Source: an uncultured Clostridia bacterium
Lineage (GTDB): Bacteria; Bacillota; Clostridia; Lachnospirales; CAG-274
Length of the DNA: 64,000 bases
Reading direction: 5' to 3'
Assembly: GCA_947591605.1 (NCBI GenBank)
Contig: CANQDF010000001.1
Span: forward strand, 62,001-126,000
Numbering within the stretch: position 1 is the stretch's first letter; each line of letters starts with the position of its first letter. The notes beneath the pieces are model-generated. The model made no database searches, was not told the DNA's origin, and saw nothing but the letters and a program-made list of their open reading frames with translations. This document shows, piece by piece, positions 1-64,000 of the stretch. Made by a program: the position numbers and the translations under genes.

Positions 1-1466
1 ACCTGCGCTTTGACGATACCAACCCCGCAAAGGAGAGCACGGAGTTTGTAAACTCCATAATGGAGGATATAAAATGGCTCGGCTTTGACTGGGAGGACAG
101 GCTTTACTTTGCATCGAGCTATTTTGACAGAATGTACGACTGCGCCGTTGAGCTTATAAAAAAGGGCAAGGCATTTGTATGCGATATGAGTGCGGAGCAG
201 ATGAGGCAGGCAAGGGGTACGCTTGTGACCCCGGGTGAGGAGAGCCCATGGAGAAACCGCAGCGTGGAGGAAAATTTGGATCTTTTTGCCCGTATGAAAA
301 ACGGAGAGTTTGAGGACGGGGCAAAAACGCTGCGTGCAAAAATAGATATGGCATCCCCCAACATGAATATGCGTGACCCCGTTATTTACCGCATAGCACA
401 TATGACGCATCATGCCTCGGGCGATAAGTGGTGCATATATCCCATGTATGATTTTGCCCATCCTCTGGAGGACGCATTTGAGGGCATTACCCATTCCATA
501 TGCACAATGGAGTTTGAGGATCACCGTCCGCTTTACGACTGGGTGGTAAATGAGCTGGATTTTGAGGTAAAGCCAAGACAGGTGGAATTTGCAAAGCTCA
601 ACCTGTCCGATACCGTAATGGGCAAGCGCTATTTAAGAAATCTGGTGGAAACGGAGCAGGTGGACGGCTGGGATGACCCTCGCCTGATAACGCTCTCGGG
701 CATACGCCGCAGAGGCTATACGCCCGAATCCATACGCAGCTTTTGCGATATGATAGGCGTTTCCAAGGCAAACTCGGTAGTGGATACTGCACAGCTTGAA
801 TACTGTATAAGGGAGGACTTAAAGCCAAAGACCCCCGTTGTTATGGCTGTGCTTGACCCAATAAAGCTTATTATAGACAATTATCCCGAAAACAAGACGG
901 AAATGCTCACCGTTGAAAACCATCCCGAAAACGAGGCTCTGGGCAGGAGAGAGGTACCTTTCTCCCGTGAGCTTTATATAGAGAGGAGCGACTTTGAGGA
1001 GAACCCTCCCAAAAAGTTCTTCCGCTTGACATACGGTATGGAGGTGAGGCTCAAGGGCGCTTACTTTGTTACCTGTACGGGCTGCGATAAGGACGGGGAC
1101 GGCAATGTTACCGCCGTACACTGCACCTATGACCCTGCAACAAAAAGCGGACTTGATTTTACGGCACGCAAGGTAAAGGGTACCATACACTGGGTAAATG
1201 CGGCAACTGCCGTGCCCGCAAAGGTCAACCTTTACGAAAACCTTGTAACAGCCGATGAAACTGCCGAAAACGGCTATGCGCTCAACCCTGATTCGCTTAA
1301 GGTAATGGACGCCTATCTTGAGCCTTTCCTTAAGGATGCGGAAAGGATGCAGCGCTTCCAGTTTATGAGGCACGGCTATTTTATTGCCGACAGCAAGCAT
1401 CATACCAAGGATAATGCGGTGTTTAACCGTATAGTATCCTTGAAAAATTCATTTAAGCCCCAATAA
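1..1466 (+). CDS. glnS: Glutaminyl-tRNA synthetase, 5' truncated by window edge
   Basis: Charges tRNA-Gln with glutamine in the cytoplasm (class I aminoacyl-tRNA synthetase, GlxRS family). The frame is already open at base 3 and reads [12 protein letters not shown] followed by [14 protein letters not shown], the block just after the HIGH motif in GlnRS, so the true start and HIGH lie upstream of the window; the ATG at 60 is internal. The second class I signature appears as VMGKR near base 620, a variant of the GlnRS VMSKR. The [18 protein letters not shown] block and the C-terminal anticodon-binding beta-barrel region (about the last 200 residues, including a [12 protein letters not shown] stretch) are typical of GlnRS rather than GluRS. 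It ends in TAA 19 bases before the LCP gene. Confidence 0.95.
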
Positions 1467-1485
1467 AACGGGCGGAGGGGAAAAT

Positions 1486-3030
1486 ATGAGTAAAGATAAG
1501 GATAAATACAACGATTATGACCAAGAGGAAAATGTTTCCGAGGACGTCGGGCAATCAAGGCGGCGGCGTGCGGCAAAAATGCGTGAGGACGCCAAAAAGG
1601 CAGGCTATACAGGCATGATGTCTGCGGCATCTCAGGATAACGGCGGTGCGGCAAATAATGCCTCGGAGGCGGACAGCGGGGAAGACGAGGATAACAACAC
1701 CAAAAAAAGGTCGCCGATGAAGATATTTTTTACGGTGCTGCTGTCCATACTCGGAGTGTATGTAATTGTAATGGGCATTTTTGCCATTTCTACATATTTA
1801 AACGACGATCCCGAAGACGACTGGAATGTTGTGCAGGGGGATACTCAAAAGCCCATGGATAAAATACAGGAGGTTTTTTCTCCCAAGCTGCCCGAAAGAA
1901 CGCAGTTTGTGCTTATGTGTACCGATGAGGACGGCACCCGTACCGATACCATAATGGTGGGCTGCTACAACTCCGTAACACAGGGCATAAGCCTTATTTC
2001 GGTACCCCGTGATACGGTTGTTTCCGTTTCGGCGGCAAATTATCAGACCATGCGTGAGGAGTTCCCTGAGCCGGGCAGACGTACCATGAAGATAAACGCA
2101 GTACACCACTATGCGGGCGAAAAGCTCGGCCCCGAGATGCTCGTAGACGAGCTGAACAGCTTGCTCGGCACCGATATACAGTACTATGTAAGGGTCAATT
2201 TTGATGCGTTCCATTACCTTATAGATTCTATAGGCGGTATTGAGTTTGACGTACCGCAGAAGATGGATTACGATGATCCTACGCAGGATCTTTCCATACA
2301 TCTGTCGCCCGGCTTGCAGATGCTTGACGGCGACAAGGCGGAGCAGCTTGTGCGCTGGAGGCAGAACAACGACGGCACGGGCTATTTTAACGGCGATATA
2401 GGCAGGATAGCAATGCAGCAGAACTTTATGAAGGTGCTTGTGCAAAAGCTTGCGGATGTGGATACCATAAAGAGCAACCCCAAGGCGTATGTTACGGCAT
2501 TTATAAAGTATGTTACCACCAATGCGGGTATTTCCGATGCCGTTAAATATGCTTCGGCTCTTAACAAGATAGACCCAAGCAAGCTGGAAACATACCTTCT
2601 GCCCGGAGATGTGCGCTCAATAGGCGGCATATCCGGAGGCTATGCACCCGACAGCGAGGGCATAGAGCAGCTTGTATATGATATTTTTGAAAAGCCCGTC
2701 AGCGAGATGATCTCCGAGTCGACCTCGGAGGATGCGAGCGGTGAGGCTGCCTCGGCGTCCGACTCAAAATCGGCGTCCATACAGGTGCTCAACGGCGGAT
2801 ATACCAACGGCAAGGCAGGCGAGGTGGAGGCTGCACTTGAGGCGGACGGCTATACCGTTGACGAAATAGGCACCTATAATGAGGAAAAAAAGGAAAATAC
2901 AAGGATATATGTAAACAAAAACGGTCTTGGAGAGGACCTTAAAGACTATTTTAAGGATGCGGAGATAATAGTTGACGAAGACCTTACGGCAGACTTTGAT
3001 ATTGTAATTGTTATCGGCACAGAGGAATAA
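1486..3030 (+). CDS. LytR-CpsA-Psr (LCP) family cell-wall polymer transferase
   Basis: LCP proteins attach teichoic-acid-like or other anionic polymers from lipid carriers to peptidoglycan outside the membrane. The 514-residue protein has a charged cytoplasmic N-terminus (about 1-78), one membrane helix (about 79-103), an external LCP domain (about 130-300, with DGTRTDTIMVGC, SVPRDTVV and the KINAVHHY block), and a C-terminal LytR_C domain (about 430-512, SIQVLNGGYTNG). The start is set by GGAGGGG eight bases upstream. A paralogue follows at 3281. A terminator hairpin and a dispersed element lie behind it. Polymer substrate cannot be told from sequence. Confidence 0.9.
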   Translation: MSKDKDKYNDYDQEENVSEDVGQSRRRRAAKMREDAKKAGYTGMMSAASQDNGGAANNASEADSGEDEDNNTKKRSPMKIFFTVLLSILGVYVIVMGIFAISTYLNDDPEDDWNVVQGDTQKPMDKIQEVFSPKLPERTQFVLMCTDEDGTRTDTIMVGCYNSVTQGISLISVPRDTVVSVSAANYQTMREEFPEPGRRTMKINAVHHYAGEKLGPEMLVDELNSLLGTDIQYYVRVNFDAFHYLIDSIGGIEFDVPQKMDYDDPTQDLSIHLSPGLQMLDGDKAEQLVRWRQNNDGTGYFNGDIGRIAMQQNFMKVLVQKLADVDTIKSNPKAYVTAFIKYVTTNAGISDAVKYASALNKIDPSKLETYLLPGDVRSIGGISGGYAPDSEGIEQLVYDIFEKPVSEMISESTSEDASGEAASASDSKSASIQVLNGGYTNGKAGEVEAALEADGYTVDEIGTYNEEKKENTRIYVNKNGLGEDLKDYFKDAEIIVDEDLTADFDIVIVIGTEE

Positions 3031-3040
3031 ACGGCTGCGG

Positions 3041-3065
3041 CTCAAGGGAGAGGCTCTCCCTTGAG
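3041..3065 (+). terminator. Hairpin behind first LCP gene
   Basis: CTCAAGGGAGA and TCTCCCTTGAG form a perfect 11-bp stem with a 3-base loop, ten bases after the LCP stop codon. No T-run follows; the dispersed element copy A starts directly after it. Confidence 0.55.
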
Positions 3066-3250
3066 CACGCTTGCAGGAAATGCTTGCATTTCCTGCATTT
3101 TGTTTTCACAAGGAGCAAAGAGTTTGTGCCTCGCTGTCGCTCGACACGCACTCTTTTCCTCGGCGGAAGTGAATTCCGCCTGTGGATTTAAGCCTGACGG
3201 CGCTAAAGTTACCTTAAAGTGTTTGCAAGTTTAGATTCTTAAAATCGGTT
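3064..3250 (+). repeat. Dispersed structured element, copy A
   Basis: This stretch is homologous along its whole length to 45021-45258 (same orientation) and to 35691-35930 (reverse). It begins CACGCTTGCAGGAAATG, has the perfect hairpin GCAGGAAATG-cttg-CATTTCCTGC, then a TCGCTCGACAC block, CTCTTTTCCTCGG, a second hairpin GGCGGAA-gtgaa-TTCCGCC, GCCTGACGGCGCTAAAGTTACCTTAAAGTG, and a T-rich end. The second stem has different bases from copies D and E but remains paired. It lies in the 3' region of the first LCP gene and may be co-transcribed with it. Confidence 0.8.
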
Positions 3251-3280
3251 TTTTATCTGTTTTTAGTTTTGGAGGTTTAT

Positions 3281-4618
3281 ATGAGTAATTACGACGGATA
3301 CGGAGAGGCTCCCCGCAGAAGAGGCAGACAAAAGCAGCGGGAGGAAAGCCGAAAATATGAAAAACGCAGGAGGTCGCCCGTACGCAGGTTTTTTAAAATA
3401 GTGCTTACGGTTGCGCTTTTGTATTTTGCGGCTCTTTTAATTTTTGCATACACGGCGCATATATCGCCCGACCCCAACGACAAGCCTCTGGATGTGCTTA
3501 CGGGCATTATATCGGATGTACCCGAGCGCACAAATTTTTTGATCATGTGTACCGATAAGGACGGTTCACGAACGGATACGATAATGGTGGGCTGCTACAA
3601 CTCAAAAACAAACGGGCTTGACATAATTTCGATACCGAGGGATACTATTGTAACGGTGTCCGACGAACATTTTGAGCGGATGCAGCTTGAATATCCTCAG
3701 CCGGACTCACCCGAAATGCAGATAAACCATATACACCATTTTATCGGGGAAAAGGACGGCCCCGAAGTGCTTGCCTCCGAGGTGGAAAATATGCTGGATA
3801 TAGATATTGACTACTATGTAAGGGTCAATTTTGAGGCATTCCGTTATTTTGTGGATTCCATAGGCGGCATAAGCTTTGATGTGCCCGTGGATATGTATTA
3901 CAGGGATCCCGCTCAGGATCTGTATATCGACCTTAATGCGGGTGTGCAGCTGCTTGACGGCGACAAGGCGGAGCAGCTCGTGCGCTACCGCTCGGGCTAT
4001 TCCAACGGGGATATAGGCAGGATAGAGGTGCAGCAGGAGTTTTTGCGGGCGCTTGTCAAAAAGGCGGTCAGCAGCGAAACCGTTACCTCAAACCCAAAGG
4101 CATATATAAATACCTTTTTGAAGTACGTTACCACAAATGCGACCATAGCCGACGCTTTGAAATATGCGTCGGAATTTAAAAAGCTTGATGTAAACAATAT
4201 GAACACTTATCTCCTCCCCGGAGAGGCATATAACAGATATTACTGCGACGAGGAGGAAACCTCCCGTCTGGTATACGAAATATTTAAAAGACCGAGTGAG
4301 GAGATACTTGAAAACCGCACGGAGGAAGGCGGCGAGGAGAAGCCCTCCGATTCGAGAGGAGCCTCCATACAGGTGCTTAACGGCGGCTATACCGACGGCA
4401 AGGCAGGCGAGGTGAGGGATATGCTCACAAGCGACGGCTACACCGTGAGCGATATAGCTACCTACAGCGATATAAAAAAGGAACAGACACGCATTTATGT
4501 AAACCGTGACGGCATAGGAGAGGATCTTACATCATATTTTAAGGATGCGGAGGTCATCAGGGACAGTCACATTACGGGCGATTATGATATTGTTATAATA
4601 ATAGGAACGGAAGAATGA
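3281..4618 (+). CDS. LytR-CpsA-Psr (LCP) family protein, paralogue
   Basis: Second LCP-type polymer transferase, 445 residues, clearly a duplicate of the gene at 1486: the blocks MCTDKDGSRTDTIMVGC, ISIPRDTIVTVS, QLLDGDKAEQLVRYR and the terminal LytR_C domain match position by position. It has a basic N-terminus (1-36), a membrane helix (about 37-58), the LCP domain (about 88-250) and LytR_C (about 361-445). The ATG at 3281 is preferred over the in-frame TTG at 3269 because GGAGG sits six bases before it. It is followed after one base by the FAD protein at 4620, so the two are likely co-transcribed. Confidence 0.9.
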   Translation: MSNYDGYGEAPRRRGRQKQREESRKYEKRRRSPVRRFFKIVLTVALLYFAALLIFAYTAHISPDPNDKPLDVLTGIISDVPERTNFLIMCTDKDGSRTDTIMVGCYNSKTNGLDIISIPRDTIVTVSDEHFERMQLEYPQPDSPEMQINHIHHFIGEKDGPEVLASEVENMLDIDIDYYVRVNFEAFRYFVDSIGGISFDVPVDMYYRDPAQDLYIDLNAGVQLLDGDKAEQLVRYRSGYSNGDIGRIEVQQEFLRALVKKAVSSETVTSNPKAYINTFLKYVTTNATIADALKYASEFKKLDVNNMNTYLLPGEAYNRYYCDEEETSRLVYEIFKRPSEEILENRTEEGGEEKPSDSRGASIQVLNGGYTDGKAGEVRDMLTSDGYTVSDIATYSDIKKEQTRIYVNRDGIGEDLTSYFKDAEVIRDSHITGDYDIVIIIGTEE

Positions 4619-4619
4619 T

Positions 4620-5840
4620 ATGAAAAACCTTGCAATTATCGGAGGAGGAGCTGCCGGCATGGCAGCGGCTGTCGAGGCGGGATATACCGACCCCTCTGCG
4701 GATATAACCGTTTACGAGCGTATGGACAGGGTGGGCAAAAAGCTGCTTGCCACGGGCAACGGACGCTGCAATTACACAAACCTTAACGCAGATGTGCGCA
4801 ATTATTACGGCAGAATGCCGTCCTTTGTAAAAAGTGCGCTTGAGAGGTACGGTATAAACGATACGGTAAATTTTTTCAATAACATAGGCGTATTTCCAAG
4901 GGAGGAGGAAAGGGGAAAGCTTTATCCCTTTTCCGGACAGGCGTCGGCTGTGCTGGACGCACTCAGAAACGAGCTTGCAAGGCTTGGAGTTAATATTGTA
5001 AATGCCGATATATGCTCCGTTTCAAAAACAAAAAAGGGCTTCAGGCTTACGGACAGAGCAGGCAGCGGTTATTTTTGCGGCAGGCTTATAATAGCGGCAG
5101 GCGGCTGTGCCTCTCCGTCGCTTGGCTCAAACGGTTCGGGCTTTGATCTGCTGAGGAGCTTGGGGCATCATATCACGGAGCTCCATCCTGCGCTTGTGCA
5201 GCTTAAAACACCCACAGACGAGGTAAAAAGCCTGCAGGGCATCAAGACGGAGGGTATGCTTACCCTGCTTTCGGAAAACAAGGTGCTGGGCAGCGACAGC
5301 GGCGAGATACTTTTTACCGATTACGGACTTTCGGGTCCGCCTGTGTTCAACCTGTCCGTATTTGCGGCAGGCAGAAAGGGGCTTACGGCAGCAATAGATC
5401 TTATGAGCGAGTATCCCCTCCGAAACGTATACGATATATTGGAGAACAGGGCGCAGGCACTCTCTCACCTTACTATGGAAAGCTACTTTACAGGGCTTGT
5501 AAACAAGCGCATAGGCAATATAATAGCACGGCGTGCGGGCATTGAAAAGCTCTCCTTGCCCGTTAAGGCTCTTGACAAGGAGCTTTTGTGGAAGATGGCG
5601 TCGCTTATAAAGCAGCTGAGCTTTGAGGTCACGGGCACAAAGGGCTTTGCCAATGCCCAGGTGACGGCGGGCGGTGTGTTTACGAGCGAATTTTCGCCCG
5701 ATACAATGGAGTCAAAGCTTTGCAGCGGTCTTTACTGTGCGGGTGAGATATATGATATATACGGCGACTGCGGCGGCTATAATCTGCAGTGGGCATGGTC
5801 GTCGGGCAGGCTGGCGGGCAGATGTGCCGCCGAGAAATAG
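4620..5840 (+). CDS. NAD(P)/FAD-dependent oxidoreductase, HI0933/YhiN family
   Basis: Flavoprotein of the HI0933-like (BaiN/YhiN) family; the in vivo substrate is generally not known. The 406 residues open with a Rossmann FAD-binding motif (IIGGGAAGMAAAVEA, residues 5-19), then the family block GKKLLATGNGRCNYTN, and end with the second FAD contact region GLYCAGEIYDIYGDCGGYNLQ. Starts one base after the LCP stop. The stop is TAG, which shows TAG is used as an ordinary stop in this genome. The next gene, another FAD enzyme, starts eight bases on. Confidence 0.88.
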   Translation: MKNLAIIGGGAAGMAAAVEAGYTDPSADITVYERMDRVGKKLLATGNGRCNYTNLNADVRNYYGRMPSFVKSALERYGINDTVNFFNNIGVFPREEERGKLYPFSGQASAVLDALRNELARLGVNIVNADICSVSKTKKGFRLTDRAGSGYFCGRLIIAAGGCASPSLGSNGSGFDLLRSLGHHITELHPALVQLKTPTDEVKSLQGIKTEGMLTLLSENKVLGSDSGEILFTDYGLSGPPVFNLSVFAAGRKGLTAAIDLMSEYPLRNVYDILENRAQALSHLTMESYFTGLVNKRIGNIIARRAGIEKLSLPVKALDKELLWKMASLIKQLSFEVTGTKGFANAQVTAGGVFTSEFSPDTMESKLCSGLYCAGEIYDIYGDCGGYNLQWAWSSGRLAGRCAAEK

Positions 5841-5848
5841 GAGGAAGC

Positions 5849-7432
5849 ATGCTTATACTTTCGGGCATCAAATACAGGGTATCGGAGCCGTTCTCCGAGG
5901 AAAGGCTTAGGCTGCTTGCGGCAAAAAAACTGAGGGAAGCGCCCGAAAGGCTTAAGGACTTTCACATCACAAAAAAATCGGTGGATGCGAGGGACAAAAA
6001 CAATGTATTTTATGTGTTTTCCGTTGCATTCCGTATTGAAAACGAGCATAAATATCTGGGTATAAAAAATGTGTCGGTGCAAAAGCCGTACAGCTTTTCC
6101 GTGCCAAAGGCGGTGTCGGGGCTTTCGCCCGTTGTTGTCGGCTTTGGCCCGGCAGGTATGTTTGCGGCGCTTATTCTGGCAAAGGCGGGCTTAAGACCCA
6201 CCGTTATAGAGCGGGGCAGATGCGTCGAGCGCAGAAAGAGGGATATAGAGCTTTTTCACAAAACGGGTGTGCTGGATACCCGTTCAAACGTACAGTTCGG
6301 CGAGGGCGGCGCAGGCACTTTTTCGGACGGCAAGCTTACCACGGGCAAAAACGATCCGCTTATAAAAACGGTTTTTGAGGAGCTTGTAAGCGCAGGCGCA
6401 CCAAGGGAGATACTCTATCTTGCAAAACCGCACATCGGCACGGATAACCTTATCAACGTTGTAAAAAATATAAGGTGCCGCATAACCGAGCTGGGCGGCA
6501 GCGTGCTTTTTGAACACCTGCTCTCGGATATCCATATAAAAAAGGGGTCGCTGTGCGGTATTACCTGTGACACGCCCGAGGGAAAAAGGTATATTGACTG
6601 TGACAGGCTGATACTTGCCCCGGGTCACTCCGCAAGGGATACCTTTGAGCTTTTTGCACGCAAAAATGCCGCAATGGAGCAAAAGCCGTTTGCAATGGGC
6701 GTGCGTATAGAGCACAGCCAGGACGCAATAAATACGGCAATGTACGGGAGGTTTGCAAAATATCTGCCGCCTGCCGACTACAAGCTTGTGGCGCATTTGC
6801 CCGGAGGCAGGAGCATTTACACCTTTTGTATGTGCCCCGGCGGATATGTTATGGGCGCCGCATCGGAAAAGTACGGTGTGGTGACAAACGGTATGAGCTA
6901 TTTTTCACGCAGCGGCAAAAATGCAAATGCCGCACTGCTTGTGGGGCTTTCTCCGGAGGACTTTGGGAGCGATGACCCTCTTGCGGGTGCAGCCTTTCAG
7001 AGGGAGCTGGAGCACAGGGCGTTTGTGTCGGGCGGCGGAGATTATTCCGCACCCGTACAGCTTGTGGGAGATATGCTGCTTGACAGAGCAAGCACATCCT
7101 GCGGCAGGATAGAGCCTACCTATAAGCCCGGCATTAAAATGACGGATATGAGGGAGGTTTTTCCCGATTATATGTATGAAGCGCTTAGGGAGGGCATTAC
7201 GGAGCTTGACAAGCGCCTTAAGGGCTTTGCGGATCCCGAGGCTCCCCTTACGGCAGTCGAGAGCCGTTCGTCGTCCCCTGTGCGCATTTTGCGGCATAGG
7301 GACAGCATGGAGAGCCTCTCCTTCAAGGGAGTATATCCGTGCGGAGAGGGCTGCGGATATGCGGGAGGCATAGTTTCGGCGGCAGCGGACGGCATAATGT
7401 GTGCGCTTGCATTGTGTGAAAGCCTTATGTAA
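5849..7432 (+). CDS. FAD-dependent dehydrogenase, COG2509 type
   Basis: Large flavoprotein of unknown substrate (528 residues), of the uncharacterized FAD-dependent dehydrogenase family. A short N-terminal domain (1-95) precedes the FAD-binding Rossmann motif VVGFGPAGMFAALILAKAG (about 93-111) and an ERG end-of-strand acidic residue. The family signature FGEGGAGTFSDGKLTTG follows, and the C-terminus has CGEGCGYAGGIVSAAADG. The ATG at 5849 has GAGGA five bases upstream; the longer reading from 5789 has no ribosome site and overlaps the previous gene. It forms a tandem flavoprotein pair with the gene at 4620. Confidence 0.88.
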   Translation: MLILSGIKYRVSEPFSEERLRLLAAKKLREAPERLKDFHITKKSVDARDKNNVFYVFSVAFRIENEHKYLGIKNVSVQKPYSFSVPKAVSGLSPVVVGFGPAGMFAALILAKAGLRPTVIERGRCVERRKRDIELFHKTGVLDTRSNVQFGEGGAGTFSDGKLTTGKNDPLIKTVFEELVSAGAPREILYLAKPHIGTDNLINVVKNIRCRITELGGSVLFEHLLSDIHIKKGSLCGITCDTPEGKRYIDCDRLILAPGHSARDTFELFARKNAAMEQKPFAMGVRIEHSQDAINTAMYGRFAKYLPPADYKLVAHLPGGRSIYTFCMCPGGYVMGAASEKYGVVTNGMSYFSRSGKNANAALLVGLSPEDFGSDDPLAGAAFQRELEHRAFVSGGGDYSAPVQLVGDMLLDRASTSCGRIEPTYKPGIKMTDMREVFPDYMYEALREGITELDKRLKGFADPEAPLTAVESRSSSPVRILRHRDSMESLSFKGVYPCGEGCGYAGGIVSAAADGIMCALALCESLM

Positions 7433-7438
7433 AAATGT

Positions 7439-7466
7439 TTGCATATATCCAAAATAGGGTTAAAAT
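7439..7466 (+). promoter_or_regulatory. Possible sigma-A promoter for metal transporter operon
   Basis: TTGCAT (7439-7444) and TAAAAT (7461-7466) with a 16-base spacer lie 43 bases upstream of the ATG of the binding protein. Spacing is slightly short. No clear Zur or MntR box was recognised between it and the gene. Confidence 0.4.
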
Positions 7467-7508
7467 ATATAATAACGCATAACGTTTATATCTGTGAGGA
7501 GAGATAAT

Positions 7509-8381
7509 ATGAAAAAAATTGTTTTTGCGTTTTTTTGCATGGCGCTGCTTTTGACGGGCTGTGCGGATACCGCCGATAAGGCGGATGACGGAAGGCTGAC
7601 GGTATGCACAAGCTTTTATGCGCTTTATGATTTTGCCGATAAGGTGGGCGGCGAGAGAGCCGATGTAATAAATCTGGTGCCTGCGGGCAGCGAGCCGCAC
7701 GACTGGGAGCCTAGCTCGCACGATATGCTCAGGGTAAGCAAGGCGGATATACTTTTTTACAACGGCCTCGGTATGGAGAGCTGGATAGACAGTGTAAAGA
7801 GCTCGGCAGGCGGCAAAACTAAGTATGTATGCCTTTCCGACGGGCTTTGTGAGGACGGCGCCTCCGACCCGCACATATGGCTTGACCCCAATACGGCAAT
7901 TGAAATGGTAAACAAAATAGAGGCGGAAATGTCTGCCGAGGACAGCAAAAATGCCGATTACTACAAGCAGAATGCACAGGAGCTAATATCCGAGATGAGA
8001 GAGCTTGACAAGGCGTATGCCGAGGCCTTTGCCGACAAGGAGGGCTTTGGCATAGTTGTTTCGCATGAGGCATACGGCAGCCTGTGCTCACGCTACAACA
8101 TAGAGCAGAGGGCGCTGGAGGGCATAATACCCCAGTCGGAGCCGTCCCCCGAGCAGATGAAAAAAATAATAGATTATATAAACGACAACAACATAGACTG
8201 CATTTTTTACGAGAAGCTTTTAAGCAAAAAAACGGTGAACACCGTTGCCGAGGAAACGGGCGCCGAGCTTTTGGAGCTCGATCCGTTTGAGGGGCTTACA
8301 CAGGCTGATATAGATGCGGGTGAAGATTATATTTCGGTAATGTACAAAAATCTTGAAAATTTAAAAAAAGCGGCGGAGTGA
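7509..8381 (+). CDS. Metal ABC transporter substrate-binding lipoprotein, ZnuA/TroA type
   Basis: Captures a divalent metal (zinc or manganese) outside the membrane for the transporter encoded by the next two genes. The 290-residue protein starts with a lipoprotein signal (MKKIVFAFFCMALLLTGCAD, lipobox LTGC). Metal-binding family blocks are visible: GSEPHDWEPSSHD, DPHIWLDP, VSHEAYG and the C-terminal LDPFEG. The His-rich loop found in many zinc-specific ZnuA proteins is absent, so manganese is also possible. The ATG at 7509 follows GAGGAGAG; the in-frame GTG at 7494 has no ribosome site. The next gene starts four bases after its stop. Confidence 0.9.
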   Translation: MKKIVFAFFCMALLLTGCADTADKADDGRLTVCTSFYALYDFADKVGGERADVINLVPAGSEPHDWEPSSHDMLRVSKADILFYNGLGMESWIDSVKSSAGGKTKYVCLSDGLCEDGASDPHIWLDPNTAIEMVNKIEAEMSAEDSKNADYYKQNAQELISEMRELDKAYAEAFADKEGFGIVVSHEAYGSLCSRYNIEQRALEGIIPQSEPSPEQMKKIIDYINDNNIDCIFYEKLLSKKTVNTVAEETGAELLELDPFEGLTQADIDAGEDYISVMYKNLENLKKAAE

Positions 8382-8385
8382 TCTT

Positions 8386-9111
8386 ATGTCTTTATTGGAA
8401 GTTAAAAATTTAAGCTTCAGCTATCCCGATAAAAGCATACTCCACAGGCTCAGCTTTTCTGCGGAGCAGGGGGATTTTATCTGTATAGCGGGTACAAACG
8501 GTACGGGCAAAAGTACGCTTTTAAAGCTGATACTTAACAGGCTGGCGCCTACCGAGGGAGAGATAAAGCTTTTTGGCGTGCTTTCGCATAAGTTCAGGGA
8601 TTATGCCAAAATAGCGTATGTATCGCAGAAGGCTACGGATTTTAATGCGGATTTTCCCGCAACGGTGGAGGAGATAGTATCTCTCGGTCTTTATTCAAGG
8701 CGGGGGCTTTTTAAACCGTACACAAAGCAGGATAGGGAAAGGATAAGATCCGCCCTTGAAAAGGTGGGTATGTCGGATTACAGCGGCAAGAGGATAGGTA
8801 TGCTCTCGGGCGGACAGCAGCAGAGGGTGTTTATAGCAAAGGCGCTTGTTTCCGACCCGGAGATGCTCTTTCTTGACGAGCCTACCGTCGGTATAGACGT
8901 AAAGGCGGTGGATTCCATATGCTGCCTTTTGGGGGAGCTTAACAAAGCGGGGCTTACAATAGTTATGGTAACGCATGATATATCTTCGATATTGTATCAT
9001 TCAAACAAGGTGCTTGTGCTTTCCGAGGACGGCAGCGGGGAGCTCATGAGCTCCGAGGACTTTAACTCGGGTACGATACTTGCACATGTCCACCATACGC
9101 ACAGCAGGTAA
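8386..9111 (+). CDS. Metal ABC transporter ATP-binding protein, ZnuC type
   Basis: ATPase subunit powering metal import. The 241-residue protein has Walker A GTNGTGKST (about residues 35-43), a Q-loop region YVSQKATDF, the ABC signature LSGGQQQRV, Walker B EMLFLDEP and the switch His in VTHD. It sits between the binding protein and the permease in one operon. The C-terminus has the His-containing stretch LAHVHHTHSR, often seen in this subfamily. Confidence 0.92.
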   Translation: MSLLEVKNLSFSYPDKSILHRLSFSAEQGDFICIAGTNGTGKSTLLKLILNRLAPTEGEIKLFGVLSHKFRDYAKIAYVSQKATDFNADFPATVEEIVSLGLYSRRGLFKPYTKQDRERIRSALEKVGMSDYSGKRIGMLSGGQQQRVFIAKALVSDPEMLFLDEPTVGIDVKAVDSICCLLGELNKAGLTIVMVTHDISSILYHSNKVLVLSEDGSGELMSSEDFNSGTILAHVHHTHSR

Positions 9112-9124
9112 GGAGGGACGCAGT

Positions 9125-9919
9125 ATGGAAATTTTTACAATGCAGTTTATGCAGAGGGCGCTTATAACGGCGGTTTTTATTTCGGTAATAACGCCGCTTA
9201 TAGGCAATGTTATAGTTTTAAAAAGGCTCTCCACCATAGGCGATGCGCTCTCGCACGCAGGCCTTGCGGGCGTTACCATAGGCTTATGTGCAAGCGTTAA
9301 CCCCGTATTGAGCGCAGTTGCGGTATCGGTGCTTGCGGCAGTTACAATAGAGTATATAAGGCGGGCTTTTCCCAATTATGCGGAGCTTGCAACGGCAATA
9401 GTGCTTTCCTTTGGAGTGGGGCTTGCTGCGGTATTTTCGGGCTTTGTAAAAAACTCCGCCGACCTTAACAGCTTTCTTTTCGGCTCGATAGTTGCCATAT
9501 CGGATTTTGAAATGTGGACGGTAATACTGCTTTCGGCAGTTGTTATAGCCGCCTCCTTTCTGCTTTACAGGGAGCTGTTTTATGTGACCTTTGACGAGGA
9601 GGGCGCAGCGCTTTCGGGTGTGCCCGTAAAAAGCGTAAACCTTATATTTACAATACTTACGGCAATAGTTGTATCCGTTGCTTCAAGGACGGTGGGCGTG
9701 CTTGTCATATCCTCGCTTATGGTGGTACCCGTTGCATGTGCCATGCTTATTTCAAAAAGCTATAAACAGAATATAATATTTTCGGTCATATTTGCACTTT
9801 GCTTTACAATAACGGGGCTTATAATAACTGCCTTTAAGGATATAAAGCCGGGAGGCACCATAGTGCTTACAGGCATAGCGGTGCTTATTGTGCTTTTGCT
9901 TATGCGCCCCAAAAGATAA
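9125..9919 (+). CDS. Metal ABC transporter permease, ZnuB/TroB type
   Basis: Membrane channel subunit of the metal importer, 264 residues, mostly hydrophobic, with about eight predicted helices. The ABC-3 family block LKRLSTIGDALSHAGLAGV is clear near residues 36-54. The ATG at 9125 follows AAGGAGGG; an upstream in-frame ATG at 9080 would overlap the ATPase gene and lacks a ribosome site. The following CBS-domain gene starts eleven bases later and may be in the same transcript. Confidence 0.9.
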   Translation: MEIFTMQFMQRALITAVFISVITPLIGNVIVLKRLSTIGDALSHAGLAGVTIGLCASVNPVLSAVAVSVLAAVTIEYIRRAFPNYAELATAIVLSFGVGLAAVFSGFVKNSADLNSFLFGSIVAISDFEMWTVILLSAVVIAASFLLYRELFYVTFDEEGAALSGVPVKSVNLIFTILTAIVVSVASRTVGVLVISSLMVVPVACAMLISKSYKQNIIFSVIFALCFTITGLIITAFKDIKPGGTIVLTGIAVLIVLLLMRPKR

Positions 9920-9930
9920 GGAGGTTAATT

Positions 9931-10665
9931 ATGTACGAAACGGAGGATTTTGTATCAAACGGAGATAAATTTCTGGAGCTTTACAGACAGCTTGAAAGAG
10001 AGGGCAGGAGGGTCTATTTTCCCAATGCGGCGGATAACGAAAATATCATAGGCAGGCTTATGAATGTGCCACAGCTGCAGCATTATAAGGATGACATAGA
10101 CTATTGCAGGGTGGTGCGCAACTTTCTTGTACATAACCCAAGGGTAAAGGGCGGATACGCCGTTGTACCCTCGGACGAGCTGATAGATTTTATGCAGCAG
10201 TGCGTGGACAGGATAAAAAGTCCCCTTAAGGCAATAGACTACGCAATAAAGATAAACAATATGTACACGGCGGCTCTCAGCTCTCGTGTTATAGATGTTA
10301 TAAGGCATATGCACACAAACGGCTTCACACATGTGCCGGTAATGGAGGACAACAGGCTTATAGGTGTTTTCAGCGCAAATGTTCTCTTCGGGTACCTTGC
10401 GGGGGCAGGCATAGACGATATAACCCTTGATGCAAGGATGGAGCAGTTTGTCGAGCATATAGCGCTTAACAACCATACAAACGAGTATTTTATTTTTATG
10501 TCGAGGGATACCACGCTTTACGAGATATCAAGGCGTTTTAAAATAGACGCAAAAACAATGAAACAGCTGTGCGCCGTTTTTTTGACCGAAAACGGCAAAA
10601 GCGACGAGTGCGTGCTTGCCATGATAACGCCTTATTCCCTCCTGAGGGATGCGCCTGCATACTGA
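9931..10665 (+). CDS. CBS-domain protein
   Basis: Cytoplasmic protein of 244 residues. Residues 1-75 form an N-terminal domain I do not recognise; about 78-240 contain a CBS pair (RVIDVIRHMHTNGFTHVPVMEDNRLIGVF, then a weaker second copy near YFIFMSRDTTLYEISRRFK). CBS pairs usually bind adenine nucleotides and act as regulators. No catalytic domain is fused. A strong AAGGAGG site precedes the ATG. Its position behind a metal transporter may mean a regulatory link, but that is inference only. Confidence 0.75.
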   Translation: MYETEDFVSNGDKFLELYRQLEREGRRVYFPNAADNENIIGRLMNVPQLQHYKDDIDYCRVVRNFLVHNPRVKGGYAVVPSDELIDFMQQCVDRIKSPLKAIDYAIKINNMYTAALSSRVIDVIRHMHTNGFTHVPVMEDNRLIGVFSANVLFGYLAGAGIDDITLDARMEQFVEHIALNNHTNEYFIFMSRDTTLYEISRRFKIDAKTMKQLCAVFLTENGKSDECVLAMITPYSLLRDAPAY

Positions 10666-10704
10666 TATGTAAAAAAATTTGTATAATTTATATAACAATA
10701 AAAG

Positions 10705-10733
10705 TTGCAATAATCTGTAAATTGAGTTATTAT
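10705..10733 (+). promoter_or_regulatory. Sigma-A promoter for hprK
   Basis: TTGCAA (10705-10710), 17-base spacer, TATTAT (10728-10733), 40 bases upstream of the hprK start. Confidence 0.6.
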
Positions 10734-10773
10734 AAAAAATAACGGCAAACTACTAAGGATTGGAGAACTGATA

Positions 10774-11694
10774 ATGTATTCGGTCAAAATTGAAGATATG
10801 GTCAAGGAGTTTGACCTTAAAAATCTTACAGAGGATATATCCCTTGAGGGCAGAGTTATAGAAACTGCGGAGGTAAATCGTCCCGCATTGCAGCTTGCAG
10901 GCTTTTTTGATTATTTTGAGTGCGAGAGAGTGCAGATAATAGGCATTGTCGAATATACCTATTTAAGCAAGCTTGCGCCCGAGTTCAGGCTGGAAACCCT
11001 TGCAAAGCTCTTTGAATATAAGATGCCTTGCGTAGTTATATCGAGAGGGCTGGAGCCTCACCCCGAGATGCTCTTTTATGCAAGGGAGAGCGGCGTGCCT
11101 ATTTTACAGACTCAGACGACCACGTCGGAGTTTATGGGTGAGCTTTTAAAGTGGCTCAGGGTGCAGCTTGCCGAAAGGACTACGATACACGGCGTATTGC
11201 TGGACGTTTACGGAGAGGGTCTGCTGATAACGGGCGAGAGCGGCATAGGCAAAAGCGAGGCTGCTCTGGAGCTTATAAAAAGAGGCCACAGACTTGTTGC
11301 CGATGATGCGGTGGAGATAAAAAAGGTTTCCTATACAACGCTTGAGGGCAGCTGCCCCGAGCTTATAAGGTACTTTATAGAGGTAAGAGGCATAGGCATA
11401 ATAAATGTAAAGCAGATGTTCGGTGTGCAGTCGGTAAAGGATACCCAGGAGATAGACCTTGTTGTGCGCTTTGAAACATGGGAAAAGGGCAAGCAGTACG
11501 ACAGGATAGGCCTTACCGAGGAGTATATGGATATACTGGGCAAGCAGGTCGTGTGCAACACCGTGCCTATCCGCCCCGGACGTAACCTGGCTATGCTCTG
11601 CGAGGCAGCCGCTGTCAACAGAAGACAGAAAAAGATGGGCTACAACGCCGCACAGGCACTTAACGACGCTATAATGAAAACTATGGGAGTATAA
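10774..11694 (+). CDS. hprK: HPr kinase/phosphorylase
   Basis: Bifunctional enzyme that phosphorylates and dephosphorylates the regulatory serine (Ser46) of HPr and Crh, setting carbon catabolite repression in low-GC Gram-positives. The 306-residue protein has the N-terminal domain (1-130), the P-loop GESGIGKSE (about 153-161), ADDAVEI, and the HPrK signature VRGIGIINVKQMFG. Two HPr-like candidate targets occur in the window (15461 and 24274) and both lack the phosphotransferase His. The gene heads a cluster running through glucokinase, murB, rapZ, whiA and the first HPr-like gene. It has its own promoter at 10705. Confidence 0.95.
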   Translation: MYSVKIEDMVKEFDLKNLTEDISLEGRVIETAEVNRPALQLAGFFDYFECERVQIIGIVEYTYLSKLAPEFRLETLAKLFEYKMPCVVISRGLEPHPEMLFYARESGVPILQTQTTTSEFMGELLKWLRVQLAERTTIHGVLLDVYGEGLLITGESGIGKSEAALELIKRGHRLVADDAVEIKKVSYTTLEGSCPELIRYFIEVRGIGIINVKQMFGVQSVKDTQEIDLVVRFETWEKGKQYDRIGLTEEYMDILGKQVVCNTVPIRPGRNLAMLCEAAAVNRRQKKMGYNAAQALNDAIMKTMGV

Positions 11695-11734
11695 TAACAG
11701 ACATAAAAAGCAATATAGTTAAAGGAGAAATATT

Positions 11735-12685
11735 ATGTATTATTTTGGTGTGGATATCGGCGGTACCAATATTTCCGCAGGTATCATAGACGGTAAATAT
11801 AAGATGACGGACAAGGCATGCACCCCCACCATACAGGGCAGGAGCCATAAGGATATACTTGAGGATGCCGCAAAGCTGTGCTTGAGCCTTGCCGAAAAAA
11901 ACGAGATACCTCTTGACAAGATAAACTCTGTGGGCATAGGTCTGCCCGGTCTTGTGGATACAAAAAAGGGCAAGCTTATTTATGCAAATAATCTGTCCTT
12001 TGACCACATAGATATAATTAAGGAGTTCAAAAAGTTCATCGACAAGCCGATATATATAGAAAACGACGCCAACTGCGCCGCCATAGGCGAAATGATGTGC
12101 GGTGCGGCACACGGCAACAAAAACGTTATTTATATAACCCTGGGCACCGGTGTGGGCGCAGGCATAATACTTAACGGCAAGGTGTTCCGAGGCGCCTTCG
12201 GAGGCGGCGGTGAGGCAGGCCATATGGTCATAATGGCCGAGGGGGAGCTTTGCACCTGCGGCAGAAAGGGCTGCTGGGAGGCATATGCCTCTGCCACAGC
12301 ATTGAGGCGTGAGGGCAGGATAGCCGCAGCAAAGTATCCCAACAGTGAGATATACAGGCTTGTGGACGGCAATATAAAGCTGATAGACGCAAAAACGGTG
12401 TTTGATGCGGCAGACCTCAACGATGAGGTGGCTATGGAAATAATAGATACCTATTCCAAGCATCTTGCAATAGGCATTGTAAACCTTGTAAACATATTCC
12501 AGCCCGAAACGGTCGTTATAGGCGGAGGTATATGTGCTCAGGGCGACAGGGTAATTGAGCCTGTAAACAACATTTTAAAGGAAAAGGTATACGGAGGCGT
12601 GCTGAAAACAAAGCTTGCGGTCGCTACGCTCGGCAACGATGCAGGCATTGTGGGAGCCGCTCTGCTGTTTAAAAATTTTGATTGA
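11735..12685 (+). CDS. glcK: ROK family glucokinase
   Basis: Phosphorylates glucose with ATP; the ROK family also includes sugar repressors but this 316-residue protein has no HTH domain. Visible motifs are the ATP loop DIGGTNISAG (residues 5-14), the ROK signature region GTGVGAGIILNGKVFRGA, the HMVI/ExGH-type block GGGGEAGHMVI, and the zinc motif CTCGRKGCWE. An AAAGGAG site precedes the ATG. It lies directly behind hprK, fitting a role in sugar catabolism and its control. Confidence 0.9.
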   Translation: MYYFGVDIGGTNISAGIIDGKYKMTDKACTPTIQGRSHKDILEDAAKLCLSLAEKNEIPLDKINSVGIGLPGLVDTKKGKLIYANNLSFDHIDIIKEFKKFIDKPIYIENDANCAAIGEMMCGAAHGNKNVIYITLGTGVGAGIILNGKVFRGAFGGGGEAGHMVIMAEGELCTCGRKGCWEAYASATALRREGRIAAAKYPNSEIYRLVDGNIKLIDAKTVFDAADLNDEVAMEIIDTYSKHLAIGIVNLVNIFQPETVVIGGGICAQGDRVIEPVNNILKEKVYGGVLKTKLAVATLGNDAGIVGAALLFKNFD

Positions 12686-12698
12686 CGGATGTGATATA

Positions 12699-13601
12699 AT
12701 GATCGATGCAAGGCTTTTTGAGGCGGTATTTTCGCCCGATAAAATAAGGCTTGACGAGCCTATGAGCGCCCATACCACCTTCAGGACGGGAGGCAGTGCG
12801 GATATAATGCTGCTGCCCTCCGAAACCGAGGAGATAGCAAGGGCAGCAGAAATTTGCGGTGAAAACGGCATACCGTACTGTATTATAGGCAACGGCAGCA
12901 ACCTCCTTGTAGCCGATAAGGGCATAAGGGGTGCGGTAATAAAGCTGGGCAGAGGCTTTTCTAAAGTGTCGGTATCGGGCTGTACCGTTGCTGCTCAGGC
13001 GGGCGCACTGCTTTCCTCGGCGGCAAATGCGGCTTTGAAGCACAGCCTTAAGGGTATGGAGTTTGCATCGGGTATTCCCGGCAGCGTAGGCGGTGCGGTA
13101 TGTATGAACGCAGGCGCCTACGGCGGAGAGATGAAGGATGTTGTAAAAGAGGTAAAGGTGCTTTGCGGCGGCAGGGTAAAAAGCCTGTCAAATGCGGAGG
13201 CGGGCTTTGTATACCGCAGCAGCCGCATAATGCAGGAGGGTATGATAGTGCTTGAAATGTCGGCTGAGCTTGAAGAGGGCAGCTATGACGAGATAAAGGC
13301 GCTTATGGATGACCTTAACGAAAGGCGCCGTACAAAGCAGCCTGTCGATAAGCCCAGCGCAGGCAGCACTTTTAAACGCCCCGAGGGCAATTTTGCAGGC
13401 AGGCTTATAGAGGAGGCAGGCTTAAGAGGCTTTTCCGTCGGCGGCGCACAGGTAAGCGAGAAGCACTGCGGCTTTGTGATAAACAAGGGCGGCGCATCAA
13501 GCAGCGATATAATCGAGCTTATAGATATAATAAAAAAGAGGGTTTTTGAGTCCTCGGGCATAATGCTTGAGGAGGAGGTACGTAAAATAGGCGAGTTTTG
13601 A
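12699..13601 (+). CDS. murB: UDP-N-acetylenolpyruvoylglucosamine reductase
   Basis: Reduces UDP-GlcNAc-enolpyruvate to UDP-MurNAc with NADPH and FAD in peptidoglycan synthesis. The 300-residue protein shows the FAD-binding PCMH fold (GNGSNLLVADKGIRG, GIPGSVGGAVCMNAGAYGGE) and the C-terminal catalytic part (RRRTKQPVDKPSAGSTFKRP, with the proton-donor Ser in SAGSTFK). The ATG at 12699 gives the normal N-terminus; the longer frame overlaps glcK. Upstream GGATGTGAT is a weak ribosome site. murB-rapZ-whiA order is common in Clostridia. Confidence 0.93.
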   Translation: MIDARLFEAVFSPDKIRLDEPMSAHTTFRTGGSADIMLLPSETEEIARAAEICGENGIPYCIIGNGSNLLVADKGIRGAVIKLGRGFSKVSVSGCTVAAQAGALLSSAANAALKHSLKGMEFASGIPGSVGGAVCMNAGAYGGEMKDVVKEVKVLCGGRVKSLSNAEAGFVYRSSRIMQEGMIVLEMSAELEEGSYDEIKALMDDLNERRRTKQPVDKPSAGSTFKRPEGNFAGRLIEEAGLRGFSVGGAQVSEKHCGFVINKGGASSSDIIELIDIIKKRVFESSGIMLEEEVRKIGEF

Positions 13602-13614
13602 CGGGAGTGGTTGG

Positions 13615-14478
13615 ATGAGATTTTTAATAGTTACAGGTATGTCGGGAGCGGGCAAAAGTACGGTACTCAAATTTCTTGAGGACGTAGGGTACTTTTGTGT
13701 GGATAACCTCCCTCCGGGGCTTATATCCAAGTTTGCGGAGCTTTGCGAGGCAAGCAGCGATATAGAAAACGTTGCTCTCGGTATAGATATAAGGGGAGGC
13801 AAGCTGTTCCGTGACCTTTTCGGCTGCATATCCGAGCTTAAAAGCGAAACTACCAAGTTTGAGGTGCTCTTTATGGACAGCTCGGACGAGGTGCTGTTAA
13901 AACGCTATAAGGAAACAAGACGTTCTCATCCGCTTGCAAGGGGCGACCTTGCCACCGTCGGCATAAAAAGAGAGCGTGAGCTGCTCAGGGATATAAAACA
14001 GAGGTCCGATTATATAATAGATACAAGCCATATGCTTACAAGGCATTTGAGAGCCCATCTGGGAGAGATGTTTGTTGAAAACAAAAAGTTTGACAGCCTT
14101 GTGATAACCGTTATGAGCTTTGGCTTTAAGTACGGAATACCCCACGATGCGGATCTTGTGTTTGATGTGCGCTTTTTGCCCAATCCGTTTTATGTTGCGG
14201 AGCTTAAAACGCATACCGGCAACGATGTTGCGGTAAGAGATTTTGTAATGCAGTTTGAGGAGGCAAAAACCTTTTTGGATATGCTGAACAAGATGCTGGA
14301 GTTTCTTATACCAAACTACATCAAGGAGGGCAAAAACCAGCTTGTTATAGCCATAGGCTGTACGGGCGGCAAGCACAGGAGCGTTACCTTTGCAAACGAT
14401 GTATGCGCAAATCTTAAAAAGTCCGGACACAGTGCGGTAATTGCGCACAGGGATATTGACAAAGACTCAAAGAGGTAG
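13615..14478 (+). CDS. rapZ: RNase adapter RapZ / YvcJ nucleotide-binding protein
   Basis: P-loop protein of the RapZ/YvcJ family (287 residues), an RNA-binding adapter and nucleotide-binding regulator. Walker A is GMSGAGKST (residues 8-16), followed by the family block LEDVGYFCVDNLPP, and the C-terminal domain carries FGFKYGIPHDADLVFDVRFLPNP and GCTGGKHRSV. The usual next gene in this cluster, yvcK/mgfK, is absent; whiA follows after 63 bases. Stop is TAG. Confidence 0.92.
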   Translation: MRFLIVTGMSGAGKSTVLKFLEDVGYFCVDNLPPGLISKFAELCEASSDIENVALGIDIRGGKLFRDLFGCISELKSETTKFEVLFMDSSDEVLLKRYKETRRSHPLARGDLATVGIKRERELLRDIKQRSDYIIDTSHMLTRHLRAHLGEMFVENKKFDSLVITVMSFGFKYGIPHDADLVFDVRFLPNPFYVAELKTHTGNDVAVRDFVMQFEEAKTFLDMLNKMLEFLIPNYIKEGKNQLVIAIGCTGGKHRSVTFANDVCANLKKSGHSAVIAHRDIDKDSKR

Positions 14479-14541
14479 TATACTTAAAAAAAAGTTTTGG
14501 CTGTTTAAAGCACTACTTTTTATAAAGAAAAGGTGATAAGT

Positions 14542-15459
14542 ATGTCATTTTCCTCCGAGGTAAAGGCGGAGCTGCTCAAGCATACGGATGCGGCAAGGCA
14601 TTGCAGGCTTGCAGCCCTTGGGGCCTTGATAAATATATGCGGCGAGTTCGGCATAGGCAAGGGGGACGATTACCTGCTTATTTCATCCGAAAACGACAGG
14701 GTGACGGAGTTTGCCGCACAGCTTTTATGCGGGCTGTTCGGCAGGCAGTACGACCTTACCTCCTTTGACGAGCGTTCGGCGGTTGTGGTGCTTGGCGAGG
14801 AGGCATACAATGCTCTGTCGGCGGCAGGCTTTGCACGCAGAGGCAGTTTGCTCGAGGAGCAGCCCATAGACCCGCTTGTGGTGTCGTCGGACTGCTGCAA
14901 AAGGGCTTATCTGCGCACGGCATTTATATGCTGCGGTTCCGTTACGGACCCAAGCAAAACCTACCATTTTGAATTTGTAAACAGCGACTATTACCACGCT
15001 CTTGGTTTAAAGCGGCTTATAGCGGATTTTGGCATCGAAGCAAAAATAATCGAGCGTAAGAACCACTATGTGGTTTATTTAAAAGAGGGTGAGCAGATAG
15101 TCGATATGCTCAATCTTATTTCGGCGCATAAAGCGCTTATGGAATATGAAAACAGGCGTATTTTAAAAGAGGTGCGCAATAATGTTAACAGGATCGTAAA
15201 CTGTGAAACCGCAAACCTCAACAAGGTAGTACTAGCCTCGGTAAAACAGCTTGAGGCAATAGAGTACATAATTGACACGGTAGGTATGTCCTATTTGTCA
15301 CCGCAGCTGCGTCAGGCTGCGCAGGTCAGGCTTGATAACCCCGGCTTGAGTCTTAAGGAACTTGGCGAGCTTTTAAGCCCGCCTGTGGGTAAATCGGGCA
15401 TAAACCATAGGTTAAACAAAATTTGCTGCATTGCAAAACAACTTAAGGGGGAAATTTAG
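14542..15459 (+). CDS. whiA: DNA-binding protein WhiA
   Basis: Widely conserved Gram-positive regulator with an N-terminal LAGLIDADG-like fold and a C-terminal HTH; in Bacillus it affects cell division and chromosome segregation, in actinomycetes sporulation. The 305-residue protein begins MSFSSEVKAELL, the family N-terminus, and ends in the HTH (about 215-300, SLKELGELLSPPVGKSGINHRL). The ATG at 14542 is preferred over GTG at 14533 because AAAGGTGAT is correctly spaced. The HPr-like gene starts one base after its stop. Confidence 0.93.
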   Translation: MSFSSEVKAELLKHTDAARHCRLAALGALINICGEFGIGKGDDYLLISSENDRVTEFAAQLLCGLFGRQYDLTSFDERSAVVVLGEEAYNALSAAGFARRGSLLEEQPIDPLVVSSDCCKRAYLRTAFICCGSVTDPSKTYHFEFVNSDYYHALGLKRLIADFGIEAKIIERKNHYVVYLKEGEQIVDMLNLISAHKALMEYENRRILKEVRNNVNRIVNCETANLNKVVLASVKQLEAIEYIIDTVGMSYLSPQLRQAAQVRLDNPGLSLKELGELLSPPVGKSGINHRLNKICCIAKQLKGEI

Positions 15460-15460
15460 C

Positions 15461-15703
15461 ATGGTAAAAAAACAGGTACTTGTAGGCTCCAGTATGGGTG
15501 AAAGACCTATTGCTATGCTGGTGCAGACAGCAAGCAGATTTTCCAGCAGTCTGCATTTGCAGATGGATAACAAAAATGTCAATCTTAAAAGTATTATGGG
15601 TGTAATTTCAATAGGTGCTCTGGGCGGACATGAAGTGGTCATCACCGCCGAGGGCAAGGATGAAGCGGAGGCATGCGACTCCATAGTGGAGTTTCTTGAA
15701 TAA
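15461..15703 (+). CDS. Crh-like HPr protein lacking the active-site His
   Basis: Small HPr-fold protein of 80 residues. In true HPr the phosphocarrier His15 lies in GxHARPA; here the aligned stretch is SSMGERPIA, with Gly in the His position, so it cannot carry phosphate in the PTS. The regulatory serine is intact in NLKSIMGVIS (Ser44). This is the pattern of Crh, which has Gln there in Bacillus and acts only as a CcpA corepressor after HPrK phosphorylation. The gene follows whiA by one base, the same place crh has in Bacillus. The start ATG follows AAGGGGG. Function as an HPrK target is inferred. Confidence 0.88.
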   Translation: MVKKQVLVGSSMGERPIAMLVQTASRFSSSLHLQMDNKNVNLKSIMGVISIGALGGHEVVITAEGKDEAEACDSIVEFLE

Positions 15704-15727
15704 TGCTTGTATTGAATTGGCATAATA

Positions 15728-15960
15728 TTTAACGGCTTGGAACGGGAGGAGTAACCGTAAGTCCTGCATCAGAGAAAGACGCTCGCAGGCTGAAAGGCGT
15801 CTTTGCAAAGGCAGCGGTGAAGGTAGCCCGGGAGCCGGCATACCGAACTGTCGGTAGGTATGTCCGTTTGCGCTGCGTTAAAGCGCTTAAGAGCCCGCTT
15901 TGCGGGAAATAAGGTGGTACCGCGGATACTTTCGCCCTTATAAAGGGGTGAGAGTATCTT
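15728..15960 (+). promoter_or_regulatory. T-box riboswitch, valine tRNA-responsive
   Basis: Leader RNA that senses uncharged tRNA-Val and controls valS by terminator/antiterminator choice. The 14-base T-box AAGGTGGTACCGCG lies at 15911-15924 and its centre pairs with the tRNA acceptor end. An AGAGA stretch (15772-15776) marks stem I. The probable specifier is GTA (Val) at 15823-15825 in GGTGAAGGTAGCC. The terminator is GATACT ... AGTATC (15925-15958) followed by T residues. valS starts at 16000. Confidence 0.92.
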
Positions 15961-15965
15961 TTTTT
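15925..15965 (+). terminator. T-box attenuator terminator
   Basis: GATACTttcgCCCTT pairs with AAGGGgtgagAGTATC and is followed by seven T. Its 5' arm follows the T-box sequence directly, so antiterminator and terminator exclude one another. Confidence 0.85.
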
Positions 15966-15999
15966 GTGAAATTTAAAGCTTAACGGAGGTAACAGACCA

Positions 16000-18633
16000 A
16001 TGAAAAAAGAAATGGCAAAAAGCTATGACCCCTCGATAGAGGAAAAAATATATCAAAGGTGGATGGAAAACGGATATTTTCATGCAGAGGTGGATAAGGA
16101 CAAGGAGCCCTTTACAATAGTTATACCGCCCCCAAATATCACGGGACATCTGCATATGGGTCATGCCCTTGACGAAACCATGCAGGATATACTTATCCGC
16201 TGGAAAAGGATGCAGGGTTACAATACACTTTGGCTGCCCGGCACAGACCATGCCGCCATCTCTACCGAGGTAAAGATAGTCGATCAGATGCGCAGCGAGG
16301 GCCTTACCAAGGAGGATCTCGGCAGAGAGGGCTTCCTTAAAAGGGCATGGAAGTGGAAGGAGGAGTACGGCGGCACTATATTGAATCAGCTTAAAAAGCT
16401 GGGTTCCTCCTGTGACTGGGATAGGGAGCGCTTTACCATGGACGAGGGACTCTCGGATGCGGTGCTTACGGTGTTCTGCAAGCTGTATGAAAAGGGTTAT
16501 ATTTACAGGGGAGAAAAACTTATAAACTGGTGCCCCGTATGCGGAACCACCATTTCCGACGCCGAGGTGGAGCATGAGGAAAAGCAGGGAGGATTCTGGC
16601 ATATTAAGTATCCTATAAAGGGTACGGACAGATTTCTTGAGTTTGCCACCACAAGGCCCGAAACGATGCTGGGAGATACCGCAATTGCCGTACATCCCGA
16701 TGACGAGCGCTATAAGGACATAGTGGGCGGCACATGTATACTGCCGTTTGTAGACAGGGAGATACCCATTATTGCGGACGAGTATGTAGATATGGATTTC
16801 GGTACGGGTGTTGTTAAGATAACGCCCGCACACGACCCAAACGACTTTGAGGTGGGGGAAAGACACAATCTGCCCCGCATAAACATTTTAAACGATGACG
16901 GCACCATAAACGAAAACGGCGGCAAGTTTGAGGGCATGGATCGCTACGAGGCAAGAGAACAGATAATAAAAGAGCTTGACGAGATGGGGCTTTTTATCAA
17001 AAAAGAGGATATAACCCATGCGGTAGGCACACACGACAGGTGCCACAGCGTTATAGAGCCGCTTATTAAAAAGCAGTGGTTTGTAAAAATGGATGAGCTT
17101 GCAAAGCCTGCTCTTGACGTTTATTACAGCGGCGAGCTCAAATTTGTGCCCGACCGCTTCGGCAAGATATACACTCACTGGCTGGAGGATATACGTGACT
17201 GGTGCATATCCAGGCAGCTTTGGTGGGGACACAGGATACCTGCATATTACTGTGACTGCGGCGAGATAGTTGTAAGCAAGACGGCTCCCGAAAAATGTCC
17301 AAAGTGCGGCGGCACGCATCTTGTGCAGGACGAGGACTGCCTTGATACATGGTTCTCCTCGGCGTTATGGCCTTTTTCTACACTGGGCTGGCCCGAAAAA
17401 ACGCCCGAGCTTGAGCATTTTTACCCAACAAGCGTGCTTGTAACGGGCTACGATATTATATTCTTCTGGGTAGTACGTATGGTATTTTCCGCTATGGAGC
17501 AGATGCACGAGGTTCCGTTTAAAACCGTGCTTATACACGGCCTTGTAAGGGATTCTCAGGGCAGAAAGATGAGCAAATCGCTCGGCAACGGCATAGATCC
17601 GCTTGAAATTATCAAGGATTCGGGTGCCGATGCGTTAAGGCTTACGCTTATCACGGGCAATGCACCCGGCAACGATATGCGCTTCTACTACGAGAGGGTG
17701 GAAAACAGCAAAAATTTTGCAAACAAGCTGTGGAATGCGTCAAGGTTTGTTATGATGCACCTAGGCGGCGAGGATCCCGCATTTGACAGGGAGGCACTCA
17801 CGGCAGCCGACCGCTGGATACTCAGCAAGGCAAATTCCCTTGCAAAAAATGTAACGGCAAATCTGGACGCCTTTGAGCTGGGTATAGCCGTGCAGAATGT
17901 ATATGACTTTATCTGGGACGAGTACTGCGACTGGTATATTGAGATGGTAAAGCCCCGTCTTTACAACAAGGAGGACAAGAGCCGCAGCGCAGCCCTGTGG
18001 ACGCTCAGGCATGTGCTTGTAACGGCGCTTAAACTGCTGCATCCGTTTATGCCTTTTGTAACGGAGGAGATATTTACCGCCATACAGGATGAGGAGGAAA
18101 CCATTATGCTCTCCGCATGGCCCGAGTGCAGCGAGGAGTTTGATTTTGCCGAGGACGAAAAATCGGTCGAGCTTATAAAGGAGGCTGTAAAATCCGTAAG
18201 GAATATCCGTGCGGAGATGAATGTTCCGCCAAGCAACAAGGCAAAGGTGTTTGTTGTAAGCGAGAAGCCTTATGTGAGGGATATTTTTGAAAACAGCAAG
18301 GTGTTTTTGCACAACCTTGCCTATGCGAGCGAGGTATCGGTGCAGAGCGATAAAAGCGGTATAGGCAGTGACGCCGTTTCGGTAGTGGTGCATGATGCTG
18401 TCATATATATGCCTTTTGCCGAGCTTGTGGATATTGAAAAGGAAACGGAGCGCCTTAACAAGGAGAGAAACAGGCTTATAAAAGAGGTTGAGCGTGTAGA
18501 GAAGAAGCTCGCAAACGAGGGCTTTGTTTCCAAGGCGCCTCAAAAGGTAATTGATGAGGAAAAGGCAAAGAGAGAAAAATATACGGCAATGCTCTCCGGA
18601 GTGGAAAAGCAGCTTGAAGCATTAAAGAAATGA
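16000..18633 (+). CDS. valS: Valyl-tRNA synthetase
   Basis: Class I synthetase charging tRNA-Val, 877 residues, full length. [15 protein letters not shown] (about 43-57) contains the HIGH-type motif, the editing CP1 domain runs about 150-370 ([19 protein letters not shown]), the second signature is [11 protein letters not shown] (near residue 521), then the anticodon-binding domain, and the C-terminal coiled-coil tRNA-binding arm covers about the last 70 residues ([17 protein letters not shown]). Zinc-type cysteines appear in NWCPVCGT and CPKCGG. Translation starts at ATG with CGGAGGTAAC upstream. Expression is controlled by the T-box at 15728. Confidence 0.97.
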
Positions 18634-18658
18634 TTTCGGGTTCCACTTGATATGAGTG

Positions 18659-18687
18659 CCCATAATTGCAGAGGAAAATAATAACTC
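18659..18687 (+). repeat. 29-bp direct repeat, copy 1
   Basis: CCCATAATTGCAGAGGAAAA followed by TAATAACTC occurs here and without a mismatch at 19063-19091. About 375 bases of non-coding sequence lie between the two copies. Confidence 0.85.
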
Positions 18688-18833
18688 TCTGTTTATGGGG
18701 TTTCAAGCTTAAAAGCTTGTGAAATTATTGTTACTTTTCTTGAAGAAAAGTAACCAAAAGACCCGCTACTTCCGAAGCGCGGGGCACGGCTTAGGGGCTC
18801 TAAGTACCGCCCCTAAGAACCCCGTCGATATGT

Positions 18834-18904
18834 GCACTTCTAAAAAATATGTTAAACGCCGCCTGTGAAACATAGGCGGCTACATATTTTTTGAAGTGCT
18901 TTTT
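18834..18904 (+). terminator. Long hairpin terminator downstream of valS
   Basis: GCACTTC-t-AAAAAATATGT pairs with ACATATTTTTT-GAAGTGC, enclosing an inner GCCGCCT/AGGCGGC stem, and is followed by TTTTTT. It is 200 bases after the valS stop. The stretch 18634-19134 has no gene; besides this it holds a GTTACTTTTCTT/AAGAAAAGTAAC hairpin (18731-18757), the direct repeats and a structured motif at 19028. Confidence 0.6.
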
Positions 18905-19027
18905 GCAGCATTCAGTTTGAGTTTAGCATATATGTTGGTTTGCTTTGCAAGAAAATGCAGAGTTTAATAAAATAATTTTGTGAATAAAGTAATGTATGCT
19001 TTGTAGTGTTGGTTTGCTTCTTAAGAA

Positions 19028-19067
19028 GCCGTCGATTACGGGTACTCAGTGTAAGCGGAGTACCCAT
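19028..19067 (+). repeat. Structured motif, copy 1 of 3
   Basis: GCCGTCGATTAC is followed by the hairpin GGGTACT-cagtgtaagcgg-AGTACCC. Related motifs at 22975 and 23407 keep the GCCGTYGRTTAY lead and the AAGCG loop while stem bases change with pairing kept. Confidence 0.55.
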
Positions 19068-19091
19068 AATTGCAGAGGAAAATAATAACTC
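19063..19091 (+). repeat. 29-bp direct repeat, copy 2
   Basis: Identical to 18659-18687. Its last bases run into the terminator stem of the diguanylate cyclase gene. Confidence 0.85.
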
Positions 19092-19134
19092 CCCGTTTGG
19101 CTTAGTATTAGTAAGCCTAACGGGGAGTTGTTTT
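19087..19134. terminator. Bidirectional terminator between valS region and GGDEF gene
   Basis: AACTCCCCGTT-t-GGCTTA and TAAGCC-t-AACGGGGAGTT form a near perfect stem, with GTTTTTT on the + side and an A/T-rich tail on the - side. It closes the GGDEF gene that ends at 19135. Confidence 0.7.
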
Positions 19135-20601
19135 TTACAGGTCGTTGTACCAAAAATGATTCTTTCTGCCGTTTTCCTTTACATGATAAAGCGCCTTATC
19201 CGCACATTCAATAAGCTTTTCCTTGCTTTGCGCATCCTCGGGGTAAACAGCAAGCCCTGCGCTGAAGCTGCATGGCAGCGGCGTGCCGTCATCAAGCACG
19301 ATGTTTTCAAACTCTACCCTTATATTTGCCATGATATTGTCAATATCGGCAACCGAAAGAGGACGGTATACAAACACATTAAACTCATCGCCGCCCGTGC
19401 GTGCCACAATACCCATGCCGTCGAATGCACTGCGCAGTATTTCCGCAACACAGCAGAGCACCTTGTCGCCTGCGGCATGGCCGTAGCCGTCGTTTACGGA
19501 TTTAAAGTAGTCTATATCAACAAATATAAAGGTGCTGCGCACGGGCTTTGTCTTGGCAGAGAAGATTTTTGCAAGAGCCTCGTTGAAGCCCCTCCTGTTT
19601 ATAGCCTTGGTAAGGGGGTCTATATCCGACATTATACGCAGCAGCTTTGCCCTGTTGTGTTCCCTTGCATATATAAGCCCGGCAAGAAAGATGGTTGCAA
19701 GCACAATAAGCGCTGCGCATATGCCCACGCCAAAGGTGTACTGCTGCATGGTATCGGACAGCTCCGATATGGGTATGCGTATGGCAAGGTTCCAGTTATC
19801 CATGGCATTTATGCTTATGTATGCCTGTGCAAAGGCAATATTGTTCCGCCTGAAGTTTATTATGTTATCCTCGGATTTTTGCTCCATATTATAGAGCCAT
19901 GTGTCAAGGTTGTAGTCGCCCATGCACTTTATATCATTTTTTATAAGCCTTACGTTGCCCCATGTACCCGGGTTGTTTTCACCGTCATACGAGCAGCTTA
20001 CAAAGTTGCCCGAGTATGGGTTTATAAGAAAGACATATGCCGTGTCAGAGAGCGAGTCGGTATAGGCAAGATCCTGTATAGTTTCCAGATAATATGTAAC
20101 AAACATACTGCCTATATGTTTGTCGTTTTGGTATATAGGAGCAAATATGCTTATCATATTGCTTGCTGTAACGCTGGAGCGATAAGGCTCGGTTATAAAA
20201 ATTTTGTCCGATGAGGCGGCGGCATCCGCAAAGCCGTGTTTTTCAATATCCATAACCTCTCCCGGGCTGCCGTATATATCGCCGCTGTCGCTTATAAGCC
20301 CCGTACTGTAATAGGGCATATTGCGCAGCGTGTTTTGCAGCTCCGAGTAGCTCTCTTCAAACGAAAAGTTTTCCTTTGCGGAAATTATGTCCGATGCCTC
20401 CGTAATGTAGTCCGTCATCATATCTATGGAGGTATTGGTCTTTTCCGCCACAAGCGAGAGGGTGTTATTTATTTGGCTGCTGTTGTTGCGGCTTATTATT
20501 TTACTGAGTATGACCGACATTATCAAAAGCACGGTAAGGCAAAAGATCATATATCCTATTATAAGATGCACATAATTGCCGCTGCTGTTTTTTTTGTTCA
20601 T
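19135..20601 (-). CDS. Membrane diguanylate cyclase with extracellular sensor domain (GGDEF)
   Basis: Makes the second messenger c-di-GMP from GTP. The 488-residue protein has an N-terminal membrane helix (about 10-32), a large extracellular Cache-like sensor region (about 40-290), a second helix (about 295-317) and a cytoplasmic GGDEF domain (about 330-488). The catalytic motif GGDEF is intact in ARTGGDEFNVF, and DIDYFKSVNDGYGHAAGD carries the metal and GTP residues. The RxxD inhibitory site expected five residues before GGDEF is missing, so product inhibition may be weak. Its start overlaps the stop of the upstream binding-protein gene by four bases (ATGA), so the two are translationally coupled. 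Confidence 0.92.
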   Translation of the reverse strand: MNKKNSSGNYVHLIIGYMIFCLTVLLIMSVILSKIISRNNSSQINNTLSLVAEKTNTSIDMMTDYITEASDIISAKENFSFEESYSELQNTLRNMPYYSTGLISDSGDIYGSPGEVMDIEKHGFADAAASSDKIFITEPYRSSVTASNMISIFAPIYQNDKHIGSMFVTYYLETIQDLAYTDSLSDTAYVFLINPYSGNFVSCSYDGENNPGTWGNVRLIKNDIKCMGDYNLDTWLYNMEQKSEDNIINFRRNNIAFAQAYISINAMDNWNLAIRIPISELSDTMQQYTFGVGICAALIVLATIFLAGLIYAREHNRAKLLRIMSDIDPLTKAINRRGFNEALAKIFSAKTKPVRSTFIFVDIDYFKSVNDGYGHAAGDKVLCCVAEILRSAFDGMGIVARTGGDEFNVFVYRPLSVADIDNIMANIRVEFENIVLDDGTPLPCSFSAGLAVYPEDAQSKEKLIECADKALYHVKENGRKNHFWYNDL

Positions 20602-21659
20602 TTATTTTCCCCCGTTTGGTTAAGTGTCGCTTCATATTCCGGATAATTGCCGTTGTTTATTACAACAGCCCCGGTATCCACAAACTTATAATCGGGCTTG
20701 GAGCCGTCAAAAAGCTCCGTAGCGGTGCGCACCGCATTGTAGCCCATATCGTACTGGTTTTGTACAACGGTTGATACCGACCAGTCGTCCGAGGCTATAA
20801 GCGCTGCGGTTTCGTCCGCATAGTCAAAGCCGACCAGCACTATATCGCTGCGGCCCTTTTCGGTAAGGCCGTTGACAAAGCCCACCGTAGAGCTGTTGTT
20901 GCAGCCGAAAAGTCCCTTTACGGAAGGATATTGTGTAAGGAAGTCAATGCAGTTTTGCTTTGCTGCATCGGAATCACCGTTGTTGAGCTTTACCTCGTCC
21001 AGTACAAACCAGTTTTCGGGCGCCTTTTCCGACCAGCAGCGGTTAAAGCCTGCCAGACGGTCAATAACCGTCTGTGATGAGGCCGAGGTTATCTGTATTG
21101 CTATGCCTGCGTCCTCGTCCTCGGATACGCCCTTTTCCTTAAGCAGCCTTATCATTTCCTCCGCAGCATATTCGCCTGCTATAAGGTTATCCGTCATATA
21201 ACAGGTATCAAAGCTGTCGGTGTCATTAAGTATGGTATCTACAAGCATAACGGGTATGCCGTCTGCATGTATGTCCTTTACATATTCGGAGGCGGCAGAG
21301 GAGTTTGCGGGTGCAAGCACTATGGCGTCCGCTTTTGATGCGACCGCTTTATTGATAAGCGTCTGCTGACTCTGCCAGTCGCTTTCGCCTACGGACGCCC
21401 CCACATATATGTTGCAGCCGCAATCGGCGCCGCCGTCGCTGACGCCTCTTACAACGTCCTGCCAGTATTGGCTGGTGAGCACCTTTAATACAACATATAT
21501 GTTCTTTCTGCCCTCTTTTATATCCGATGCAGGCTCAAAGTCATAATACTCCGGCTGTGTTTCGGCGGTTTTTGCGCTGTCCTGTGAGGCACAGCCGCAA
21601 ATCAGGCATAAAGCAAACAGCATTATAAATTTTACAAATATTTTTTTTGTCTTTTTCAT
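20598..21659 (-). CDS. Sugar-binding-type lipoprotein (periplasmic-binding protein, RbsB-like)
   Basis: Extracellular solute-binding protein of the type 1 periplasmic-binding fold (ribose/galactose family), 353 residues. The N-terminus MKKTKKIFVKFIMLF leads to lipobox LICGC, so it is membrane anchored. Family blocks include GVSDGGADCGCNIYVG, LAPANSSAASEYVKDIHADGIPVMLVDT and VLVGFDYADETAALI. No ABC ATPase or permease gene is nearby; the only partner is the overlapping GGDEF gene. I infer that it delivers a ligand signal to that cyclase instead of serving transport. Start ATG follows AAAGGATAT. Confidence 0.85.
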   Translation of the reverse strand: MKKTKKIFVKFIMLFALCLICGCASQDSAKTAETQPEYYDFEPASDIKEGRKNIYVVLKVLTSQYWQDVVRGVSDGGADCGCNIYVGASVGESDWQSQQTLINKAVASKADAIVLAPANSSAASEYVKDIHADGIPVMLVDTILNDTDSFDTCYMTDNLIAGEYAAEEMIRLLKEKGVSEDEDAGIAIQITSASSQTVIDRLAGFNRCWSEKAPENWFVLDEVKLNNGDSDAAKQNCIDFLTQYPSVKGLFGCNNSSTVGFVNGLTEKGRSDIVLVGFDYADETAALIASDDWSVSTVVQNQYDMGYNAVRTATELFDGSKPDYKFVDTGAVVINNGNYPEYEATLNQTGENK

Positions 21660-21758
21660 ATTTTTATATCCTTTATGTTTAAACAAAATACATGACGGTC
21701 AAATGCAGCTGCGGTTTATATACGGCAGATACAAAGGCTGTATACATTATTTATGAAC

Positions 21759-21787
21759 ATATTAACACATTTACATTATATTTTCAA
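21759..21787 (-). promoter_or_regulatory. Sigma-A promoter for binding protein-GGDEF operon
   Basis: On the - strand TTGAAA (21787-21782), 17-base spacer, TAATAT (21764-21759), leaving a leader of about 90 bases before the start at 21659. Confidence 0.5.
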
Positions 21788-21813
21788 TAATTTTGCTTTG
21801 TATTTTTTGTACG

Positions 21814-22130
21814 AATAAACTTTTTTATAAAAGTCCCGTACTGACAAATATAAAAGTCCCGGACTGAAAAAAAACATTATTAAATCGAGTAACTCAAAGC
21901 GCCGCAGGCTGAAATCCGCAGGCGGAATTCACTTCCGCCGAGGAAAACAGCGAGTTTCAAGGTCTGCACCCGAAAAAAGCAATCGGGACGCCCGCAGGGC
22001 GGCTTTTGGTGTAACCAAAAGTGCTTTTCTCTATGGAGCCGCCGGAATGAGCTGTTTATACTTCTGTTTATTCTCGAAAAAGTTCCAAAGGGACTTTTTC
22101 GACAGTAATAAACTTTTTTTGTAAAAGTCC
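21814..22130. repeat. Gene-free region flanked by 23-bp direct repeats
   Basis: AATAAACTTTTTT-ATAAAAGTCC (21814-21836) and AATAAACTTTTTTT-GTAAAAGTCC (22107-22130) flank about 270 bases without a gene. Inside are tandem copies AAAAGTCCCGTACTGA / AAAAGTCCCGGACTGA (from 21828 and 21850), the partial dispersed element copy B, and a strong hairpin TCGAAAAAGTTCC-aaa-GGGACTTTTTCGA (22074-22102). It resembles an old insertion, but no transposase is seen. Confidence 0.5.
21897..21962 (-). repeat. Dispersed structured element, copy B (partial)
   Basis: AGCGCCGCAGGCTGAAATCCGCAGGCGG then TTCACTTCCGCCGAGGAAAA matches the central part of copies A, D and E, read on the - strand. It carries the GGCGGAA/TTCCGCC stem version seen in copy A. 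Confidence 0.7.
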
Positions 22131-22269
22131 GTTTTTTTGGACAGACAAGGTAATATAATTAAACCAAACAAGGATAACTGCCGTGCGGTTAATATGCAGT
22201 CGGCATATCTCGGCTTAGTACAAATGTTGCAATATTATTTCAATTTGGGTTTATATTAGAAAAAATGTT

Positions 22270-22298
22270 TGACAATGTTTGCATAATAAGCTATACTG
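22270..22298 (+). promoter_or_regulatory. Near-consensus sigma-A promoter
   Basis: TTGACA (22270-22275), 17-base spacer, TATACT (22293-22298). It should start transcription about 35 bases before the small membrane protein gene. Confidence 0.75.
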
Positions 22299-22338
22299 TA
22301 TCTAAGGTTAGAAAGTTTGTACGTTGGAGGTAATGACT

Positions 22339-22632
22339 ATGAAAAACAACACCTTATTAAAAATATATCTTTGCGCTGCCGCAATATCCGTGCTTATGTT
22401 TGGGCTTACCTTTGCGTGCAGCTGGCTGTGGCTGGAGAATATGTCACAGGTGTACGCCGCAACACTGCCCTTTATATTTATTGCGGTGCTCTCGCTTGCC
22501 GCCTTTGGCATGACGTCGGAAAATAAAACCCGCAGAGCCGTCAAGAAAAATATACAAACAAAAGTAATACAAATTGAAAAATTTACCAAAACAAATAGTA
22601 TAATTTATTCGGGATTGCGCAAAATTTCGTAA
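22339..22632 (+). CDS. Small two-helix membrane protein, unrecognised
   Basis: 97 residues; I recognise no family. Two hydrophobic helices are visible (about 6-30, LKIYLCAAAISVLMFGLTFA, and about 40-60, AATLPFIFIAVLSLAAFGM), then a basic, probably cytoplasmic tail of about 35 residues rich in Lys. A GGAGG site lies eight bases before the ATG at 22339, better than the ATG at 22333, and a near-consensus promoter stands upstream, so it is likely a real gene. It sits between the c-di-GMP cyclase operon and the orphan c-di-GMP riboswitch. Confidence 0.65.
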   Translation: MKNNTLLKIYLCAAAISVLMFGLTFACSWLWLENMSQVYAATLPFIFIAVLSLAAFGMTSENKTRRAVKKNIQTKVIQIEKFTKTNSIIYSGLRKIS

Positions 22633-22693
22633 AAAAATACAAAATTATAATTGTAAACAAATTGTTAAATATGCAAAAAATCCAAAAAAAGTA

Positions 22694-22722
22694 TTGCATT
22701 TTTGATTTTTTCATGTTATTAT
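22694..22722 (+). promoter_or_regulatory. Promoter driving the orphan c-di-GMP riboswitch
   Basis: TTGCAT (22694-22699), 17-base spacer, TATTAT (22717-22722). Directly after it lies the inverted repeat ATAGGAAA-caag-TTTTCCTAT (22729-22749), near the expected transcription start, which could be an operator or a 5' RNA hairpin. Confidence 0.55.
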
Positions 22723-22765
22723 ACTACCATAGGAAACAAGTTTTCCTATACAAATAAATAAATAT

Positions 22766-22846
22766 GTGAAAAAGGCAAACTTGCCGAAAGGCAAGGACGC
22801 AAAGCCTCAGGTCTAAGGCATTGGCTATGACAGCTGGGTTACCTAA
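22766..22846 (+). promoter_or_regulatory. Cyclic di-GMP-I (GEMM) riboswitch, no gene downstream
   Basis: The aptamer carries the conserved blocks of class I c-di-GMP riboswitches: AAGGCAAAC, the CGAAAG tetraloop hairpin (TTGCC-gaaa-GGCAA), GGACGCAAAGCCTC, GGTCTAAGGCATTGGC, a GACAGC bulge and the 3' GGGTTACC. Its 3' GGGTTAC (22836-22842) can pair with GTAACCC (22858-22864), which overlaps the 5' arm of the terminator at 22860, so an OFF-type switch is likely: aptamer folded, terminator forms. No + strand gene follows before the convergent truA gene. Confidence 0.9.
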
Positions 22847-22859
22847 TGTTTTTTTAAGT

Positions 22860-22898
22860 AACCCTATTTAGACTGAAAAGTTTAAGCAGGGTTTTTTT
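22860..22898 (+). terminator. Riboswitch expression-platform terminator
   Basis: AACCCTatTTAgACT and AGTtTAAgcAGGGTT pair, followed by TTTTTTT. The 5' arm competes with the GGGTTAC/GTAACCC helix formed with the riboswitch 3' end. Confidence 0.8.
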
Positions 22899-22974
22899 AA
22901 CCGACAAATCCCCGCCTTTTGGGCGGAGGTGCTTACTGCTGCTTTAGGTGTAAAACACAAAGGCTTCGCAATGA

Positions 22975-23012
22975 GCCGTCGGTTATGAGTGCTAGGCGCA
23001 AGCGTAGTACAA
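22975..23012 (+). repeat. Structured motif, copy 2 of 3
   Basis: GCCGTCGGTTAT precedes GTGCTA-ggcgcaagcg-TAGTAC, a hairpin with one G-T wobble. It is inside a wider inverted repeat (GTAAAAC near 22950 and GTTTTAC near 23040). Confidence 0.5.
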
Positions 23013-23071
23013 ATACCTTTGACTTCGGATGTGTTTTTTGGTTTTACTTTCCGGAGCAAAGCTGCCTGTAA

Positions 23072-23353
23072 TTTAATTATCCATCCCCCTATGGATATAT
23101 TTGCATATTTATTTATACCGCGGTCAGGGCTTTCCCCGAGCTCTTGATCGTAAAATATCCTCCCCCCTATTGGATATTGACGTATTTACTTTAAGGTGGG
23201 GCCCGTTGCCCCGCCGGCAAATATTATCCCTTTTTGGATATTGACATATCATTTTTTCCGGGCAGATGTCCGGAGCATATAATATCCCTCCCCCTACCGG
23301 ATATTTATATAGCGAAAAAGCAATCGCCTGCTGCGGTTGCTTTTTTGTTTGCA
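23072..23353 (+). repeat. Array of alternating conserved and variable hairpins
   Basis: Four copies of a short hairpin with stem (AAT)ATCC/GGAT(ATT) and mostly C-rich loop occur at about 23080-23096, 23154-23178, 23223-23243 and 23281-23295. Between and after them lie four unrelated GC-rich hairpins: CGGTCAGGGCT/AGCTCTTGATCG (23120-23150), GGTGGGGC/GCCCCGCC (23196-23216), CCGGGCA/TGTCCGG (23258-23273) and GCAATCGC/GCGGTTGC (23320-23340), the last followed by TTTTTT. All four variable stems contain G-T pairs that are stable only if the + strand is the RNA. No coding frame of interest is seen. Confidence 0.65.
23320..23347 (+). terminator. Terminator-like last hairpin of the array
   Basis: GCAATCGC-ctgct-GCGGTTGC followed by TTTTTTG. 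It could end a + strand transcript covering the hairpin array. Confidence 0.5.
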
Positions 23354-23406
23354 TAAAAAAGACTGCTCTATGCCCGTAAATAAGATGTATAGCTTAACGG
23401 CTCTCC

Positions 23407-23448
23407 GCCGTTGATTATAAGCACCCGGCTAAGCGGAGCCGGCACCGA
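23407..23448 (+). repeat. Structured motif, copy 3 of 3
   Basis: GCCGTTGATTAT precedes CCGGCT-aagcgg-AGCCGG, a perfect six-pair hairpin with the AAGCG loop shared with copies at 19028 and 22975. It abuts the 3' end of truA. Confidence 0.5.
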
Positions 23449-23457
23449 GGGTAGGGG

Positions 23458-24195
23458 TCAATACCGCACGCTTTGCAGCGTAAGGCCGCTTGACGGCAGT
23501 GTAGGGCCTGCATTTTTTCTGTCAAGGCTTTCAAGTACGGCGGTCATATCGTCGGGCTGCATCTCGCCTGTGCCCACCTTAAGCAATGTGCCGGACATTA
23601 TCCTTACCATGTTATACAAAAAGCCGCTGCCCGTAAAGCGCATCCGAAGCAGCTTACCCTCAAGCTCCGTATCTATCGAATATATCTCTCTTACGGTAGA
23701 TTTTTTTGTGCGCCTGTCCGAGCAGAAGGCTTTAAAGTCGTGCCTGCCCGTAAGCAGGGCGGCTGCACGTTTCATTTTTTGCATATCAACGCAGCAGGGA
23801 TAAAGGTAGGTAAAATGCCTTGTAAAAACATCTGCCTTTTCATCGGTACATATGCGGTAAATATAGGTTTTTTCCTTTGCGTTGAGCCTGGCATGGAACC
23901 TGGGATCCGCCTTTTCTATGCTAAGTATGCGTATATCCTTTTTAAGTAAACGGTTAAGCTCGGTTTTAAGCACGGCGCAGTCTGTGTCCGTGTCAAGCTT
24001 AAAGCTTGCGCACTGCTCCTCCGCATGTACGCCTGCATCTGTCCTGCCGCTGCCGTTTAGCTCCACGGGCGAACCGTTTATCTCTCCGAGCAGCGCCTCT
24101 ATTATACCCTGTATGGTATCGGGGGTGTTGCCCTGCTTTTGCCAGCCGTTATAGCGTGTACCCTCGTACTGCAGCAGCATTTTGTAATTTTGCAT
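23458..24195 (-). CDS. truA: tRNA pseudouridine(38-40) synthase
   Basis: Converts uridines 38-40 of the tRNA anticodon arm to pseudouridine. The 245-residue protein begins MQNYKMLLQYEGTRYNGWQ, the normal TruA N-terminus, and the catalytic Asp is in GSGRTDAGVHA (near residue 49). The C-terminal half has HDFKAFCS and the FLYNMVRIMSGTLLKVG block. The ATG at 24195 has GGGAGG eight bases upstream; the ORF is open further up but without family similarity. It is followed (upstream on the map) by the HPr-like gene at 24274, which is its likely operon partner. Confidence 0.93.
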   Translation of the reverse strand: MQNYKMLLQYEGTRYNGWQKQGNTPDTIQGIIEALLGEINGSPVELNGSGRTDAGVHAEEQCASFKLDTDTDCAVLKTELNRLLKKDIRILSIEKADPRFHARLNAKEKTYIYRICTDEKADVFTRHFTYLYPCCVDMQKMKRAAALLTGRHDFKAFCSDRRTKKSTVREIYSIDTELEGKLLRMRFTGSGFLYNMVRIMSGTLLKVGTGEMQPDDMTAVLESLDRKNAGPTLPSSGLTLQSVRY

Positions 24196-24273
24196 AGTAT
24201 ACCTCCCAAAAACCGCTAAAACAAAAAACGGCGCAGACTCCATAGCCTGTGCCGTTTTGCCTTCAAAAAAATC

Positions 24274-24507
24274 TCAGCCTACGATATATTCCTTAAGAGC
24301 TGCCTTTACAGCGTCAACCTCGCTGTCGTCATGAATATCAAGACGAAGATCGTTTGTTATGTCAAGGCTGAAGATACCCATAATGGACTTTGCATCAATG
24401 GTGTATCTGTCGGTGCTTAAATCAAAGTCACCGTCAAAAGTGTTTATTACATTTACAAAATTTTTAACCTTGTCAATTGAGTTTAATGCAACTTTAAAAG
24501 ATGTCAT
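24274..24507 (-). CDS. HPr-like protein lacking the active-site His (second copy)
   Basis: 77-residue HPr-fold protein. The region that holds His15 in HPr reads LNSIDKVKNFV here, with Asp aligned to the His, and the RP pair is also missing, so it cannot act in sugar phosphotransfer. The regulatory serine block IDAKSIMGIFSLD (Ser41) is well kept, which fits HPrK phosphorylation. It is more diverged than the Crh-like protein at 15461. It has a GGAGGTAA ribosome site and its own promoter at 24559-24587. truA follows 78 bases downstream. The function is not known; a Ser-only regulatory role is inferred. Confidence 0.8.
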   Translation of the reverse strand: MTSFKVALNSIDKVKNFVNVINTFDGDFDLSTDRYTIDAKSIMGIFSLDITNDLRLDIHDDSEVDAVKAALKEYIVG

Positions 24508-24558
24508 GATAATTACCTCCGTTTCAAAACTAACTGTATACCACTGCTTTCCACTATT

Positions 24559-24587
24559 ATCTTAAACCCAATAAACTGTTTTGTCAA
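24559..24587 (-). promoter_or_regulatory. Sigma-A promoter for HPr-like gene and truA
   Basis: On the - strand TTGACA (24587-24582), 17-base spacer, TAAGAT (24564-24559), 52 bases upstream of the start codon. Confidence 0.65.
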
Positions 24588-24671
24588 TCAAAAATGTTAT
24601 TATTTATGTTAAATTTATGTTACAGAGGCGTTTTTTGCCTTATTTTGCGGCTTTGCAGAGCATACAGCCTG

Positions 24672-24700
24672 TTGCAAAGGGCTGCCTTGTGTGCTATAAT
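24672..24700 (+). promoter_or_regulatory. Sigma-A promoter for pth-mfd
   Basis: TTGCAA (24672-24677), 17-base spacer, TATAAT (24695-24700). Confidence 0.7.
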
Positions 24701-24791
24701 TTACAATAATATAACGACAGCTGCGGGGCATTACAAAATGCCCCTATGTGCGTTGACGGTAAAAGGCAGACATAAACGGGAGGCATAAATA

Positions 24792-25394
24792 ATGAAGATA
24801 ATAGCAGGGCTGGGCAATCCCGGCAGGGATTATACGGGCACACGCCATAACGTCGGCTTTGAGGTGATAGCAAAGCTTGCGTATGACAATAATATAGATA
24901 TGAACAAAAGCAAGTTCAAGGCGGTAATGGGCGAAGGGCGCATAGGCTTTGAAAAGGTGATCCTTTTGCAGCCTCTTACTTATATGAACCTCAGCGGAGA
25001 GTGCCTTTATGAGGCGGTAAATTTTTACAAATGCCAAAAAGAGGATATTATAATTGTATGTGACGATATAAATCTTCCCCTGAGCTATATCAGGATAAGG
25101 GCAAAGGGTACGGACGGCGGTCAGAAGGGGCTGAGAAACATTATGTACCGCCTCGGCTATGACGATTTTACCCGTGTAAGGGTAGGCGTGGGGGAAAAGC
25201 CTGCCGAGTGGGATCTTAAAAATTATGTGCTGAGCAGGTTTACCGATGAGGAAAAGCCCGATATAATAAAGGGCATTACCGATGCCGCCGATGCCGTAAC
25301 CATGATAGTAAAAAACGGCGGAGATGTAAAAGAGGCTATGAACAGGTACAACAAAAAGGTTTCAAAGCCAAAGCCCGAGCCTTTGGAGGGATAA
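24792..25394 (+). CDS. pth: Peptidyl-tRNA hydrolase
   Basis: Recycles tRNA by cleaving peptidyl-tRNA released from ribosomes. The 200-residue protein has the N-terminal substrate Asn in GLGNPGRDYTGTRHNVGFEV, with catalytic His in TRHN, the LLQPLTYMNLSGE block, CDDINLPL with the catalytic Asp, and KGTDGGQKGLRNI. mfd starts one base after its stop, a conserved pairing in Firmicutes. A GGGAGG site precedes the ATG. Confidence 0.95.
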   Translation: MKIIAGLGNPGRDYTGTRHNVGFEVIAKLAYDNNIDMNKSKFKAVMGEGRIGFEKVILLQPLTYMNLSGECLYEAVNFYKCQKEDIIIVCDDINLPLSYIRIRAKGTDGGQKGLRNIMYRLGYDDFTRVRVGVGEKPAEWDLKNYVLSRFTDEEKPDIIKGITDAADAVTMIVKNGGDVKEAMNRYNKKVSKPKPEPLEG

Positions 25395-25395
25395 A

Positions 25396-28300
25396 ATGGA
25401 TGTTTTTAAAACGCTGCTTGATGAAAACAGGGAATACAAAAGGCTGAGCCGTGCCGTTGCGGAGGGCTGCCCGACAGTGCTTGCAACAGGCACCGAGGAC
25501 GGGCAGAAGGCTCACATCATATACGGCATAGCGTGCGAGAGGGATACAAACCTCCTTGTAATAACAGGCTCCGAGCTTAAGGCAAAGGAGCTTGTATGCG
25601 ACCTTGGATGTTTCCTTAAGGGCGATGTATGCCTTTATCCCTCAAAAGACATAATTTTTTACAGCGCCGATGTAAAAAGCCCCGAGATAATCAAAAAACG
25701 CTTTGATATACTCTCACGGCTTATAAACGGTGAACATCTGACCGTTGTGTTGAGCATAGAGGCGCTCTTTGACAGGCTTGTAAAGCCCGAGATATTCAAA
25801 AACTATATATTCAGCCTTAAAACGGGCGATACAATACCCCTTGAAGAGCTTGAACGCAGGCTTGTGTTTATGGGCTACGAGCGCTGCGACACCGTGGAGG
25901 GACAGGGACAGTTTGCCGTAAGAGGCGGCATTATCGATATATTCTCCACGGTAAGCGACAATGCGGTGCGCATAGAGTTTTGGGGTGACGAGATAGACTC
26001 CATGCGCATAATGGATCCCACAAGCCAGCGCTCTGTGGAAAATACGGAAAATATAAAAATATACCCCATGCGTGAGTTGGTATACGGCGAGGAGGAGATA
26101 GCCCATGCCATAGCTGCGCTCAAGGCGGAGCTTAAAGCATACAAAAAAGCCCCCGACCGCATAAAGGAGATAACGGCGGAGGCGATAGAAAGGCTTACCG
26201 AGCAGAAGAGCTTTCCGGGTGTGGACAAATATATACAGTATTTTTATGACGAATGCGCCACCCTGCTTGACTATATGGGCAGCGATACGCTGATCTTTAT
26301 AGACGAGCCCTCCCGTGTAAGCGAGCACAGTGATTTTACACTGAACGAGTTTACGCAGAGCATAGAAAACAGGATAGACACGGGTTATATGCTGCCCGGT
26401 CAGCTGAAAATGGTATATACCTACAAGGATATACTCTTTAAGCTGGATAACCGCCAAAAGGTGCTTATGACCTCTCTTATACAAACCATAAAGGATTTTA
26501 AGCCCAAGGAGCTTATCGACTTTAAGGTAAAAAGCTCGCACATATCAAAAAACAATATGGATTCGCTTACGGAGGACCTTAAATATATGTGCTCGGCAGG
26601 CTACAGGATAATTTTTCTTGCAGGCGGCAGAGCAAGATGCGAAAGACTGGAGGGGGAGCTTAAAAGCAGGGATATACCTGCCCTTTACATGGAAAATACC
26701 GAGAGCCTTATACCCTCCTGCGGTACGGTGTATATCCTCAGAGGGAGCCTCACGCACGGCTTTGAATATTTTGAGGACAAAGCCGCCTTTATAACCGACA
26801 ACGAGCTTAGGGGCGAGGAAAGAAAAAAGCGCCGCCGCAAAAAAAAGAACGACGCAACCGCAATAAATAACTTTGCCGAGCTTAAGGTGGGGGACTATGT
26901 GGTGCATGAAAACTACGGCATAGGCATATTCAGAGGCATTGAGCAGATAACCACGGACGGCGTCAGCAAGGACTATATAAAGCTCGGCTATCAGGGCGAG
27001 GACGTGCTGTATATAGCGATAAATCAGCTTGACGTACTGCAAAAGTACATCGGAGGCGACAACGCCAAGCCCAAGCTGAACAAGCTGGGTTCGGGCGCAT
27101 GGTCAAAGGCAAAGCACAAGGCAAAGCAGGCGGCAATGATACTGGCGCAGGATCTTGTGGATCTATATGCACTGCGGCAGACTGCCTCGGGGCATGTATA
27201 TCCCGAGGACACCGTATGGCAGACCGAGTTTGAGGAGGCATTCCCATACGAGGAAACCGAGGATCAGTTAAACGCCATTGCCGATGTAAAAGCGGATATG
27301 GAGCAGGGCAAGGTAATGGACAGACTCATATGCGGCGATGTGGGCTTCGGCAAAACGGAGGTCGCACTCAGGGCTGCATTCAAAACCGTGCAGGACGGCT
27401 TTCAGGTGGCATATCTGGTGCCTACCACCATACTTGCCCGTCAGCATTACCAGACCTTTGCCTCACGCATGGACGGATACCCCATAACCGTGGATATGCT
27501 CAGCCGCTTCCGCACGCCAAAGCAGCAAAGGGAAACCGTAAAATCGCTAGAAAGCGGTATGACCGACATAGTTATAGGCACTCACAGGCTTTTAAGCAAG
27601 GATATTGCCTTTAAAAAACTTGGGCTTGTGATAGTTGACGAGGAGCAGCGCTTTGGCGTATCGCACAAGGAAAAGCTCAAGGAGCTCAAAAAAAATGTAA
27701 ATGTACTCACGCTGACTGCTACCCCAATACCCCGCACCCTGCATATGAGCCTTGCGGGCATAAGGGATATGAGCATACTGGAGGAGCCTCCCGGCGACAG
27801 GCTCCCCATACAGACTTACGTTATGGAGTACAACCCCGAGTTTGTAAAAGACGCCGTACACAGGGAGCTTGCAAGGGGCGGTCAGGTATATTATCTGCAC
27901 AACAGGGTGGCAAATATAGCCGAGGCGGCAAACCGTCTTCAGGAGCTGCTGCCGGAGGCAAGCATAGCCTATGCTCACGGACAGATGGGCGAAAAGGAGC
28001 TTGAACAGGTAATGTCGGATTTCCTCGACAGGGAGATAGATGTGCTTGTGTGTACCACTATCATCGAAACGGGGCTGGATATACCAAATGTAAATACAAT
28101 AATAATATCCGATGCGGACAAAATGGGTCTGAGCCAGCTCTATCAGCTGAGGGGACGTGTCGGCAGGAGTACAAGGACAGCCTTTGCCTACCTTATGTAC
28201 AGGCGTGATAAGGTACTCTCGGAGATCTCTCAGAAGAGGCTGCGTACAATAAGGGAGTTTACAGAGTTTGGCTCGGGCTTTCGCATAGCAATGCGTGATC

Positions 28301-28875
28301 TGGAGATAAGGGGCGCAGGCAATCTGCTCGGGGCGGAGCAGCACGGGCATATGGACAGCATAGGCTACGAGCTCTACTGCAAGCTGCTTGACGAGGCTGT
28401 AAGACAGCTTAAGGGCGATGAAGTGGCGGAGTCCTTTGAAACGCTTATCGAGATAACCGTAAACGCATTTATCCCCTCCGATTACATCGAGGTGGAGGAG
28501 CACAAGCTGGATATGTACAAAAAAATATCCGTCATAGGCTCAAAGGAGGATTTTTACAACGTACAGGACGAGCTGGAGGACAGATACGGAGATATACCCT
28601 CATCCGTTGCAAACCTGCTGGAGATAGCATATATAAAGGCTCTGCTGCACAAAAGAGGGGCAATTAAGGTATCGCAGCGCAAGGATAAGGTGATAATAAA
28701 CTTTAAGCAAAACCCCGATATAGATACAGCAAGGCTTATGCACCTTATAAAGGCGTATGAAGGCAGGCTGCTGTTTACCGGAGGTACGGATGCAGGCGGA
28801 TACCTTACCTATAAATTACAAAACGAAAGGGATGTGCTCCCCGAGCTTAAGGAGCTTGCGGAAAAGCTTAAATAG
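25396..28875 (+). CDS. mfd: Transcription-repair coupling factor Mfd
   Basis: Removes stalled RNA polymerase from damaged DNA and recruits UvrA. 1159 residues, normal length. The N-terminal UvrB-like domains (about 1-340), an RNA-polymerase-interacting CarD-like domain (about 490-560, KVGDYVVHENYGIGIFRGI), the SF2 translocase core with Walker A ICGDVGFGKTEVALRA (about 645), the DEEQRFG box, TATPIPRTLHMSL, and motif VI region QLRGRVGRS are seen, followed by the TRCF C-terminal domain. It starts one base behind pth. Stop TAG. Confidence 0.97.
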   Translation: MDVFKTLLDENREYKRLSRAVAEGCPTVLATGTEDGQKAHIIYGIACERDTNLLVITGSELKAKELVCDLGCFLKGDVCLYPSKDIIFYSADVKSPEIIKKRFDILSRLINGEHLTVVLSIEALFDRLVKPEIFKNYIFSLKTGDTIPLEELERRLVFMGYERCDTVEGQGQFAVRGGIIDIFSTVSDNAVRIEFWGDEIDSMRIMDPTSQRSVENTENIKIYPMRELVYGEEEIAHAIAALKAELKAYKKAPDRIKEITAEAIERLTEQKSFPGVDKYIQYFYDECATLLDYMGSDTLIFIDEPSRVSEHSDFTLNEFTQSIENRIDTGYMLPGQLKMVYTYKDILFKLDNRQKVLMTSLIQTIKDFKPKELIDFKVKSSHISKNNMDSLTEDLKYMCSAGYRIIFLAGGRARCERLEGELKSRDIPALYMENTESLIPSCGTVYILRGSLTHGFEYFEDKAAFITDNELRGEERKKRRRKKKNDATAINNFAELKVGDYVVHENYGIGIFRGIEQITTDGVSKDYIKLGYQGEDVLYIAINQLDVLQKYIGGDNAKPKLNKLGSGAWSKAKHKAKQAAMILAQDLVDLYALRQTASGHVYPEDTVWQTEFEEAFPYEETEDQLNAIADVKADMEQGKVMDRLICGDVGFGKTEVALRAAFKTVQDGFQVAYLVPTTILARQHYQTFASRMDGYPITVDMLSRFRTPKQQRETVKSLESGMTDIVIGTHRLLSKDIAFKKLGLVIVDEEQRFGVSHKEKLKELKKNVNVLTLTATPIPRTLHMSLAGIRDMSILEEPPGDRLPIQTYVMEYNPEFVKDAVHRELARGGQVYYLHNRVANIAEAANRLQELLPEASIAYAHGQMGEKELEQVMSDFLDREIDVLVCTTIIETGLDIPNVNTIIISDADKMGLSQLYQLRGRVGRSTRTAFAYLMYRRDKVLSEISQKRLRTIREFTEFGSGFRIAMRDLEIRGAGNLLGAEQHGHMDSIGYELYCKLLDEAVRQLKGDEVAESFETLIEITVNAFIPSDYIEVEEHKLDMYKKISVIGSKEDFYNVQDELEDRYGDIPSSVANLLEIAYIKALLHKRGAIKVSQRKDKVIINFKQNPDIDTARLMHLIKAYEGRLLFTGGTDAGGYLTYKLQNERDVLPELKELAEKLK

Positions 28876-28887
28876 AAAGGTGAAATT

Positions 28888-30159
28888 ATGGCTGAATTAT
28901 ACGATACCCAAAGCGAAAGCGAAAGGGTAATACTTGTTGCCGTTGATACGGAAAACCCCGATTTTGAGGCAGAGGCATGCCTTGACGAGCTTCAGGAGCT
29001 TGCACGCACCGCAGGGGCTGTAACGGTAGGCAGGCTTATACAAAAAAGGGAGGGTGTACACAGGGCGCATTATCTCGGCAAGGGCAAGCTGGAGGAGCTT
29101 AAGGCATATATAGATATGCAAAATGCCACGGGCATAATATGCGATGACGAGCTTACCCCCGCACAGATACGCAATATGCAGGATATTTTAAAGACCAAGG
29201 TAATGGACAGAACGCTGCTTATACTGGATATTTTTGCCTCGGGCGCAAGCACGGCGGAGGCAAAGGCACAGGTGGAGCTTGCACAGCTCAGGTACAGCCT
29301 TACCCACCTTACGGGGCAGGGCAGGAGCCTCAGCAGGCAGGGCGGAGGTATAGGCACAAGAGGTCCGGGTGAAAAAAAGCTTGAAACCGACAGGCGTATA
29401 ATATCCGACAGGATAGCGGAGCTGAACCGTGAGCTTAAGGACATAGAACGCCGCAGGGAAATAATCAGGGACAAACGCCTTAAAAGCAGCATACCCGTTG
29501 TCGCCCTTGTCGGCTATACCAATGCGGGCAAATCCACCCTTATGAACAGCCTTACGGGTGCAGGCGTGCTTGCGCAGGATAAGCTTTTTGCAACGCTTGA
29601 CACCACCACAAGGCGCATAGATACCCAATCGGGCGTAAGCCTTATATTTACCGACACGGTAGGCTTTATACAAAAGCTGCCTCACGGGCTTATAAAGGCA
29701 TTCCGTGCAACTCTGGAGGAGGCTGCCTATGCCGAAATACTGGTGCATGTGGTGGACGCCTCCAACCCCGCAAGACAGGAGCAGATGAGGGTGGTATACA
29801 ACACCCTTAAGGAGCTTAATTGCGATGACAAGCCTATTATAACCGTATTCAACAAAACGGATATGCCTGTGGAAATGCCTCTGCCTGCCGACAAAAAGGC
29901 AAGGTACAGGCTGCCTGTTTCCGCCAAAACGGGTAAGGGAACGGACAAGCTTATAGATGCAGTGCTTGAAATATCAAAGGAGTTTAAAAAAAGCATTAAA
30001 ATACTTATACCCTATGACAAGGGCGGTATGCTGGGCATTGTACACAGCTGCGAGATACTCTCAAGCGAGAGCAGGGAGGACGGCTATTATTTTGAAATAA
30101 TGGCGGATACACAAACCGCAAACAGGCTCAAAGCCTATGAGCTTAAAGCCCCCGTCTGA
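28888..30159 (+). CDS. hflX: Ribosome-associated GTPase HflX
   Basis: GTPase that binds the large ribosomal subunit and splits stalled or heat-damaged 70S ribosomes. 423 residues: N-terminal HflX domain (about 1-115), glycine-rich linker with SLSRQGGGIGTRGPGE (about 147-162), then the G domain with G1 GYTNAGKST, G3 DTVGF, G4 NKTD and G5 SAKTG. Separated from mfd by 12 bases with an AAAGGTG site, so it is probably in the same operon. A strong hairpin terminator follows. Confidence 0.94.
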   Translation: MAELYDTQSESERVILVAVDTENPDFEAEACLDELQELARTAGAVTVGRLIQKREGVHRAHYLGKGKLEELKAYIDMQNATGIICDDELTPAQIRNMQDILKTKVMDRTLLILDIFASGASTAEAKAQVELAQLRYSLTHLTGQGRSLSRQGGGIGTRGPGEKKLETDRRIISDRIAELNRELKDIERRREIIRDKRLKSSIPVVALVGYTNAGKSTLMNSLTGAGVLAQDKLFATLDTTTRRIDTQSGVSLIFTDTVGFIQKLPHGLIKAFRATLEEAAYAEILVHVVDASNPARQEQMRVVYNTLKELNCDDKPIITVFNKTDMPVEMPLPADKKARYRLPVSAKTGKGTDKLIDAVLEISKEFKKSIKILIPYDKGGMLGIVHSCEILSSESREDGYYFEIMADTQTANRLKAYELKAPV

Positions 30160-30168
30160 AAATTTGTT

Positions 30169-30218
30169 AAAAAATGCTCCTGCGTGTCCGGTTTATAGGC
30201 ACACAGGAGCATTTATAC
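30169..30218. terminator. Bidirectional terminator between hflX and merR
   Basis: AAATGCTCCTGCGTGT and ACACAGGAGCATTT form a long stem. The T-run is better on the - strand (six T), so it also serves the merR gene, through the remnant element that lies between. Confidence 0.8.
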
Positions 30219-30298
30219 TGTCAAAAAACCTAAAATTAGATCCAAAAAATGATTTTTAAATAATTTAAACCTGCAAAAACACTTCAAGGTAATTAAAT
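30218..30298 (-). repeat. Dispersed structured element, copy C (3' part only)
   Basis: TGTCAAAAAACCTAAAATTA, then GATCCAAAAAATGATTTTTA and AAGGTAATTAA match the end of copies D and E. It overlaps the last bases of merR: the merR TAA (30295-30293) lies in the element's GGTAATTTAA stretch. Confidence 0.75.
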
Positions 30299-31120
30299 AT
30301 CTTTTATGGGTATACATACAAGTATACTCACCGTATCCCCCAAAGCATTTACCAAAAATTCCACAATGTCGCCGCATATCATCAGGCTGCTTTGGGCGAT
30401 ATGATCCTTTGCGTTGTCCAGGTACCGACTGCGGGCAAGCTCAAGCTTTGCATCGTCGTATATATCCGCAGCGGGCATTTCCATAACGCCGTAAAGGCAC
30501 TTGACGGACGGATAAAACTCAATGCACCTGTTTGTGCATATCATATCCTCCATATTGAATTTTGCCACGTCCATCTCCTTTACAGCCCAGCCGGAGCAGG
30601 GCGCAAGCCTGTTATGCGTAAAATCCCCGTATCTGAATACATTTATGTGCTGCACCTCGGGAGCCTCATACATAAAGTAGCGCAGTGTTTCAAGCCGATC
30701 GGCGTCATCGGTCAGCTCTCCGCCCTCGCTGTAGACAACATATCGCAGCGCAGGACAGGTCATAATGTAAAAGCTCCCTCTCAGGCTGTCTACGGTGCGG
30801 CTTAGCTGTATGTTGTCCTTTAGCCAGTGGCGCAGCTTGGTGAGGCGCTCTATCTTTCTGTCAAGCTCCGAGAGCTTGTCCTCAAATATGCCTTGTATCT
30901 CGCTGTTTGTGCTGCCCAGCATTGACCTTATCTCCTCATGTGTAAAGCCGCATTTTATATACAGCCTTATCATGGCAGCCTTGCTTATATCGTATCTGCG
31001 GTAGTACCTGTAGTTGGCTCTGTCCCTCATGGGCTTTAAAAAGCCGCTGCCCTCATAGCGGCGTATGGTGTTTGTGGTTACGCCAAGCAGCTTTGCAAGG
31101 TCGTTTGTAAGGTAACGCAT
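30293..31120 (-). CDS. MerR family transcriptional regulator
   Basis: 275-residue regulator with an N-terminal MerR winged HTH (LAKLLGVTTNTIRRYEGSGF, residues 7-26, then the wing NYRYYRRYDI), a dimerising coiled coil (about 75-120) and a C-terminal effector-binding domain of about 150 residues not recognised in detail, with Cys residues that could matter for sensing. The ATG at 31120 follows GGGGGAT; the in-frame ATG at 31132 has no ribosome site. It is divergent from the pectinesterase gene at 31420, and a promoter with MerR-type 19-base spacing and an inverted repeat lies in between (31353-31383). Confidence 0.85.
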   Translation of the reverse strand: MRYLTNDLAKLLGVTTNTIRRYEGSGFLKPMRDRANYRYYRRYDISKAAMIRLYIKCGFTHEEIRSMLGSTNSEIQGIFEDKLSELDRKIERLTKLRHWLKDNIQLSRTVDSLRGSFYIMTCPALRYVVYSEGGELTDDADRLETLRYFMYEAPEVQHINVFRYGDFTHNRLAPCSGWAVKEMDVAKFNMEDMICTNRCIEFYPSVKCLYGVMEMPAADIYDDAKLELARSRYLDNAKDHIAQSSLMICGDIVEFLVNALGDTVSILVCIPIKDI

Positions 31121-31306
31121 AAGATCCCCCATTTTTACTGCATAAAATTATTAAGTATAATACGGCGCCGATCCCACGGCTTAACGGGTATTGCACAAAA
31201 ATCATCATATACTGCCGTATTGTATTAATACTGTATTTATTATAACACAAATTTATTGCGCAAGGTATAAAAATTTTTAAAAATATATCGTGACTTTTAA
31301 GGCTCC

Positions 31307-31320
31307 GTAACATATGTTAC
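31307..31320. promoter_or_regulatory. Palindrome GTAACATATGTTAC
   Basis: Perfect 14-base palindrome 113 to 100 bases upstream of the CE8-CE12 start. Flanking bases extend it to 20 with one mismatched pair. A possible operator. Confidence 0.5.
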
Positions 31321-31334
31321 CGAAATATTACAGG

Positions 31335-31351
31335 TATGACACAATGTCATA
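31335..31351. promoter_or_regulatory. Palindrome TATGACA-caa-TGTCATA
   Basis: Perfect 7+7 inverted repeat directly upstream of the -35 region at 31353. A possible activator or repressor site. Confidence 0.55.
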
Positions 31352-31352
31352 G

Positions 31353-31383
31353 TTGAGGTTGACCCTATGTCAGGGTTTATAAT
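31353..31383 (+). promoter_or_regulatory. MerR-type promoter with operator in the spacer
   Basis: TTGAGG (31353-31358) and TATAAT (31378-31383) are separated by 19 bases instead of 17, and the spacer holds the perfect inverted repeat ACCCT-atgtc-AGGGT (31363-31377). Overlong spacers carrying a dyad are the hallmark of promoters activated by MerR proteins. TTGACC (31359) with TAAAGT (31383) and 18 bases is an alternative reading. Confidence 0.6.
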
Positions 31384-31419
31384 AAAGTTACTTGTAAAAT
31401 ATAATAAGGAGGAGATCAG

Positions 31420-34400
31420 ATGAACAAGAGTAAAAAGCACGGATATATGCGTATAATAGCTGCGCTTTTATCCGTAATTATGCTGTTTGGCGTTATGCCG
31501 CTCAACGCTTTTGCGGCTGAAACGGCAGGCGACTGGGTAATTGACGGCAACCAGGCAGCCTTTGGCGACACGGGCTTTGTCTTTCATGCGCCTGCACCCA
31601 TAACATCATCGCCATACGGTGATAAGGTGGGCGTTACCAGCGGCACAAACGGCAAGGCAAGCAACGGTGTGGTCGTTACCGACGGCACCTCGTATGCGGA
31701 TTTTACGCCAAAGAGCGACGGTACGCTCACGGTGTATGTGGGCAAAGCCGCAAACACCAAAACAGTTACCATTTCAAGGACAGGCTCGGACGGAACGGGA
31801 ACAGCGGTCGATACCTTCATACCCGACTGTACCGACGAGAGCAACAAGACAAACTATGACACAGGCTTAAAAGTAACACACGATACTCAGTGGGCTGTTG
31901 CAGAGCTTGAGGTTGAGTCGGGCTATACCTACTACATCACCGTAACAGGCTCCAAGATGAAGTGCTACGGCGCAGAGTTTGTACCTTATACAAAGGTAAG
32001 CGGCGCCATCAAGGACAAATTTAACCTTGGCAGCTACAAGATAAAGTTTACGGACAAGGAGAGCGGCATTGCAAAGCAGGCAGAGGTAAGCGGCACAAAT
32101 TACTCCATTTACCTTAAGCCCGGATGTAGCTACTCGGCAGCGCTTACGGACGTAAAGGGCTATGCCTTCACATCGGCTACAAGAAACGTTGATGTAAAGG
32201 CGGGCGCAGACCAGACTGCGGACCTTGAAGTAGAGGAAACCGTTACATACACTGTTTCGGGCGCACTTAAGGGCTTTGCGGGCGATGTGCCATCCGACTT
32301 AAAGCTTACCTTTATACCGGAGGATACATCAAACTACGACCCCGTAAAGGTTACAATAGACAGCGCAAAGAAGAGCTATTCCGCAGAGCTTACCGCAAGC
32401 CAGAAGTATACGCTTACGGTTGAGGGCGCATGCGATTATGAGCTTACCAAGGATGTTATTGTAAATAACGAGGACGGCAAGGCTGTTACTCAGGATATAG
32501 AGTTTGCCGCACTGCCTCTGCACAAGGTAAGCGGCGGATTTTTGGGCCTTACACAGATAAGGGGCGAATACACCAAGCTCGGCGACGTTCAGCCAAGCGC
32601 CATAACCTTTGAAAACGTAGAGGACGGATATAAGTACAGCGGTACAACAGGCAAGGGTACATACAGCGCGTCACTCAGGGACGGCGCTTATCTTGCAAGC
32701 ATAACCTCCGACGGATACTCCACCTCCACTCATGTTGTGGTATCGGGAGGAGATACAACAAGGGATCTCCTTTTAAAGGACGAGAGCAAAAAAGAGGTCG
32801 CTTACAAGGATACCCTTGAAGTAGGCGCAGATAAGGAATACAAGACGGTGCAGTCGGCTGTTGATGCGGCTGCGGCAATGACAAGGACAGACGGACAGAG
32901 GGTAACCATAAAAGTTGCTCCCGGCACCTACCGTGAGCAGGTAGTCATCTCCGTACCCGATATAACAATTGCAGGTTCGTCCAAGGACGATACAAAGATA
33001 ACATGGTACTACGGCATAGGCTATAAGTATTACAGCTGCGTAGACAGCTGCTACAGCCCATATGCCGACTATGACAAGTTTGACAAGGGCAATGTTGTAA
33101 GCTACTGGGCCGCTGCCGTAATACCTCAGAAAACGGCAACGGGCTTCAGAGCCGAAAACATCACCTTTGAAAACTCCTTCAACAAGTACATGACCGATGA
33201 GGAAATGGCTGACGGCGCAGAGCCTAACGGCATTGAGGCCATAGCAGTTGCAAGAAAGGAAACCACCGATGTTGAAGCAAAAACCTCGACAGAGAGAGCT
33301 GCCGCACTTGTAAACTATGCGGACAAGACAGAGTTTGAAAACTGTGCTTTCATAGGCAGCCAGGATACCCTTTACACAACAAATACATCGGCGCACAAGG
33401 CATATTACAAAAACTGCTATATCGAAGGTCAGACAGACTTTATCTTCGGTACGGGCGATGTTATATTTGACGGCTGCGAGATAAACTTCTGCGGTTACTC
33501 GGATACCGCAGCGGCAGGTTATCTCACCGCAAACTCATCCTCCGTAAAGGATCCAGCAAAGCTCGGTTACGTATTCAGGGGCTGCTATGTTTCCTACAAC
33601 AAGGACAGAAAGACCACTCCCGGTACCTACGGCAGAATGTGGGGCGACAAGGCAACAGTAACCTTTATAAATACACAGCTTGAAGACCCCGATATGATAT
33701 CGGCTGACGGCTGGACCACAATGGGCAGCAACAATCCTGCCTCAATGACTACTCTTACCGAGTACAACACCACCTACAACGGTGAAAAGATCAATACCTC
33801 GGGCAGAGTAAACAAGGCAAGCGTTAAGGACAGCCTGGATCTGTCGGCTTACGAGCCCGAAAAGGCGCTCGGATGGAAGCCTTACTACTACGATACGGAT
33901 ACAGCGGCTGTACCCGAGATAGCAGGCAATCCGTCAATGACGACCACATCCGATATGAATGCGCTCAGCATAGGCAACAGGCTTTATCCGACATATACAC
34001 TCAACGACGAGTGCAAGGACGAGGACGCATCCATGATATCGTGGTATTCGGTCGAAACGGACTACGACAAAACAAGCCTTGATACCATACTTAAAAAATC
34101 AACACTGTTAAAGACTGTTTCCGCAGTAAGCGACGGCAGCAAGGAGTTCCAGATACCTACGGAGTGTGCAGGCAAGTACATTATGTTTGTCGTTACCCCT
34201 ATTACAGTAAGCGGCAAGACGGGTACACCTAAGTACTGCATAGAGGATCAGAGGCCTATAGGCGATGTATGGGACGACCCAAGCAACCCCGGCAGCATAG
34301 CTCCCGGTTCGGGCATCAACATCTATCTTGCAGGCGATTCCACCGTTAAGGATTACTCCGCAAAGGGTATGTACAACAGCGGCAAGGCAAGACCCGAGGG

Positions 34401-35559
34401 TTCTTGGGGCGAGTTCCTGCAGGAATTCTTTAACGATGAGGCAGTTACCGTAAACAACTACGCTAACGGCGGCAGAAGCCTGCGTTCATTCCTCAACGAG
34501 GGTTCGCTCGACAAGATCGCTGCTACCATCAAGAAGGGCGACTACCTGTTTATACAGTTCGGTCACAACGACTGCGGCAACGAGGCTGAATACTATGCAG
34601 ACAGGTTTGTACCTCTTTTCTACCCCGAAAGCGCAAAGGTAGAGGAGAACTTCCCTACCGTGCTGCCCGAGGAAAGCCTTAAAAAGCCTACACCGGAGGC
34701 TCTTGCCGCTCAGAAGTACGGCGACAAGTGCTATACATGGGACTGCGGCGCTACATATAAGGGCTACCTCCAGTATTACATCAACGTTGCTCTTGAAAAG
34801 GGCGCTACACCCGTTATAGTAACTCCCGTATCAAGGCTGTACTATACAGACGGCAAGATAAGGACACATCACGATGCAGTGGGTACAAACTATGCGCCTA
34901 CGGCTCCGTTCGGCACAAGCAACGACGCTTATGTAAGGGCTTGCAGAGAGCTTTACGAGGAGAACAAGGCAAAGGGCAACAACGTGCTTTTGCTTGACAA
35001 CTTTGCCATTACCAAGGAGCTTTACGAGGACGCATATGCGGCATGCGGCTCCGAAAAAAACGGCAAGGATATAATGAACAGCGGCGAGAGCACACACAGC
35101 AACAAGACAGGCGGTATGATACAGGCAGGTCTTATGGCTAAGTGGATACAGGATGCCGACATATCATTGTCAAAGTATGTAAAGCAGCCCGAAAACGTTT
35201 ACGGTGAAAACCCCGACGGCGAGTATATCTTTACTGTAAAGAATTCCGTATTTACGGCTAAAAACAGCAGCTATGAGGTAAACGACTATTGGACAAAGCT
35301 CGGTCAGGAGATCTTTGATTCACTTTCGGGCGGAGAGGTAAAGCCTCCCGTTACGAGCGGTGCATCGGGCGATGCCGACAACAGCGGTATAATAACCTCA
35401 AATGACGCTGCTTTGGTATTCAAGTACGCTATGGAGGGAAATAACTCCGCAGATGTGCTTGCAAAGTGTGATGTAAACGGCGACGGAAAGCTGAATGCTT
35501 ACGATGCGTCACAGGTGCTTTCAAAAGCAATTAACGAAAATTATGAGTACGCTGCATAA
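31420..35559 (+). CDS. Secreted pectin methylesterase (CE8)-rhamnogalacturonan acetylesterase (CE12)-dockerin protein
   Basis: 1379-residue multi-enzyme for pectin de-esterification. Signal peptide (about 1-32, ending in AFAA), a beta-sandwich region (about 35-195), three carboxypeptidase-regulatory-like beta repeats (about 195-455, each beginning near VSG), a CE8 pectinesterase (about 466-820: SQDTLYTTN near 646 and TDFIFGTGD near 672 supply the catalytic Asp residues), an SGNH-type CE12 acetylesterase (about 967-1290: LAGDSTV with the Ser, FGHND with the Asn, STHSN with the His), and a type I dockerin with two Ca-binding repeats (DADNSGIITSNDA near 1318 and DVNGDGKLNAYDA near 1350). The dockerin implies binding to a cohesin scaffold. 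AAGGAGG precedes the ATG. Confidence 0.92.
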   Translation: MNKSKKHGYMRIIAALLSVIMLFGVMPLNAFAAETAGDWVIDGNQAAFGDTGFVFHAPAPITSSPYGDKVGVTSGTNGKASNGVVVTDGTSYADFTPKSDGTLTVYVGKAANTKTVTISRTGSDGTGTAVDTFIPDCTDESNKTNYDTGLKVTHDTQWAVAELEVESGYTYYITVTGSKMKCYGAEFVPYTKVSGAIKDKFNLGSYKIKFTDKESGIAKQAEVSGTNYSIYLKPGCSYSAALTDVKGYAFTSATRNVDVKAGADQTADLEVEETVTYTVSGALKGFAGDVPSDLKLTFIPEDTSNYDPVKVTIDSAKKSYSAELTASQKYTLTVEGACDYELTKDVIVNNEDGKAVTQDIEFAALPLHKVSGGFLGLTQIRGEYTKLGDVQPSAITFENVEDGYKYSGTTGKGTYSASLRDGAYLASITSDGYSTSTHVVVSGGDTTRDLLLKDESKKEVAYKDTLEVGADKEYKTVQSAVDAAAAMTRTDGQRVTIKVAPGTYREQVVISVPDITIAGSSKDDTKITWYYGIGYKYYSCVDSCYSPYADYDKFDKGNVVSYWAAAVIPQKTATGFRAENITFENSFNKYMTDEEMADGAEPNGIEAIAVARKETTDVEAKTSTERAAALVNYADKTEFENCAFIGSQDTLYTTNTSAHKAYYKNCYIEGQTDFIFGTGDVIFDGCEINFCGYSDTAAAGYLTANSSSVKDPAKLGYVFRGCYVSYNKDRKTTPGTYGRMWGDKATVTFINTQLEDPDMISADGWTTMGSNNPASMTTLTEYNTTYNGEKINTSGRVNKASVKDSLDLSAYEPEKALGWKPYYYDTDTAAVPEIAGNPSMTTTSDMNALSIGNRLYPTYTLNDECKDEDASMISWYSVETDYDKTSLDTILKKSTLLKTVSAVSDGSKEFQIPTECAGKYIMFVVTPITVSGKTGTPKYCIEDQRPIGDVWDDPSNPGSIAPGSGINIYLAGDSTVKDYSAKGMYNSGKARPEGSWGEFLQEFFNDEAVTVNNYANGGRSLRSFLNEGSLDKIAATIKKGDYLFIQFGHNDCGNEAEYYADRFVPLFYPESAKVEENFPTVLPEESLKKPTPEALAAQKYGDKCYTWDCGATYKGYLQYYINVALEKGATPVIVTPVSRLYYTDGKIRTHHDAVGTNYAPTAPFGTSNDAYVRACRELYEENKAKGNNVLLLDNFAITKELYEDAYAACGSEKNGKDIMNSGESTHSNKTGGMIQAGLMAKWIQDADISLSKYVKQPENVYGENPDGEYIFTVKNSVFTAKNSSYEVNDYWTKLGQEIFDSLSGGEVKPPVTSGASGDADNSGIITSNDAALVFKYAMEGNNSADVLAKCDVNGDGKLNAYDASQVLSKAINENYEYAA

Positions 35560-35588
35560 GCTTTAATGCCGTATATTTTTAGATGATG

Positions 35589-35622
35589 AATCCCCCCGAG
35601 CATAAGCCTCGGGGGGATTTTT
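35589..35622 (+). terminator. Terminator of CE8-CE12 gene
   Basis: AATCCCCCCGAG-cataagc-CTCGGGGGGATT is a perfect 12-bp stem followed by TTT. Confidence 0.85.
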
Positions 35623-35652
35623 AAGCAAATAAAGCAGACGGAAATACCGCCC

Positions 35653-35689
35653 AAAAAGGTTCTTTGTCAAAAATATTTGAAAATGAGCC
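35653..35689 (-). terminator. Outer terminator hairpin beside element copy D
   Basis: On the - strand AAGGCTCATTTTCAAA pairs with TTTGACAAAGAACCTT and is followed by TTTTT. It is a diverged copy of the hairpin at 35931-35970 on the other side of the element. Confidence 0.65.
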
Positions 35690-35690
35690 T

Positions 35691-35930
35691 TCAGATTATC
35701 AAAAAACTTAAAATTAGATTCAAAAAATGATTTTTAAAGAGTTTAAACTTGCAAAAGCACTTAAAGGTAATTTAAGCGCCGCAGGCTAAAATCCGCAGGA
35801 CGAGCTTTGCCCGTCCGAGGAAAAGAGGGAGTGTCGAGCGATAGCGAGGCGCGAATCTCTTTGTACTCTGTGAAAAAAATGCAGGAAATGCAAGCATTTC
35901 CTGCAAGCGTGTCGATTTTTTCGACACGCT
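35691..35930 (-). repeat. Dispersed structured element, copy D (full, 240 bp)
   Basis: Read on the - strand it matches 45021-45258 nearly throughout: TCGACACG hairpin end, GCAGGAAATG/CATTTCCTGC hairpin (35881-35904), the CGCTCGACACT block, GGACG/CGTCC hairpin, GCCTGCGGCGCTTAAATTACC and the TTTTTTGAxAATCTGA end. It lies directly behind the GGDEF gene at 35994, in sense orientation, between two copies of that gene's terminator hairpin. Confidence 0.88.
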
Positions 35931-35970
35931 AAAGGCTCCTTGTCAAATGTTTTTGACAAAGAGCCTTTTT
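35931..35970 (-). terminator. Inner terminator hairpin behind GGDEF gene
   Basis: AAAGGCTCTTTGTCAAA and TTTGACAAGGAGCCTTT (- strand) form the stem, 24 bases after the GGDEF stop. No T-run follows on the - strand; the element starts directly there. Confidence 0.65.
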
Positions 35971-35993
35971 AAAAGCATTGTATTTATATTATG

Positions 35994-37784
35994 TTATCGG
36001 TTTGTTTCCTCAATTATTTTATCGCCTATTGTCTTAAAGAGTATGCTGAGCATATTAAGCGTCATATCCGACCACTTTTCATATGCGCCCTTTCTGTAAG
36101 CAACGGCAAGGTGGGTTATATCGCCTTTATTTTTTATGGAGTATGCCACAAAGGAGAAGTATTCCGCCTTTTGCATATACTCATAAAAGTCGGGGTACGG
36201 CACCTTAAGGTTAATTGAGTCGCCGTAGGCAAATATATTTGTTTCCCTGAATACCGTTTTGAACTCGTCAAAGTGGCTGCAAATATTTTCCTCCTCGGTA
36301 TCAAGAGCCGGGTCGGAGTAATATATTGCCTTGCCCGAGGCTATCTCGTAGACTGCAAGCTCGTTTGCACCGAAGTATTTCAGCATATCCTTCAGCACGG
36401 GGTTTATAACGCTTGTCTTCCAGTCGCAGAGCCTTGTAACGGCGTCGGATACAAACTCCAGCCTTTGTATATCGGATAGGGCACGCTCCATTTTGATGGA
36501 GTTGTCGGCTGCCTTTATATCCTCAAGAGAGCCGTGCATTGACGGCGTGTAGATGATAAAACGGTTGCGGCCCTTTGTTTTTGCTATGTACAGACATCTG
36601 TCCGCAAGCTTGAAGAGGTCGTCATAGTTTTCGGCATCCTTTGGATAGCTTGCACAGCCTATGGAAGGCGTAAGACGGATATTGCCGAGCTTGCCCTTGT
36701 ATGCCCACTCTATCTGCGAGCGCAGAGAGCGCAGCACGGGTCTTAATGCGTCGAGGTCATCGCCTATGCCCTTTAAAACAATAAAAAATTCATCTCCGCC
36801 GACACGTCCTACAAAGCCTCGTTTGCCAACTACATCCTTTATGATGCGTGCAACGTTTAATATGACCTCATCGCCGAACATGTGACCGTAGGTATCGTTT
36901 ACCTCCTTGAAGTGGTCAAGGTCGAGCATAACGTAATTTATGGTCTGGGTTGCGTTGGTGAGCGCATCTATAGCCATTTCCTTTATAGCCGCCTTGTTGT
37001 AAAGGCCTGTCAGAGGGTCAAGGTTGGAGCGGTCGGAGTAGAGCTTTTCGGCCGTACCTATGGACTCCTCCTCCTCGGGCAGCACAACGCCCACTACATA
37101 TGATGCAGCGGAGGTGTTTTTGTCATACAGCACAGAGGTGCGTATGGTCATTGGCGACAGCTTTTTAAGCTTGGATGACACCTTCATGTTAAATACGCTG
37201 CTTATGTTGCTTGTGCCCTTCTTTATGGCGTCTACCAGCTTATGCACACCGGAGATGTGCATTTTGTCTATCATTGCATTTTCCACCATGGTGTTGTAAA
37301 GGACATCTATGGGTCCCTCAAAGGATACCTCGTCCCTCGTGTTCATTACCATGATGCGTCCTGTCTTCATATTATAGTCAAAAACGCTTACGGGGCTCAT
37401 GAGCTGCATAGCCATGGTGACCTTTTTATGCGCCTCGTTTAAGTTGTTGTATTTTTGTACCAGATAGACTATATCGTAAATACTGAGGTCATAAAACTTT
37501 TCCGGGTCTATCTCGTTTCGCTTTATAAATACTATTACGTTGGCGTACTGCTCGGTAAAGTTTTTGAGCCTTATCAAAACAAACTTTTCCTCGTTTTCAT
37601 GTACGTCATTTACGGTATCCACAAACAACTTTCTGTCGTCGGGGTGGATATGTGCCGTCAGCATGGACACTACCTTAACGCCCAGGTAGGAATAAATGCT
37701 TTCGTCTGCCAGGGAAAGACCGTAGCGGTCATCCATTATGGCAGTACCTATGATATGTTCGAGATCCTGCTGTTCCTGTTGCAT
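35994..37784 (-). CDS. Cytoplasmic diguanylate cyclase with flanking sensor regions (GGDEF)
   Basis: 596-residue GGDEF protein with no membrane helix. The N-terminal 255 residues look like PAS-type sensor sequence (FDYNMKTGRIMVMNTRDEVSF region), the GGDEF domain spans about 260-425 (LDPLTGLYNKAA, DLDHFKEVNDTYGHMFGDE, GRVGGDEFFIVL), and about 165 residues follow, GAF-like (VSDAVTRLCDWKTSVINPVL onward). The catalytic motif is intact; the RxxD inhibitory site is not seen. A domain behind GGDEF is less usual. The ATG at 37784 has AGAGAGG upstream; the TTG three bases earlier is not needed. Confidence 0.9.
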   Translation of the reverse strand: MQQEQQDLEHIIGTAIMDDRYGLSLADESIYSYLGVKVVSMLTAHIHPDDRKLFVDTVNDVHENEEKFVLIRLKNFTEQYANVIVFIKRNEIDPEKFYDLSIYDIVYLVQKYNNLNEAHKKVTMAMQLMSPVSVFDYNMKTGRIMVMNTRDEVSFEGPIDVLYNTMVENAMIDKMHISGVHKLVDAIKKGTSNISSVFNMKVSSKLKKLSPMTIRTSVLYDKNTSAASYVVGVVLPEEEESIGTAEKLYSDRSNLDPLTGLYNKAAIKEMAIDALTNATQTINYVMLDLDHFKEVNDTYGHMFGDEVILNVARIIKDVVGKRGFVGRVGGDEFFIVLKGIGDDLDALRPVLRSLRSQIEWAYKGKLGNIRLTPSIGCASYPKDAENYDDLFKLADRCLYIAKTKGRNRFIIYTPSMHGSLEDIKAADNSIKMERALSDIQRLEFVSDAVTRLCDWKTSVINPVLKDMLKYFGANELAVYEIASGKAIYYSDPALDTEEENICSHFDEFKTVFRETNIFAYGDSINLKVPYPDFYEYMQKAEYFSFVAYSIKNKGDITHLAVAYRKGAYEKWSDMTLNMLSILFKTIGDKIIEETNR

Positions 37785-37934
37785 CAAAACACCTCTCTTT
37801 TTGGTTTAACCGAATGGTCAAATACTGATTTAATTATATACAAAACTGCGCAAAAATGCAATATGCAACCGTTACAAAAATAAAATTTGTACTCTTTGTC
37901 CAAATATGCACCGCAGCGCATATGTAAAAGCAAA

Positions 37935-38741
37935 TTATTTTTTAAGCTGTGCGTCCTTTATAATGCTTGCGGTCACCGCATTTATCACAGCCGCCTCAAA
38001 GCCCTCGTTTTTAAGGGTGCATACCCCCTCTATGGTAGTACCGCCGGGTGAGCACACCGCATCGCAGAGCATCTCGGGGTGAGTGCCGCTCTCCAAAACA
38101 TTTTTGGCGCTGCCCATAACTGCCCCCGCAGCGATCTCCAGCGCTGCCTTTTTGCTCATTCCTGCTTTGAGAGCGCCCTCTGCAAGGGCGTTTATAAACA
38201 TGTATACATAGGCGGGCGAGCAGCCTGCTATCGCCGTAAATACGGCAAAGAGCTTTTCCTCAACGGGTACTGCCGAGCCTATGGCGCAAAGCATATCCTT
38301 TACACGCTCCACGTCCTCGGCTGCGGCGTTTGCTCCTGCGCAGTATGCCGTTACCGACATCCCCACAAGAGCGTTTACGTTGGGCATTATGCGTATTACT
38401 CTTACGCCCTTTACATCCGCCATATCCTCTATATCCTCTGTGGATATGCCCGCAGCCATGGACACCAAAAGAGGTGAGTGCGATTTTACCGCAGAGCGTA
38501 TTTCGCTAATAACATCTTTGAGCATGGCGGGCTTTACCGCAAGAAATACGACATCGCATTTTTCCGCAGCGGCTTTGCCGCTTTCAAGCGCATTTACGCC
38601 GTACTGCTCCGCCTGTGCCGCAAGAGCCTCCTTATTTCGCCTTGTAATGTAAATATCTTCTTTTTGTACTCTGCCGCTTTTTATAAGCCCGCCGAAGATG
38701 GCAGAGCCCATATTGCCTGCTCCTATAAAGCCTATTTTCAT
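37935..38741 (-). CDS. proC: Pyrroline-5-carboxylate reductase
   Basis: Last step of proline synthesis: reduces pyrroline-5-carboxylate with NAD(P)H. The 268-residue protein has the N-terminal Rossmann motif FIGAGNMGSAIFGGL, the central VRIMPNVNALVG block and the C-terminal family signature CSPGGTTIEGVCTLKNEGFEAAV. It starts 16 bases behind nadC, so it is read from the nadB-nadC operon, an unusual but plausible grouping. Confidence 0.95.
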   Translation of the reverse strand: MKIGFIGAGNMGSAIFGGLIKSGRVQKEDIYITRRNKEALAAQAEQYGVNALESGKAAAEKCDVVFLAVKPAMLKDVISEIRSAVKSHSPLLVSMAAGISTEDIEDMADVKGVRVIRIMPNVNALVGMSVTAYCAGANAAAEDVERVKDMLCAIGSAVPVEEKLFAVFTAIAGCSPAYVYMFINALAEGALKAGMSKKAALEIAAGAVMGSAKNVLESGTHPEMLCDAVCSPGGTTIEGVCTLKNEGFEAAVINAVTASIIKDAQLKK

Positions 38742-38757
38742 GTTTTTTGCCTCCGTT

Positions 38758-39606
38758 TTATCCTTTTGCGCTTTCGGTGCTGTTAAAGCTTATATCAAGC
38801 GGTTTAACGCCGTTTGTGAGTGCCCCTACGGATATGTAGTTTACGCCGCAGCCCTTGAATGCGGCTATGGTATCAAGCCTTATGCCGCCCGACGCCTCGG
38901 TTATTATGCTCTCGGGCACAAGCTTTTGCAGCTGTTTTATCCGGAACGGTGAGCGGTTGTCAAACATAATTACATCAACGCCTGCTTCCACAGCCTGCAT
39001 TACCTGCTCCTCGGTTTCGGTTTCGACCTCTATTTTTACCATATGCCCCAGCTTTTGCCTTACAAGCGATACTGCCCTGTCTATGCCGCCTGCAAAGGCA
39101 ATGTGGTTATCCTTGAGCATAACGCCGTCGTATAACGCATAGCGGTGGTTGTAGCCGCCGCCGCAGGTAACGGCATATTTTTCAAATATCCTTAAGCCGG
39201 GGTAGGTCTTTCTTGTATCGCATATCCTTATGGTGGGGTCGTCAAGCTCCTGTATATATTCGGCTGTGAGGGTGGAAACGCCGCTCATAAGCTGCATAAG
39301 GTTGAGTATTACCCTTTCGCAGGAGAGCAGTGTGGATACCCTGCCGAATACCTCGGCTATATCCTCGCCTTTCCTTACACGCTGACCCTCTCTTTTGTAG
39401 GGGGTAACAACAACGCTGTCGTCGCCGTATGCCTCGTAGGTAAGGGAAATCATATCTATGCCGCATACCACGCCGCTTTCCTTTGCGGTAAAGACGCCTC
39501 TGCCCATGCGCCTTTCACCGAATACAAGGTCGGTGGAAAGGTCGCCGCTGCCGACATCCTCCAGCAAAAATTGTTCTATCCTTTTTTTAGCGTCAAGTCT
39601 GTTCAT
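38758..39606 (-). CDS. nadC: Nicotinate-nucleotide pyrophosphorylase (quinolinate phosphoribosyltransferase)
   Basis: Converts quinolinate and PRPP to nicotinate mononucleotide in NAD synthesis. 282 residues with EDVGSGDLSTDLVF near the N-terminus, the LNLMQLMSGVSTLTAEY helix, RICDTRKTYPGLRIFEKYAV, the GGGYNHRYALYDGVMLKDNH block and the C-terminal EASGGIRLDTI phosphate loop. It lies 14 bases after nadB and before proC. An AGAGAGG site precedes the ATG. Confidence 0.95.
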   Translation of the reverse strand: MNRLDAKKRIEQFLLEDVGSGDLSTDLVFGERRMGRGVFTAKESGVVCGIDMISLTYEAYGDDSVVVTPYKREGQRVRKGEDIAEVFGRVSTLLSCERVILNLMQLMSGVSTLTAEYIQELDDPTIRICDTRKTYPGLRIFEKYAVTCGGGYNHRYALYDGVMLKDNHIAFAGGIDRAVSLVRQKLGHMVKIEVETETEEQVMQAVEAGVDVIMFDNRSPFRIKQLQKLVPESIITEASGGIRLDTIAAFKGCGVNYISVGALTNGVKPLDISFNSTESAKG

Positions 39607-39620
39607 AAAAACCTCTCTTT

Positions 39621-41102
39621 TCAGTCAACTATATAGTGTGCTCCTATGCTCTCCCTGCGTTCCGCAGCAGACCTTGCTATAAGCAGACCCGTTGTGAGCA
39701 TATTGTATATTTCTATCTCCTCATTGGTAAGAGCGGTATAGTCTGCGTTTACACAGCCCTCCGGGGGCATAAAGCCCTCAAACCATTCAATCACGCTTTG
39801 GATCTCGCTCCTGTGGCGCACAATACCCACAAACTCCATCATTTTGCGGCGTATCTCCGCCTTTGAAGGAAATGCTGCCGCATTTACCTTTACCTTGGAT
39901 AACTCGGGCTCCGTTTCCCTTATCTCGGAGGGGTGATCGATTATGTGATCGGCTGTAAGCCTGCCGAACACCAGACCCTCCAAAAGAGAGTTGCTTGCCA
40001 GCCTGTTTGCGCCGTGTACGCCCGTGCAGGCTGCCTCGCCTATGGCAAAAAGGGAGTCTATATTTGTTCTGCCGTCGCTTGCTGCGGTTATGCCGCCCAT
40101 ATGGAAGTGCGCTCCCGGTGCAACGGGTATAAGATTTTTTGCAAGGTCTATGCCGTGTTCTTTACATATGCCGCTGACCGTGGGGAAGTCCTCCTCAAAA
40201 TTTTTTATGGGCGATATATCCAGATATATTTTTTCGCCCTTAAGGTAGTGAGCGTATACCTCTCTTGCCACAACGTCACGGGGAGCAAGCTCCGCCATGG
40301 GGTGTACGCCGAGCATTATACGCTTGTTATCCTCGTTTACAAGCAGGGCGCCCTCTCCCCTTACCGCCTCGGACACAAGACCGTAGGCAGTGCCGTCTAT
40401 TGTGAGCATGGTGGGATGGAACTGTACAAACTCAAGGTTTTTAAGCTTGGCGCCTGCTCTGTGGGCAAGCGCTATGGAATCGCCCGTTATGCTTTTGTCG
40501 TTTGTGGTTGCGGGATAGAGCTGACCTATGCCGCCCGAAGCTATAATGGTGCTGCCTGCCGCATAAATATTGGTATTGCCTTTTATATCCCTTGTTACTG
40601 CACCGAAGCAGCGGCCGTCCTTTACGATAAGCTCCAGTGCAGGCTCGTTTTCCTTTATGGTTATGTATTCGCTGTCGGAGGTATTTTTTAAAAGCTGTTC
40701 TATCACCTTGGAGCCCGTGCTGTCGCCGCCTGCGTGTATAACACGGTTAAGGCTGTGCGCAGCCTCCCTGCCGAATAGCAGCTCTCCCCTGCGGTTGCGG
40801 TCAAAGTGCATGCCCGCAGCCATAAAGTCTATAAGCACAGAGGGCGCAAGGCTTACAAGCCTTTCCACAGCCTTTTCGTTGTTAAGATAGCAGCCTGCAC
40901 GCAGGGTATCCTTGTAATGCAGGCGCCAGTCGTCCTCCTGCGCCAGTGCAACGGATATGCCGCCCTGAGCAAGTGCGGAGTTGCTGTCTGTCCTCATGCG
41001 CTTTGTGACTATGGTAACGCCTGTCTTATATTTTGCAAGCTCGGCTGCCGCACTCAATGCTGCTATGCCCGAGCCTATTATGAGCACGTCTGTTTTTATC
41101 AT
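39621..41102 (-). CDS. nadB: L-aspartate oxidase
   Basis: FAD enzyme oxidising aspartate to iminoaspartate, the first step of NAD synthesis. 493 residues: GSGIAALSAAAELAKY FAD motif (residues 9-24), SNSALAQGGISVAL, the HAGGDSTGSKV block, QFHPTMLTIDG, RGEGALLVN, and HMGGITAASDGRTNIDSLFAIGEAACTGVHGANRLASNSLLEG. nadA (quinolinate synthase), normally beside nadB and nadC, is missing here and must be elsewhere if the pathway works. GGAGG precedes the ATG. Confidence 0.94.
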   Translation of the reverse strand: MIKTDVLIIGSGIAALSAAAELAKYKTGVTIVTKRMRTDSNSALAQGGISVALAQEDDWRLHYKDTLRAGCYLNNEKAVERLVSLAPSVLIDFMAAGMHFDRNRRGELLFGREAAHSLNRVIHAGGDSTGSKVIEQLLKNTSDSEYITIKENEPALELIVKDGRCFGAVTRDIKGNTNIYAAGSTIIASGGIGQLYPATTNDKSITGDSIALAHRAGAKLKNLEFVQFHPTMLTIDGTAYGLVSEAVRGEGALLVNEDNKRIMLGVHPMAELAPRDVVAREVYAHYLKGEKIYLDISPIKNFEEDFPTVSGICKEHGIDLAKNLIPVAPGAHFHMGGITAASDGRTNIDSLFAIGEAACTGVHGANRLASNSLLEGLVFGRLTADHIIDHPSEIRETEPELSKVKVNAAAFPSKAEIRRKMMEFVGIVRHRSEIQSVIEWFEGFMPPEGCVNADYTALTNEEIEIYNMLTTGLLIARSAAERRESIGAHYIVD

Positions 41103-41144
41103 AACGGCTTCCTCCGTAGATCATATATTTAAGGTACTGCTGCA

Positions 41145-41612
41145 TTATTTATACTTATCGGGTATATCGTAGCCGTATTCCTCAAGCTTTTTGACATATT
41201 CCTTATTTTGCAGCCTTTTTTCGGATTCCTCCAGATGCTTTGCATTGTCCTTTTCCCCCAAGCCAAGCTTTGTGCAGATAAACAGGACAAGGCAGACAAG
41301 GCTGGCAAATGCGCACAGCACAAGACAGCCGACCAGCTTTGTGGGGTAGCCGCCCATGAAATTTATCATGAATACGAGTAAAACGGCGCACACCGTAGTA
41401 AATGCCAAAAACAGCCCAAAGCCCTTAAGGTATAACACAGGGTCGGTGCTGCGTGTGTCAAAGCCCTCTACGGCTACCTCACGAAACCTTTTGTCAATAA
41501 ATTCACTGCCGCATTTAGGACAGCTTTTTATGGGGCTGCCGTATGCCCATGCGTTGCATTTTTCCCTTATTTTAGCCCCGCACTTGGGACATTGCATATC
41601 CACAAAACCCAT
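41145..41612 (-). CDS. Zinc-ribbon membrane protein, unknown function
   Basis: 155 residues. Residues 1-40 hold two CPKCG knuckles (CPKCGAKI and CPKCGSEF), a zinc ribbon; two membrane helices follow (about 60-82 and 93-113), then a charged tail with EKDNAKHLEESEKRLQNKEY. No specific family recognised. It lies 42 bases upstream of nadB on the same strand and may be the first gene of that operon. Confidence 0.75.
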   Translation of the reverse strand: MGFVDMQCPKCGAKIREKCNAWAYGSPIKSCPKCGSEFIDKRFREVAVEGFDTRSTDPVLYLKGFGLFLAFTTVCAVLLVFMINFMGGYPTKLVGCLVLCAFASLVCLVLFICTKLGLGEKDNAKHLEESEKRLQNKEYVKKLEEYGYDIPDKYK

Positions 41613-41810
41613 ACTTTTATCCTCCCAAAGTCAAATTTTTTGTTGTTAACCTTATTTTGCCACAAACCGTGTACAATTTCAAGCTATATATACCAAAAAC
41701 GGTAAATATATTAAGGGCTGTCAAAAACATATTAACATATTTATTATACAACAGCCGCAGCCCGATTTCAAGTGCGGCGGCGGTGAGGACGGGCGTTTTG
41801 CAAATTTTGT

Positions 41811-41839
41811 TTGCAAGGTCGTATCTAATATAGTATAAT
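41811..41839 (+). promoter_or_regulatory. Sigma-A promoter for uppP
   Basis: TTGCAA (41811-41816), 17-base spacer, TATAAT (41834-41839), 42 bases before the uppP start. Confidence 0.7.
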
Positions 41840-41880
41840 TGTTGATATAATAAATAATAAAAACAAAACGGGAGGCAGAT

Positions 41881-42702
41881 ATGGCTTTTGCAGAGATATT
41901 TAAGGCGATAATAATAGGTATAGTGGAGGGCATAACCGAGTGGCTGCCCATAAGCAGTACGGGACATATGATACTTGTGGAGGAGTTTATCAGGCTTAAT
42001 ATGAGCGATGACTTCACGGAGATGTTCAATGTGGTGATACAGCTCGGTGCGGTAATGGCGGTGGCAGTGATATATTTTTCAAAGCTGAACCCCTTTGACA
42101 GGCGCAAAACCAAAAGGGAAAGGGCAGATACCTTTCAGCTGTGGTACAAGGTGATAATAGCCTGTCTGCCTGCCGCCGTAATAGGGCTTTTGCTTGACGA
42201 CTGGCTTGACGAGCACTTTTACAACTCCACCGTGGTGGCGGCTATGCTCATAATATACGGTGTGCTGTTCATAGCAGTGGAAATGCACAACAAAGGCAGG
42301 CAGCCCAAGGTAACGGATCTTAACAGGCTCACATACAAAACGGCGTTTGCAATAGGGCTTTTTCAGCTGCTTTCGCTCATACCGGGCACATCACGATCGG
42401 GTGCCACCATACTGGGTGCCTTGCTGCTTGGCACATCACGGTTTGTGGCTGCGGAGTTTACCTTCTTTCTGGCGATACCGGTTATGTTTGGCGCAAGCCT
42501 GCTGAAAATAGTAAAATTCGGTTTTGACTTCAGCTCTGTTGAGGCTGCTGTGCTGCTTACGGGTATGGCAGTGGCATTTGCGGTGTCGATAGCGGCAATA
42601 AAGTTTCTTATCGGTTACATAAAAAACAACAGCTTTACGGCATTCGGTATATACAGGATAGTGCTTGGTGTGCTGGTTTTGGCATATTTTATGCTTTCCT
42701 GA
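41881..42702 (+). CDS. uppP: Undecaprenyl-diphosphatase (BacA type)
   Basis: Membrane enzyme that recycles the undecaprenyl carrier for cell-wall synthesis; overexpression gives bacitracin resistance. 273 residues, about eight helices. Both family signatures are present: [20 protein letters not shown] (near residue 16) and [17 protein letters not shown] (near residue 168). GGGAGG precedes the ATG. The TPR protein gene starts 25 bases after its stop. Confidence 0.95.
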
Positions 42703-42727
42703 GGGGATAATACATAGGAGGACGGAT

Positions 42728-43438
42728 ATGACTGATAACAGGGAAAAGCTCGACCGTGCCGCAGCTCTTGCAGCGGAATGCAGCGAGCATCTCAGGGAGG
42801 TACGCTTTGAGGACGCCGTGAGATGCGCCGAGGAGGCTCTGCACCTTAAAACGGAGGTGCATGGGGAGATGTCGCCTGAGTGCATGGACGCATACGGTCT
42901 TGCAGGGCTTGCCTGCTCGATAAGCGCTTTTCGCACGGCAGGCAGCACGCAGCTTGGGGAGGAGAGGCTTACGACCTCGGATAAGCAGTTTGCAATGTCG
43001 CTTTACTACTACGACACGGCGCTTGAAATAGCAAAAAACACCTTTGGGGAGGAAAGCGCACAGGCGGCACGCATATACGGCAATATGGGCTCGGTGTACA
43101 GGCTGATGGACGACGACTGGCAGGAGGAGGAATACTATATCCATGCCATAGGCATATATTCCGGTCTGGCGGAACGGATAAAGGAGGAATGCGGCGAGTT
43201 CAGCAAGGAGCTTGCCGAGATATACGAAAATCTTTCCACCATATATAAAAATATGGACTGTACAAACGAAATGATGCTCTATATTGAAAGGGCTGAAAAA
43301 ATTTACGATAAGCTGGACGGGGAGCACGGTGAAGAGTGCGGCTGCGGACACGAACACAAGCACGAACATGAGCACGAGCATGGCGAAAGCTGCGGCTGCG
43401 GACATGAGCATGAACATGAGCATGAACATGAGCATTGA
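42728..43438 (+). CDS. Tetratricopeptide protein with His/Glu/Cys-rich tail
   Basis: 236 residues. The body (about 1-195) is alpha-helical with TPR-like repeats (FEDAVRCAEEALHLKTEVHG; SLYYYDTALEIAKNTFGEES; AEIYENLSTIYKNMD). The last 36 residues are a low-complexity metal-binding tail of alternating HE with two CGCGHEHE units, ending HEHEHEH. Such tails bind nickel, zinc or copper in chaperone-type proteins. The ATG at 42728 follows AGGAGG. Its final codons (GAGCATTGAT) recur at the ends of the tandem repeat units that follow, so the gene end took part in the amplification. Confidence 0.8.
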   Translation: MTDNREKLDRAAALAAECSEHLREVRFEDAVRCAEEALHLKTEVHGEMSPECMDAYGLAGLACSISAFRTAGSTQLGEERLTTSDKQFAMSLYYYDTALEIAKNTFGEESAQAARIYGNMGSVYRLMDDDWQEEEYYIHAIGIYSGLAERIKEECGEFSKELAEIYENLSTIYKNMDCTNEMMLYIERAEKIYDKLDGEHGEECGCGHEHKHEHEHEHGESCGCGHEHEHEHEHEH

Positions 43439-43441
43439 TCC

Positions 43442-43790
43442 CGCAGCACACGATGATTTTTCTTGCGCTTAAAGAGGCGCTGCGAAAAAAGCACCGTATG
43501 CTGCTTAGGCGGCGGCAGTGTAAGGTTTAAGGGGTGCTGCGGATATGAGCATTGATATTGATTGCGCAGCACACGGTAATTTTTCTTGCGCTTAAAGAGG
43601 CGCTGCGAAAAAAGCACCGTATGCTGCTTGGGCGGCGGCAGTTCAAGGTTTGAGGGGTGCTGCGGATACGGGTATTGATATTGATTGCGCAGCACACTGT
43701 GATTTTTCTTGCGCTTAAGAGGCGCTGCGAAAAAAGCACCGTATGCCGCTTAGGCGGCGGCAGTGTAAGGTTTAAGAAGTGTTGTGTAAA
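43442..43790. repeat. Three tandem 123-bp repeats with terminal inverted repeats
   Basis: Units begin with CGCAGCACAC at 43442, 43565 and 43688 (period 123, third copy shorter at its end). Each unit is bounded by CGCAGCAC and its inverse GTGCTGCG, holds TTCTTGCGCTTAAAGAGGCG and GAAAAAAGCACCGTATGC, and ends with GAGCATTGATATTGATTG or a variant. The first unit abuts the end of the TPR gene. No coding role is seen; open frames on the - strand result from the period being a multiple of three. Confidence 0.9.
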
Positions 43791-43844
43791 ATTGCAAACA
43801 GGTTTGGAGCGTTATGTACAAATATTGAAAAAGGAGAGGTATCT

Positions 43845-44966
43845 GTGGAAAAAATAAGGATCGCTCTTATAGGCGTAGGCGTAATGGGCAGAAAGTATGC
43901 CCGTATGTTAAGTGACGGAGATGTAAAAAATGCGGAGCTTGCCGCCGTTGTATGCAGGAGCGGTGAGGCTGCGGCATGGGCTGAGGGGTTAAAGGGCAGT
44001 CCCGTTATATACGGGAGTGCGGACGAGCTTTTTGCACATCCGGACGGATATGACAGCGTGCTTATAGCAACGCCGCATAAAACGCATCCCATGCTGGCGT
44101 GCAGGGCTTTTGAGCTTGGCAAGCATGTAATGTGCGACAAGCCTGCGGGCATAACGGCAGCCGATGCGCAGGCTATGAGCCTTGCAGCCGAAAAGGCGGG
44201 CAGGGTATACGGCGTTATGTTCCATCAGAGGCTGTATCCCAAGCATTTAAGGCTCAAGCAGCTTTTGGAAAGCGGTGAGCTGGGCAGCCTTAAGCGTATA
44301 ATGCTTGTAAACACAAGGTATCTGAGGACGGAGCACTATCACAGATCGGGCAGCTGGCGCAGCAGCTGGTGCGGCGAGGGCGGCGGCGCCCTTATAAATC
44401 AGGGTCAGCACATACTGGATATGTGGCAGTGGCTTTTCGGTATGCCGGAGAGGATATATGCGGATATACCCTTCGGCAAATACAACGGTTTTAAGGTGGA
44501 TGACGAGGCCACGATACATATGCGTTACCCCGGTAAGCTGACGGCGGTATTTATGCTTTCCACCGGTGAGGGGCTGCACAAGGAACGGCTTGAGATAACG
44601 GGCAGCAAGGGCTCCGCCGTACTGGAGGACGATACTCTGCATATATGGCGCTTTGGCAGGGACTGCGATGAGTACATAAAAAATGCCGGTGTAAATTCAA
44701 GGGAAGAGCTTACCGTGACCGAGGAGATAATAAACTTTGAAAAGACCGAGGAGCCGTATATCGACATGCTGGAAAACTTTGCCTCGGCAGTGACGGACGG
44801 CGTGCCTCTTGTTGCGGAGGGTGCAAGTGCGGCAAATGCGCTTATGCTTACAAATGCCGCATATTATTCTGCGGTCAGGGGCGAGAGCGTGGAGCTGCCG
44901 CTTGACGGGGAGGCATATGCAAGACTGCTTGATGAGCTTTGCAATAGTGAAAAAACGTTTTCGTAA
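43845..44966 (+). CDS. Gfo/Idh/MocA family oxidoreductase
   Basis: NAD(P)-dependent sugar or cyclitol dehydrogenase family, 373 residues; the substrate is not known. N-terminal Rossmann motif IALIGVGVMGRKYARML, ATPHKTHP, the EKP-type motif present as CDKPAGIT (Asp-Lys-Pro), and the C-terminal domain with GGGALINQGQHILDMWQWLFG, in which HILD carries the usual catalytic His. The GTG at 43845 is preferred because AAGGAGAGG is correctly placed; the in-frame TTG at 43779 lies within the tandem repeats. Confidence 0.88.
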   Translation: MEKIRIALIGVGVMGRKYARMLSDGDVKNAELAAVVCRSGEAAAWAEGLKGSPVIYGSADELFAHPDGYDSVLIATPHKTHPMLACRAFELGKHVMCDKPAGITAADAQAMSLAAEKAGRVYGVMFHQRLYPKHLRLKQLLESGELGSLKRIMLVNTRYLRTEHYHRSGSWRSSWCGEGGGALINQGQHILDMWQWLFGMPERIYADIPFGKYNGFKVDDEATIHMRYPGKLTAVFMLSTGEGLHKERLEITGSKGSAVLEDDTLHIWRFGRDCDEYIKNAGVNSREELTVTEEIINFEKTEEPYIDMLENFASAVTDGVPLVAEGASAANALMLTNAAYYSAVRGESVELPLDGEAYARLLDELCNSEKTFS

Positions 44967-44980
44967 AAGATAAATAAAAA

Positions 44981-45015
44981 GGCTGCCGCAAAATGGAAAA
45001 TCATTTTACGGCAGC
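44981..45015 (+). terminator. Inner terminator hairpin behind Gfo/Idh/MocA gene
   Basis: GCTGCCGCAAAATG pairs with CATTTTACGGCAGC (one mismatch). It is not followed by a T-run; the element starts there. An almost identical hairpin lies at 45258. Confidence 0.75.
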
Positions 45016-45020
45016 TTAGG

Positions 45021-45258
45021 CGTGTCGACTTTTCGACACGCTTGCAGGAAATGCTTGCATTTCCTGCATTTTTTTCACAGAGTACAAAGAGATTCGCGCC
45101 TCGCTATCGCTCGACACTCCCTCTTTTCCTCGGACGGGCAAAGCTCGTCCTGCGGATTTTAGCCTGCGGCGCTTAAATTACCTTTAAGTGCTTTTGCAAG
45201 TTTAAACTCTTTAAAAATCATTTTTTGAATCTAATTTTAAGTTTTTTGACAATCTGAG
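45021..45258 (+). repeat. Dispersed structured element, copy E (full)
   Basis: Full copy in the orientation taken as sense. CGTGTCGA-ctt-TCGACACG hairpin, GCAGGAAATG-cttg-CATTTCCTGC hairpin (45043-45066), CGCTATCGCTCGACAC block, GGACGGGC-aaa-GCTCGTCC hairpin (stable with a G-T pair only on this strand), AGCCTGCGGCGCTTAAATTA and the TTTTTTGACAATCTGA end. It is sandwiched between two copies of the hairpin terminator of the preceding gene. Confidence 0.9.
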
Positions 45259-45298
45259 GCTGCCGCAAAATGAAAAATCATTTTACGGCAGTTTTTTT
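45258..45298 (+). terminator. Outer terminator with T-run
   Basis: GGCTGCCGCAAAATG-aaaaat-CATTTTACGGCAG followed by seven T: the functional terminator of the + strand unit, and a near copy of 44981-45015. Confidence 0.85.
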
Positions 45299-45305
45299 GC
45301 GGGTT

Positions 45306-45518
45306 TTATTTTTCAATGCCCTCAAGATATTCGTTTATATCCTTGACTATAGAGTTGCAGTCGAGGCCGTGTACCATACATGCCTCCTCAAGTGTTTCAC
45401 CCTGTGACGAGGGGCAGCCTACGCAGTGCATACCCTCCTGCATGAGTATTACCATTATACCCTTGTCAATTGAGATGAGGTCTGCAATTATCATATCCTT
45501 TGTAACCTTATTTGCCAT
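45306..45518 (-). CDS. DUF1858-type small redox-disulfide protein
   Basis: 70 residues. The N-terminal TKDMIIADLISIDKGIMVILMQEGMHCVGCPSS matches the small DUF1858 / hybrid-cluster-associated disulfide domain family with a CxxC (CVGC) that may bind metal or do thiol chemistry. A third Cys (EEACMVHGLDC region) is near. The ATG at 45518 follows AAGGAGGAAAC. It is 23 bases downstream of the signal peptidase gene and probably in its operon. Confidence 0.8.
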   Translation of the reverse strand: MANKVTKDMIIADLISIDKGIMVILMQEGMHCVGCPSSQGETLEEACMVHGLDCNSIVKDINEYLEGIEK

Positions 45519-45541
45519 TTTTGTTTCCTCCTTGTGCAATA

Positions 45542-46195
45542 TTATTTGTCTGTAAGTATCTCAAACCTGGGGCTGTATTTGAGTACAGCCTTGCCGAGTA
45601 TTTTGTTTTCCGCAACATAGGTATTTTGCCACATTCTGGAATCGCTGGAGTTATTGCGGTTATCGCCCATCATAAAGTAATAGCCCTCCGGCACATAGTA
45701 AACTGCATCGGGAGTATACATAGGTTCCTTTATGAAGCTGTCGTCCAGAGGCTCGGTGCTGTCGTTTATATATATGCGGTTATTTCTTATTTCGACCCTG
45801 TCCCCCGGCAAACCTATTATCCTTTTGATAAAGAGCTTACTCTCGTCATCGGGAAACTTGAATACCACAATATCAAACCTTTCGGGCTTGCTGAACAGAT
45901 AACTGAGCCTGTTTGCAAAAAGCCTGTCGCCTGTCATAACGGTGTTCTCCATAGAGCCCGACGGAACCTGTGCATTTACCACAAGAAAGGTGGTTATAAA
46001 CCATGCCATTACCATAGCCGCAAGTATGGTTTTTACCCAGCTTACGGTTTCTTCTATAATAGCCTGCTTTTTGCTTTTTGGCTCTTCCTGCTCGGCTTGC
46101 TCATTCTGTGATGGCTGCTCCTCCTGCTCGTTATGCGTTGGCTGCTCGTCCTCTGCTGCGGAAACGGACTCGGTGTCCTTGATTTCTTCATCCAT
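45542..46195 (-). CDS. lepB: Signal peptidase I
   Basis: Cleaves signal peptides of exported proteins at the outer membrane face. 217 residues: an unusual acidic Glu/Gln-rich N-terminus (1-40), one membrane helix (about 53-75), then the S26 catalytic domain with the Ser in QVPSGSMENTVMTGDR (near residue 79), the Lys in KLFIKRIIGLPGD (near 121) and the C-terminal YFMMGDNRNNSSDSR. Start ATG follows AAGGAGAG. Works with the secreted enzymes in this window in a general way. Confidence 0.93.
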   Translation of the reverse strand: MDEEIKDTESVSAAEDEQPTHNEQEEQPSQNEQAEQEEPKSKKQAIIEETVSWVKTILAAMVMAWFITTFLVVNAQVPSGSMENTVMTGDRLFANRLSYLFSKPERFDIVVFKFPDDESKLFIKRIIGLPGDRVEIRNNRIYINDSTEPLDDSFIKEPMYTPDAVYYVPEGYYFMMGDNRNNSSDSRMWQNTYVAENKILGKAVLKYSPRFEILTDK

Positions 46196-46232
46196 TACAA
46201 TTATCTCTCCTTACAAACGGTTTTAAACCGTT

Positions 46233-46283
46233 AAAAATCAGCATATATCAAAGACGACGCTCCGGAAATATATGCTGATTTTT
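46233..46283. terminator. Bidirectional hairpin between small acidic protein genes and lepB
   Basis: AAAAATCAGCATATAT and ATATATGCTGATTTTT are a perfect 16-bp inverted repeat with a 19-base loop. It ends the gene group 46342-47623 on the - strand. Next to it, AACGGTTTTAAACCGTT (46216-46232) is a 17-base palindrome upstream of lepB. Confidence 0.7.
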
Positions 46284-46341
46284 ATTTTACTGCATTTTTA
46301 TATAATTGTCAATTATTCGTTGTGCAGCTTAGGCAAATATA

Positions 46342-46773
46342 TTATTCACCGTCGTCTGCGGGCGTATCTTCCGTTTTTTCTTCCTCTTCTTCGGCTTTGT
46401 CTTCCGCCTCGTCCTCGTCATACTCAAAGGCATATTCAAGGTCGGTATCGGGTGCAAGATCCTCGGCCTCTATTATTTCGCCCTCGTCCTCGCTGCCCTC
46501 TTTGGCTTTGTTTATCCTTGCCTTTATTTTTTCGCCTATCTCGCTGGCAACCTCGCCGCCTTTTACCTTAAGGTCTGCGGCAGCCTTTTTTACCTTTGGC
46601 TCCGCCTCCTTGGCAATATCCGATACCTTGTTTTTTATCTGTTTTGCTGCCTTGGAAAGCTTTTCCTCGGCGTCAACGGATTTTGAAAGAGCCTTTAACA
46701 GGCTTACGCCTTCATCTGCAGTAATTTTGCCTTCACTTATCATAGTGAGTACTGCCATACGTTCTTCCTTCAT
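46342..46773 (-). CDS. SHOCT-like N-terminus, coiled-coil acidic protein
   Basis: 143 residues. The start MKEERMAVLTMISEGKITADEGVSLLKAL resembles the SHOCT-like/DUF4097-associated helix pair that binds other proteins; a Lys/Ala-rich helical middle (about 30-95, KKAAADLKVKGGEVASEIGEK) and a strongly acidic tail (about 100-143) follow. The ATG at 46773 is eight bases after AAGGAG; the GTG at 46782 overlaps that site. The function is not known. Confidence 0.7.
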   Translation of the reverse strand: MKEERMAVLTMISEGKITADEGVSLLKALSKSVDAEEKLSKAAKQIKNKVSDIAKEAEPKVKKAAADLKVKGGEVASEIGEKIKARINKAKEGSEDEGEIIEAEDLAPDTDLEYAFEYDEDEAEDKAEEEEEKTEDTPADDGE

Positions 46774-46861
46774 TGTGTCCACTCCTTTATCTCTTGTTTT
46801 TATTATATACGCAAATTAAAATTTATTGTCTGTATGCAGAACAGCTTTAATAAAAGAAATT

Positions 46862-47158
46862 TTATTTTTCGTCGTCCTCCGATGGTTCCTCCTCGTAATC
46901 TATTGCGTGATAGTCCTCGGTTATTTCGTCGTCGTCATCGTCTGCATAGTCCTCGTAGTCAAACTCGTCAAAATCGTCGTCAAAGTCTGCATAATCATCC
47001 CAGCCCTTTTTGTTTTTGAGCTTAAGCACTATGATCACCGTTATGATCACGATAACAGCGACACAGGCAAGTACCGTGACAACTGTCCTTATTGTGCTTT
47101 TTCTGTCAAAACGATTGATAAAGCTCCTGATCTCGTCAAGATAAAGTTCATTTTTCAT
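46862..47158 (-). CDS. Small single-helix membrane protein with acidic tail
   Basis: 98 residues: short basic N-terminus, one long helix (about 24-46, TVVTVLACVAVIVIITVIIV) and a cytoplasmic or external tail of about 50 residues that is mostly Asp, Glu and Tyr (DDYADFDDDFDEFDYEDY). No family recognised. AGGAGG precedes the ATG. Lies between the Nudix gene (21 bases upstream) and the SHOCT-like gene on the same strand. Confidence 0.7.
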   Translation of the reverse strand: MKNELYLDEIRSFINRFDRKSTIRTVVTVLACVAVIVIITVIIVLKLKNKKGWDDYADFDDDFDEFDYEDYADDDDDEITEDYHAIDYEEEPSEDDEK

Positions 47159-47179
47159 AGATAAAACCTCCTGAAATTA

Positions 47180-47623
47180 TTATTCGGCATATTTGGCGTC
47201 CCTGTTTTTGTAGTCATTGTATTCTGCGTAGGCACGGCGCATTATCTGTTTTTCATCGTGAAATTTAAGCAGATAAAATGCCTCATGTTGTTTATAAAAG
47301 CCTGCATCGGTAAAAAACTCCTCAGCCTGCGGCCTGCACTCGAAGGAATCGGTTATCATAAGGTACCAGTGTACGGTTTTGCTTATGATGTCGCAGCTCC
47401 CTCTGAAGGTGTACTGTGTTTTACCGATATATTTTATTATCTCGGCATCAACGTTTGTTTCCTCCTTTACTTCACGCAGAGCAGTCTGCTTGAAGGTTTC
47501 TCCGCGTTCAACGGTACCTTTGGGCATGACCCAGCCCATGTAGCGCCCGTTCTGGTTTTTATAAAGCAACAAAACCTTGTCATTGTGAATCACGACCCCG
47601 CCACAGCTTACAGCTTCAATCAT
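47180..47623 (-). CDS. Nudix hydrolase
   Basis: 147 residues. Hydrolyses a nucleoside diphosphate linked to another moiety; the substrate is not known. The Nudix box reads GTVERGETFKQTALREVKEE (about residues 36-55), keeping the G-x5-E-x7-REUxEE pattern. AAEFFTDAGFY and the substrate loop behind are not diagnostic. GGAGG precedes the ATG. Confidence 0.9.
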   Translation of the reverse strand: MIEAVSCGGVVIHNDKVLLLYKNQNGRYMGWVMPKGTVERGETFKQTALREVKEETNVDAEIIKYIGKTQYTFRGSCDIISKTVHWYLMITDSFECRPQAEEFFTDAGFYKQHEAFYLLKFHDEKQIMRRAYAEYNDYKNRDAKYAE

Positions 47624-47831
47624 GGCAATACCTCCGATTCCGTTTTAAAAGTGACAAGATACTGTCAAAACATTATTGAATATATTATACACCGTATTTA
47701 TTAATATTTCAACCAAAAAAGTAAAATTTGCCATAAAACAGTGCCAAAAAATTAAATTTAAAGGGCAAAATAAATAATTTTGCATTTAAAAATGCCTTAA
47801 AATACGTTAAAACCGCATATGACAAGGCAGG

Positions 47832-48485
47832 TCAAGGCATTATATAGGAGCTTATAAGCCTGTCTGCCCTTACAAAAAGCCAAAGTATAAAGGCGGCAAA
47901 GGGTATAAGGTAAAACGGCATACGGCTAAACAGTATAAAATCGTATACGGAATGTAGCATATAGGGCAGCAGGAGCGCAAGGACAATATGGTATTTTTTG
48001 CCCTCAAGCACCGCTGCGGAAAAGCAGTAGCCCATAAAAATGCCGAACACACCGTGACCCGGCACCGAAAACACGGCACGCATTATTGCCGTTGTATAGC
48101 CGCCAAGACTTGGGTTGAACACATAAAACACATTTTCCACAAGGGCAAAACCGAGGGAAACAAAAACCGCATATACAATGCCGTCGTAGGCTTCGTTAAG
48201 GTTTGAGTTGCAGCGCAAAAGCAAATATAAGACCGTAAACTTGAAGCCCTCCTCAACGGGCGCAATGGCTGCAAAGCTCATAAAAAAGGCATAAATAAGC
48301 CCTGTTGTATCGCTTATAAGGCTTATTATATGCACCTCGCAGGGTATTATTGCACAGGTGGTGAGGCTGCCGTAAAAAAGCGACAGGGTAAGCAGATAAA
48401 CAGGCTCCTTTTCATACCTGTCAAGCCTGTAAATGTAAGCGCATATTGCAATAACGGGCAGTATTGCCATAAATAAAAGAAGCAT
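47832..48485 (-). CDS. PrsW-type intramembrane metalloprotease
   Basis: 217 residues, about seven or eight helices. The conserved family motifs are seen: PVEEGFKFTVLYLLL (EExxK), ALVENVFYV (FAxxEN type) and two His positions (VPGHGVFGIFMGY and LPYMLHSVYDF) suited to hold a metal. PrsW in Bacillus starts cleavage of the anti-sigma factor RsiW. No such partner is near here. The start follows GGAGAG with a longer spacer. Upstream on this strand is the helicase loader, 55 bases away. The 208 bases downstream (47624-47831) are A/T-rich and show nothing else. Confidence 0.82.
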   Translation of the reverse strand: MLLLFMAILPVIAICAYIYRLDRYEKEPVYLLTLSLFYGSLTTCAIIPCEVHIISLISDTTGLIYAFFMSFAAIAPVEEGFKFTVLYLLLRCNSNLNEAYDGIVYAVFVSLGFALVENVFYVFNPSLGGYTTAIMRAVFSVPGHGVFGIFMGYCFSAAVLEGKKYHIVLALLLPYMLHSVYDFILFSRMPFYLIPFAAFILWLFVRADRLISSYIMP

Positions 48486-48540
48486 ACCTTAAAAACTCTC
48501 CGTTTTTTTGTCAGTATGCCTCAAAAGGTTTATTTTATTC

Positions 48541-49503
48541 TTATGTTCTTCTTATATCGCTGCCGTAAAAATAGCATATTTTATAATTTCCCAAAATTCT
48601 GGAGCGGACTCTGTCGGAGTATATCGTACCTATCTCTGCCGTACTCATGTTTGACGAAATAACGGTCGATTTGCGGTTTATGAGCCTGCTGTTTATTATG
48701 TTGAATATTTCGGCAGCCGTTATAGAGGTGATGGATTCCGTACCGAGGTCGTCTATTATGAGCAGATCGCACGAAAAAAGCATATCGGCGGACTCGGCGG
48801 TATCCTGCGCCTCATCGGGTCTGAAACGCTTTTTTTCAAGCAGGGAGGTGAGAGAGTATGCCGTCATGTAAATAACGCTGCTGCCCTTGTCGAGCATATA
48901 CTTTGCTATACAGGAGCACATAAAGGTCTTGCCCAGCCCGGAGCTGCCGTAAAAATAGAGGTTGAAATATTTATCCTCGGAGTTTATGAGGGAATATACA
49001 TCCTCAAGTATTGCCTTTATATTTTTGCGGGGAGAAAGCTCCTCGCCGGGATAGGGCTCGTCGGAATAGCATTTAAGGTTGAATTTTGAAAAATTTTCAT
49101 ATTTAAGCATATGGCTGAGGTTTGAAGCGGCATAGTACTTTTCGATAAGCTTTTTTTCCATACAGGAGCATTTTTTGCTGCCTATATAGCCCGTATCCCT
49201 GCATTTGGGGCAGGTATATACAGGCTCCGGCAGGGCAATACCGTGCTTTTTGGCTGTAATTGCCTTTTTTTGGCTCAGCTGCCGTATACGTCTGTTTACC
49301 TCGTCTATTTCGGCTTTGGGGGCATGGCGCACGGCAAGCTTTATAAGCGAAAGACCAAGCTGCTTTATCTGCTCGTCCGTTTCTTTTATCTCGGGCAGAC
49401 GTTTATAAAGCTCCTGCTTGTTTTGCTCGTCAATAAGGGCGTTTTTGCTGCGCTCGTTTTCATATTCCTTTTGGATCTGTCTGTAAATTTCCTGTCTGTT
49501 CAT
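48541..49503 (-). CDS. Replicative helicase loader, DnaC/DnaI-type AAA+ ATPase
   Basis: 320 residues. The N-terminal 120 residues are a helical and zinc-type helicase-binding domain (YTCPKCRDTGYIGSKKCSC, four Cys), followed by the AAA+ core with Walker A YGSSGLGKTF (about residue 187), Walker B CDLLIIDDLG and a sensor region SSNMSTAEI. It loads DnaB helicase in replication initiation or restart. It overlaps the upstream dnaD gene by 44 bases, a typical Clostridia dnaD-dnaI arrangement. Confidence 0.9.
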   Translation of the reverse strand: MNRQEIYRQIQKEYENERSKNALIDEQNKQELYKRLPEIKETDEQIKQLGLSLIKLAVRHAPKAEIDEVNRRIRQLSQKKAITAKKHGIALPEPVYTCPKCRDTGYIGSKKCSCMEKKLIEKYYAASNLSHMLKYENFSKFNLKCYSDEPYPGEELSPRKNIKAILEDVYSLINSEDKYFNLYFYGSSGLGKTFMCSCIAKYMLDKGSSVIYMTAYSLTSLLEKKRFRPDEAQDTAESADMLFSCDLLIIDDLGTESITSITAAEIFNIINSRLINRKSTVISSNMSTAEIGTIYSDRVRSRILGNYKICYFYGSDIRRT

Positions 49504-50488
49504 TTATTTTCCTCTTGTTTTTTCGCCTTATTACTTCTCTGTCGTCTTCTGCGGAATATACGGGCTGGTCGTAGTTTACAAATTTTGTGGGCTTTATCTG
49601 CGGGCGCACAAAAGCAGGCGCTTCCACAGGCCTGCCCTCGGATCTTTCAAGCTGGTGCAGGGTGCGTACTCCGTCCCTGTGCCAGTTTTCAAGTATACCG
49701 TTTGTATAGCTGAAAAGCTCCTTAAGGCGCCTTACGGCGGTATCCGAGCCAAACCTGGCTTTGCTTATGCCGCATGCCTTTTGTATAAGCTCGGGCGGCA
49801 TATTCATATCATATATCCATTTGCCTATAAACTTAAGCTGATACTCCGCAGCACGTCCGTGGGATACGCCGAAAAACGAGAGCACCTCTTTATATGCTTC
49901 TATATGCTTTTCCACAGCATCGGAGGTGCGTATATCCCTGTCTGCCCATTCCTGTGCGGTAAGCTCTATATAGCTCATGGGTCTGCCCTTGCAGTGGCTA
50001 AAGAGCAAAAGTATTACCTCGCCCGGCAGCTTAAGCTGTATTGAAAATCTCACTACCGCATTGAGGTCGGCAGGGCTGAACAGCCTGCCGTAGGTGCGCT
50101 CCGCCGCCTCCACAAGCTGGCGTACATCGGGATTTTTTTTGAGTATCTCCTCCGTGTCGGCAGGGAATACCGATCCTTTGCCGCTCTTATGTACGGGCTC
50201 GGCAGTATCGTCCAAGGGCAGAAAGGTTATCTCGCAGTCGCTGCCGACGGTGCGCATATCAACAACACCCATCTCCGCCCAGTATTTCCAAGCCTTTATC
50301 ACATCGGATTCAAGCAGACCGAACCTCTGCGCTATATCCGCATTTTCAAGCGTTGTACCCGACAGGGCATATTTAAGCGCATATATGTATATTGCCGCAA
50401 AGGCGTAGGATCCCGCCTCGGGCATATATTTTTCTATAAAAACGTTGCTTACGGGCGTAACTCCCGTTTCAGCCTTAAAAACAGACAT
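49460..50488 (-). CDS. dnaD: DnaD domain replication initiation protein
   Basis: 342 residues. The N-terminal winged-helix part (about 1-85, LSGTTLENADIAQRFGLLESDVIKAWKYWAE) and the C-terminal DnaD-like/DnaB-like helical domains (about 130-280, YGRLFSPADLNAVVRF; EWADRDIRTSDAVEKHIEAYK; YNMNMPPELIQKACGIS-like region) fit Gram-positive primosome proteins. The final 40 residues are basic (DREVIRRKNKRKINEQ). AAGGAG precedes the ATG. It overlaps and is translationally linked to the helicase loader. Confidence 0.88.
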   Translation of the reverse strand: MSVFKAETGVTPVSNVFIEKYMPEAGSYAFAAIYIYALKYALSGTTLENADIAQRFGLLESDVIKAWKYWAEMGVVDMRTVGSDCEITFLPLDDTAEPVHKSGKGSVFPADTEEILKKNPDVRQLVEAAERTYGRLFSPADLNAVVRFSIQLKLPGEVILLLFSHCKGRPMSYIELTAQEWADRDIRTSDAVEKHIEAYKEVLSFFGVSHGRAAEYQLKFIGKWIYDMNMPPELIQKACGISKARFGSDTAVRRLKELFSYTNGILENWHRDGVRTLHQLERSEGRPVEAPAFVRPQIKPTKFVNYDQPVYSAEDDREVIRRKNKRKINEQTGNLQTDPKGI

Positions 50489-50621
50489 ATTGCGGACTCC
50501 TTGCGGGATTATTGCACCTTTTGAAGGTACAAAAAAATTATATCACACAATGACGAAAAATAAAAGGCAGACTTTCAAAAAAATACGGCAAAATTTACGG
50601 CCGCTTGATAAATTTACGATG

Positions 50622-50650
50622 TTGAATTTATATGTACACTGTGTTATAAT
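50622..50650 (+). promoter_or_regulatory. Strong promoter of rnpB
   Basis: TTGAAT (50622-50627), 17-base spacer, TATAAT (50645-50650) with an extended -10 TG one base before it. The RNA starts 7 bases later. Confidence 0.8.
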
Positions 50651-50656
50651 CTTAAT

Positions 50657-50983
50657 GCAAGTCAATCGGACAGTCGCACACGCAAGTGTGAGGAAAGTCC
50701 GTGCTCCGCAGAGCAGGATGCCGGATAACGTCCGGTGGAGGCGACTCTAAGGATAGTGCAACAGAAATAAACCGCCCGTTTTACGGGTAAGGGTGGAAAG
50801 GCAGTGTAAAAGACTACCGGTTTCCCGGCGACGGGAGATGCTCTGTAAACCCCATCCGGAGCAAGGCGGGAAGGCAATACGGGGCTGCTCGCTCCGCCTC
50901 AAAGCGCCGCTTGAGATTGTCGGTGACGATAATACCAGATAGATGACTGTCTAAACAGAACACGGCTTACGGATTGGCTTGCA
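50657..50983 (+). ncRNA. rnpB: RNase P RNA, bacterial type A
   Basis: Catalytic RNA maturing tRNA 5' ends. P1 is GCAAGTCAATC (50657-50667) with GATTGGCTTGC near 50972-50982. The universal blocks are there: GAGGAAAGTCCG (CR I, near 50690), ACAGAAATAAACCGCC, GGTAAGGGTGGAAAGG, the P-loop pairing region, and GAACACGGCTTAC at the 3' end (CR V). GCATTTTTTT after P1 serves as the terminator. Confidence 0.96.
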
Positions 50984-51295
50984 TTTTTTTATTCGGTTTG
51001 TTATACCGAGGTGGCGTGCCGAACAAAAATTTATATAATCTTCCTTTTTGTGTTATCTTTATAAAAGATTTTCAAAAAATCAGCGCAAATTATGCGAAAT
51101 TATGATAAAAATTTGCCGCTCTGTCACCTTGCACAATTTTTTTTAAAAAATTTATTAATGTTTGTGAACACTGTTTTTACTGCATTTGCTATAATATGAC
51201 TTGTGAAAAACCCCAAATATTTTCACATACAGTTTATACATCCCTCAAATATGTAAAATAAACTGTAAACCCCATAAAAAATACCTTCTCTTTAG

Positions 51296-51324
51296 AAAAA
51301 GCACCCGTTCGCCGGGTGCTTTTT
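51296..51324. terminator. Bidirectional terminator of hemZ
   Basis: AAAAAGCACCCG-ttcgc-CGGGTGCTTTTT is a perfect stem flanked by A and T runs on both strands. The stretch 50990-51295 between it and rnpB is A/T-rich and shows no gene. Confidence 0.85.
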
Positions 51325-51353
51325 CGCATTATATATATTTTGCAGCCTGTCCG

Positions 51354-52775
51354 TCAAACGGGATATGCCGCTGCCTTTCTTGCTATCATCTCGTCCGTTC
51401 TGGATATATAATCGTCAACGCTTTTTACGTTGAATATGCGCTCTATCCTGTCGGTTTCGGGCTCCACAAGCTTTGTGGAGGCGCCTGCGCCAAGCGCCCA
51501 TATGCTTTGCTTTTCCTCCATTATCTGCACATTGTATATGCACTCGCAGCCCTTGAGGCAGTAACCTACGTTTTCAAAATTGCCCACCATATTTTTCTGC
51601 CTGTACATATAATAGGGGTGCATACCCATATCGGCGGTATATTCGGACGATATATCAAGCAGACGCTCCATAAGCCCCGCATCCGTCATAGAGTACTCCT
51701 CCAGCGTTTCCTTAAGCCGTGAAGCCCTCTTTACGGCAAGGGTATGCACGGTGATGCTCTCGGGCGAAAGTGCCTTAAGCCCTTCCATGGTGGCTGTCAC
51801 CTCTTTTTCGCCTTCTCCGGGCAAGCCGAGTATAATATCGGTGTTTATGTGGTCATGTCCCTCTTCACGGGCTGTGCGGAAAGCGTCCAAAAACATCTTT
51901 ACCGTATGCTCCCTGCCTATAAGGCGCAGGGTATTGTCGTTAAGCGTCTGCGGATTTATGGATATTCTGTCAGCGCCGTATTCCTTAAGGCTTTTAAGCT
52001 TACGGCGTGTTATGGTATCGGGTCTGCCTGCCTCTACCGTGTATTCCGCAGGCTTTTTAAAGTATTTTGAGGTCATATCAAGCAGCCTGTCAAAGCGCTT
52101 TTCGTCAAGAGAGGTGGGCGTGCCGCCTCCTATATAAATGCTCTCGATATTTTTATCCGCAATAATGCCGCTTACAAAGCGCATCTCCCTTTCGAGCGAA
52201 TCCAGGTAGCTGTCCACCTTGTCGGCGTATTTATCCAGCGGATATGAGGTAAAGGAGCAGTATAAGCAGCGTGTGGGACAAAAAGGTATACCTATGTAAA
52301 GCCCTATGTCGTTTTTGGTGCTGCGCTCCACAATAGCCTGCTCGTTATGTGCAACGGTAATTGCAAGCTCCGCTTTTTTGCCGCTGACGCAATAATCTTT
52401 CACAAGCGTGTCATATACGAGCTTATCGTCCATGCCGCTATCCAGCATACTGCGCACAAGCTTTGCGGGCCTTACGCCCGTAAGAGCGCCCCACGGCATT
52501 GCCGTAGGCTTTACCTCCATAAGGCAGTTGAACGCAGCCATACGCAGAGCGTGCCTTACCGATTTTTCATCCTTTGCGCCTGCTTCTATGCTGCGTTTGC
52601 AGACCGTATCGCAGCCGTTGAAGAACTCCGCCTCCGCAAGCGTGCCGACAAGTCTGCTTACAAGGGTAAGCCCCTCGGGGCTGTCAATGCGTATATATTT
52701 TTCGTTTGGATAAAACATCATTACGGTTGTAACAATATCATCCGACCAGTTATGTCCGTTTAAAATATAATTCAT
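51354..52775 (-). CDS. hemZ: Oxygen-independent coproporphyrinogen dehydrogenase HemZ-like radical SAM protein
   Basis: Radical SAM enzyme, 473 residues, of the HemZ family, whose role in heme synthesis is not settled. The N-terminal HemZ-specific part (1-155) includes AMPWGALTGVRPAKL; the [4Fe-4S] motif is CPTRCLYCSF (near residue 172), then IESIYIGGGTPTSL, GRPDTITRRKL, RISINPQTLND and NTDIILGLPGEGEKE. It ends the operon relA-dtd-MBL hydrolase-hemZ, common in Clostridia. No other heme genes are in the window. Confidence 0.93.
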   Translation of the reverse strand: MNYILNGHNWSDDIVTTVMMFYPNEKYIRIDSPEGLTLVSRLVGTLAEAEFFNGCDTVCKRSIEAGAKDEKSVRHALRMAAFNCLMEVKPTAMPWGALTGVRPAKLVRSMLDSGMDDKLVYDTLVKDYCVSGKKAELAITVAHNEQAIVERSTKNDIGLYIGIPFCPTRCLYCSFTSYPLDKYADKVDSYLDSLEREMRFVSGIIADKNIESIYIGGGTPTSLDEKRFDRLLDMTSKYFKKPAEYTVEAGRPDTITRRKLKSLKEYGADRISINPQTLNDNTLRLIGREHTVKMFLDAFRTAREEGHDHINTDIILGLPGEGEKEVTATMEGLKALSPESITVHTLAVKRASRLKETLEEYSMTDAGLMERLLDISSEYTADMGMHPYYMYRQKNMVGNFENVGYCLKGCECIYNVQIMEEKQSIWALGAGASTKLVEPETDRIERIFNVKSVDDYISRTDEMIARKAAAYPV

Positions 52776-52835
52776 AATATATCACCGTTTGCCCCGCAAA
52801 AAGCAATAAAACCGTCACAAATTGCCGTACTGTGT

Positions 52836-53456
52836 TCAGTATACATAGTCGTTGTACTGCTTTTCATAGCCTATGGTGGTTGAAGGGCCGTGTCCGCAGA
52901 ATACCCTTGTTTCATCGGGCAGTATATAGAGCTTTTCGATTATGCTTTTTCTGAGTACCGCCTCGTCGCCGGTAGGAAAATCGCTCCTGCCTACGCTGCC
53001 CATAAAAAGCGTATCACCGGTAAATAAGGCACCCTCCTGCTCAAAATAAAAGCAGCAGCCGCCCTTTGTATGCCCCGGTGTTGAAATTATGCGGCAGTAG
53101 GTTTCGCCGAATTCCACCTTATCGCCTGCATTGAGCTCGGCGTCGTATCTGTATGCTTCGGGCGTGCCGAAAACGGACGAGAGGTTGTAATCCGGGTTTT
53201 GGGCAACCTCTGCCTCGTCCTTGTATATCATTATTTTTGCCTCCGTGGCAGCCTGTATCTCGTCAGCGGCACACATATGGTCAAAATGAGCGTGGGTGAG
53301 CAGGATAGCCTTTATATCAAGCTCCTCAGCCCTTATATAATCAATGACCTTTATCGAGCTGTTGCCCGGGTCGATCACAACGGCCTCCTTGTTTTCGCCT
53401 GTTATGATATAGCAGTTTTCCCCCATATCGGGAGAGGTGAAGCTTTTAACTTTCAT
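52836..53456 (-). CDS. MBL-fold metallohydrolase, glyoxalase II-like
   Basis: 206 residues of the beta-lactamase fold. Metal motif THAHFDH (HxHxDH, near residue 55), then STPGHTKGGCCFY, FTGDTLFMGSVGRSDFPTGD, and the last ligand in FCGHGPSTTIGYE. This set is usual for YcbL/glyoxalase II-like hydrolases of unknown substrate. The ATG at 53456 follows GAGGTAA; the TTG six bases before it is not needed. It is in the relA operon. Confidence 0.92.
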   Translation of the reverse strand: MKVKSFTSPDMGENCYIITGENKEAVVIDPGNSSIKVIDYIRAEELDIKAILLTHAHFDHMCAADEIQAATEAKIMIYKDEAEVAQNPDYNLSSVFGTPEAYRYDAELNAGDKVEFGETYCRIISTPGHTKGGCCFYFEQEGALFTGDTLFMGSVGRSDFPTGDEAVLRKSIIEKLYILPDETRVFCGHGPSTTIGYEKQYNDYVY

Positions 53457-53473
53457 ATACAATTACCTCTGTT

Positions 53474-53923
53474 TCAGAATATTTTATCGCTGTCAAGCAA
53501 TATGGTTACGGGTCCGTCGTTTACAAGCTCGACCTGCATATCTGCCTGAAAGATGCCGCATTCGACCGACGGAAAATTGTCCCTTGCGTAATTTGTGAAC
53601 TCGTTAAAGGTGCGCCTTGCCTCCTCGGGCTTTGCGCCCATTGCAAAGCTCGGGCGCCTGCCGTGCCTTGCATCTGCATATACGGTGAAATTGGGCACTA
53701 TCAGCAGACCCAAGCCCAGATCGGCTGCGGAAAGATTCATCTTACCGTTTTCGTCCTCAAATATCCTTAAATTTATGCTTTTGTCAAGTATATATTTATA
53801 GTCGCCTAAATTGTCACCCTCATCCATGGCGGCAAGCAGCATAATGCCTCTGCCTATCTCGCCGACAGCCCTGCCGTCAACGGTGACCTTTGCTCTTGCA
53901 ACTCTCTGTAAAACAGCTCTCAT
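53474..53923 (-). CDS. dtd: D-aminoacyl-tRNA deacylase
   Basis: Removes wrongly attached D-amino acids (and Gly from tRNA-Ala) from tRNA. 149 residues, full length. MRAVLQRVARAKVTVDGR start, the FTVYADARHGRRPSFAMGAKPEEA block with the catalytic SFxxGAxP type loop and the C-terminal NDGPVTILLDS (GPVT, the chiral-proofreading cis-Pro motif is GxP-like) are all seen. It starts two bases after the relA stop. Confidence 0.94.
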   Translation of the reverse strand: MRAVLQRVARAKVTVDGRAVGEIGRGIMLLAAMDEGDNLGDYKYILDKSINLRIFEDENGKMNLSAADLGLGLLIVPNFTVYADARHGRRPSFAMGAKPEEARRTFNEFTNYARDNFPSVECGIFQADMQVELVNDGPVTILLDSDKIF

Positions 53924-53925
53924 TA

Positions 53926-54582
53926 TCAGGTAGTCACTCTTTCTATATTTTCAACGCCCTTTACGGCAAGTATCTTTTTGCATACAATGTCAAACTGTTC
54001 TCTGCCCGTTATCATCATTGCAAGGTCAACAACGGCATCGTTGTTTTTACCCACTCTGGCGCTTACGTTTTTAACGGGTATGCCCTCGTCCATAAGCACC
54101 TTTAGGATATCCATTGTAAGGCCGTTTCTGTCGGGAGCGTATACACGTATCTCGGCGCCGTATTTGCCTGTGGGCTTTTCACCGCCGGTGTTCCATTCCG
54201 CCTCCAGCAGTCTGCCTCGCTCCTCCTCGCTTAAATTTATTATATTGATGCAGTCGGTGCGGTGTATGGATACGCCTCTGCCCCTTGTTACAAAGCCGAC
54301 TATCTCGTCACCCGGTACGGGAGTGCAGCACCTTGAAAGCCTTACGTCAATATCTCCCACGCCGTGTACATACACGCCGCCTTTGCCGTTGGTACGGGAG
54401 GCGGACGGATATATGTCAAGGTGCGACCTTATCTCCTCCTCCTGCTCCCTTATAAGCTCGTCGGCGGTTTTATGCTTTTTGCGTTCTTCCGTATACTGCT
54501 CGATGAGGCGGTTTATGACCTGCCCCTCTTTGAGCCCGCCGTGGCCTCCCGCAGCGCGTACCGAGTCCCAGTCACGGAAGCT
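53926..54582 (-). pseudogene. relA: relA 3' part (regulatory domains), cut off by an in-frame TAG
   Basis: Same frame as the N-terminal part and open for 218 codons beyond the TAG. It begins SFRDWDSVRAAGGHGGLKEG, the alpha-helical region after TGS in RelA, then the zinc-finger-type region (LSRCCTPVPGDEIVGFVTRGRGVSIHRTDC) and the C-terminal ACT domain (VRVYAPDRN-type block RVYAPDRNGLTMDILKVLM). A weak GTG at 54375 has no good ribosome site, so this part is probably not translated on its own unless the TAG is read through. It contains the ribosome-sensing and regulatory domains of RelA. Confidence 0.85.
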
Positions 54583-56157
54583 CTAGCGGTTGAGCACGGA
54601 CGGTATAAACTCGCTTGTTGCAAGGGCGGTTATTTCATAGCCCTTTTTTCTTGCCTCTTTTTCAAGCAGCTCCCTGCCCTTTATAATATTTTCTTCCTTA
54701 TTTACCTTTTTGTACCATTGGTTTATTTTGCTCTTTGCCTGGCTTGTTTTTACAAATTTGAGCCAGTCCATACTGGGGCCCTTGGAGTTTTGGGAGGTAA
54801 GTATTTCCACCCTGTCGCCGTTTTTGAGCTTGTAGTCCATTTTGACTATCCTGCCGTTGACCCTGGCGCTTATCATTGTATTGCCTATTGCGGAGTGTAT
54901 GGCATAGGCAAAGTCAACGGGTGTAGAGCCCTCCAGCAGGCTTATTACCTTGCCGTTGGGGCTGAAGCAGTAAACGTTTTCGTTAAATACGTCAAGGTCG
55001 GTTTTTATGGTGTCCATAAACTCCTTGTTGTCGGACATATCCCTCTGCCATTCCAGTATCTGCCTGAGCCAGGACAGCTTTATCTCCTCGGCGTTTTGCC
55101 CTGCGTCTGTCCTGCCCTCTTTGTACTTCCAGTGGGCGGCTATACCGTACTCGGCTGTCCTGTGCATATCAAAGGTTCTTATCTGCACCTCAAAGGGGAT
55201 GCCCTCGGGGCCTATGAGCGTGTTGTGCAGCGACTGGTACATATTTGCCTTTGGCATTGATATATAGTCCTTAAAGCGGTTTGGTATAGGCTTGAACAGC
55301 TCGTGTACAACGCCGAGTGCGGCATAGCAGTCGGTTACCGTATCCACAAGTATCCTTACCGCAAAGAGGTCAAATATCTGGTCTATGGTCTTGTTTTTGT
55401 TGTGCATCTTTTTATATATGCTGAAAAAATGCTTTGGTCTGCCGTATACCTCGCAGTGTATGCCTGCCTCGTCGCACTTTGCCTTTATAAGCTCAACTAT
55501 TTTGTTTACAAACGCCTCCCTCTCGGACTGCTTGCGCTGTATCTTGTCCGCAAGGTCGTAATATGCCTCGGGCTCAAGGTAGCGCAGAGAGAGATCCTCA
55601 AGCTCCACCTTTATTTTGGATATACCCAGCCTGTCTGCAAGGGGAGCGTATATATCCAGGGTTTCCTGTGCCTTTTCCTTTTGCTTTTCGGGTATCATAT
55701 ATTTAAGGGTACGCATATTGTGCAGCCTGTCGGCGACCTTTATAAGTATTACCCTTATATCCTTTGCCATGGAGAGGAACATTTTGCGGTAGTTTTCCGC
55801 CTGGAGCTCCTCCTTTGAGATGTACTCTATCTTTTCAAGCTTTGTAACGCCGTCCACAAGCAGAGATACATCCTCGTTGAACATATTGGTTATATCCTCA
55901 CAGCTGTACACGGTATCCTCAACAACATCATGCAGAAGCCCTGCCACTATGCTCTCTATATCAAGCTCCAGCTCCGCAAGTATAATGGCAACACAAAGAG
56001 GATGTATGATGTACGGCTCTCCCGATTTTCTCAACTGGCTGCCGTGCGCCTCAAACGCAAGATGATATGCCTTTTCAACCATGGACAGGTCGTTTGACGG
56101 ATGATAAAGATTTATTTTTTTTATAAGCTCATTATAAAGTTGTTCGCATTGCTCCAT
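54583..56157 (-). CDS. relA: RelA/SpoT (p)ppGpp synthetase/hydrolase, catalytic half, ended by premature TAG
   Basis: 524 residues. The HD hydrolase domain (about 25-175) has the GLLHDVVEDT motif; the synthetase domain (about 230-345) has YGRPKHFFSIYKKM and MPKANMYQSLHNT; the TGS domain (about 385-445) has VYCFSPNGKVISLLEGSTPVDFAYAIH. The reading stops at a TAG (54585-54583) after VLNR, exactly where other RelA proteins go on, and the same frame continues for 218 codons. The ATG at 56157 is correctly spaced from AAAGGA; the ATG at 56166 touches it. It heads the dtd-hemZ operon. The catalytic half alone could still make or degrade (p)ppGpp. Confidence 0.9.
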   Translation of the reverse strand: MEQCEQLYNELIKKINLYHPSNDLSMVEKAYHLAFEAHGSQLRKSGEPYIIHPLCVAIILAELELDIESIVAGLLHDVVEDTVYSCEDITNMFNEDVSLLVDGVTKLEKIEYISKEELQAENYRKMFLSMAKDIRVILIKVADRLHNMRTLKYMIPEKQKEKAQETLDIYAPLADRLGISKIKVELEDLSLRYLEPEAYYDLADKIQRKQSEREAFVNKIVELIKAKCDEAGIHCEVYGRPKHFFSIYKKMHNKNKTIDQIFDLFAVRILVDTVTDCYAALGVVHELFKPIPNRFKDYISMPKANMYQSLHNTLIGPEGIPFEVQIRTFDMHRTAEYGIAAHWKYKEGRTDAGQNAEEIKLSWLRQILEWQRDMSDNKEFMDTIKTDLDVFNENVYCFSPNGKVISLLEGSTPVDFAYAIHSAIGNTMISARVNGRIVKMDYKLKNGDRVEILTSQNSKGPSMDWLKFVKTSQAKSKINQWYKKVNKEENIIKGRELLEKEARKKGYEITALATSEFIPSVLNR

Positions 56158-56316
56158 AAAAATCATTCCTTTGAACCATACAATACAGCATTTTCAAATA
56201 ATTTTATATTATATCCTATAATACAGCCTTTTTCAAGATAAAGTTACCTAAAAAGTGAGCAATGTAAATTTTTAACATAATTGTAACATTGTGCGCCGGC
56301 GTTTTTTACATTGGTG

Positions 56317-56345
56317 TTGAAAAAAATTTGAAAATGAATTATAAT
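56317..56345 (+). promoter_or_regulatory. Sigma-A promoter for the aldolase gene
   Basis: TTGAAA (56317-56322), 17-base spacer, TATAAT (56340-56345), 36 bases before the start at 56381. Confidence 0.7.
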
Positions 56346-56380
56346 ATAATAAAAAAATTTTAGTTGCAAGGAGATAAAAA

Positions 56381-57355
56381 ATGGAACAAAGAGGTAATAT
56401 AGTATCATTCAGACCCGATGTAAAGGTGCTTGACTGCACAATAAGGGACGGAGGACTGGTAAACGATTTTTTCTTTACCGACGAGTTTGTGAGGAAGCTC
56501 TATGAGGCAAATGTTGCCGCCGGAGTCGACTACATGGAGATAGGCTACAAGGCTTCAAAGGATCTTTTTGACGAAAGCAAATTCGGCAAATGGAAGTTTT
56601 GTGATGAAGAGGCTGTGAGGTCCATAGTAGGTGATAACGACACAAACCTTAAGCTCTCCGTTATGGCTGATGTGGGACGCACGGAATACACAAGGGACAT
56701 AAAGGACAAGGCAGACAGTGTAATTGACATGGTAAGGGTGGCTACCTACATAAACACCGTGCCTGCTGCCATAGAGATGGCTGAATACTGCAAGAACAAG
56801 GGCTACGAAACCTCAATAAACATTATGGCAATATCCAATGCAAGCGATAACGATATTGACGATGCGCTTGAAATAATAGGCCACAGCAGCGTTGACAGGG
56901 TAACAGTTGTTGACAGCTACGGTGCGCTTGTACCCGAACAGATAAGGAAAATTGCGCATAAATACCTTGAAATGGGCGATAAGTACAACAAGCAGATAGG
57001 CATACATGCACATAACAATCAGCAGCTTGCCTTTGCAAACACGCTGGAAACGCTGCGCCTTGGCGTAAGCGTACTGGACGCATCCGTAAGCGGACTTGGC
57101 AGGGGCGCAGGCAACTGTCCGTCCGAGCTGCTTTTAAGATTTCTTAAAAATCCAAAATATAAGGTGATACACCTGCTTGACTTTATAGAAAAATATGTTG
57201 TGCCTCTCAGGGAAAGCGGCACCGTATGGGGCTACGACATACCTTATATGCTTACAGGCAGCCTTAATCAGCACCCAAGGGATGCGATAGCATTTACCAA
57301 ATCGGGCAGGGGAGATTTTAAAAATTTCTATGTTGAGCTGCTTGAAAAGGAGTAA
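56381..57355 (+). CDS. HMGL-like aldolase catalytic-domain protein
   Basis: 324-residue TIM-barrel of the HMG-CoA lyase / 4-hydroxy-2-oxovalerate aldolase superfamily. The divalent-metal motif is LDCTIRDGGLVND (residues 13-25), and the second metal site is IGIHAHNNQQLAFANTLE (HxH near residue 208). VSGLGRGAGNCPSELLL carries the usual GxGRGxGN loop. The exact reaction is not known. AAGGAG precedes the ATG. The PL9 lyase gene starts 42 bases after its stop and may be read from the same promoter. Confidence 0.85.
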   Translation: MEQRGNIVSFRPDVKVLDCTIRDGGLVNDFFFTDEFVRKLYEANVAAGVDYMEIGYKASKDLFDESKFGKWKFCDEEAVRSIVGDNDTNLKLSVMADVGRTEYTRDIKDKADSVIDMVRVATYINTVPAAIEMAEYCKNKGYETSINIMAISNASDNDIDDALEIIGHSSVDRVTVVDSYGALVPEQIRKIAHKYLEMGDKYNKQIGIHAHNNQQLAFANTLETLRLGVSVLDASVSGLGRGAGNCPSELLLRFLKNPKYKVIHLLDFIEKYVVPLRESGTVWGYDIPYMLTGSLNQHPRDAIAFTKSGRGDFKNFYVELLEKE

Positions 57356-57397
57356 TTATCTTACAGTATATTGCTTTAAGGAAAGAGAGGTAATTTT

Positions 57398-60300
57398 ATG
57401 AAGAAATGTTTATCACTGTCGCTTGCCGTTATCATGGCTATCGGCTCCGTGCATGCTGCGGTTTATGCGGACGAAGCATGGCAGTCGGGCTGGACGGGTA
57501 AGGCAGGCAGCAGCAATTTTACCGTTGAGGCGTCGGGAGAGAGCGTTACAATGTCCAACGACAAGGTAAACAACGGTAAATTTACAAACGATGAGGACAG
57601 CATTATTTATTATGCGGCAGCGGCTTCGTCGGACGCCGATTTTGAGCTGAGCGCAAAGGTACATATAGACGAATATTCCGTAATGGAGGAAAGCAGCAAC
57701 CCCAACCAGAGCTCTGTCGGCATTGCCGTGCTTGATGAGCTGTACAACAAAACGGATGAGGTCGCCTACACAAACTCGGTATTTTTGGGTACATGGGCGG
57801 AAAAGAAGGACAGCGATATTGCCTTTTACCCCATAACCAGGGATAACTCCGCACAGAAGAGTGAGGGAGAGCCGCTCTCGGACAGCTTTAAAAACAGCGG
57901 CACCGACCTTGGCGATTACGAGCTTACCATAAAAAAGACGGGGAATGCCTATACCCTTACCTGCGGAGAAAATTCCGAAACGGTTGAGGTAAACTCCATG
58001 AGCGGAGAGGTATATCCCTGCCTCTACATTGCCCGCAACGTAAAGGCGACCTTTACCGATGTAAAGTTTGAGGCGGACAACAGAAAGGCTGTTTCGCTTG
58101 AAACGGAGGGTGAGTGCAAGACCGAATATCTCTACGGCGACAAGCTCGATCTTTCGGGCTTAAAGGTTGTTGTTACCTATGACGACGGCAGCAGGGAGGA
58201 AACATCGGATTACCTTGTAAAGGGCTACAACCCCAACAAAATAGGCACACAGACGGTAAAGCTCGTTAGGGGCAGCGTATCGGCGCAGATACCCGTTACC
58301 GTTTCAAAAAGAAAGGTAACAAAGCTGAATGTGGACTATGCACCCGTAAAGACGGAGTATTACAAGGGTATGTCCTTCAGATCCGACGGCATACAGGTTA
58401 CGGCGGAGTTCAACGACGGCAGCACCTCTGTGCTTGAAGAGGGCGATTACGAGATGAAGCTGGGAGGCAAGGATCTCACGGACGGCACTGTGCTTGCCTC
58501 GGAGGGCAGGAGCAACGTAAAGGTAAGCTTTAAGAATAAAACCGGTTATTCGGACGGCGGAAAATACGATACCTTTATGATAGATGTAAAGGACGAGCCT
58601 CTTACGGGCATTGAAATTACAAAGCCAAGCAAGACGGTCTACTATACGGGGGATGAGTTTGACCCTGCCGGTATGGAGGTATATGCAGTATTCGGCGGCA
58701 AAAAGGAGCTTATAAACAAGGGAGAATATACAGTGTCGGGCTTTGACAGCTCCAAGGCGGGCGATATAAGCGTAAGCATTGCCCTTAAGGGTAACGGTGA
58801 GGCAAGTGCGCCTCTTGCGCTTACCGTTAACGAGAGAAAGCCGGACAGGCTTGAAATAACAAGCTATCCCAAGACCACCTATGAGCCCGGCGAGGCGCTT
58901 GACGATAAATTTATGGCTGTAAGCCTTGTATATGACAACGGGGACAGGGAGCCTCTTGTAAAGGGTACGGACTATACGGTCAGCGCAGGCGAGGATGTGC
59001 CCGCAGCGGACGGCAGCCTTTCAAGGAAGATCACCGTAACGCCTGCGGACAGCTCGTTAAGCCCCGTTGTAATACCCGCAGTTGTAAAGGCAAACACACA
59101 AAATGTGTGGAAGAAGACAGTCTTCGGTCAATCCTCGGGCTATGACAAGCAGGAGGACGGTACAACGGGCGTTACCGCCGAAAATTACGGCACCGTTGAC
59201 GGCAGGATAAATGTGCGCTCGTGGAACGGATCCGGAAAGGTAACAAACGACCATGACGGTATGAGCTACTACTATACCACGGCGGAGGCGGATAAAAACT
59301 TCTTTTTGTCTGCCGAGATAACGGTAAATAAATATCTTGAACATGACAATGACGATACAAAGCGAAACGGTCAGGAGGCATTCGGCATTATGCTGCGTGA
59401 TGTTATCCCTCTGGATGACGGCAGCGGCAGCATGACTACCGATGCAAATGCAGCCGCAAAGGACGAGGACGGTACGCCAAAGCCTCTGGAGGGCAATACG
59501 GTTTTTGCCTCAAATATGATCATAATAGGCGGCTACAGCGGCACGGGCTGGCCTAACGACCCAAGCTCCGCAAGCTATGAAAAAAATACGCAAATAAACC
59601 GTATAAATATGCTTGCAAGGACGGGTGTGGAGGCTCCCGACGGCGGCGGCACAAGGGTAGGCCCCTATGCCTTGAGCAGCAGCTTTCCAAAGGAGGGCAA
59701 CAAGTACATTATCACCGTAAGGCGTGTCAACGGCGGTATATATGCACAGTGTACCGACGAGCAGACCGGCGAGGTAACGGACAGCTGCTTCTATGACGAT
59801 ACCTTCCTTGCACAGCAGGACAAGGACAATATTTATGTGGGCTTCTTTACCGCAAGATGGGCTGATATAGACGTTGAAAACGTTACCTTTTATGAAAGCG
59901 AAAGAGCTTATGATATGACGGTTTCAAGCAGCGAGAGCCTGTCGGGTACGCCTGCGCTTACAATAGACTCGGGCAGGTATTCGGATGATGAGGATTACAC
60001 GGTAAGACTGCACAGCGAGGACAGCAGCGGCAGGGTGAGCGTAAGGCTGAATAACAGCCTTATTGCCGAGGATCTGCCTATAGACGGACAGGGCATAGAG
60101 ATACCCGCAAGGCTTGAGCCTAATGCGGAAAACAAGCTTACAGTGCTCTTTACGCCAAGTGATACGCTCTCCCTTACAAGCTATGAGCCTTTAATTGCAA
60201 GGCAGAGCATTATATGCAGGGATTTTGACAAAAACGCAAAAACGGTTTATGTATCGCCGGAGGGAACCTTCCTCGGTGACGGTACGAGCGAAAAGCCTTA

Positions 60301-61318
60301 TGACATAGACACGGCGGTAGGTCTTATTGCTCCGGGTCAGACCATAGTACTCAAGGAGGGCGTGTACAAGAGGACGGCGCCTATCGAGATAGAGCTTGGC
60401 AACGACGGCACGTCGGAGGCATACAAGACCATGAAGGCAGAGGACGGCAAGAGCGCTGTGCTGGACTTCGGCGGTGAGAGCCAGGGCGTTATACACACGG
60501 GCAATTACTGGAGGATAAGCGGTATAGACTTCAGACACAGCGGCGACAACCTCAAATGCTATCATCTGGGAGGCAGCCACAATATAATAGAGAACTGCGT
60601 ATTCCATGATAACGGCGACCTCGGCTTGCAGATAAGCCGTACCTACGGCACAGAGGACAGGAGCCTGTGGCCCTCGTATAACCTTATATCAAACTGCGAG
60701 GCATATAACAACTGCGATCCGTCAAAGATAAATGCGGACGGTTTTGGTGCAAAGCTCACCGTAGGTGAGGGAAATGTATTCAAGGGCTGCAAGTCACACC
60801 ACAATGTAGACGACGGCTGGGATCTGTATACAAAGGTAAACAGCGGTGCGATAGGTGCTGTAAGGCTTGAAAACTGTGTTGCATACAAAAACGGTATCAA
60901 GCTTAACGAGGACGGCACCGAAGCCGAGTACGGCGGAGGCGGCAACAACGGCTTTAAGCTCGGCGGTGAAAACGTGGGCGTTAAGCATATGCTTGTAAAC
61001 TGCGAGGCATACGGCAACCTGCATAACGGCATTACCACCAATTCCAACCCTATGCTGAGCCTTGAAAATGTCAAGAGCCATGATAACGGGGCGGCAAATA
61101 TCCGCCTTTACAGCGACAAGCCGGAGGAATACAGCTACGACCTTAAGGGTGTTGTTTCCTATAACGGCGGCGAGGATGATATAATCGGCTCCGTAAACGA
61201 GGACAAGGACTATGCAAACAACAGCACGGTGCCTGCTTTAAGCGACATCAACTACTTCTTTACGGACGGCAGCTCCAAAAACGCATCGGGTGCGGCACTG
61301 CCTGCCGATATGAAATAA
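57398..61318 (+). CDS. Secreted multidomain pectate lyase, PL9 with Ig-like domains
   Basis: 1306 residues. Signal peptide (about 1-24, ending VYA), a concanavalin-like sandwich (about 25-225), three to four Big_3-type Ig-like domains (about 228-575, each with a V(V)TYDDGS or AEFNDGS-type block), a second sandwich (about 580-830), a linker Ig-like region, and the PL9 right-handed beta-helix (about 950-1290: YVSPEGTFLGDGTSEKPYDI, NADGFGAKLTVGEGNVFKGC, HHNVDDGWDLYTKVNSG). PL9 enzymes cleave polygalacturonate by beta-elimination with a catalytic Lys and Ca; the KL in GFGAKLTVG fits that Lys. There is no dockerin or anchor at the C-terminus, so it is probably free or bound by its sandwich domains. 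Confidence 0.9.
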   Translation: MKKCLSLSLAVIMAIGSVHAAVYADEAWQSGWTGKAGSSNFTVEASGESVTMSNDKVNNGKFTNDEDSIIYYAAAASSDADFELSAKVHIDEYSVMEESSNPNQSSVGIAVLDELYNKTDEVAYTNSVFLGTWAEKKDSDIAFYPITRDNSAQKSEGEPLSDSFKNSGTDLGDYELTIKKTGNAYTLTCGENSETVEVNSMSGEVYPCLYIARNVKATFTDVKFEADNRKAVSLETEGECKTEYLYGDKLDLSGLKVVVTYDDGSREETSDYLVKGYNPNKIGTQTVKLVRGSVSAQIPVTVSKRKVTKLNVDYAPVKTEYYKGMSFRSDGIQVTAEFNDGSTSVLEEGDYEMKLGGKDLTDGTVLASEGRSNVKVSFKNKTGYSDGGKYDTFMIDVKDEPLTGIEITKPSKTVYYTGDEFDPAGMEVYAVFGGKKELINKGEYTVSGFDSSKAGDISVSIALKGNGEASAPLALTVNERKPDRLEITSYPKTTYEPGEALDDKFMAVSLVYDNGDREPLVKGTDYTVSAGEDVPAADGSLSRKITVTPADSSLSPVVIPAVVKANTQNVWKKTVFGQSSGYDKQEDGTTGVTAENYGTVDGRINVRSWNGSGKVTNDHDGMSYYYTTAEADKNFFLSAEITVNKYLEHDNDDTKRNGQEAFGIMLRDVIPLDDGSGSMTTDANAAAKDEDGTPKPLEGNTVFASNMIIIGGYSGTGWPNDPSSASYEKNTQINRINMLARTGVEAPDGGGTRVGPYALSSSFPKEGNKYIITVRRVNGGIYAQCTDEQTGEVTDSCFYDDTFLAQQDKDNIYVGFFTARWADIDVENVTFYESERAYDMTVSSSESLSGTPALTIDSGRYSDDEDYTVRLHSEDSSGRVSVRLNNSLIAEDLPIDGQGIEIPARLEPNAENKLTVLFTPSDTLSLTSYEPLIARQSIICRDFDKNAKTVYVSPEGTFLGDGTSEKPYDIDTAVGLIAPGQTIVLKEGVYKRTAPIEIELGNDGTSEAYKTMKAEDGKSAVLDFGGESQGVIHTGNYWRISGIDFRHSGDNLKCYHLGGSHNIIENCVFHDNGDLGLQISRTYGTEDRSLWPSYNLISNCEAYNNCDPSKINADGFGAKLTVGEGNVFKGCKSHHNVDDGWDLYTKVNSGAIGAVRLENCVAYKNGIKLNEDGTEAEYGGGGNNGFKLGGENVGVKHMLVNCEAYGNLHNGITTNSNPMLSLENVKSHDNGAANIRLYSDKPEEYSYDLKGVVSYNGGEDDIIGSVNEDKDYANNSTVPALSDINYFFTDGSSKNASGAALPADMK

Positions 61319-61327
61319 AAAAATAAT

Positions 61328-61370
61328 ACTGCTGTGGGGCAAAATTTATATTGCCTCACAGCAGTTTTTT
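61328..61370 (+). terminator. Terminator of PL9 gene
   Basis: ACTGCTGTGgGGCAA and TTGCCtCACAGCAGT pair around a short A/T loop and are followed by six T. Confidence 0.85.
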
Positions 61371-61451
61371 GTGTCCGGATAAAATGCCGCAAGCAAGATG
61401 CTTTACGGCATAACGGAAAAAGCCGAAGAATGATTTGTGAAGTGCTGTGCT

Positions 61452-62723
61452 TTACAGCCTGCGTATACCGAAAAGTGCATTGAGCACAGCCCAGTTCTGA
61501 GGAAAATCCCTTTCAAGGTTCCAGTAGCCTATGCCTGCAAGCGAGTAGCGCTCCAGCAGCATAAGCTTTGCATATATGCTTTTTGCATCCTCAAACCATA
61601 CCTCGTGGGTATCGTCCGCATATCTGAAATAGGGCGACTGTGCCGTTTCGTCATAGAGTATGTCGGCACCGTTTTCGCCTGCAAGTATAACGGCACGCTG
61701 AGGCGAGAGCGAAACAGCCTTTGTTACCCCCTTTTCATAGGGCAGGGGCCAGTCGTAGCCGTAAAGCGGTATGCCCATCAAAAGCTTTTCGGGCGGTATC
61801 TCCGTTACGGCATAGGCAAGCACCCTCTCAACATTGTTTATGGGAGCGACCGCCATAGGCGGGCCGTAGGTATATCCCCACTCATACGTCATTGTAAGGG
61901 CAAGGTTTGAGGCACGCCCGAGGGCGTAATAATCGTGAGCCTCATACAGCAGTCCGCTCTGTGATGCCGAGGTTTTGGGCGCAAGGGCTACAAGGGACAA
62001 AAAACCGTTTGAGTTAAGCGTGTCGGTAAGCCTTTTTACAAAGGCGGCATATGCCTCCTTGTTGCGCTCGGGCACATACTCAAAGTCGATATCCAGCCCG
62101 TAATAGCCCTTGATCTCCATATTGTTAAGAACCTTTTGTATAAGTATATCCTGCAAATAATCGGAGTTTAAAAGGGTATCCGCAAGCTCGTTTGAAAAGC
62201 TGCCGTCCTCGGTCAGAGTGGAAAGCAGCATTATCGGCTTTACACCGTACGAATACGCAAGCGCTATTACCTCCTCGTCGTCGGGCGATATAAGCTCGCC
62301 CTCGGGAGTAAAGCCGTAGGTGAATACGGTAAGCATGGACAGGTACGGCAGCGCCTTTACCGTAAGCGCCCTGTCCGTATAAGGATAGGTATAGGCATTT
62401 ACAAGCAGGCTCCTGCCCCTTTGGTAATCGTCGTCGTAGCTTATTACAAGGGTTTCTCCCGGATATATTGCCCTGCCCGATATTTGAGGATTGTTGCGCA
62501 TGAGCTGAAATACATCCGTGCCCGTTTCGTCTGCTATGGTATTGAGGGTGTCGCCGCTGCGCACCGTGTAAAGCTGCAGCGGACGCCGTATAACAAGCGT
62601 CTGCCCCGGCACAAGCGTCTGCAGCGGCGGAGAGTTGAGGGAGATAAGCGTAAAAAGCGGCACATTGTAGCTTTCGGCTATGCCTGCAAGCGTGTCGCCC
62701 GCCCTTACCGTGTGTATCAGCAT
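61452..62723 (-). CDS. LysM-GH18 peptidoglycan or spore-cortex hydrolase, SleL/YaaH-like
   Basis: 423 residues with no signal peptide. Two LysM motifs (HTVRAGDTLAGIAESYNVPL, residues 4-23, and YTVRSGDTLNTIADETGTDV, about 52-71) precede a GH18 TIM-barrel (about 105-420). The GH18 acid is Glu in GLDIDFEYVPE (near residue 212). SleL/YaaH proteins are spore-cortex N-acetylglucosaminidases. A role in sporulation is inferred from architecture; nothing else spore-specific is in the window. Ends the - strand block before the atp operon. Confidence 0.88.
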   Translation of the reverse strand: MLIHTVRAGDTLAGIAESYNVPLFTLISLNSPPLQTLVPGQTLVIRRPLQLYTVRSGDTLNTIADETGTDVFQLMRNNPQISGRAIYPGETLVISYDDDYQRGRSLLVNAYTYPYTDRALTVKALPYLSMLTVFTYGFTPEGELISPDDEEVIALAYSYGVKPIMLLSTLTEDGSFSNELADTLLNSDYLQDILIQKVLNNMEIKGYYGLDIDFEYVPERNKEAYAAFVKRLTDTLNSNGFLSLVALAPKTSASQSGLLYEAHDYYALGRASNLALTMTYEWGYTYGPPMAVAPINNVERVLAYAVTEIPPEKLLMGIPLYGYDWPLPYEKGVTKAVSLSPQRAVILAGENGADILYDETAQSPYFRYADDTHEVWFEDAKSIYAKLMLLERYSLAGIGYWNLERDFPQNWAVLNALFGIRRL

Positions 62724-62907
62724 ATATTTGTTTCCCCTTAAGATAAACTACTATAAATGTATGCGCCTTTTTGCGTTTTGTTGCATGCCGCTGCCCTGCT
62801 TATACACGGCTGTGTCGGCTTTTGCGGCATACAGGCGGCATTTTTTGCCCGTTGTTCTTAACCGACCCTCGGGAGGGGCGATTATTTAAATTTTTCCAAA
62901 AAACATA

Positions 62908-62936
62908 TTGCTTAAATTAACAGCATAATGTATAAT
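62908..62936 (+). promoter_or_regulatory. Promoter of ATP synthase operon
   Basis: TTGCTT (62908-62913), 17-base spacer, TATAAT (62931-62936), 55 bases before the first gene. Confidence 0.7.
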
Positions 62937-62990
62937 AGTTTAAAGTAAAGCACATACTTTTTTGTAAATTTTGCCGCAAGGAGGTGCGCT

Positions 62991-63266
62991 ATGGACAAAA
63001 AGGTTATAAAAGCGTTATCGCTTGTGACCCAACTGAGCATTTCCATGATCGTACCCATTGTAATGTGCTTGTTTGTGGGTATGTGGTTGGACAGGCTTGC
63101 AGGCACCTCACCGCTTTTTTTGCTTATATTTGTTTTTTTGGGCATAGGGGGCGGCTTCAGGAGCGTCTATATGATAACCAAGTCTTTTTTCGGAGGCAAG
63201 GATACCTATATAGACGTAGGCGAATATAAAAAAGGGAAGGGACCCGGCGACGGCAAGGACGGATGA
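62991..63266 (+). CDS. atpZ: AtpZ/AtpI family protein
   Basis: 91 residues with two helices (about 11-32 and 38-60), typical of the small AtpZ/putative F0F1 assembly or magnesium-uptake protein at the head of Firmicute atp operons. GMWLDRLAGTSPLFLLIFVF carries the family core with the conserved GxWLD. AAGGAGGTGCG precedes the ATG. Confidence 0.85.
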   Translation: MDKKVIKALSLVTQLSISMIVPIVMCLFVGMWLDRLAGTSPLFLLIFVFLGIGGGFRSVYMITKSFFGGKDTYIDVGEYKKGKGPGDGKDG

Positions 63267-63320
63267 AATGCAGCCGTTTAATTAAAGCGGGGCAATTCCC
63301 GGGAAAGGGGGATATGCAGT

Positions 63321-63752
63321 TTGGAAAAGGAGTTAAGGCCCTCGGATACGGTCAAGCTTATATTTGCTTCAATGGCGGGTATAACGCTTACAGTGCTTAT
63401 AGCAGGGGTCTTTATCTCAAGCGAGCCTTTAAAATTTGCGCTCGGGCTTTTGTACGGCGCAGCCGTATCGGTGGTGAGGATACTTATGCTTTCAAGGGCG
63501 GTATCCGTATCAGTACAGATGGAGCCTGCCGAGGCAAAGGCATATGCAATGGGGCAGTATAATGCAAGGATGATGCTGCTTATCGGCGCAGCCGTTGCAG
63601 GCTATTTTATAAAGGCACTGAGCATTTACGGCATCGCTCTGGGACTTATTGCGATGCAGCCCTCTGTTTATATCGCAAATTTTATCTATGAAAAGTTAGG
63701 AGGGAAAAAGTTTGAATCTGTTAATGCTAAAAAAGCTGATAGGCATAGTTGA
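63321..63752 (+). CDS. atpI: ATP synthase subunit I (AtpI-like)
   Basis: 143 residues, three or four helices (about 12-33, 38-58, 82-103, 105-125). It is the small hydrophobic I-type protein that in Firmicutes lies between atpZ and atpB and helps F0 assembly. The start is taken as TTG at 63321, eight bases after GGGGGA; no ATG in this frame gives a family-like N-terminus. It overlaps atpB by 40 bases. Confidence 0.75.
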   Translation: MEKELRPSDTVKLIFASMAGITLTVLIAGVFISSEPLKFALGLLYGAAVSVVRILMLSRAVSVSVQMEPAEAKAYAMGQYNARMMLLIGAAVAGYFIKALSIYGIALGLIAMQPSVYIANFIYEKLGGKKFESVNAKKADRHS

Positions 63753-64000
63753 CAATCCGTCGGAAGGCTTTGACATTACCTCCAAGGTGCTTGCCAAAAT
63801 AAATATAGGCGGGCAGGAGGTATGGCTTACACAGACGGTAGTCACGACATGGGTAATAATGGCGGCACTTATTATCTTTGCCTTGATAGTTCGTATAAAG
63901 CTGAGCAGCTTTAAGGAAAAGCCCGATGGCTTTCAGAACATTGTCGAGCTTGGTATAGAAAATATGTATAAGCTTGTTGTTACCTGTATGACCGAAAAGT
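63713..64000 (+). CDS. atpB: ATP synthase F0 subunit a, 3' truncated by window edge
   Basis: Proton channel subunit a. 96 residues are in the window: a leader with SKVLAKINIGGQEVWLTQ, the first helix VVTTWVIMAALIIFALIVRI, and KEKPDGFQNIVELGIENMY, the classic AtpB N-terminal block. The start is TTG at 63713, eight bases after AGGAGGG; the ATG at 63725 is too far from it. The gene runs off the window; subunits c, b, delta and so on should follow. Confidence 0.88.

Follow-up and report, generated by a model that had tools for sequence, protein, structure and literature searches.

The window, a stretch of 64,000 nucleotides from an uncultured Clostridia bacterium, contains two complete copies of a short, 240-bp element, designated E and D, together with a degenerate copy (A), a copy of another subtype (B) and a remnant. 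At E, the layout is as originally predicted: a gene stop is followed by a hairpin without a T-run, the element, a second copy of the same hairpin and a T-run. The first hairpin copy, GGCTGCCGC...GCGGCAG-type, is 95% identical to the second over 38 bp. The element itself carries no open reading frame of at least 90 aa and consists of a series of hairpins, P1 to P5, between terminal inverted repeats. The features of the window are as follows.

44981..45016, + strand: target terminator hairpin of E, first copy, after the gene stop and without a T-run (38-bp match, 95%)
about 45018..45256, + strand: element E, complete copy, with ends GCGTGTCGA... and ...TTTTTTGACAATCTG
45020..45041, + strand: P1 of E, the left terminal inverted repeat as a hairpin, GCGTGTCGA-CTTT-TCGACACGC; this architecture is common to other families
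45043..45075, + strand: P2 of E, hairpin TGCAGGAAATGCTTGCATTTCCTGCA plus T-run, terminator-like
45086..45126, + strand: P3 domain of E, outer helix AAAGAG/CTCTTT
45124..45175, + strand: conserved core of E (CCTC - P4 - TGCGGAT - P5), 80.5 bits with covariance model R1
45132..45150, + strand: P4 of E, covarying hairpin GGACGGGC-AAA-GCTCGTCC
45162..45170, + strand: P5 of E, small hairpin GCC-TGC-GGC, whose second pair covaries (U-A/C-G)
45242..45256, + strand: right terminal inverted repeat of E, TTTTTTGACAATCTG, resembling the end of an IS1182 element
45257..45291, + strand: second target-hairpin copy of E, followed by a T-run at 45292-45298
35931..35967, - strand: hairpin of D, first copy, on the 5′ side when D is read in its own sense (locus L003)
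35692..35930, - strand: element D, 99% identical to E over 230 bp
35655..35691, - strand: hairpin of D, second copy, followed by a T-run (locus L003)
about 3067..3275, + strand: element A, a degenerate copy without the left P1 arm and the right end; a hairpin at 3040-3066 precedes it
21880..22105, - strand: element B, of another subtype; its P3 motif is CATTCC...CCTTGAAACTCG and an internal hairpin is expanded
30219..30297, - strand: partial copy or remnant, an element right end adjoining a terminator hairpin

The 99% identity bears out the earlier description of D and E as near-identical, and their hairpins are indeed unrelated to each other, each being doubled around its own element. Duplication of the target terminator, proposed for both insertions, is thus seen at both. 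Element A does follow a hairpin, as had been noted, but it has lost both ends and there is no second hairpin copy. The window further contains three Rfam matches above cut-off: an RNase P RNA (50658-50985), a T-box leader (15729-15942) and a c-di-GMP-I riboswitch (22764-22846).

Copy number, insertion sites and target duplication

Searches of the 2.37-Mb genome yielded 40 scored long DNA matches of element E and, with covariance model R1, 89 matches of the core. E and D are hereby confirmed as members of a dispersed family of small non-coding mobile elements, with about 90 copies in their own genome. The core is present in 33 of the 48 genomes of the bacterial family, representing 10 of its 11 genera, whereas the R1 search detected it in none of the eight genomes of genus g6. 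At the level of the order, 44 of 246 sampled genomes, spanning four families, contain the core; the named records among them all come from uncultured Clostridia or comparable metagenome bins. Evolution has kept the folded core in several families of gut bacteria. At the sites of the own genome read with their flanks, the ends of the copies are constant, starting with CAG-nn-TGTC and finishing with GACA-nn-CTG, and the hairpin varies from site to site. Foreign copies with duplicated flanks are 184-411 bp long.

Nearly all own-genome copies with genes on both sides (33 of 36) adjoin the 3′ end of a gene, and 17 of these 33 are flanked by convergent gene pairs. Insertion shows no strand bias, with nine sense and seven antisense copies at tandem sites, and the outer flank is T-rich on one side in 16 of 18 hairpin pairs. 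Accordingly, the targets are mainly intrinsic terminators, used without strand preference. Two congeneric genomes provide candidate empty sites: in both G001 and G002, the intergenic region beside the gene orthologous to the one downstream of E has one hairpin and lacks the element, and in G002 the orthologue of the D gene is likewise closed by just one terminator hairpin, with no element. It should be noted that, at the approximately 75% identity of G001/G002, the hairpins at the empty sites are not comparable base for base, so that this comparison is supportive rather than base-exact.

The genome-wide search suggested with the original prediction found the flanking hairpin duplicated at 18 of the 24 own-genome copies that have both ends, each above the 99th percentile of mis-paired flanks. 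The median flank-repeat score of these 24 copies was 21.5, compared with 8.0 (sd 1.9) for mis-paired flanks; chance is excluded as the source of the repeats. The 54 foreign copies with both ends come from other species, other genera and other families, and 44 of them are flanked by duplications above the 99th percentile of the mis-paired control. Long duplications mostly fold as hairpins (p<=0.05 against shuffles): 18 of 19 in the own genome, where the median folding z was -5.7, and 40 of 44 in foreign genomes, 58 of 63 in total. The 56 hairpin duplications measure 18-37 bp, with a median of 26. Within this set, which was chosen as hairpins and whose geometry therefore describes that set, with repeats delimited by direct-repeat alignment, the hairpin spans 94% of the duplication, the lengths of the two correlate at r=0.93, and in 87.5% of cases the repeat overshoots the stem by no more than 2 nt at each end. 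Duplications of constant length would be expected from a transposase that cuts at a fixed stagger; here the length tracks the size of the hairpin, indicating that the target hairpin sets it. Some own-genome copies lack any flank repeat (L009), and two others (L013, L016) are bordered by just 9-bp direct repeats that do not form hairpins, which suggests a fallback target mode.

A probable IS1182-family partner and a model of insertion

IS1182-family transposase genes are flanked by the same ends as the mini-elements, the sequence CAGnnTGTC(A/G)AAAAA being common to the MITEs and to the IS1182 elements of loci L080/L085, L083, L075 and L079. The most complete case, L080/L085, comes from another genus, in which an entire 1511-bp IS1182 element is flanked by ACCGCCGCATTATAAATGCGGCGGT and encodes a transposase of 475 aa that scores 417 bits against NF033551 (NCBIfam; cut-off 270). 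The order at this locus is hairpin, intact IS, same hairpin, MITE of the E/D family, and the same hairpin for a third time; the autonomous element and the MITE thus share both the kind of target and its duplication. In the own genome, an open IS1182 frame, preceded by hairpin AAAGGGAGTGTTGCTTTGCAACACTCCCTT and the end CAGACTGTCAAAAAA, continues up to the contig end (L083), and a decayed copy has the same end, CAGACTGTCAAAAAAGCTC (L075); a copy of IS1182 both complete and intact was not found there, since one runs off its contig and the others are decayed. IS1182 matches occur in 13 of the 48 genomes of the family, and related genomes contain NF033551 matches above the cut-off. Automatic end-finding over all IS1182 loci returned one clean end pair with a duplication (L085), the remaining loci, mostly one-ended, fragmentary or without duplication (e.g. 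L107), being left out of the count. The conserved core is absent from the IS1182 elements examined and was found only in adjacent MITEs.

Short and non-coding, with terminal repeats in common with an autonomous element whose transposase family is present, the E/D family has, judging from these sequence features, very probably been moved in trans as a MITE by an IS1182-family DDE transposase. Two explanations that dispense with such a transposase are both highly improbable. Recombination or replication slippage could have simply duplicated gene 3′ ends, as two copies of the local hairpin at each site might suggest, but one and the same element, ends included, lies between unrelated hairpins at dozens of sites in several families, and IS1182 elements display these ends and the duplication as well; we rejected this explanation on account of the identical ends at unrelated hairpins. 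Group IIC introns insert at intrinsic terminators, and elements resembling them or the TnpA-REP systems sit at or near terminators or palindromes, a preference that the E/D family shares. Group IIC introns, however, are retroelements with a catalytic intron RNA that do not duplicate whole target hairpins, or indeed their targets at all, whereas the E/D family bears no intron signature, has no Rfam intron match, and has as its partner a DDE transposase of the IS1182 family, not a reverse transcriptase or an HUH enzyme; the ends in common with IS1182 contradict an element of this kind. That the E/D family is a MITE which depends on IS1182 and duplicates whole target hairpins is well supported.

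In DDE transposition, the duplicated stretch is the segment between the two joining points. The transposase would probably attach the element by its two 3′ ends to the target hairpin, at the 5′ foot on each strand, the target presumably being a terminator extruded as a cruciform or otherwise. Gap filling would then copy the hairpin, resulting in exactly one duplicated hairpin. Since the T-run stays with the outer copy, a terminator is retained at the end of the gene and the insertion should be almost neutral; this would explain the high copy number and suggests how some 90 copies at gene ends do little harm.

Targeting of hairpins by the IS1182 family is already known. In staphylococci, IS1272 and TnSha1, members of this family, target hairpins, often transcription terminators, without sequence specificity (PMC4923244, PMC5678879). 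Furi et al. found both in terminator hairpins, with deletion and without duplication (PMC4923244), and Wan et al. argue for an attack of IS1272 on the 3′ feet, with loss of the hairpin, having also drawn, as a hypothetical pathway b for stem-loop targets, an attack on the 5′ feet (PMC5678879). The putative mobiliser of the mini-elements belongs to the same transposase family and uses hairpin targets; however, where IS1272 deletes or replaces the stem-loop, the E/D family duplicates it whole at most complete sites, as in pathway b. The E/D family is the duplicating counterpart of IS1272. With the joints at the hairpin feet and the duplication equal to the hairpin, the geometry is the mirror image of that of IS1272, and the 5′-foot and 3′-foot models become directly testable; the many natural insertion sites bear on how an IS1182-family transposase picks and cuts its target.

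ISfinder, as quoted in PMC7335449, gives direct repeats of 2 to 60 bp for IS1182, and Siguier et al., as cited in PMC4923244, name palindromes as the target of some members. These quoted remarks are general notes, whereas here the duplication length is set by the hairpin at many independent sites and the element is a MITE. The BOX, RUP, SPRITE, ERIC and QMITE elements are similarly short, non-coding, multicopy, intergenic, foldable and moved in trans (PMC10969869), but hairpin-length target duplication was not found described in the passages of that source on such elements, and the E/D family further differs from them in an interior that is conserved, with covariation, over several families. 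A literature search for an IS1182 MITE or whole-terminator duplication returned nothing beyond the IS1272 papers. What is new is the regularity of whole-hairpin duplication, a MITE lineage that carries it out, and a deeply conserved, covarying interior that is not in Rfam.

The conserved interior fold

Compensatory changes exceed the controls in three alignments. In A1 (28 sequences), 96.1% of cells are paired and 38 are doubly changed, against 9.8 after shuffling, and slid structures score far lower. A2 comprises 15 sequences of a single subtype; double changes affect 13 of its 37 pairs and amount to 52 cells, compared with 15.7 in the shuffled control. A3 comprises 11 sequences from two families that have the P3 internal motif of other subtypes, GUUCCAKCGG/CCUUGAAAC, and contains 33 doubly changed cells versus 8.9. 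The covariation check proposed earlier has thus returned compensatory changes far above both shuffled and slid controls; the previously noticed change from GGACG/CGTCC to GGCGGAA/TTCCGCC is real and belongs to a wider series of paired changes. Both signs on which the original prediction was staked, duplicated flanking hairpins and covariation, are therefore found genome-wide. Together, the alignments show for the P2-P5 interior a predicted fold that is conserved and kept by compensatory change across families. Rfam contains no match to the element at curated or relaxed thresholds, nor a credible weak match. The MITE accordingly harbours an undescribed fold conserved across several bacterial families, although MITE interiors are otherwise expected to decay. 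With less certainty, we infer that the interior is kept because it functions as RNA, or else as a single strand in folded form, with a part in mobility or in the 3′-end behaviour of host mRNAs.

Of the two possibilities originally put forward, a structured RNA or a mobile element, mobility stands, given the duplicated hairpins at most complete sites, the IS1182 ends and the location of 33 out of 36 copies next to the 3′ end of a gene, and so does selection on structure; the step to RNA fared less well. Among the variable pairs, G-U outnumbers A-C mismatches by 17:7 and 13:3, counts from related sequences that carry no significance test, and this excess leans towards the sense strand acting as RNA. 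Yet both strands of E fold significantly (z of -5.1 and -5.3), so that the covariation could instead reflect DNA hairpins or hairpin-templated mutation.

It is conceivable, though rather doubtful, that the element is a structured non-coding RNA or a 3′-UTR regulatory element under selection that would act on mRNA 3′ ends or in trans, with mobility as its mode of spread. Covariation in P3, P4 and P5 over two or more families, the conserved internal-loop motif, the G-U excess and the proximity of most copies to gene 3′ ends fit this picture; insertion without strand bias, the lack of a common gene function at the four window sites, the missing Rfam match and the many partial copies do not. A DNA-level signal is a serious possibility, if short of an even chance: single-stranded hairpins could bind the transposase or aid excision, pairing being kept thereby or by hairpin-templated mutation. 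The transposase clade recognises hairpin targets, P1 at the element end is itself a hairpin, and both strands fold equally well, all consistent with such a role. On the other hand, the G-U/A-C asymmetry and the conserved unpaired bases of the internal loop are features more often seen in RNA, and the core is absent from the autonomous elements examined. Starting from the IS1182-dependent MITE, one may tentatively go further and envisage a non-coding transposon lineage of long standing, with an interior that is a genuine structured RNA of a new class, needed for mobility or for harmless insertion into terminators, and with a transposase that reads the shape of a hairpin and duplicates exactly one.

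Several copies depart from the common architecture. At L025, L026, L034 and L111, a hairpin of the type GGGGTGTTG..CAACACCCC replaces the P1 end hairpin; the same type recurs elsewhere in the own genome as a target. The P2 hairpin at three own-genome loci (L023, L033, L040) has another small repeat, TTTACGAGGAACAAACGAGGGTACCTCGTTTGCTTGCGGGGTACCCCCGCAAGTTCCTCTG, nested within it, and at L005 the MITE lies inside the palindrome of this repeat. At locus L046 (1252-1580), an 88-bp P2-P3 unit of the element is repeated 3.7 times in tandem, and one copy with the left end and core is located on a viral contig (L273, 784-948, reverse). Finally, the copies at L124, L171, L174, L175 and L154 start at P2 right after a stop codon and lack the left terminal repeat; they are products of deletion or else a subtype that is mobilised in another way.
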